From Arcobacter sp. 31_11_sub10_T18 (GTDB lineage Bacteria; Campylobacterota; Campylobacteria; Campylobacterales; Arcobacteraceae), in NCBI GenBank assembly GCA_002163065.1, contig MAAG01000131.1:1-33220 (forward strand): a DNA stretch of 33,220 nucleotides, in the 5' to 3' direction. A program made the translations under genes and the position numbers. Positions 1-33,220 of the stretch are shown here, in pieces; position 1 is the first letter of the stretch, and each line of letters starts with the position of its first letter. Below the pieces are notes generated by a model. It was not told the DNA's origin, made no database searches, and saw only the letters and a list, made by a program, of their open reading frames with translations.

Positions 1-110
1 GTCCTTATTGTCACTAAGTAAGTTAGTCAGATAAATAATCAGTAGGAACTGGGGTCAAACTCCATTATTCCCTGAGGTGTAAATTTAGGCTTTGTTATAT
101 TTATTAAATA

Positions 111-590
111 TTATTTTATTTTTCTCATTAATCTATAATAAATTGCTTTTCCATCTTTAGCACGTGCTAAACTCATCACTAAATCACCTTTTTTTATATT
201 TTTATTAATATCTTTTCTAAAAATATTAATACCCCATAATTGATAAGAATTTTTCAGATTAGGATATTTTATAGATATAAATTGACCCTTTAAGTTATAA
301 GTTGGTGCTTCTTTTTTTAATATAGAAAATGTTTCTTCCAAATCATTTATTGAAAGATTTTCATCTTTTGAACTCATCATAGAGTAAAAATCACCATTTT
401 TATAAAAGGCAAACCATTGATAGGGAAGAGGCCATGGATTTACTTTATTCTTATTTTCTAAGTTTTTATTATTAACCATTTTCCAAAAACCAATTATTTC
501 GGAATGTTTTGGTGCACCACCAATATCAGAACAAAATATTAGCGTGGGAAATATAAATACACATAATATAAATATTTTAAATTTTCGCAT
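111..590 (-). CDS. Hypothetical secreted protein with N-terminal signal peptide (MRKFKIFILCVFIFPTLIFCSD...)
   Basis: ORF track 111..734; the first 48 aa look spurious. Internal ATG at 590 starts a typical signal peptide. Confidence 0.6.
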   Translation of the reverse strand: MRKFKIFILCVFIFPTLIFCSDIGGAPKHSEIIGFWKMVNNKNLENKNKVNPWPLPYQWFAFYKNGDFYSMMSSKDENLSINDLEETFSILKKEAPTYNLKGQFISIKYPNLKNSYQLWGINIFRKDINKNIKKGDLVMSLARAKDGKAIYYRLMRKIK

Positions 591-633
591 AATGATGATT
601 CCTATTAAATTAAAGAGATGTTCCATTTTATTC

Positions 634-1008
634 CTAATCACCTGAACCTGCCCCTCCATCAGAAGAACCATAATCTGAAGCCGTAGAGGAAGAGTCATCA
701 GAACTAGGTGATGTATCTGAACTATGTGATTCACTATATGCAGAGGAGTAATAAGGCCAAATATTATAATACCAAATCACATCGCTACCAAGTTCTTCTC
801 CACCAGAGTTTTTTCTATTATTTTTATAAAACTGTGCAATTTGATATAAAATAAATAGACCTCCAAAAAAGGGAATAAATAGTATAAAAAGAGTTTTTGC
901 AACAACTTCAGAAAAAGTAAAAAGTACAATATTCTCATATAGTTTATATAATGAAACAGCATCAATGAAAACGATAAAAATCAGTAGTATAATTATTAAT
1001 ATATCCAT
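634..1008 (-). CDS. Small membrane protein with hydrophobic N-terminus and Ser/Asp/Gly-rich C-terminal tail
   Basis: ORF of 124 aa; two hydrophobic segments (MDILIIILLIFIVFIDA..., LFILFIPFFGGLFILYQIA) followed by the low-complexity tail SSDTSPSSDDSSSTASDYGSSDGGAGSGD. Confidence 0.6.
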   Translation of the reverse strand: MDILIIILLIFIVFIDAVSLYKLYENIVLFTFSEVVAKTLFILFIPFFGGLFILYQIAQFYKNNRKNSGGEELGSDVIWYYNIWPYYSSAYSESHSSDTSPSSDDSSSTASDYGSSDGGAGSGD

Positions 1009-1142
1009 ATTTAGCCTTAATATTATTATTTAATTCTAAAAAAGAAATTCTAGCATATTGTTAGTAAATAATAACTGTTTAATAATATTTTATGTTAGTA
1101 AAAACTGGATGGAAGTAGTAGATTTTAGTTTTAATCAAGGCG

Positions 1143-1199
1143 AAGATTGAATTTTAAGCGCAGCGTACATCAAGTACGTGAGCATTAAAATTCAATCTT
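1143..1199. repeat. Long inverted repeat: 15-bp perfect outer arms, 6x6 internal loop, 5-bp inner stem (REP-like palindrome or terminator)
   Basis: AAGATTGAATTTTAA (1143-1157) and TTAAAATTCAATCTT (1185-1199) are exact reverse complements; inner CGTAC atcaa GTACG (1164-1178). Confidence 0.8.
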
Positions 1200-1207
1200 T
1201 AACGCAG

Positions 1208-1234
1208 AGTAAAGCAAAAAGATGATGCTTTACT
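1208..1234 (-). terminator. Hairpin just downstream of guaB, putative terminator
   Basis: AGTAAAGCA (1208-1216) / TGCTTTACT (1226-1234), 9-bp perfect stem, directly after the guaB stop. Confidence 0.45.
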
Positions 1235-1242
1235 CCCCCTTT

Positions 1243-2685
<1,443 letters not shown>

Positions 2686-2714
2686 TTATATTCCTCACAA
2701 TAATAAATAAATTG

Positions 2715-4082
2715 TTATGCTTTTTTATAAGCAACAGCTTTTTCTAAACTCAACGCACCATCAAACACAGTTTGTTCATCATACGCTTGACCGATTAATT
2801 GTAATCCTACTGGCATTCCATCTTTGTCATTTGAAACAGGTAATGAAATAGCTGGAAGTCCTGCTAGGTTTACAGATATAGTATATATATCGCTTAAGTA
2901 CATTTCTAATGAAGTTTTAAAACTTCCAAATTTTGGTGCAGTTGTTGGTGCAACTGGCGATAAAATCAAATCTGCTTCTTCAAATATTTTTGAATATTCA
3001 TCTTTGATTAAATGTCTAACTTTTTGTGCTTTGATATAATAAGCATCATAATAACCTGAACTTAAAACAAAAGATCCAAGTAAAATTCTTTTTTGAACTT
3101 CATCTCCAAAACCTTGAGATTTGGTTTGAATATACATATCTTTAAGTCCAGAATCACCTTTTCTATTTCCATATCGAACCCCATCAAGTCGAGCTAGGTT
3201 AGCACTGGCTTCAGCAGTTGCTACGATATAATATGAAGAAAGAATTTTTGAAGTATCTACCATATTTTTATGTATAATTTTGTGACCAGCATTTTCAAGT
3301 GCTTTAAGTGCCACTTCAAAACCTTTTTTTACTTCATCACTTGCTTGTGTAATGTAATTATCAATTACTGCAATTGTAAGTTTCTTATCTGCATTTAAAT
3401 TTGGAGTAACTGGAGTTTTTTCAACATCAGCACTGGTTGAGTCTTTAGGATCGTGTCCAGAAATAATATCATATAAAATTGCTGCATCCTCAACGTTTTG
3501 AGTAATAGGTCCAACTTGATCTAAAGATGAACTATAGGCACTAATTCCATATCGACTCACTCTTCCATAAGTAGGTTTCATTCCAACCACACCACAATAA
3601 GCAGCAGGTTGTCTAATACTTCCACCAGTATCACTTCCAAGAGCTGCTATTGCTATTCCAGCTGCAACGGCAGCAGCACTTCCACCTGAACTTCCACCTG
3701 GTACTTTATCATTATCAAGTGGATTTAAAGTTTTTCCATAACAAGAAGTATCTGTTGAACTTCCCATAGCAAATTCGTCCATATTTGTACGACCATATGC
3801 ACTTAAACCTGCTTTTTCTAAATTATCAATAACTGTTGCGTTGTAAGGTGAGTTATACCCTTGAAGTATATTACTTCCACACGTAACATGTTGGTTTTTA
3901 ACATTAATATTATCTTTGATTGCAATTGGTACACCAGTACCAGCAACACTTATCTCACTGTTGGTTAACTGCTCAACATAAGCACCTAAATTTTTATTAT
4001 CTTCAATTTTCTTATTTAAATCATCTCTTAAAGTATCTAGTTCAGTGCTACTAAGTGTAAGCGCTTCTTTTAGTGTGATCAA
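2715..4082 (-). CDS. gatA: Aspartyl/glutamyl-tRNA(Asn/Gln) amidotransferase subunit A
   Basis: Amidase signature GGSSGGSAAAVAAG with IAIKDN; ORF track start is 4100, but a TTG at 4082 preceded by AGGAG gives the canonical-looking N-terminus (M)ITLKEAL. Confidence 0.93.
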   Translation of the reverse strand: MITLKEALTLSSTELDTLRDDLNKKIEDNKNLGAYVEQLTNSEISVAGTGVPIAIKDNINVKNQHVTCGSNILQGYNSPYNATVIDNLEKAGLSAYGRTNMDEFAMGSSTDTSCYGKTLNPLDNDKVPGGSSGGSAAAVAAGIAIAALGSDTGGSIRQPAAYCGVVGMKPTYGRVSRYGISAYSSSLDQVGPITQNVEDAAILYDIISGHDPKDSTSADVEKTPVTPNLNADKKLTIAVIDNYITQASDEVKKGFEVALKALENAGHKIIHKNMVDTSKILSSYYIVATAEASANLARLDGVRYGNRKGDSGLKDMYIQTKSQGFGDEVQKRILLGSFVLSSGYYDAYYIKAQKVRHLIKDEYSKIFEEADLILSPVAPTTAPKFGSFKTSLEMYLSDIYTISVNLAGLPAISLPVSNDKDGMPVGLQLIGQAYDEQTVFDGALSLEKAVAYKKA

Positions 4083-4276
4083 TATAGCTCCTAATTCCAT
4101 GTATAAATTGCCAAATATTATACTATAAACATGATTAAAACATAAATAATATTTATGCTATTTTACTAATATCAACAAATGTATAAAATCTCCTAAAAAT
4201 GTTTAAGTATTTTTTCGAAACATTTGTGTTACAATTGAAAATAATAATTTTTTTTTACATTAAAGGTACACTAATT

Positions 4277-4597
4277 ATGGCTTATGTGATAAGTAAACAA
4301 ACACTTATGCAAAAACTTGATTTTAATGAAGAAGATTTAACGCTAATATTTAAAGTTTTTGTCAAAACATCCCAAGATATCTTAAAAAAACTGGCACTTG
4401 CTATTGAAGAAAATGATTATAAGTGTATTCAGGCTTGCGCAAATGACTTAAAAGGAAGCTCTGGGAACTTACTGCTTGATGATGTGTACATGATCAGTAA
4501 AGAGATTGAGTCGGCTTCAAAAGTGGAGGATAGTATAGACTATACCTCATATTATGAGCAATTAGATATTATCTTTTCAACTTTAACTCTAGAGTAG
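4277..4597 (+). CDS. Hpt-domain-like protein (phospho-acceptor His replaced by Asn)
   Basis: 106 aa from ATG at 4277; ANDLKGSSGNLLLDDV aligns with the Hpt motif AHxLKGSSxNLGA. Confidence 0.6.
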   Translation: MAYVISKQTLMQKLDFNEEDLTLIFKVFVKTSQDILKKLALAIEENDYKCIQACANDLKGSSGNLLLDDVYMISKEIESASKVEDSIDYTSYYEQLDIIFSTLTLE

Positions 4598-4656
4598 TAT
4601 ATATTTTTATAATATCATTGTTTATTTATAAGAAAGTGGGAAAAGCTGAAGTAAAA

Positions 4657-4687
4657 AAAAGGGTCACTGGAAACCAGTGACCCTTTT
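4657..4687 (-). terminator. Rho-independent terminator of the rpmJ...rplQ operon
   Basis: AAAAGGGTCACTGG aaa CCAGTGACCCTTTT, 14-bp perfect stem; on the minus strand it is followed by a T tract. Confidence 0.9.
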
Positions 4688-4707
4688 CAAATCATTGTAA
4701 AGTCAGA

Positions 4708-5058
4708 TTATACGAATGAAATGAATGCCATCATTGTAGCATCACCTCTTCTAATTCTTGTCTTAACAATAGAAGTATATCCACCTTTTCTATCTACATA
4801 CTTTGGTGCGATATCATTAATTATTTTTTTAGTAGCTTCTTTACTTTGTAATGATGCAAATACTATTCTGTGAGTATTTAAATCAGCATTTCTAGATGTT
4901 GTTACTAATTTTTCAATATATCTTTGTAGTTCTTTTGCTTTTGGAACTGTAGTTTCGATCTTTTCTCTTTCAATTAAAGCAATTGCCATATTTTTTAGCA
5001 ATGCTTTTCTATGAGAAGAAGTTCTATTTAACTTTCTATATCCATGCTTATGTCTCAT
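4708..5058 (-). CDS. rplQ: 50S ribosomal protein L17
   Basis: [25 protein letters not shown] typical of L17. Confidence 0.97.
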
Positions 5059-5071
5059 ATTAAACCTTTTA

Positions 5072-6070
5072 TTACGCTTTTAATTGCTCAAGCTTTTTTC
5101 TTAAAGCTGATGCAACATTTTCTGGAAGAGTACTATCAATTGGAAAACCTAATGCTTCTAGTTTATCACTAATTTCATCAAAAGATTTTTTACCAAGATT
5201 TTTAATATTCTTAACTTCCACTTCACTCATAAGTGCTAATTCACCAAGGAATTTTAATCCAGCTCTATCTAAAGAGTTGAAACTTCTAGCACTTAAATTT
5301 AAATCTTCAATTTTTACAACTAAATCTTTTAATTCAACTGTATCATCAGTAGTTTCACTTATAGTTACTTCAGATAAATCAAAAACTTTGTTAAACACAG
5401 ACATTTGACTGTACATAACAGAAACCGCTTCTTTAAATGCATCAATTGGAGAAATTTGTCCATTTGTTTGCACATTAAATACAGCTTTTTCAAAGTTAGG
5501 ATTATCTTCAACTAACATTTTTTCAATATCATAAACTACTTTTTTTACCGGAGTAAAAAATGCATCAATAGGAATATAGTCAGTTCCAACGATATCTCGG
5601 ATATCTTCAGAAGGCATATAACCAATTCCTTTTTGAATGATTACTGAAAAAGTTAAGTTACAATCACTATTAATTGTTGCTAAATGAACATCTGGACTTA
5701 CAATTTCTACTTCAGAATTTACTAAGTCTGCACCTTTAATTTCTTTAGGTCCATCAAATGAATACTCAACTTCAACTTGTTCTTGATCACCGATAATTTT
5801 AAATTTGATATTTTTAAGATTAATTATAAAAATAGCAATATCTTCTAGCATACCTCTTAAAGAGTCAAATTCATGACTCGCACCTTCAATTTTAACAGCG
5901 ATTGGTGCGCAACCAACTGAACTACTTAAAAGAAGTCTTCTTAAAGGATGAGCTAAAGTAATAGCAAATCCACTTTCAAATGGATATGCCGTTATTTTAG
6001 CTTCTGTTTCACTAATCGCTTCAATTTCAACTTCAGTAGGTAAAAATGGTGTATCTGCAAATTTTTTCAT
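5072..6070 (-). CDS. rpoA: DNA-directed RNA polymerase subunit alpha
   Basis: 332 aa; [29 protein letters not shown] and C-terminal alpha-CTD ([22 protein letters not shown]). Confidence 0.97.
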
Positions 6071-6087
6071 ATGCTTTAGTCCTATGC

Positions 6088-6714
6088 TTATTTAGAATAT
6101 AACTCTACGATTAATCTCTCTTCAACAGGGATAACAACTTCTTCTCTAGTTGGAACTCTTGTGAAAATACCAAATACTTTATCTTTTTCAACATCAACCC
6201 ACTCAACAATTCCAGTTTGGCCAGTTAATTCAATAGCTCTAACAATTTGAGGATTTGATTTAGATTTTTCTTTGATTTCAATCTTTTGTCCTGGTTTAAC
6301 AACATAAGAAGGGATATCAACTTTTTTACCATCAACTAAGATGTGACCGTGTGTTGTAATTTGTCTAGCAAATGCTCTAGTTGTAGCAAATCCCATTCTG
6401 TAAACAACATTGTCTAATCTTTGTTCGATTAATGTAATAAGGTTTTCACCTGTATTTCCATCTCTTCTTACTGCTTCTTTAAAGTAAGCTCTAAACTTCT
6501 TTTCAGAAACGCCATAAAGGTACTTAGCTTTTTGCTTTTCTCTTAATTGTAAACCATACTCAGAAATCTTAGTTCTTCGTTGTCCATGTTGTCCTGGAGG
6601 GAATGGTCTTTTTTCTAAAGCACTTTTACCTGCAAGTCTTCTTTCACCTTTAAGGCCAAGATCTGCATCAAGTCTTCTTTCTATTTTTTCTACTGGTCCT
6701 CTATATCTTGCCAT
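6088..6714 (-). CDS. rpsD: 30S ribosomal protein S4
   Basis: [23 protein letters not shown]...; start trimmed from 6795 to ATG at 6714. Confidence 0.97.
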
Positions 6715-6724
6715 ACCTAGCTCC

Positions 6725-7117
6725 TTACACTCTTCTTCGTTTAGGAGGTCTACAACCATTATGTGGTAATGGTGTAACATCCTTAAGCCATGCAACTCTG
6801 ATACCTTCGTATGCTCCTACAGCTTTAACAGCAGTATCTCGTCCAGAACCAGGTCCTTGAATCTTAATACCAACATTTTTAATCCCATGTTCCATTGCTT
6901 TTTTCAAAGCATCTTCAACTGCAGCTTGTGCAGCAAAAGGAGTAGATTTTTTACTACCTTTGAAACCTAAGTTACCAGCACTTGACCATGTAATTGCATT
7001 ACCAGATCTATCAGTGATAGTTACCATTGTGTTGTTGAACGATGCAGCGATATGTACGATACCGTCAGCAATATTTTTCTTAACAACTTTTTTTCTAGTT
7101 ACTTTTCTTTTTGCCAT
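6725..7117 (-). CDS. rpsK: 30S ribosomal protein S11
   Basis: [47 protein letters not shown]-terminal [12 protein letters not shown]. Confidence 0.98.
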
Positions 7118-7126
7118 CAGTTATCC

Positions 7127-7495
7127 TTACTTGCTCGCTGCGCCAACAGTTCTTTTCTTACCTTTTCTAGTTCGAGCATTAGTTTTTGTCTTTTGCCCTC
7201 TACACGGTAAGCCTTTTCTATGTCTTAAACCTCTGTATGAACCTAAGTCCATTAATGATTTGATATCCATAGCTACTTTTTTTCTTAAATCACCTTCAAC
7301 CATATAGTTTTTTTGTAATTCAAGTCTGATTGCTGCTGCATCATCTTCTGTAAGCTCGTGAGCTCTTTTGTTGAAATCAATTCCAACAGCGTTTAAGATT
7401 AATCTAGAGTTATGTAAACCTACACCAAAAATGTATGTTAAAGCATACTCCATTCTCTTTTTATTTGGTAAATCAACACCTGCTATTCTTGCCAT
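7127..7495 (-). CDS. rpsM: 30S ribosomal protein S13
   Basis: [54 protein letters not shown]. Confidence 0.98.
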
Positions 7496-7501
7496 GTTAT
7501 T

Positions 7502-7615
7502 TTATCCTTGTCTTTGTTTGTGTTTTTTAGTTTCGCAGATTACTCTAACGACCCCTCTTCTTTTGACAATTATACATTTGTCACACATTTTCTTAACTGA
7601 AGCTCTAACTTTCAT
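7502..7615 (-). CDS. rpmJ: 50S ribosomal protein L36
   Basis: Not in the supplied ORF track. Manual reverse translation gives [37 protein letters not shown], 37 aa with the Cys/His zinc-ribbon pattern. Confidence 0.95.
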
Positions 7616-7635
7616 CATGCTTTCCTTTGTGTTTA

Positions 7636-7800
7636 TTGCCAAATCTCAACAGGCAAGAACTACGTGAAAAAAGCAAACTAATGCTTTTTTGAAGTTCGCG
7701 CCGACATCATCTATAGCGTACTATAGAAATCGGTGGAATCAAGCTCAAACATACCCAAATCAAGTAGATTTAGTTTGTCCGCTTTTTTCCTGTTCCTACC
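7636..7800 (-). ncRNA. Putative structured 5' leader of rpmJ-rpsM-rpsK-rpsD-rpoA-rplQ with alternative helices
   Basis: Minus-strand hairpins at 7701-7733, 7657-7697 and 7636-7656, plus a competing long-range helix 7666-7681 / 7770-7789. Confidence 0.45.
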
Positions 7801-7971
7801 AACTCTTTATAAAATCACAAAATATTTTATAAAAATTTCTTCAATGGTTGAAAAATGGATTTGGATTATATGAAAATATCGCTTAAATTTACTTTAAAGA
7901 TATCCACGCCCCTTTGCAGTTATAATGAATACAAGGTTAATTTGATATACTAAACAATTAACGGAGAAAAT

Positions 7972-10395
7972 ATGAACAACCAATCAAAAATGATTAATTC
8001 GATTAAAATACTTGGAGCTCATGGGGGAAAAGGTTTTGGCCTTGGAACTACCTGTCTTCAAATCAATCAAACCACTGTAATAGATGCAGGTAATATAATA
8101 AGACCCTTAGCAAGTAACTCCGTAGATATTGATAATATATTCCTTTCTCACTCACATTTAGATCATATAAGTGATATTCCTTTTTTAATTGATGCTTACT
8201 TTGAGGAACGGGAAAAACCTATTAAAATTTTTGCCTTAAAAGAAACCATAGAAAATTTAAATAAGCACATTTTTAATAGCGATGTTTGGCCTGATTTTTA
8301 TGAAATAAACTTAATTAAAAAGAAAGAAAATACCATTCAATTCGTTGAGCTTGAAATTGGAAAAGAAGTTATCTTAGAAGATAATACAAAAATCAAACCT
8401 ATTTTAAATAATCATACAACTTCAAGTTGTGGTTTTGTTATCACAAAAAATGACAATGCTACACTTTTTACATCTGATACTTATAAATGTGACTCTATTT
8501 GGGAAGAAGTTAATAATAACAAATCTATTCAATCAGTCATTGTAGATGTTTCTTTTCCTTCCAAATTTGATGAATTGGCATTGTTAAGTAAACATTTAAC
8601 GCCACAGCTTTTAAAAGAAGAATTAACATTACTAAACCGTGATGATGTAAGAGTATATATCAATCATGTCAAACCTGCGTACAAAGATGAAATAGTAAAA
8701 GAAATTGATACTTTTAATTTATTGATAAATGAAGGAAAAATTCTAGAAGATAATGATGTAATATCTTTATCCAATGAATACCAAGCCTATACTAAAAAAA
8801 CAGCCTTTACACAACAAAAAGAAATAGATGATCTTGTTGAAATAGGAAGTTCTTTAACAAGTGAGAAGAACTTTGACGTTTTAATGGAAAAAATCATGTT
8901 AGGTGCAAAACACTTCACTGATGCAGATGGAGGAACTTTATATCTTTTAACTGAAGATGAAAAACAATTAAAATTCACTGTGGTACAAACTGACTCATTG
9001 GAAATTAAAATGGGTGGAACACAAGGTGAAATTACTTGGCCTGCATTAAACTTGCACAACGAAGATGGCAGTCCCAATAACGAAATGGTTGCTGCTGTTT
9101 GTGCTTTAGAAGGGAAACTAATTAATATTCCCGATGTTTATGAAGCAGAAGGTTTTAATTTTGAAGGTACCAAAAAGTTTGATGAAAGTACAGGTTATCG
9201 AACTAAATCAATGTTAGTCATTCCCATGAAAGATCATGAGAATGATGTTATTGGAGTGCTTCAATTATTAAACAAACAAGACAATTTTGGAAATACCATT
9301 TCTTTTACTCAAGAAGATAAAAAACTAATTCAGTCTATGTCGTCTCAAGCAGCAGTTGCCATTACCAACAATAGACTAATAGCTGGACTTGAAAACTTAT
9401 TGGATGCGTTTATTAAATCAATTGCAACTGCTATTGGAGAGAAGTCACTGTATACTGGTGGACATATCAATAGAGTCGCTGAAGTTGCAGGAATGATAGT
9501 CAAAGCTATCAATGCAGACAAAGATGTATATAATGATATCCATTATAGTGAAGATGAATTAACCATGTTAAGTAGAGCTGCTTGGTTACATGATATTGGG
9601 AAAATTGTAATTCCCGAATATGTTGTGGATAAAGCAACCAAACTTGAAACTATTTATGATCGAATTAATACGGTTAAAACTAAATTTGAATTGGTTATGA
9701 GAGATTTAGAAATTGAATATCTAAAAGCTTTAGTATCAGCCAAAGATGATAATGAAAAACAAGCCCTACTTCAAAACTACGAAAAACAAAAAGCAAGTTT
9801 TGATGATGATCTCCAATTCATTATTACATGTAATACTGGTGGCGAGTTTATGGAAGATGAAAAAGTTGCTCGAATAGAAGAAATTGCAAAAAAAGAATTA
9901 CTCATTAATAATGAAACAGTAAATTTACTCTCACCAAATGAAGTATATAACTTATGTATTAGAAAAGGTACATTAACTCAAGAAGAAAGACTGGTCATAA
10001 ACAATCATGTTACTGTTTCTTATAATATGTTAAATGCCTTGCCATTTCCTAAAAAACTCAAAAGACTTCCCGTGGTCGCTGCATCTCACCACAAAAAAGT
10101 AAAAGGTGGCGGTTATGGTGCCCCTGAGATCATGGACCTTCCTATGACCTTAGAAGATAAGATTTTAGCAGTTGCTGATGTATTTGAAGCCTTGACAGCC
10201 AATGATCGTCCTTATAAAAAAGCAAACTCTTTAAATACTTCTTTAAGAATTTTGTCCTTTATGGTAAAAGACGGAGACTTGGATAAAGACTTGGTTAAAT
10301 TTTTCGTTGATCAAGAACTACACTTAGAGTATGCAGATAAACATTTATCTGAAGAACAAAAAGATGAGATAACAGTTGATTTTAACAATCTATAA
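7972..10395 (+). CDS. Signalling protein: N-terminal metallo-beta-lactamase fold (class II cyclic-nucleotide phosphodiesterase-like), GAF domain, C-terminal HD-GYP domain
   Basis: 807 aa; SHSHLDHISDIPF (MBL HxHxDH), GAF-like central part (TDADGGTLYLLTEDEKQLKF...SMLVIPMKDHENDVIGVLQLLNKQ), HD-GYP (TGGHINRV, WLHDIGK, NNHVTVSYNML, SHHKKVKGGGYG, AVADVFEALTANDRPYKKA). Confidence 0.88.
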   Translation: MNNQSKMINSIKILGAHGGKGFGLGTTCLQINQTTVIDAGNIIRPLASNSVDIDNIFLSHSHLDHISDIPFLIDAYFEEREKPIKIFALKETIENLNKHIFNSDVWPDFYEINLIKKKENTIQFVELEIGKEVILEDNTKIKPILNNHTTSSCGFVITKNDNATLFTSDTYKCDSIWEEVNNNKSIQSVIVDVSFPSKFDELALLSKHLTPQLLKEELTLLNRDDVRVYINHVKPAYKDEIVKEIDTFNLLINEGKILEDNDVISLSNEYQAYTKKTAFTQQKEIDDLVEIGSSLTSEKNFDVLMEKIMLGAKHFTDADGGTLYLLTEDEKQLKFTVVQTDSLEIKMGGTQGEITWPALNLHNEDGSPNNEMVAAVCALEGKLINIPDVYEAEGFNFEGTKKFDESTGYRTKSMLVIPMKDHENDVIGVLQLLNKQDNFGNTISFTQEDKKLIQSMSSQAAVAITNNRLIAGLENLLDAFIKSIATAIGEKSLYTGGHINRVAEVAGMIVKAINADKDVYNDIHYSEDELTMLSRAAWLHDIGKIVIPEYVVDKATKLETIYDRINTVKTKFELVMRDLEIEYLKALVSAKDDNEKQALLQNYEKQKASFDDDLQFIITCNTGGEFMEDEKVARIEEIAKKELLINNETVNLLSPNEVYNLCIRKGTLTQEERLVINNHVTVSYNMLNALPFPKKLKRLPVVAASHHKKVKGGGYGAPEIMDLPMTLEDKILAVADVFEALTANDRPYKKANSLNTSLRILSFMVKDGDLDKDLVKFFVDQELHLEYADKHLSEEQKDEITVDFNNL

Positions 10396-10408
10396 ACTAT
10401 AGGAAAAT

Positions 10409-10780
10409 ATGAAAGATACAATAATATACAAAAACGATTTAATAAGAATAGAAATTGAAAACAGTGAAATACCTTGGTTGAAAATTTTTACACAAAAAAG
10501 CTATAAAGAATTTAGTGAATGTCCAAAAGAAACAAAACAACAAATATGGAATACTTTAGATTTAATTGAGAAAGAAATGCTCAGCTATTTTTCACCTGAG
10601 AAGATTAATATAGCTTCATTTGGAAATTATGTGCCCCATGTTCATTTTCATATCATGGCACGATTTAAAGAAGATTCATATTTCCCTGAACCTATGTGGG
10701 GTAAAAAACAAAGAGATTCAGATTTGGAACTTTCAAGTTTTGAAGTTTTTTTTGACAAAATAAAAGATCAATTGAAATAA
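10409..10780 (+). CDS. HIT family hydrolase
   Basis: HIT triad YVPHVHFHIMAR; starts 13 nt after the HD-GYP gene. Confidence 0.85.
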   Translation: MKDTIIYKNDLIRIEIENSEIPWLKIFTQKSYKEFSECPKETKQQIWNTLDLIEKEMLSYFSPEKINIASFGNYVPHVHFHIMARFKEDSYFPEPMWGKKQRDSDLELSSFEVFFDKIKDQLK

Positions 10781-10783
10781 AAG

Positions 10784-10816
10784 AAACGGTAATTACAGTT
10801 ATATTAATTACCGTTT
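10784..10816. terminator. Bidirectional terminator-like hairpin between convergent genes
   Basis: AAACGGTAATTA (10784-10795) / TAATTACCGTTT (10805-10816). Confidence 0.75.
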
Positions 10817-10825
10817 ATTAAGTGT

Positions 10826-11755
10826 TTATCCGTCAGCGTTAATAGTCGTGATTAAATCTTCTAATACAGTTTCAGCATCATCATGGCTTGGTTGACAACC
10901 ACCAGCAGCGATATGTCCACCACCTCCATGTTTTAACATCAACTCTCCAACATTAGTATTAGATGTTTTATTAATAATTGATTTTCCAGTACTATAAACT
11001 ACATTTTGTTTATCTCTACCCCAAATTGCATGAATAGAAATATTCACTTCAGGATACATTGCATAAATCATAAATCGATTTCCAGGATAAATAATTTCTT
11101 CATTTCTATAATCAATTAGAATTAAATTATCATATACAGTAGAACATCGCTCTAACTGGTTTTTAAATTCTTCTTCATATTTAAAATATAATTTAACTCT
11201 TTCATTAACATCATTCAGTTTTAAAATATCTTCAATAGTATGTGAAGCACAATAATCAATTAAATCCATCATAAGTTGATAATTAGATACACCAAAGTCT
11301 CTAAATCTACCAAGCCCCGTTCTACTATCCATTAAGAAACTTAATAAATCCCAACCTTGTGGGTTTAAAATATCTTCTTTGGAAAAAGCAGCCGAATCAG
11401 CTTTATTAGAAGCATCCATAATATCTCTAAAAGTTGAAGGAAATTTTTCATCTCCACCATAATATTGATAGACTACTTCAGCTGCACTAGGGGCCTCTGA
11501 ATCAATAATATGATTGTCTTTTTTTTCATTTCTAATTTCTTCACTGTGATGATGATCAAAGGATAAATAAACACCTTCCACATATGGTAGGTTCGTTGTA
11601 ATATCACTTTGGGTAAGTTTGATTTTACCATCTTGCATATCTTTTGGGTGAACAAAAGTAATTTCATCAATAATGCCCAGATACTTCAGTAGTGTTCCAC
11701 ATACCAAACCATCCATATCACTTCGAGTAACAAGCCTAAATTTTTTGTCAGACAT
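10826..11755 (-). CDS. DHH/DHHA1 family phosphoesterase
   Basis: RSDMDGLVCG, SFDHHHSE (DHH) and C-terminal GGGGHIAAGG (DHHA1); start trimmed to ATG at 11755 (MSDKKFRLV). Confidence 0.85.
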   Translation of the reverse strand: MSDKKFRLVTRSDMDGLVCGTLLKYLGIIDEITFVHPKDMQDGKIKLTQSDITTNLPYVEGVYLSFDHHHSEEIRNEKKDNHIIDSEAPSAAEVVYQYYGGDEKFPSTFRDIMDASNKADSAAFSKEDILNPQGWDLLSFLMDSRTGLGRFRDFGVSNYQLMMDLIDYCASHTIEDILKLNDVNERVKLYFKYEEEFKNQLERCSTVYDNLILIDYRNEEIIYPGNRFMIYAMYPEVNISIHAIWGRDKQNVVYSTGKSIINKTSNTNVGELMLKHGGGGHIAAGGCQPSHDDAETVLEDLITTINADG

Positions 11756-11773
11756 AATAATCTCCAAATTAAT

Positions 11774-11842
11774 TATATAATACCAAATTAAATAAGAAGT
11801 GGGGTATTGAATATTCACCTATTACTTAATTTGGTAATATAA
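11774..11842. repeat. Inverted repeat upstream of the DHH gene (possible operator or 5'UTR hairpin)
   Basis: TATATAATACCAAATTAA (from about 11774) and CTTAATTTGGTAATATAAT (to about 11842) are near-perfect reverse complements. Confidence 0.6.
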
Positions 11843-11923
11843 TATTATCATTTATATGCTTATAGCAGATAAAAAAATAATAACAAAAAGTAAGAAATTA
11901 TAATTTAAAGAAGAAAAGTAGTT

Positions 11924-11954
11924 TAATAAGTAAAGTTTAGAACTTTACTTATTA
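11924..11954 (-). terminator. Hairpin downstream of leuB
   Basis: TAATAAGTAAAGTT tag AACTTTACTTATTA, 14-bp perfect stem. Confidence 0.65.
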
Positions 11955-11960
11955 ATAATA

Positions 11961-13034
11961 TTATTTTAGTTTGTGAATATAGTTTGCAACAATTTCACCC
12001 ATTTCGGCTGTTGTTACAACGTGTTTTGCATCGTAAGAGGCTAAATCTTTTGTTCGATAACCATCTTGAAGTGCTTTTTTAATTGAAAGTTCAATTAAAT
12101 CAGCAGCTTTAGACTCACCAAGTGAGTATCTAAGCATCATAGCAGCACTTTCCATTGTTGCAATTGGGTTTGCAATACCTTGACCAGCAATATCAGGAGC
12201 ACTACCATGAATAGGTTCATAAATTGCAGTTTTTTCACCCGTACTAGCACTTGGTAATAATCCAATAGATCCAACAACCATTGAAGCAGTATCAGATAAG
12301 ATATCTCCAAAAATATTTCCAGTTAAAATAACATCAAATTGTCTAGGGTTTCGTACTAATTGCATAGCTGCATTGTCCACATACATATGAGATAATTCTA
12401 CTTCTGGATAATCTACTGCAATTTCTTCAACAGTATCTCTCCAAAGTTGACTTACTTCAAGTACGTTTGCTTTATCAACAGAACATAGTTTTCGACTTCT
12501 TTTCATAGCAAGATCAAATGCTACTTTAGCAATTCTAACAATTTCATCTTTTGTATAAACCATAGTATTATAAGCTGTCTGACCATCATTAGCACGAGGT
12601 TCACCGAAGTAAATTCCACCAATTAATTCTCGCACAACCATTAAGTCAACACCTTCAATTACTTCAGCTTTAAGTGTTGAAGCATTAACAAGCTCATCAT
12701 AAATAACAGCAGGTCTAAGATTTGCAAAAACGGCCAATTCTTTTCTAAATCTAAGTAGTCCAGATTCTGGTCTTAAATCTCTTGGTAATTTATCCCATTT
12801 AGCTCCACCAATTGCTCCAAAAAGACAAGCATCAGAGTTAATAACACCTGTTATGGTTTCTTGGGGTAAAGGGTTACCTGTTACATCATAGGCAATTCCA
12901 CCCATTAAATATTCTTTATAATTTAAATGAAAGTTACATTCATAAGAAACAGCATCAAGTACTTTTATCGCTTCATCAACGATTTCAGGACCAATCCCAT
13001 CACCTTTGATTATCGAAATATTATATTCCTTCAT
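11961..13034 (-). CDS. leuB: 3-isopropylmalate dehydrogenase
   Basis: [64 protein letters not shown]. Confidence 0.97.
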
Positions 13035-13036
13035 TA

Positions 13037-13537
13037 TTACTTTCCTTCTTCCATTTCTTTTTTAGCATAATTAATTAATCCACCCGTTGCAATTAGCTCT
13101 TGCATAAACTCAGGGATAGCAGTAAATTTATATTCTTTTTTTGTCGTTAAATTAATGATTGTTCCATTATCCAAATTAATGGAAATTTTTTCACCTTCTT
13201 TAATATCTAAAGATTCAGGTAATTCAAAAATTGGTAAGCCCATGTTAAATGCATTTCGATAAAAAATTCTTGCAAATGACGGTGCAATTACAGCAGCTAT
13301 TCCTGCAGCTTTTAAAGCAATTGGTGCGTGTTCTCTACTACTACCACAACCAAAGTTTTCTCCAGCAACAATAATGTCGCCTCTTTGCATTTTACTTGTA
13401 AAGTCTGGGTCAACATCTTCCATGATATATTTTGCCAAATGTTCTGGGTCAGAACTGTTTAAATATCTTGCTGCAATAATAATATCAGTGTCAATATGCG
13501 CTCCGAAGTTCCAAACTTTTCCAGTGATTTCGTTCAT
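13037..13537 (-). CDS. leuD: 3-isopropylmalate dehydratase small subunit
   Basis: 166 aa; [40 protein letters not shown]. Confidence 0.95.
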
Positions 13538-13669
13538 CTATATGTCCTTTTTATAGCTAGTATTTAACATAAACTATAAGTATTGTTTAATTGAAATATG
13601 CATTTTATCTAAAAATTCAAAAATATTTAATTAAACTACTATTTTAATAGTTATTTTAACTAGTTTGGG

Positions 13670-13675
13670 TATAAT
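13670..13675 (+). promoter_or_regulatory. Putative sigma70 -10 box of rpoD
   Basis: TTTGGGTATAATATCTGAC upstream of rpoD; perfect TATAAT. Confidence 0.6.
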
Positions 13676-13720
13676 ATCTGACTTTCACAACACAATATAA
13701 CAAATAAGGTAATTTTAAAA

Positions 13721-15586
13721 ATGACTGTAAAAGATTTAAATAAAGCCATTGAAAATACTGTTAAAGAGTATAAAGACTCGATTTTAACATACGAAAATGC
13801 AATTAAGATTTTCCCAAAAGCTCCATCAGGAGCTAATGTTAAAAAATTATTAGCGTTGGTTCAACTGTTTAATGTGACACTAATTAGTTCACAAGAACAA
13901 GCAAAAAGAATGAATGCAATAGAAGCAAAGAAAAAACAAGATCACATCAACAAATTAAGAGATGATGAAGATAATGTTTTTGATTTACTTAAAAATAAAG
14001 AACTTCTAGAATGGAGTAGATCAGATTCCCCTGTTCGTATGTATTTACGAGAGATGGGTCAAATTCCTCTTTTAACAAAAGAAGAAGAAATTGAAATATC
14101 AAAAAGAATTGAAATGGGTGAAGATACTATTTTAGATTCAATTTGTTCAGTTCCATATCTCATTGATTTTATTTTAGAATACAAAGAACCTTTAGTAAAT
14201 AGAGAACGAAAAGTTAAAGAACTATTCAAAAATTTTGATGATGAAGATAGTTCTGACAGTAATGATACTGAAACAACAACAGAAGAAGAACCTGAAGCTG
14301 CAGTAAGTGCAGAAAGTACTTCTAAAACAAAACAAAAGAAATTAGACAAACGTGCTGAAAAAATCATCGAAGCATTTAAAGTACTTGAAAAAGCGAAAAA
14401 AGATTGGATGAAATTCACTTCTAAAGACGCTGTGACTTCTGATGATGAAGTGGTTCAACTTCAGTACAATTTAGCTGTTGCTTTTAAGAAAAAAGTTCTT
14501 AAAGAAGGTTTGGTTGACTTAGGACCAACATCTAAACTTATTACTGAAATCGTAAAAGCAATGGAAACTGCACTTAAATCTGATACAGGTTTTGATGCAG
14601 AACTTAAAAGACTAGAATATAAATTGCCATTATTTAATGACATTTTACTTAAAAATCACCAAAAGATTTTAGAAAGTATTATTAACTTAACAAAACCACA
14701 AATTATTTCTATGGTTCCAGAAGCTACAATGGTAAGTACTTATATGGAAATCAAAAAACTATATCAAACAGCAGAAGCATCTAAAGATGGTTTTGATTTA
14801 GAACCAGAAGAATTAAAAGATATTCTAGAGCAAATTAAACGTGGTAAAAAAATCACAGATGAAGCAAAAACAAGAATGGCAAAATCAAACCTTCGACTTG
14901 TTGTTTCTATTGCAAAAAGATATACAAACAGAGGTCTTCCATTTTTGGATTTAATCCAAGAAGGTAATATTGGTCTTATGAAAGCCGTTGATAAGTTTGA
15001 ATATAAAAAGGGATATAAATTCTCTACTTATGCTACATGGTGGATTAGACAAGCTATTTCAAGAGCAATTGCCGATCAAGCAAGAACCATTAGAATTCCT
15101 ATTCATATGATTGAAACAATTAATAGAATTAATAAGATCATTAGAAAAGGTATTCAAGAAAATGGTAAAGAGCCAGATGTTGAAGTAATCGCTGAAGAAG
15201 TTCAACTTCCAGTAGATAAAGTAAAACAAGTTATTAAAATCACAAAAGAACCTGTTTCTTTAGAAGCTCCAATAGGTAGTGATGATGATGGTAAATTTGG
15301 TGACTTTGTTCCAGATGAAAAAGCACCAACTCCAATTGACAATATCATGAAAGAAGATTTACAGAATCAAATTGATCAAATTTTATCTCAATTAAACGAG
15401 AGAGAACAAGCAGTTGTACGAATGAGATTTGGGTTAATGCATGATTCTAGTGATAGAACACTTGAAGAAATTGGTAAAGAATTATCTGTAACTCGTGAGA
15501 GAGTTAGACAAATTGAATCAAGTGCAATTAAAAAATTAAAACATCCAAAAGTTGGAAAAAACCTTAAAAATTACGTAGAAAGTTAA
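13721..15586 (+). CDS. rpoD: RNA polymerase primary sigma factor (sigma70, RpoD)
   Basis: 621 aa; [83 protein letters not shown]-terminal [10 protein letters not shown]-like helix-turn-helix. Confidence 0.98.
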
Positions 15587-15594
15587 AAACCTAT

Positions 15595-16287
15595 ATGAAT
15601 TTTTTTGAAAACTGGGTAGAACAAGATTTAAATCCAATTATTTCTTTTTCTAACTCAGGAAAAATCACCTATTCAAATCAAGAAGCACAATTTCTACTCA
15701 ATAGAATCTCACCGAAAGAGGTTTATGCCTTAGCTTTAAAATATGCATCTGCTTCTTATGGATTCAATACAGCTTATGTCAATCTTCGTCTTAAGAACTA
15801 TATCTTTTATGCTATTAGTGTTTCATATGACAATGATGATGAAATCACCATCAAACTTTACAAAAGTACTATGGTTAAGAAAGAAAACAAACTCTCCACA
15901 AAAACAGGAGAAATTGCCAATATTTTCACTATTGTTGATTTGAGTATCAGTACTCAAAAAACAAAAAGTAATATTAACTATATGAAAAACTATGACCCCT
16001 CTATTCCTGAATTTAAAATGATGGTATCAGACTTTTTGAAACTATTAAATAAAACCTATACATCTTTTGAAAATGCCAAAGTTATTTCTACTTCGGTGAA
16101 ATTAAAAATTGGTGAATATATTAGAATTGAAGGTAAAAAGTATTCTTTAATTACTGTAGAAATCAACAGTGATGGACACTTGAGTGAGGAATTTTATAGT
16201 ATAGAAGAGAGTTTTAATAACTCCTCATTAATTATAACTGCAGAAGAGCAAAAGGTACAAGTAGACTTACCTCTTATCCTTAAATAA
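15595..16287 (+). CDS. Hypothetical protein with PAS-like N-terminus, immediately downstream of rpoD
   Basis: ORF of 230 aa starting 8 nt after rpoD; N-terminus WVEQDLNPIISFSNSGKITYSNQEAQFLL resembles PAS. Confidence 0.6.
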   Translation: MNFFENWVEQDLNPIISFSNSGKITYSNQEAQFLLNRISPKEVYALALKYASASYGFNTAYVNLRLKNYIFYAISVSYDNDDEITIKLYKSTMVKKENKLSTKTGEIANIFTIVDLSISTQKTKSNINYMKNYDPSIPEFKMMVSDFLKLLNKTYTSFENAKVISTSVKLKIGEYIRIEGKKYSLITVEINSDGHLSEEFYSIEESFNNSSLIITAEEQKVQVDLPLILK

Positions 16288-16300
16288 GAGTCATAGAGAT

Positions 16301-16323
16301 AGATTAGAGGAATCTAATCTTTT
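16301..16323 (+). terminator. Intrinsic terminator of the rpoD operon, overlapping the stop of the convergent gene
   Basis: AGATTAGA ggaa TCTAATCT TTT; 8-bp stem with a GGAA loop. Confidence 0.7.
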
Positions 16324-16847
16324 CTATAGACTACAAGTGATGTTAACACACAAAATGTCGTTATAAACAATCCTGCTAAGTACGAATAAGGATCAAATAA
16401 ATCATTGTTCTTTAAGGCAAAAAATCCAAATACCAAAGATACATAACCTATAATTCTATATACAGATGCAAAACCAGAAGCGGAAAAGAATGTATTTTTA
16501 ATACTATTCTTTTTAACATTGGCTTTTTCTTCTTTTAAAATTTGTTTGATCTCTTCAACACTGAGTTCTTTTTCTTCTACTTGTTTAATCTCAGAGTATA
16601 AATCATGGGGATCATCTATTTCATCAATTGCATCTCTATCATCAGAAAGAAGAGCTTCTTCACTAGAAGTTTTTACTCTTTTTTCTATATTCTTTTTATA
16701 TCCTAAAAACGAACCAATTGTGATAACAACCGTACTAAAAAATGCAATTTGAGTGTTAAGAAGCCAAAGATAATTAGAGGATACAATACAAAAAATAATT
16801 ACAAGTAAATCAACAAAGAAAAAAACTCTTCCAAATTTTCTAATCAT
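16314..16847 (-). CDS. Conserved-looking membrane protein of unknown function (about 4 TM segments)
   Basis: 177 aa; hydrophobic segments at both ends with an acidic/coiled middle; overlaps the atpZ-like gene by 8 nt. Confidence 0.65.
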   Translation of the reverse strand: MIRKFGRVFFFVDLLVIIFCIVSSNYLWLLNTQIAFFSTVVITIGSFLGYKKNIEKRVKTSSEEALLSDDRDAIDEIDDPHDLYSEIKQVEEKELSVEEIKQILKEEKANVKKNSIKNTFFSASGFASVYRIIGYVSLVFGFFALKNNDLFDPYSYLAGLFITTFCVLTSLVVYRKD

Positions 16848-17193
16848 TATTTATTTCTTCTTTAGTATCCCCATGTTTTGCTCTATGAGCATATCTTGGA
16901 TCATCTTCCATACCCTCATACTCTTTTTGCGCTCGTTTGTATGCTTTAAAGATATTTAAACCAGCAGCTGCAACTCCCCAAGCAATACCTACAAATAAAG
17001 TCCAATCGTACCCTGTCCATTTTTTAAGTAATATTCCAACTCCTGCACCAATAGCAATTGCTGCAACTATAGATATCCCCAATGATAGATTATCTAAAGC
17101 GGCAAGTTTACCTTGGTGTTTTGGTTTTACAGCATCTGGATCTTTAAGATACTTCTCTTCAATGTCTTTTAACTCTTTTGATTCTTCACTCAT
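16840..17193 (-). CDS. AtpZ/AtpI-family ATP synthase accessory membrane protein
   Basis: [55 protein letters not shown]: paired TM helices typical of AtpZ/AtpI. Confidence 0.7.
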
Positions 17194-18470
17194 AATATCT
17201 CCATCACTTCGTGAGCTGCTTTAATACAATTATCAATATCATCATCGGTCATAACTGTTGATATAAAACCTGTTTCATACTGACTACAAGCAAAATAAAA
17301 ACCTCTTTTTAACATTTCACTGTGAAAAGTTGAAAATCTCTCAAAATCACTGGTAGCAACTTCTTTAATATTCATTGGCTGATTTTCGTTAAAGAAAAAG
17401 CCAAACATACTACCACGTGTATCAACAACCATAGGAATATTATTGTCTTGCGCCACTTTTTTCAGCCCTTGTGTTAACTTAATAGCTTTTGCACTTAAAT
17501 CATCATATATTTCAGGATTTGCCTTTAACTTTTTAAGACTAACTAATCCAGCAGCCATAGCAACAGGGTTTCCACTTAATGTTCCAGCTTGATACACTGC
17601 ACCATCTGGACTTAAGTGATCCATGATTTTTGACGAACTAGCAAAAGCACCAACAGGCATCCCTGCCCCAATTACTTTTCCAAAAGTAACAATATCTGCA
17701 CTTGTTTCAACAATACCATGAGCACCAGTCAAACTGGCTCTAAACCCACTCATTACTTCATCAAAAATAAGTAATGCACCATGTTCATCACACAAGTCTC
17801 TACAAGCTTTCAAAAACTCAGCACTAGCTGGTACCAGTCCCATATTTCCAGCAATTGGCTCAATAATAATACAAGCGATATCCTTACTGTCTTTAAAACA
17901 CTGTTTTAAGTTTTCAACATTGTTGTATTCACATAAAAGCGTATGTTTTGTTAAATCTGCAGGAACTCCTGGACTACTAGGTGTTCCAAAAGTTGCAAGC
18001 CCACTTCCAGCTTGAACCAAAAGTGAATCACTGTGTCCATGATAACATCCCTCAAACTTAAGGATATCATCTCTTTTAGTTACTCCACGTGCCAATCTAA
18101 TAGCACTCATAACTGCTTCAGTACCAGAACTAACAAATCTAACTTTATCAATGTTGTCATGCATATCAACAATCTCGTGAGCCAATTGGGTTTCAAGCTC
18201 TGTAGGTGCTCCAAAACTAAGACCTTTTTTAACAGTTTCTATAACTGCGTCTTCAATTTCTTTATTACAATGACCAAAAATTAGCGGTCCCCAACTTTGT
18301 ACAAAATCTAAATACTTATTACCATCTATATCGTAAATATAAGCACCCTGACCTTTTTGAATAAAAGGTGGTGTTCCGCCTACACTAGTAAAAGCACGAA
18401 CTGGAGAATCAACACCTCCAGGAATTACATCTTTTGCTTCACTGTAAGCTTTTTGAGATTTTTCAAACAT
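17190..18470 (-). CDS. hemL: Glutamate-1-semialdehyde 2,1-aminomutase
   Basis: [61 protein letters not shown] (PLP Lys). Confidence 0.96.
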
Positions 18471-18517
18471 TCATAATCCTAAATAAAATTTTTGGTGCAT
18501 TATACTATAATTATTCC

Positions 18518-19477
18518 ATGAAAAACATTGTGTATGCGCTTATATTATCATTCTTTATTCATATTCTTTTTTTACTCGTTGTTCATGAACCAAAAGAGCA
18601 GAACAACAAGAAAATTGAAATGAAAGAACCTAAAAAACAGCATATTACTTATGTAAAACTGAAAAAAAAAGAGGTGCAAAAAAAGCCTGAGCCAGTTAAA
18701 AAAGTTCCCAAAAAGAAAGAATCAGATTTAAGTGTCAATTTAACAAAAGAAATCGCAAAAAAAACAAGCCCTAAAAGTTCATCAATAAAAATTGCAAAAG
18801 AAGTGAAACTCAAAAAAGTTATAAAAGAAAACTTCGTTAAAACAAAAAAAAGAGCAGTTGTAAAAAAACCAAAAAAAATCATTGCAAAAGTCAAACCAAA
18901 AACAATTGTAAAACCCACGTATACTCAAGCCCTTCCTAAAAAGCCAAAAGTAATTAAAAAGAAGAAAACTTTAGTACTTAAAAAACCCATACCCAAAGCA
19001 ATAAAAGCACCCTTGCCAAAAACAAAACTACCTGAAGAAAAAAAATCTCTTGACTTATTGAGTAAAAAACTTCAAGAAAACACCTTAGAATCATTTTTAT
19101 CTACGCCAAATTTAAACGAAAATACAGTTGACAAAATCACCCAAGGATATTTAGATTTATATGGGGATGAATTTAAATCCTTTACAAAGGTTCAAAAAGT
19201 TTTTCTTAAACGAAATCTTAAAGGAATTGGACAAATCACTCAACGATATATGACTTATCCAAGGGTATCAATTAGAACCAGACAATATGGTACCAATGTG
19301 GTTGAGTTCACTTTATATCCCAATGGAGATATTAGTGGTGTGTTATTAACAACCAGTTCAGGATATGAGGCTTTAGATCGAGGTTCAGTTAATACCATTG
19401 AAATAGCATATCAGGATTACCCCAAACCCAGAGTAGCTACAAAAATAAAAATTTATATGAATTACATCTTGTATTAA
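18518..19477 (+). CDS. TonB family energy transducer
   Basis: Start trimmed to ATG 18518; single N-terminal TM, long Lys/Pro-rich linker, C-terminal TonB-like domain (EFTLYPNGDISGVLLTTSSGYEALDRGSVNTIE). Confidence 0.8.
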   Translation: MKNIVYALILSFFIHILFLLVVHEPKEQNNKKIEMKEPKKQHITYVKLKKKEVQKKPEPVKKVPKKKESDLSVNLTKEIAKKTSPKSSSIKIAKEVKLKKVIKENFVKTKKRAVVKKPKKIIAKVKPKTIVKPTYTQALPKKPKVIKKKKTLVLKKPIPKAIKAPLPKTKLPEEKKSLDLLSKKLQENTLESFLSTPNLNENTVDKITQGYLDLYGDEFKSFTKVQKVFLKRNLKGIGQITQRYMTYPRVSIRTRQYGTNVVEFTLYPNGDISGVLLTTSSGYEALDRGSVNTIEIAYQDYPKPRVATKIKIYMNYILY

Positions 19478-19538
19478 TCAGCTATTAACGAATATATTTG
19501 TAGAATTCGAAAATCATTTTCACGACAATTGGGATAAA

Positions 19539-20462
19539 ATGTTAAAAAATAAGATTAGAAATAAGAAATCAGGAATACTCTTTTATGGGTTAACACCTCC
19601 AAAAGCAACAAATACGGAAGAACAAATTAAAGTAATTACGCAAAAACATATTGACAGAATCTTACCACTAGAAATAGATGGTCTGGTTTTGTATGATATT
19701 CAAGATGAATCAGATAGAACAAATGAAAAAAGACCTTTTCCTTTTATCAAAACACTTGATTCTACTGATTATGCCAACGATTATTTAAATGTTTTAAATT
19801 TACCAATAGTAGTTTATAAAGCTGTTGGAAAGTACGACAAAGAAAACATGTCGTCATGGTTAGAAGAAAGTAAAAAGAGTAATTCATACTCTGTGTTTGT
19901 AGGTGCAGCTTCAGACACACAAAAAAGTAAAATGTCTATTAAAGATGCTTATGCATTAAAAAAAGATATCAACAGTGATTTGGTTTTGGGTGGTATTACT
20001 ATTCCGGAGCGTCATACTAAGAAAAAAGATGAACATTTAAGAGTTTTTTCAAAAACCGATAATGGATGTGAATTTTTTGTAACTCAAGCAGTTTATGATC
20101 TTCATGCATCAAAAAAGTTTTTGGATGATTATAGTTCTTATGCAAAAGAAAACAACAAAAAAATTGTTCCTATCATTTTTACACTAACACCTTGTGGTTC
20201 TGCTAAAACATTGGAGTTTATGAAATGGTTGGGTATTCATATTCCTGAATTACTTGAACGTAAGCTTATGGAATCAGGAAATATTTTAGATGATTCAGTA
20301 AAATTTTCCATAGCTATATTTGAAAGTTTATATACTTATGGATTACAAAAAGGTATTCCTATTGGATGTAATGTTGAAAGTGTTGCCATTAGAAAAGAAG
20401 AGATTGATGCTTCAATAGAGTTACTCAATGAAGTTCAAAAGATAATGAAAAGACACAAATAA
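19539..20462 (+). CDS. Methylenetetrahydrofolate reductase-like protein (divergent MetF family)
   Basis: TPPKATNTEEQ... DGLVLYDIQDESDR; VLGGITIPERH; CEFFVTQAVYD; consistent with the MTHFR TIM barrel. Confidence 0.7.
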   Translation: MLKNKIRNKKSGILFYGLTPPKATNTEEQIKVITQKHIDRILPLEIDGLVLYDIQDESDRTNEKRPFPFIKTLDSTDYANDYLNVLNLPIVVYKAVGKYDKENMSSWLEESKKSNSYSVFVGAASDTQKSKMSIKDAYALKKDINSDLVLGGITIPERHTKKKDEHLRVFSKTDNGCEFFVTQAVYDLHASKKFLDDYSSYAKENNKKIVPIIFTLTPCGSAKTLEFMKWLGIHIPELLERKLMESGNILDDSVKFSIAIFESLYTYGLQKGIPIGCNVESVAIRKEEIDASIELLNEVQKIMKRHK

Positions 20463-20475
20463 TAAAAACTTCAGC

Positions 20476-20512
20476 GTATCAAATTAGTAAATTTACTAAG
20501 CTAATTTGATAC
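20476..20512. repeat. Inverted repeat with nested palindrome, downstream of the metF-like gene
   Basis: GTATCAAATTAG (20476-20487) / CTAATTTGATAC (20501-20512), with inner AGTAAATTTACT (20486-20497). Confidence 0.7.
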
Positions 20513-20528
20513 TCTTCTAGAAATACTA

Positions 20529-20996
20529 TTAATCCTTAGAAATACTTTTTACTAAAACATCTCTAAAATGATTTAATTTTTGCATATCAGCATCATCTCC
20601 ACCATTAATATCAGGGTGATACTTCTTAGCTAGTTCTCGATACTTCTTTTTAAGTTCTTGCTCAGTGGGAAGATTTTCAAAACCAAAAAAAACTTTTGCT
20701 TCTTGGATTTCACTAATACTTGATTGTCCACCTTGTCCAAAGTCATAACCTTGATGTCCCCTGGCGTTCTGAAAATTTTGAAAGTCTCGAGCGTTAAATT
20801 TAAAATGAAAACTATTCGCCCCACCATGTCTTTTTTTGATTTCTTTAACCTTACTATATATTAAAAAATATAGTGCTAAGAAAATTCCAGCAAATACAAG
20901 TAACACCGTACCTAGGTTTGTAAAAACTAAAAATAAGATATAAAAAATAATCGCAAATTTGAGTATTCTAAAAATAAAATATGAAAGTTGATTCAT
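20529..20996 (-). CDS. Membrane-anchored J-domain protein
   Basis: N-terminal TM region; C-terminal J domain TEQELKKKYRELAKKYHPDINGGDDADMQKLN with HPD. Confidence 0.82.
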   Translation of the reverse strand: MNQLSYFIFRILKFAIIFYILFLVFTNLGTVLLVFAGIFLALYFLIYSKVKEIKKRHGGANSFHFKFNARDFQNFQNARGHQGYDFGQGGQSSISEIQEAKVFFGFENLPTEQELKKKYRELAKKYHPDINGGDDADMQKLNHFRDVLVKSISKD

Positions 20997-21064
20997 AATA
21001 GTAATATCGTCCTTTAAAAAAATGTTATTTAATTTGGTATGTTATCTTTTTTTATATAAAAGAC

Positions 21065-21916
21065 TTATGATAAGGTTGCCAAGACCAATTCCCTAAGTGT
21101 TTTACAAGCAACTGCTGTTGAAACTCCACTGGCATCAAATTTAGGTGAGAGTTCAACAACATCTATTCCCACTACCTTATTTAACTTTGACAATGTTTGT
21201 ATGATTTCTAACATATCATGGAAGTTTATACCTCCAGGTTCTGGTGTTCCAGTTCCAGGCAAAACGCTGGGATCAAATACGTCCAAATCTAGAGTAATAT
21301 ATACAGGTTTGTCTTTTAATCTACTCACACAACTATCCAGAGTTTTATAGGTAAATTTTTCCAAATGGGTATGTTGTTTGGCCCATTCAAATTCTTCTTT
21401 TAATCCAGAACGAATACAAAACTGATTAATCTTTCCATCACCCAACACATCATAAACTCTTCTAATAACAGTAGCATGACTTAAGGATTCTCCTAGATAC
21501 TCATTTCTAAGATCTGTGTGGGCATCAAAATGAATCACATGTAAATCATCATATTTTTTAGACAAAGCTTTAATTGGAGCCAAAGTCACAAGATGTTCTC
21601 CGCCAAGCATGATAGGAATTTTATTGTCATCAATAACTTGTTTTACAAAATCTGTAATTTGACGTAATGCATTTTTTTTGTCCCCAAAAGGTAATTCTAG
21701 GTTCCCAAAATCAAACAAGTTTAAATCTTCTAAATCTTTATCCAAATAAGGACTATAACTCTCAATAGCCCAGCTATCTTCTCTCATCATATTAGGAGCA
21801 AATCTGGACCCAGGTTTAAAAGAAGATGTTCCATCAAAAGGCACGCCAAAAAGCACAGCTGAACTCTCCTCATATGTTTCTTCAAACCCAATAAATGTCA
21901 CTGCATTATGCTGCAT
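21065..21916 (-). CDS. speB: Agmatinase / ureohydrolase
   Basis: GGEHLVTLAPI, HVIHFDAHTDLR, YITLDLDVFDPSVLPGTGTPEPGG: ureohydrolase Mn ligands. Confidence 0.9.
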   Translation of the reverse strand: MQHNAVTFIGFEETYEESSAVLFGVPFDGTSSFKPGSRFAPNMMREDSWAIESYSPYLDKDLEDLNLFDFGNLELPFGDKKNALRQITDFVKQVIDDNKIPIMLGGEHLVTLAPIKALSKKYDDLHVIHFDAHTDLRNEYLGESLSHATVIRRVYDVLGDGKINQFCIRSGLKEEFEWAKQHTHLEKFTYKTLDSCVSRLKDKPVYITLDLDVFDPSVLPGTGTPEPGGINFHDMLEIIQTLSKLNKVVGIDVVELSPKFDASGVSTAVACKTLRELVLATLS

Positions 21917-23022
21917 TATAATCTCCTCTCATAATTGTACATATCACTAAATCTAAATGCCATTAAGTTTTCTAATATGGCAAATATTATAATAAAGTTT
22001 ATAAAGGAACTTCCTCCATAACTAAATAATGGCAAGGGAAGTCCTACCACAGGGGCAAAGCCAATCACCATCAAAATATTAACACTCATATTTAGAAAAA
22101 TCAGTAGCCCCACACCTGAGGCAAACACCCTAATTATATAATCATCTTTAAAATAATAATTGATAGAGAACAGATGCATAATTAAAAATAAGTATAAAAT
22201 AATTAAACCAATTGAACCCACAAAACCATATCGTTCAACATAATATGCAAAAATAAAATCGCTGGTAGCAATGGGCAAAAATTTCAATTGAGTCTGGGTT
22301 GCTTCTTCAGATTTTTTTCCAAGTAGACCACCTGAACCAATTGCTATAATAGATTGCTGTACATGATAACTAGGTTCTTCAGATATAAAATCTACAATTC
22401 TTTTTTTCTGATAATCTTTGATTAAATAAGTATAAGTAAAAGGAGAACTAACCGCAAGTATTATTATAATTCCTGCCCAAATTTTCCAATTAACACCCAC
22501 AATAAATAAAATACCATATCCCACTAACAATAAAACCAATGCAGTACCTAAATCAGGCTCTTTGGCAATGAGTACAAAGGGAAGGATGATATAAAATGAA
22601 TAATATAAAAAGTCTTTTAGATTGTACCCACCATGTGGCGGCGGTTTATTATGTATTAGAAAACCAAGCATTAATAGATAAATGGGTTTGAACAATTCAG
22701 AAGGTTGCATGGTCGTATTTAAAAGAGGAACCGATATCCATCTTTTTGCACCAAGTTTGGTTATTCCCCAAAACTCTACTGAAAGAAGTAAAAAAATACC
22801 CAACCAATATAATAAAGGAATAAAACGAATATTTCGTCTTATGGGTAAAATAAAAAATAAAATAAATGCAAAAAAAGATATTGTAAAATAAAGTAGTTGT
22901 TTACGTGCCAACAATTCGTTTGTTTCACTAATTAAATGGTATGATAGATATACCAAGGGAATAAGAAATAAAATCAATATAAAATCAAAGTGAGAGATAA
23001 TTCTCTTGTCAAATAAATGCAT
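21916..23022 (-). CDS. rodA: Rod-shape determining peptidoglycan polymerase RodA (SEDS family)
   Basis: 368 aa polytopic; LGAKRWISVPLLNTTMQPSELFKP, EPDLGTALVLLL, VVGLPLPLFSYGGSSF. Confidence 0.93.
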   Translation of the reverse strand: MHLFDKRIISHFDFILILFLIPLVYLSYHLISETNELLARKQLLYFTISFFAFILFFILPIRRNIRFIPLLYWLGIFLLLSVEFWGITKLGAKRWISVPLLNTTMQPSELFKPIYLLMLGFLIHNKPPPHGGYNLKDFLYYSFYIILPFVLIAKEPDLGTALVLLLVGYGILFIVGVNWKIWAGIIIILAVSSPFTYTYLIKDYQKKRIVDFISEEPSYHVQQSIIAIGSGGLLGKKSEEATQTQLKFLPIATSDFIFAYYVERYGFVGSIGLIILYLFLIMHLFSINYYFKDDYIIRVFASGVGLLIFLNMSVNILMVIGFAPVVGLPLPLFSYGGSSFINFIIIFAILENLMAFRFSDMYNYERRL

Positions 23023-23041
23023 AATGAAAGAGTAGCTAAAT

Positions 23042-24004
23042 ATGAATAAAACCTTTATTGTTGAAGAAGAGATAAGACTCGATAAATACTTATCAACAAA
23101 ACTGAATGAAACAAGAAATCAAATCGAACAATTAATCAAAAAAGAATACGTCAAAGTAGATAATAAAGTCAAAGCCAAAACAGGTTATAAACTTAAACTA
23201 AATCAAACCATTGAAGTAACATTTCCAACTATTGAAAAAAAAGAAATACAAAAAGTAGATTTTGATGTTGAAATACTTTATGAAGATGAGTATATTTTAG
23301 TATTAAATAAACCCTCAGGTCTTATAGTTCATGATGCACCAAGTGTTAGTGAACCAACTTTAGTAGACTGGTTAAAACAAAAAGAAATATCTCTGTCAAC
23401 TATTAGTGGAGAAGAGAGACATGGTATTGTTCATAGATTGGATAAAGGTACCAGTGGCGTAATGGTGGTAGCTAAAACAAATGAAGCTCATGTTGGACTA
23501 TCACGGCAACTTGAAGACAAATCAATGGGAAGAATTTATTTAGCAATCACAGACCTACCCCTAAAAGACAATCAAATTATTGAAGGGCCCATTGCTAGAA
23601 GTCCAAATAACAGGCTTAAAATGGGAATTGTTCCACATGGTAAACAAGCTAAGTCTGCTTTTCTTAAACTTGACTTGAGTAAGAATGAAAAACTTGAGCT
23701 TATAAGTGCAAAATTATTTACAGGAAGAACCCACCAGATAAGAGTTCATTTAAGTTCGATAGATAGGCATATTCTTGGTGATAATTTATATGGATTTAAG
23801 GGCGAATTAAATAAAATAAATCGAGTTTACCTACATGCATACAACCTATATCTTATCCATCCAATTACAAATGAAAAAATGGATTTTACAGCAGATATAC
23901 CAGATGACATGAATGAATTTTTAGAAAAACACTTTAATATGGAGAGTATAAATGAAAAAATTGATAAAAACGACATCATCAATTCTTTTAGTTCTTTTTG
24001 TTAG
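23042..24004 (+). CDS. rluD: RluA/RluD family 23S rRNA pseudouridine synthase
   Basis: S4-like N-terminus; HGIVHRLDKGTSGVMVVAKT active site; GRTHQIRVHL. Confidence 0.9.
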   Translation: MNKTFIVEEEIRLDKYLSTKLNETRNQIEQLIKKEYVKVDNKVKAKTGYKLKLNQTIEVTFPTIEKKEIQKVDFDVEILYEDEYILVLNKPSGLIVHDAPSVSEPTLVDWLKQKEISLSTISGEERHGIVHRLDKGTSGVMVVAKTNEAHVGLSRQLEDKSMGRIYLAITDLPLKDNQIIEGPIARSPNNRLKMGIVPHGKQAKSAFLKLDLSKNEKLELISAKLFTGRTHQIRVHLSSIDRHILGDNLYGFKGELNKINRVYLHAYNLYLIHPITNEKMDFTADIPDDMNEFLEKHFNMESINEKIDKNDIINSFSSFC

Positions 24005-25232
24005 TGGTTGTCAAGTACAGAACAACCTAACAACACCAGCAAAACCAAAAATTGACACAACTTTAGAAATTGTAAGTTCAGATTCTTTAAGATCAATTCC
24101 AGATATGACAGCAGTCGCTTTTGAATGGCAAAAAGTAGATGATCCCCGAGTGGATAGATATTATTTATATCGAGCAAACATGCAAGAAGATGGTCAAAAA
24201 TTTAAACGTGTAGAAGTGATTAAAAACCGATATACTACGCACTTTACAGATCAAGAACTTCAACCAAACACTCAGTATACCTATGCTCTATCGGCTGCCA
24301 CAAAAAATGGTTTTGAATCAAGACCAACAAAGTCTTATACCGTAACTACCCTTCCTAGATTGGATGCAGTGAGTTATATTCAAGCAATAAGTGATTTACC
24401 TCGACAAATAAAAATCTTGTGGAGACCTCATGAAAGCCATAGAGTTGAAAAATACACTCTTGAAAAAACTTCACCAGCTACATCTAGATGGAGTAAATTA
24501 AAAACAGTAAGTGGTCGTTTAAATATTGAATATATTGATTCAGATTTAAAAGACAATGTTGTTTACATGTACCGAGTAACTGCAAAAACCTTTGATGGAA
24601 TTGATACCCTTCCAAGTGAAATTGTAAAAGCACAAACAAAAGCATTACCATTTGGAGCTGAGAATTTAGTAGCAACCAATAATCAACCAAGAAAAATCTC
24701 ACTTAACTGGGAACCTTCAAAATCAAAAGATATCATCAGATATAAAGTTTATAGCAGTTCTAGAGCAAATGGTTCTTTTAAAGAGCGAGCAAATGTGAAT
24801 ACTGATGTTTTAGCTTATGATGATTTAGTTAATGAAGATGGTAAAATTGTTTTTTATAAAGTAACTGCAGTTGATAAAGACTATTTAGAAACATCTCTAA
24901 ACATGAATGCAGTAATGGGAAGCACTTTAATCAAAATTACAAAACCAATTATGACCTTAGCCCAAATCCAAGGTGAAAAAGCGATTCTAAATTGGCAAAG
25001 TGGAGATGATAGAACTGTTTCATATATCATACACAAAAAAATTAAAGAAGATTTATTTAACTATAAAAATGAAACATATACAAATATTACTGATTTAAGA
25101 TACGAAGACCAAGATATTATCAGAGGGGTAGAATATACCTATAGACTTCAAGCAGTGGATGAGTTTGGAATTTTATCTGAAAAAACAAGCGAAACGACAC
25201 TAATTTTACCAAAACTACAAGAGGTTAACTAA
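23952..25232 (+). CDS. Fibronectin type III domain lipoprotein, FlpA-like
   Basis: Lipobox LFVSGC; repeated FN3 modules (e.g. VAFEWQKVDDPRVDRYYLYRANM); located next to rluD and trmB as in Campylobacter flpA. Confidence 0.85.
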   Translation: MKKLIKTTSSILLVLFVSGCQVQNNLTTPAKPKIDTTLEIVSSDSLRSIPDMTAVAFEWQKVDDPRVDRYYLYRANMQEDGQKFKRVEVIKNRYTTHFTDQELQPNTQYTYALSAATKNGFESRPTKSYTVTTLPRLDAVSYIQAISDLPRQIKILWRPHESHRVEKYTLEKTSPATSRWSKLKTVSGRLNIEYIDSDLKDNVVYMYRVTAKTFDGIDTLPSEIVKAQTKALPFGAENLVATNNQPRKISLNWEPSKSKDIIRYKVYSSSRANGSFKERANVNTDVLAYDDLVNEDGKIVFYKVTAVDKDYLETSLNMNAVMGSTLIKITKPIMTLAQIQGEKAILNWQSGDDRTVSYIIHKKIKEDLFNYKNETYTNITDLRYEDQDIIRGVEYTYRLQAVDEFGILSEKTSETTLILPKLQEVN

Positions 25233-25238
25233 AAAAAT

Positions 25239-26435
25239 ATGCCCCATATTCAATTTAAAAAAAATGACTTAATCAAGACTCCCATCCAAGAAGATGGAGT
25301 CTTTTTTGATTTTTGTGCAAAATCATATAACTTTACAGACAAACCAAGACAAACAGAATATAAAATCGCTGTTAAATATAAAGAAAAAGACTTTCTCTTA
25401 ACTTTACGAGAGAAAGAAAATACTTATATGGCAAAAGTTGATAATATCACACGAGTTAGCCCTATAGATATCGTAAAAGAAGCCATTAATGCTTATGCAA
25501 AAGTTACTAAAGCTGAGATTGAATTTAGTAATACTAGTAATTTCAAAAACAGAGAAGAACCCATAAAAGAATATATCAAAGATATCGAATACTTTGTTAA
25601 CGACTTTAATCCTACACAAGAAGTTCAAGTTGAAGTTGGTTTTGGTAGTGGAAGACATATTATTCATCAAGCTTTAGAAAACCCTGATGTACAATTTATT
25701 GGTTTAGAAATCCATACCCCTTCTATTGAACAGTTATTAAAACAAATTTCAATTCAAGGAATTAAGAATATCCTAGTCATTAATTATGATGCAAGACTTT
25801 TTATGGAATTTCTTAAATCAAACAGCGTTGGAAAAATATTTGTCCACTTCCCCGTACCATGGGATAAAAAGCCACATAGACGTGTTTATAGTGATGAGTT
25901 TATCAATGAAGCACTAAGAGTGTTAAAAGTTGATGGTAGTTTAGAGTTAAGAACAGACAGTAGAAAATACTTTGATTATTGTACTCATTTATTAACCAAT
26001 CTTAATTCAGGAAGAATTGTTATTGATATTAATAAAGATTTAGGAGTATCCAGTAAATACGAGGACCGTTGGAAAAAACAAGGTAAGAACATTTACGATG
26101 TAGTACTACTATGTGCACAAGAAGATGAAGAAAAGAAAATTACTGAAAATTTTGATTTTGAAGATGAAGTTAATTTTGAACAAGTAAGAAAAAGCATTCA
26201 AACCAAACCCATTGTAAGAGAGGATTACTTTTTACATATAGAAGATATTTTTATTGATAAAGACGGTATTGTTTTATTAAGGTTAACCTTTGGTAGTTTC
26301 AATAGACCTTTAAGCAAATATATCATCATCAGAGATAATAAAATTTCCTATTATCAAGGAAACCCAATACCTACTAGTGCAAATTTAAAAGCACATCTTG
26401 AATTAAAGAAGATTTTATCTAATGATAACAGCTAA
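25239..26435 (+). CDS. trmB: tRNA (guanine-N7-)-methyltransferase with extended N and C termini
   Basis: VEVGFGSGRHIIHQA, FIGLEIH, KIFVHFPVPWDKKPHRRVYSDEFINEALRVLKVDGSLELRTD. Confidence 0.93.
   Translation: MPHIQFKKNDLIKTPIQEDGVFFDFCAKSYNFTDKPRQTEYKIAVKYKEKDFLLTLREKENTYMAKVDNITRVSPIDIVKEAINAYAKVTKAEIEFSNTSNFKNREEPIKEYIKDIEYFVNDFNPTQEVQVEVGFGSGRHIIHQALENPDVQFIGLEIHTPSIEQLLKQISIQGIKNILVINYDARLFMEFLKSNSVGKIFVHFPVPWDKKPHRRVYSDEFINEALRVLKVDGSLELRTDSRKYFDYCTHLLTNLNSGRIVIDINKDLGVSSKYEDRWKKQGKNIYDVVLLCAQEDEEKKITENFDFEDEVNFEQVRKSIQTKPIVREDYFLHIEDIFIDKDGIVLLRLTFGSFNRPLSKYIIIRDNKISYYQGNPIPTSANLKAHLELKKILSNDNS
25275..25306 (+). terminator. Terminator-like hairpin inside the trmB coding sequence
   Basis: AAGACTCC c ATC caagaa GAT GGAGTCTT TTTT: 8+3 bp stem with one bulge, followed by T tract. 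Confidence 0.55.
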
Positions 26436-27084
26436 AGAAATTTACCTTTCTTACGATAAAAACAGATTTATCATTAAAAAAGGTAGTTTGCATATTAGAG
26501 AAAAAGAGTTTATATTTATTGGCGGTAATAGCGGCAGTGGTAAATCAACTCTGATTAAATCTCTTTACGGAGATATTGGTTTAAAACATGGAGAGCTTTT
26601 TGTTGATGGACATAAAATGAAAGGTATCTCTGCGTCCAATTTACGAAAACTAAGACGTGATATTGGAATTATATTTCAAGATTATAAACTCATCAATGAA
26701 TGGACCATTGAAGAAAATATCATGCTTCCATTAAAAATTAATGGTTATTCTAGTGATATTTCAAGAAAACAAGCCTTAAATCTCTTGTCTCATGTAAAAC
26801 TGAGTCATAGAAAAGGATATAAACCCAATGAGTTAAGTGGTGGAGAGCAGCAAAGAGTTGCAGTAGCACGTGCCCTTGCCCACAATCCAAAGATTATCAT
26901 TGCAGATGAACCCACAGGAAACCTTGATGACTATTCAGCTGAAGTTGTTTGGAACTTACTAAAAGGAGCCAATGAACAATTAGGTATTACTGTTGTTGTG
27001 GTAACCCATAGAGTTCCTAAAAATTTTGGAATTAAATTTAGACAACTCTCTATTGAAGATGGAATAATATATGAAGTCTCTTAA
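26422..27084 (+). CDS. ftsE: Cell division ATP-binding protein FtsE
   Basis: [45 protein letters not shown]; followed by the ftsX-like gene. Confidence 0.9.
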
Positions 27085-27889
27085 ATCAATTTTGTCTTTT
27101 ATTGTACCACTAACTGCAATGTTAATAACATTTGCTATTTTTTTATTTACTACAAAAGTTGTAGATGATTATAAATTAAAAATATCAAATGACTATTCAA
27201 TTGTAGTAGTATCAAGTTTACCCCTGATTAAAGACAATTTAAATGAATTTGCAGGAATAAAAGTCAAAAACATTGTTACTTTAGAAAAAAATAAAATCAT
27301 CAGTAACATGAAAAACAACTTATCTAAAAAATCTATTCAACTTTTAAGACAAAGACTACCCTACTTTTATAAAATGCATTTGGACAAATTTCCTACTAGC
27401 TCAGAATTAACACAAATCAAACAAGAACTTATGTCCATCAATACTGTAAAAAAAGTTGAAATATTCTCTAAAAATCACAATCAAATATATCTTTTATTAC
27501 TACTCATACAAAAAATTATTGTCATTGTTTTTGTAGTGATTTTACTCTATGCAATAATTATTATTGCCAAACAAATTAAAATTTGGTTTTACGAACATCA
27601 CGAAAAAATTGCTATTATGAGATTTCATGGAGCATCTATTTTATATAGCGCAGGTACAGTGATACGCCATGCTATATTTGGTGCATTGATATCTTTTTTC
27701 ATTGTTGCTTTATTAATGATAATACTCAATGAAAACTTATCTGTCATATTTCCAGTTGAGTTGCAAAATGTTGTTGATATAAAACTATCAATCAATTCTG
27801 AGTTAGTAAAGGTATTTATATTATCACTATTTATATCAGTATCAACTATTTTTGGAGTTTTATTTAAATATAAATTGAAGAATGATTAA
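27071..27889 (+). CDS. ftsX: Cell division protein FtsX
   Basis: 272 aa, four TM topology, directly follows ftsE with 14-nt overlap. Confidence 0.85.
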   Translation: MKSLKSILSFIVPLTAMLITFAIFLFTTKVVDDYKLKISNDYSIVVVSSLPLIKDNLNEFAGIKVKNIVTLEKNKIISNMKNNLSKKSIQLLRQRLPYFYKMHLDKFPTSSELTQIKQELMSINTVKKVEIFSKNHNQIYLLLLLIQKIIVIVFVVILLYAIIIIAKQIKIWFYEHHEKIAIMRFHGASILYSAGTVIRHAIFGALISFFIVALLMIILNENLSVIFPVELQNVVDIKLSINSELVKVFILSLFISVSTIFGVLFKYKLKND

Positions 27890-29204
27890 AATATTATTAG
27901 CAATTACTTTCCTTTCAACTTTATTATTTTCATCCAGTTCTTCAATAGAAAAAAAAATACTCTCAAATAAAAAAATACTCAAAAAAAATAAATCCCAAAA
28001 AGAACTTGCAAATTTGCGAATAAGACTACTTGCCAATCAAATAAAAAAACAAAGTAATGAATTAGCCAAACTTGATAAAAATATCAAAATTGTAAATAAA
28101 GATATAAATAACCATAAAGAAATACTTTCACAATCAAGACAAATCCTCAGTAATTTATCAAAAACATCCGATCAACTCTTAAAAGAAAGAAAACAAAATG
28201 AGGAAGAGATAGTCTCAACAATTATTGATGAGTTTTCTTCTTCCATTGCACTTAACTTAGCCAGTGAAAAATCACTGGAAGAAATGATTGATAGTGAAGT
28301 GTATAGAGTATTGGCCATTAATTCAAAAGAAGAAATTATTCGAATAGATAGTAATTATTCCATGATTAATTTAAACAAAAGAAACAATGAAAAAGCCATT
28401 GAAAAGACCAAAAAATATATTAAAACCAGAGAAAAGAAAAAAAGAACCCTTAATTCTTTAAAAAAGAAACAAACCAAAACTATAAAATCACTAGAAGGAA
28501 AACACTCCGCTTATCAAAAAGAGTTAAAGAAGGCTATTAGTAAACAACAAAACTTGGCAAAACTTCTAGGTCGTCTAAATATCTTAAAAAAAGAACAGTT
28601 ATCCAAAGAAAAAAGAGCACGAGCCAAAGAGAAAAAAAGATTATTGGCATTAAAAAGACAAGCTGAAAAAAGAGCACAAAGCAAACTTAAATCTAAAAAA
28701 AGAAAATCCTCAACTAAAACTGCCAGTAAGCCAAAAACAGCAACACAAAGATACACCAAAAATGTAGATATAGACGTTCGAGTATTGGGTTCTTCAACTA
28801 AGGGTGTTAAGATATCTAAATACAGAGGAAAGAAAACAATTGCTCCTCTAAAATCCTATAAAATTATCAAAAAATTTGGTAAATATTATGATCCTGTGTA
28901 TAAAATAAAACTCTTTAATGAATCGGTTGTTTTAAAAACAAACAAAAGCAAAGCGAAAGTATTCAGCGTATTAAATGGAAAAGTTGTTTATGCAAAGAAA
29001 AACTCAGGTATGTTGGAAAATGTTGTGATTATTCAACATAAAGGTGGACTTCATACAATTTATTCCCACCTTGATAGAATATCTCCAACACTAAAAGTTG
29101 GCAAGTGGATTAAAAAAGGTTATGTGGTAGGAAGAGTTGATAATACACTCACTTTTCAAGCAACCAAAAATAGTGCCCATATTAACCCTAAAGATCTATT
29201 TTAA
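27882..29204 (+). CDS. EnvC-like murein hydrolase activator (coiled coil + degenerate LytM/M23 domain)
   Basis: Signal peptide, long coiled coil, C-terminal M23-like VFSVLNGKVVYAKKNSGMLENVVIIQHKGGLHTIYSHLDRI; adjacent to ftsEX. Confidence 0.88.
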   Translation: MIKILLAITFLSTLLFSSSSSIEKKILSNKKILKKNKSQKELANLRIRLLANQIKKQSNELAKLDKNIKIVNKDINNHKEILSQSRQILSNLSKTSDQLLKERKQNEEEIVSTIIDEFSSSIALNLASEKSLEEMIDSEVYRVLAINSKEEIIRIDSNYSMINLNKRNNEKAIEKTKKYIKTREKKKRTLNSLKKKQTKTIKSLEGKHSAYQKELKKAISKQQNLAKLLGRLNILKKEQLSKEKRARAKEKKRLLALKRQAEKRAQSKLKSKKRKSSTKTASKPKTATQRYTKNVDIDVRVLGSSTKGVKISKYRGKKTIAPLKSYKIIKKFGKYYDPVYKIKLFNESVVLKTNKSKAKVFSVLNGKVVYAKKNSGMLENVVIIQHKGGLHTIYSHLDRISPTLKVGKWIKKGYVVGRVDNTLTFQATKNSAHINPKDLF

Positions 29205-29288
29205 TTTATAAACAAATCATACTAACTATACACAAAGAATAAACGCAGTTAGTGTATACTATTATTTAAAAAAACTTCAAGGACTAAT

Positions 29289-30659
29289 ATGAAAAAATTT
29301 GATTTAATTGTTATAGGTGGAGGAAGAGCAAGTAACCTCGCCATAAAAGCTGGAAAAAAAGGCCTTAAAGTTGCCCTCATTGAAAAGTCAAAGTTGGGAG
29401 GGACTTGTCCAAATAGAGGCTGTGTACCATCAAAACTTCTTATTGGATATGCTCACACAGCTCGAGCTATAAAAGAGTCATCAAGACATTATATTAGTTC
29501 ACAAATCAATGAAATAGATGTTCAACAAATATTCGATCATACAAATAATTATGTATCTAAAATTGATCCAGGATATGAAAGTAGATTTAATGACAATGTT
29601 GAAATTTTAAGAGGTACTGGGTCTTTCCTATCTAACAATGTTATTTCTATAAACGATGAAGAAATTACCGCTCCTAAAATCGTAATAGCAACAGGGACTA
29701 AACCCTTTGAGGTTCCTCACAAAGCTGCTTGGAGTAGTGATGATATTTTTCCACTTCTAGGAAAAATTCCAGAATCAATTACAATTGTCGGTTCAGGATT
29801 TATAGCTTGTGAGTTGGCTAACTTTTTTGATGCCGTTGGAATTAAAACCAAACTAGTCGTTAGAAGCCAAAAACTTTTAAGTAGTGAAGATACTGAGATA
29901 TCAGAACTATTTAAAGAAGAATTCATTAAAAATGTTGATGTTGTATTTAATACAACAATTGAAGATATTAAGTATGAAAATAATTCGTTTGAGTTAAGCC
30001 TTATTAACAAAGATAAAGAAGTAACTTCGCATACCAGTGAAGCATTACTATATGCAACAGGGCGAAAATCAAATACAGATACATTAAACTTACAAAATAC
30101 ATCTATTAACGTTGACGACAGAGGGTATATCAAAAGAAATGAAATGTTTGAAACCAGTGCACCAGGTGTTTATGTAGTTGGTGACGCTGCAGGTGAACAC
30201 ATGTTACAACATGCTGCTGCTTATGAAGTAAATCACTTGGGGAGAATCTTATTAGAAGATAACTCAACTCCTTTGAAATTCAAGTATATGCCCCATGCTG
30301 TATTTACAGATCCAGAAATTGCAAGTGTTGGCCTTGGTGAAGAAGAAGCAAAGAAAAACAATGTCGAATATGTAGTATCAATGACCAATTGGTTAGCAAG
30401 TGCAAAAGCTATGTCCACAAAGTTAGATTACCCACGTACAAAGTTTTTAGTTGATCCAAAAACTTTTGAGATACTTGGATGTCACTTACTGGGACCTGAG
30501 AGTTCAACGCTTATGCACCAAATACTCGCTGTAATGCATATAGACAATGATATTAGACATTTAAAAGAAATGTTATACATTCATCCAGCTTTAAGTGAAG
30601 CAATCCTTCCTGCAGCTGTTCAAGCTGTCAGTGAAGTTACTAAGTATAATACCAAATAA
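29289..30659 (+). CDS. Class-I pyridine nucleotide-disulfide oxidoreductase (dihydrolipoyl dehydrogenase / mycothione- or mercuric-reductase-like)
   Basis: GGGRASNLAIKAGKKG FAD-binding start; redox GGTCPNRGCVPSK; C-terminal HPALSE. Confidence 0.88.
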   Translation: MKKFDLIVIGGGRASNLAIKAGKKGLKVALIEKSKLGGTCPNRGCVPSKLLIGYAHTARAIKESSRHYISSQINEIDVQQIFDHTNNYVSKIDPGYESRFNDNVEILRGTGSFLSNNVISINDEEITAPKIVIATGTKPFEVPHKAAWSSDDIFPLLGKIPESITIVGSGFIACELANFFDAVGIKTKLVVRSQKLLSSEDTEISELFKEEFIKNVDVVFNTTIEDIKYENNSFELSLINKDKEVTSHTSEALLYATGRKSNTDTLNLQNTSINVDDRGYIKRNEMFETSAPGVYVVGDAAGEHMLQHAAAYEVNHLGRILLEDNSTPLKFKYMPHAVFTDPEIASVGLGEEEAKKNNVEYVVSMTNWLASAKAMSTKLDYPRTKFLVDPKTFEILGCHLLGPESSTLMHQILAVMHIDNDIRHLKEMLYIHPALSEAILPAAVQAVSEVTKYNTK

Positions 30660-30664
30660 AAAAA

Positions 30665-30701
30665 GTGACTACTTATTATTTTATTTGCTATAAGTAGTCA
30701 T
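30665..30701. terminator. Bidirectional terminator-like hairpin
   Basis: TGACTACTTA (30666-30675) / TAAGTAGTCA (30691-30700) between convergent genes. Confidence 0.75.
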
Positions 30702-31234
30702 TATTTAAGTAAAAAAGGCATATCTCGTTCTAATGCTGCCAATAAGTCATGATTTAAGAAAAACTTCAATTTTTCACTTGTACTTTTATGTACATGTGCA
30801 CAAATATACCTATTCTTTCTTATCAAAACCAAAGCTTGTTCTAAATTGACTTGGTTTTGTTCATTTTCAATATAATAGTCATACATAGAAGTGAGTTCTT
30901 CATCCTTTATGGTGTCTTTTAACATCACTACATTGTCTTCAAAAAACTCAATAACATTTTCTTTTCCACTATTGATGTGTATAAAAGCTTCTTTGATATC
31001 ATCAAATCTCATTTGAAATTTAACACCATCCAATAACAATCTTTGAGCACATTCAACATTGTTCTGTTGAAAGTAATACTGTAATAGTAAAACCAAATAA
31101 TGATCTTTAATATCACTGTCAACACTTGAGAGTTTCTCATCAATTGCATCTAAATCATTTATAATATTTTCACGGATATTTGTTTCGTGTATAACTGCAC
31201 ATTGGGCAATTATTTCATGTAATCTATCGTTCAT
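30701..31234 (-). CDS. Hypothetical, probably all-helical cytoplasmic protein
   Basis: Start trimmed to ATG at 31234 (MNDRLHEIIAQCAVIHE); about 100 bp downstream of the EAL gene. Confidence 0.6.
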   Translation of the reverse strand: MNDRLHEIIAQCAVIHETNIRENIINDLDAIDEKLSSVDSDIKDHYLVLLLQYYFQQNNVECAQRLLLDGVKFQMRFDDIKEAFIHINSGKENVIEFFEDNVVMLKDTIKDEELTSMYDYYIENEQNQVNLEQALVLIRKNRYICAHVHKSTSEKLKFFLNHDLLAALERDMPFLLK

Positions 31235-31333
31235 AGTCTTCCTTGTAATAAACACATTAGTAGTTATTTTAAATGAATTATAGCCAAGTAAACCCATAAG
31301 GTTATAAAAGAAGAAATGAAGGGGATGAGAAGA

Positions 31334-33220
31334 TTATACTTTTAATTCTTCTGGTTTTCCAAAGAAATAACCTTGAGAATAATCAATTCCAATTTCATTT
31401 AAAACATTAAAGATTTTTTCGTTCTCAACAAATTCTGCAACAGTTTTAATTTTCTGTTTTTTTGCAAATACAGCAATGGTTTCAACCACATTTCTTGAGA
31501 AATCATCATTCACTATATTTTTAACCAACGAGCCATCAATTTTAATAATATCTGGTTCAAATTCTAGTAATCTTTCAAAACTTGAATATCCAGAGCCAAA
31601 ATCATCTATTGCTATTTTTACACCAAGTTCTTTAACTTCATGAATAAAATCTTTAACAATAGTAAAATCTTTTACTCTTTCATCTTCCAATAATTCAAAG
31701 ATGATTTTTTTAGCATGTGACTTGTTTTCTTCTAAAAGATAAAACAACATATTTCTTGTTTCATCTCTTTCTATATCCAAAATTGAGAGATTTATAGAGA
31801 TATCAGTATTGATTTTTTTTAATATTTTGAATGAATTTTCTAAGACTCTTTTCGTGATTTTATTATAATATCCACTATTTTTTGCTACCTGGAGAAAATC
31901 ATAAGGGGCCAAGACATTGTCATTCTCATCTATTAATCGAACCAAAGATTCATATTTATCAATTTTTTTCGTTTTATTATTAATGATAGGTTGAAAATAT
32001 GAGACTATATTATAGTTGTCTAGGGCAATTTTAACCAGTTTAACCACTTCCATATTTCTTCTGGCATACTTCTGACCTCTTAAAGAAGCATCATTAGAGG
32101 CATACATTTGTTTATTTTCAATAACCGCTTCATCAAGCCCATGTTTTGCATCTTCATATAAAAGATGTTTCCCATAAGAAAAAGAGAGTAAAATATTAAT
32201 ATCATATTCAAATTCATCAATAACCATTACTGAATTATTAACTTTTTTTACAAAATCATCAAATAGATTGTTTATATTTTTATTGATATTAATATAAGAA
32301 AAAAAGTTCCCCAATAGAGCAAATTTACCATTTCCTAACCAATACACCCGTTTGAAAATATTAATCTTAGGTAAATAGCTCAACAAGGACTCACCAAATT
32401 CTTTTTCAATTTTGTTAATCAAAGTATCATTATAAAACTTTTCGAGCATTTTGTAATCTTCGATTTGAATAAGAGCTAAAATAGACAAGTCGTTATTTTC
32501 AATTTCATCCAACAACATCTTTTTGTCACTTACAATATCCGAAACATTAATTCTAAAGGCAATAAACTCTGTAATATTATTGTTTTTATCAAAAATAGGC
32601 ATTATGGCACTTTTTAAATAAATGCTTTCTCCATTTTTTGAAATGTTTTTGATAGTCCCTTCCCAGGTAAGTTTTTTCTCTTTAATAGTATTCCACATAT
32701 CTTCAAAAAGCTCTTTTTTATTATCTGGATGCCTTATAATATTATGATTTACACCCATGAGTTCTTCTCTTGTGTAGCCTGAAATAGTACAAAACTTATC
32801 ATTGACAAAGGTAATATTACCGGAGGTGTCTGTTTTAGAAATTATAATACTTTTATTGGCCATATTAAAATATTGTCCAAATATTTCATTACTCTTTTTA
32901 ATATTGTACTTAAGTAATGGTTTATCAATAAGTTGTTCTAAATCTTTATTACTTTTACTTTCCAGCAAATAACCATCAAGCTTGATATCAATGCCTAGTA
33001 ATAAGTCATCTGTATTGAGATAGTTTGCAACAAAAAAGGTCAGTATTTTTTCATTTGAATCTTTGATTTCTTCAATTATACGAAATGAGTTTGTAAGCGT
33101 ATTATTAAAAACAATTGCATCAATTTGATTATTATTAATGATATTAATCACATCATCAATATCTTGTGCATAAAATATATTTTTAAAATTATCTAAAAAA
33201 TATTTTTTGACATTTGAATT
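31334..33220 (-). CDS. Pseudo-receiver - PAS - degenerate GGDEF - EAL signalling protein (N-terminus runs off the window)
   Basis: ORF track start at 33151 is a GTG; the frame stays open to the window edge. PAS (TDTSGNITFVNDKFCTISGYTREELMGVNHNIIRHPD), GGDEF site reads LGNGKFALLG, EAL site reads YESLVRL with NLSILD, IDDFGSGYSS, KIDGSLVK and QGYFFGKP. Confidence 0.85.
   Translation of the reverse strand, partial: NSNVKKYFLDNFKNIFYAQDIDDVINIINNNQIDAIVFNNTLTNSFRIIEEIKDSNEKILTFFVANYLNTDDLLLGIDIKLDGYLLESKSNKDLEQLIDKPLLKYNIKKSNEIFGQYFNMANKSIIISKTDTSGNITFVNDKFCTISGYTREELMGVNHNIIRHPDNKKELFEDMWNTIKEKKLTWEGTIKNISKNGESIYLKSAIMPIFDKNNNITEFIAFRINVSDIVSDKKMLLDEIENNDLSILALIQIEDYKMLEKFYNDTLINKIEKEFGESLLSYLPKINIFKRVYWLGNGKFALLGNFFSYININKNINNLFDDFVKKVNNSVMVIDEFEYDINILLSFSYGKHLLYEDAKHGLDEAVIENKQMYASNDASLRGQKYARRNMEVVKLVKIALDNYNIVSYFQPIINNKTKKIDKYESLVRLIDENDNVLAPYDFLQVAKNSGYYNKITKRVLENSFKILKKINTDISINLSILDIERDETRNMLFYLLEENKSHAKKIIFELLEDERVKDFTIVKDFIHEVKELGVKIAIDDFGSGYSSFERLLEFEPDIIKIDGSLVKNIVNDDFSRNVVETIAVFAKKQKIKTVAEFVENEKIFNVLNEIGIDYSQGYFFGKPEELKV

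Follow-up and report, generated by a model that had tools for sequence, protein, structure and literature searches.

A conserved three-way-junction leader RNA upstream of rpmJ, a candidate autoregulator of an alpha-type ribosomal-protein operon

Beyond a few lineages, little is known about the control of the rpmJ-rpsM-rpsK-rpsD-rpoA-rplQ operon, which also encodes the alpha subunit of RNA polymerase, and for Bacilli a review calls the regulation of the alpha-type operon unsolved (PMC10931766). The window analysed here, a 33,220-nt stretch of DNA from an Arcobacter genome, carries this operon on its minus strand, and an initial annotation had described the leader of rpmJ as a set of mutually exclusive helices, a candidate attenuator or autoregulatory RNA. 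The question is what RNA this leader forms and how it might act on the genes behind it.

We gathered rpmJ leaders from almost every one of 104 genomes of the window's family, 102 of which had a DNA match. Comparison with these relatives shows the minus-strand leader (about 7863-7619) to have the predicted fold of a three-way junction with helices P1, P2 and P3 (Table 1). The elements follow one order in the family leaders, namely a TATAAT-like sequence, P1, GAAR, P2, GUUGG, P3, CCU, the return strand of P1 and, shortly after, the Shine-Dalgarno sequence. The 247-nt leader has a folding energy of -67.0 kcal/mol (z = -4.57), which none of 200 shuffles equalled. Pairing was assessed in alignment A1, which was made with MAFFT, is not structure-fitted and holds 41 sequences, two of them from other families, with the apex of P3 removed. 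In A1, 87.2% of the cells of P1, P2 and P3 are paired, compared with 77.6% after shuffling and 47-59% with the partners slid, and two-sided changes occur in 22 of the 29 pairs (115 cells). The covariation score is 0.325 against 0.162 for shuffled data, with 0 of 500 shuffles as good, these controls, like those used below, leaving the kinship among the sequences in place. Taken by helix, two-sided changes were found in 7 of the 8 P1 pairs tested, in 8 of the 12 pairs of P2 (97% of cells paired) and in 7 of the 9 pairs at the base of P3; outside the family but within the order, P2 shows them in 10 of 11 pairs (alignment A2, see below). P3 is the variable arm, ranging from 9 to 177 nt among the family leaders.

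Table 1. Features of the operon and its leader in window coordinates
Feature	Position	Strand	Remarks
rpmJ (L36)	7502..7618	-	first gene of the operon
rpsM	7495-7127	-	second gene; encodes S13
rpsK	7117-6725	-	third gene
rpsD	6714-6088	-	fourth gene
rpoA	6070-5072	-	fifth gene
rplQ	5058-4708	-	last gene; operon downstream of rpmJ spans 4708..7495
Operon-end terminator hairpin	4688-4656	-	from consensus terminator scan
rpmJ Shine-Dalgarno AAAGGAAAG	7620..7628	-	from sequence
Promoter -10-like candidate TATAATCC	7863..7870	-	TATAAT-like, directly 5' of P1, kept in relatives
P1 5' strand CCATTTTTCAAC	7847..7858	-	covaries with 7639-7650
P1 3' strand GTTGAGATTTGG	7639..7650	-	covaries with P1 5' strand
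GAAR beside P2	7836..7839	-	GAAA in the window, GAAG in most relatives (A1, A2)
P2 hairpin	7804..7835	-	7835-7824 with 7815-7804; apical loop 7823-7816
Pseudoknot 5' strand UUUGUG	7816..7821	-	in P2 loop
Pseudoknot 3' strand CACAAA	7626..7631	-	overlaps 5' end of Shine-Dalgarno; swap test and compensatory changes in other families
P3 base, 5' strand GGTAGGAAC	7792..7800	-	covariation (A1)
P3 base, 3' strand GTTCTTGCC	7652..7660	-	covariation (A1)
S, outer P3 5' arm GAAAAAAG-cgga-CAAACTAA	7770..7789	-	long-range partner of T3; S:T3 covaries in 27 long-P3 leaders
T5, 5' arm of terminator-like hairpin AAAAAAGCA	7682..7690	-	covaries with T3; resembles S
T3, shared 3' arm TTAGTTTGCTTTTTTC	7666..7681	-	pairs with T5 or S; includes a six-T run
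Extended terminator-like hairpin	7657..7697	-	adds GAACT 7697-7693 / AGTTC 7661-7657; pairing probability about 0.62-0.74
Independent hairpin CCGA...TCGG	7701..7733	-	inside long P3; present in relatives of the same type with a different loop sequence

The helices listed in the initial annotation are real, but they form only a sub-part of this larger RNA, which reaches to about 7863 and includes P1, P2, P3 and a pseudoknot that had been missed. The local hairpin AAAAAAGCA/TGCTTTTTT (7667-7675/7682-7690), extended by GAACT/AGTTC (7657-7661/7693-7697), the long-range helix to 7770-7777 and 7782-7789, and the inner hairpin at 7701-7733 all lie where they had been placed, and the first two are kept and covary in relatives. 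A further hairpin, TTGCC/GGCAA at 7636-7656, was rejected: its letters are present, but the pairing is not conserved and its bases belong to the covarying 3' arm of P3 and the 3' end of P1. The annotation had also named two findings that would tell against it, namely that neither helix is conserved or covaries in relatives, and that transcription starts downstream of 7666. Since both alternatives covary and the conserved TATAATCC (7870-7863) precedes the whole structure, neither is seen, as far as sequence tells.

Transcription probably starts a few bases after TATAATCC, at the 5' edge of P1. The gene 5' of the rpmJ leader is divergent and no other gene lies upstream on the minus strand within the window, so that a terminator in the leader could end no other minus-strand gene of the window. 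In the window (7619-7971), rpmJ opens its transcription unit opposite this divergent gene; infA precedes the leader in several other families, and the lineage of the Arcobacter genome seems to have undergone a split of the gene cluster. The divergent gene is an 807-aa frame (7972-10395) with, judged by eye, a metallo-beta-lactamase-like N-terminus, a sensor-like middle and an HD-GYP-like C-terminus, a combination of domains that looks unusual.

An Rfam search, which the initial annotation had proposed, matched no family: no match reached the gathering score for the window leader or for 12 loci, and three matches of the window leader at E values of 6.8-8.9 were treated as chance. The Alpha_RBS model in particular gave no match to the window leader at the gathering score or at E values up to 10, and none at the gathering score among the 12 loci. 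The leader had no match in a plasmid collection; for an rRNA locus from the window's family (L210), the best match in such a collection is Aliarcobacter, which agrees with the placement in Arcobacteraceae made by the initial annotation. It was not found in the literature searched either; it could be among the regions in the supplement, outside our search, of a screen of Arcobacter sp. L intergenic regions, which gave no names to its narrow motifs (PMC6429828). The leader has what marks a ribosomal leader, a conserved 5' UTR structure at ribosomal-protein genes with covariation-backed pairs.

Comparison also shows a predicted pairing of the P2 loop with bases that abut or immediately precede the rpmJ Shine-Dalgarno sequence; it occurs in roughly half of the family's leaders and, in a different sequence, in other families as well. 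In the window's family, both halves of this pseudoknot occur with at least 6 bp in 48 of 102 leaders, and 33 of the 102 have CACAA without the GUG loop. Outside the window's family, CCACU is frequent in the P2 loop and AGUGG before the rpmJ Shine-Dalgarno, and several variants preserve the pairing, including CCGCU/AGCGG (L156), GCACU/AGUGC (L173, L197), UGGCACU/AGUGCCA (L196), UGCACCG/CGGUGCA (L172) and UUUACAC/GUGUAAA (L174). When the halves were swapped among 17 families, the own pairing scored 13.1 against 10.1 for swapped pairings (sd 0.55; 0/5000). Alignment A2 comprises 22 leaders from the order's other families. Of its cells in P2, P3 and the pseudoknot, 94.1% are paired, compared with 73.9% after shuffling, and covariation scores 0.515, compared with 0.162 for shuffled data (0 of 500 shuffles); the outer pseudoknot pair is CG in 13 leaders, GC in 4 and AU in 1. 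As a separate observation, g11 and others in the window's family keep CACAA before the Shine-Dalgarno while the GUG loop partner is gone, and in such leaders CACAA may have another role.

The leader is conserved as a predicted structure in much of the bacterial order. Using the covariance model R1 together with rpmJ-anchored searches, we found it directly 5' of rpmJ in other families too, in several of which infA precedes it. As a rule there was one match per genome, and the strong matches that were compared with rpmJ coordinates lay directly upstream of rpmJ. The second model, R2, built from the 22 non-family leaders, was run on a sample of 299 genomes from the phylum and matched 152, and all of the matches listed were in the same order; in G025, a genome of the window's family, R1 and R2 matched identical bases. 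Some families have little or no such leader upstream of rpmJ, e.g. L184 (f13) and L187 and L188 (f14). Extra R1 matches were treated as chance; one lies inside an ABC-type ATPase frame (G024:C11, L151), one lies away from rpmJ (G027:C1, L152), and those in G206, G146 and G045 lie on contigs other than that of rpmJ. In L197, L198, L177 and L183, inserts made of GAAGGTAGAAGG-like or ATAACGG-like repeats separate the leader region from rpmJ.

We read the element as a ribosomal-protein autoregulatory leader in which the pseudoknot would control translation and, in some genera, P3 would add an attenuator-like switch, with S13 as the likeliest ligand, and assign this reading a probability of about 0.7. 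In the mechanism we propose, an excess of a ribosomal protein of the operon would bind the junction, and the bound protein would stabilise the pseudoknot of the P2 loop. The pseudoknot would block or trap 30S initiation on rpmJ, and translational coupling would carry the repression down the operon.

As for the ligand, S13 stands first, at somewhat less than even odds, because of a likeness between 16S helix 42 (UUGG-stem-NNNNACUC-stem-CC) and P3 as found in other families. In those families P3 is typically a hairpin with UU before it, a GG start, a loop whose last bases are (A)YUC, and a closing CC. An h42-type descriptor, written after the likeness had been noticed, ranked 16S h42 first or joint first among the hairpins of every one of nine rRNA loci, with a perfect score in 3 of the 9 and in 0 of 200 shuffled rRNA pairs; on this descriptor, 10 leaders of the order scored at least 9.5, compared with none of about 420 shuffled ones. 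R2 had no significant match to rRNA (best E value 0.7, none at h42), and the window's own family has not retained the ACUC loop. Helices h41-h43 of 16S rRNA contact uS13 and uS19 directly, and when the late head proteins are missing, parts of 16S rRNA that include 1307-1309 and 1330-1339 are disordered (PMC13246957). Of the S13/S19 pair, the operon encodes S13 only, in its second gene. By our own numbering the segments 1307-1309 and 1330-1339 presumably hold UUG and UGAAG, from which we infer a resemblance to UUGG and GAAG of the leader. The literature searched yielded no S13 leader. A bolder version, which we hold only tentatively and think rather doubtful, is an order-wide autoregulatory RNA that would sense S13 by means of a copy of 16S helix 42 and the bases flanking it, with the parts rearranged (UUGG, ACUC loop, GAAG), and would close the Shine-Dalgarno pseudoknot; in the lineage of this genome, duplication of the 5' strand of that arm would have made it a second, co-transcriptional switch as well.

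The same translational mechanism could be driven by S4, as in the alpha operons of E. coli and other lineages, which we consider possible but unlikely. S4 leaders are known or predicted before the alpha-type operon or rpsD in Gammaproteobacteria, Firmicutes, Clostridia, Fusobacteriales, Bacteroidia and Flavobacteria, where S4 is the known or presumed ligand despite differing structures (PMC7247131), and the S4 site of E. coli is likewise a pseudoknot at the ribosome-binding site (PMC10931766). In most leaders of the window's family, AUAAAG or GUAAAG follows P2, reminiscent of the GUAA of Firmicutes. In the S4 leaders of Firmicutes, GUAA mimics rRNA. However, neither Alpha_RBS nor any other Rfam family was matched, the other families of the order lack GUAA after P2, and their P3 resembles h42, which is outside the S4 site. 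A likeness to h16/h17/h18, the S4 site, was tried and rejected; it consists of GAAG and GUAAAG fragments only, which are not carried through other families. That the ligand is another protein, or that there is none, is likewise a minority chance.

Returning to the preferred autoregulatory leader, the mutual exclusion seen by the initial annotation is supported, but the alternatives are not core architecture; they elaborate P3 in part of the family, and in many relatives the three-way junction has a short P3 that lacks the terminator-like hairpin. The 16-bp S:T3 helix with its 4-nt bulge is the longest in the window leader, and 0 of 200 dinucleotide shuffles reached such a length. Its inner 8 bp, past the bulge, are peculiar to the window genome, and relatives retain an outer arm of the GAAAAAAGC type that has no bulge. 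In most of 27 long-P3 leaders, T3 is able to pair with either S or T5. Over these leaders the own T5:T3 score is 19.3 compared with 15.6 for swapped partners, and the own S:T3 score 23.8 compared with 19.1, and the T3 cores change jointly with both partners, among them GCAAA types (many leaders), GUGA (L008) and ACAAA (L070, L071). L010 keeps T5:T3 with a weak S. Judged by this comparison both helices are real, and they appear to be under selection. Mutually exclusive helices that share a strand and are both evolutionarily maintained, one mark of an attenuator, were found only in the long-P3 genera.

Since the 3' arm of P3 pairs with either the 5' arm of P3 or its near-duplicate, P3 folding and the terminator-like hairpin compete, though the T5:T3 core hairpin can coexist with the base of P3 in the full-length RNA. 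Across leaders, the two folds mostly differ by no more than a few kcal/mol; in the window their energies are -63.8 (S:T3) and -67.0 kcal/mol (T5:T3), and -46.0 and -50.1 kcal/mol, respectively, for the nascent RNA. The terminator-like hairpin has a predicted energy of -7.4 kcal/mol in the window and up to -9.9 kcal/mol in relatives; the window's hairpin has few G-C pairs, and the consensus scan, which picks out the operon-end terminator, did not flag it. In the window genome and several genera, the competition would probably add transcription attenuation, in either direction. The competing P3 arm could act before the ribosome arrives, and formation of T5:T3 would end transcription if the hairpin terminates and would otherwise free the message from the repressed fold. 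Two side observations concern this region. In L006 an insert in the terminator-like hairpin makes a second, tandem A/T-flanked hairpin (AAAAAAGTTAGTGCAATGCACTCTTTTGAGAAAGCAAATTTGCTTTTTT). Long-P3 leaders of several genera (window 7748-7695) have a common motif, GCTTGGCTCCGCCGATTTT...AAAATCGGGGCGAACTAC, with conserved unpaired bases before T5, which is possibly a further recognition element.

Another explanation is that the terminator-like hairpin is a by-product of P3 growth through duplication of its 5' arm and that the junction and pseudoknot regulate alone. The resemblance of T5 to S would fit this, as would L076, which keeps S:T3 and has lost T5, and L011, L024 and L074, whose long P3 arms have no T run; T5 tracks T3, however, through several sequences across genera (L008, L070, L009, L046), which is unexpected for a passive duplicate, and we doubt this explanation. 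That the leader is mainly a transcription attenuator, with the P3/terminator helices as the functional switch and the rest as scaffold, is improbable: the triple co-variation, near-equal energies and six-T run agree with it, and with no other upstream gene on the minus strand in the window a terminator would act on this operon alone, but the junction is kept without the hairpin, and with a short or different P3, in many genera of the family and in the other families examined, which makes attenuation unlikely as the ancestral function, the window hairpin is weak, and no conserved leader peptide was seen. The small frames, e.g. one starting at GTATGTTTGAG, differ among relatives as judged by eye.

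The autoregulatory leader proposed here can be set beside several known systems. The E. coli Alpha_RBS, which responds to S4, forms a pseudoknot around the start of rpsM, with the ribosome-binding site inside it, whereas the present RNA is a three-way junction in the rpmJ 5' UTR without a match to that model, and its pseudoknot abuts the Shine-Dalgarno of rpmJ, in another structural setting and at another gene. The S4 leaders of Clostridia and Fusobacteriales are likewise conserved structured RNAs, located before rpsM-rpsK-rpsD-rpoA-rplQ and predicted to be autoregulators (Eckert and Weinberg 2020, PMC7247131); they belong to different lineages, and that paper has no leader for this order in its table and no rpmJ in its text. 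With terminator/antiterminator attenuators the long-P3 leaders share two exclusive helices with one strand in common and a hairpin ending in a T run; unlike in those, the competing arm pairs with the 3' strand of the terminator hairpin rather than the 5' strand, and the element is nested in one arm of a junction that exists also without it. Leaders that mimic rRNA (S15, L20, S8) carry an element like the rRNA site of the protein; the mimicry proposed here is of 16S helix 42, the S13/S19 site, and is unsupported at the covariance-model level.

The leader is a concrete, testable candidate for an autoregulatory RNA in an order of bacteria. Should S13 prove to be its ligand, the leader would extend the list of known ligands by one for which the literature searched showed no leader, and the nested switch would show transcription-level control growing inside an existing translation-level regulator. 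Ribosomal leaders are a known kind of element; relative to Rfam and the literature searched, the structure of this leader is new, and its nested switch and possible S13 ligand set it apart.
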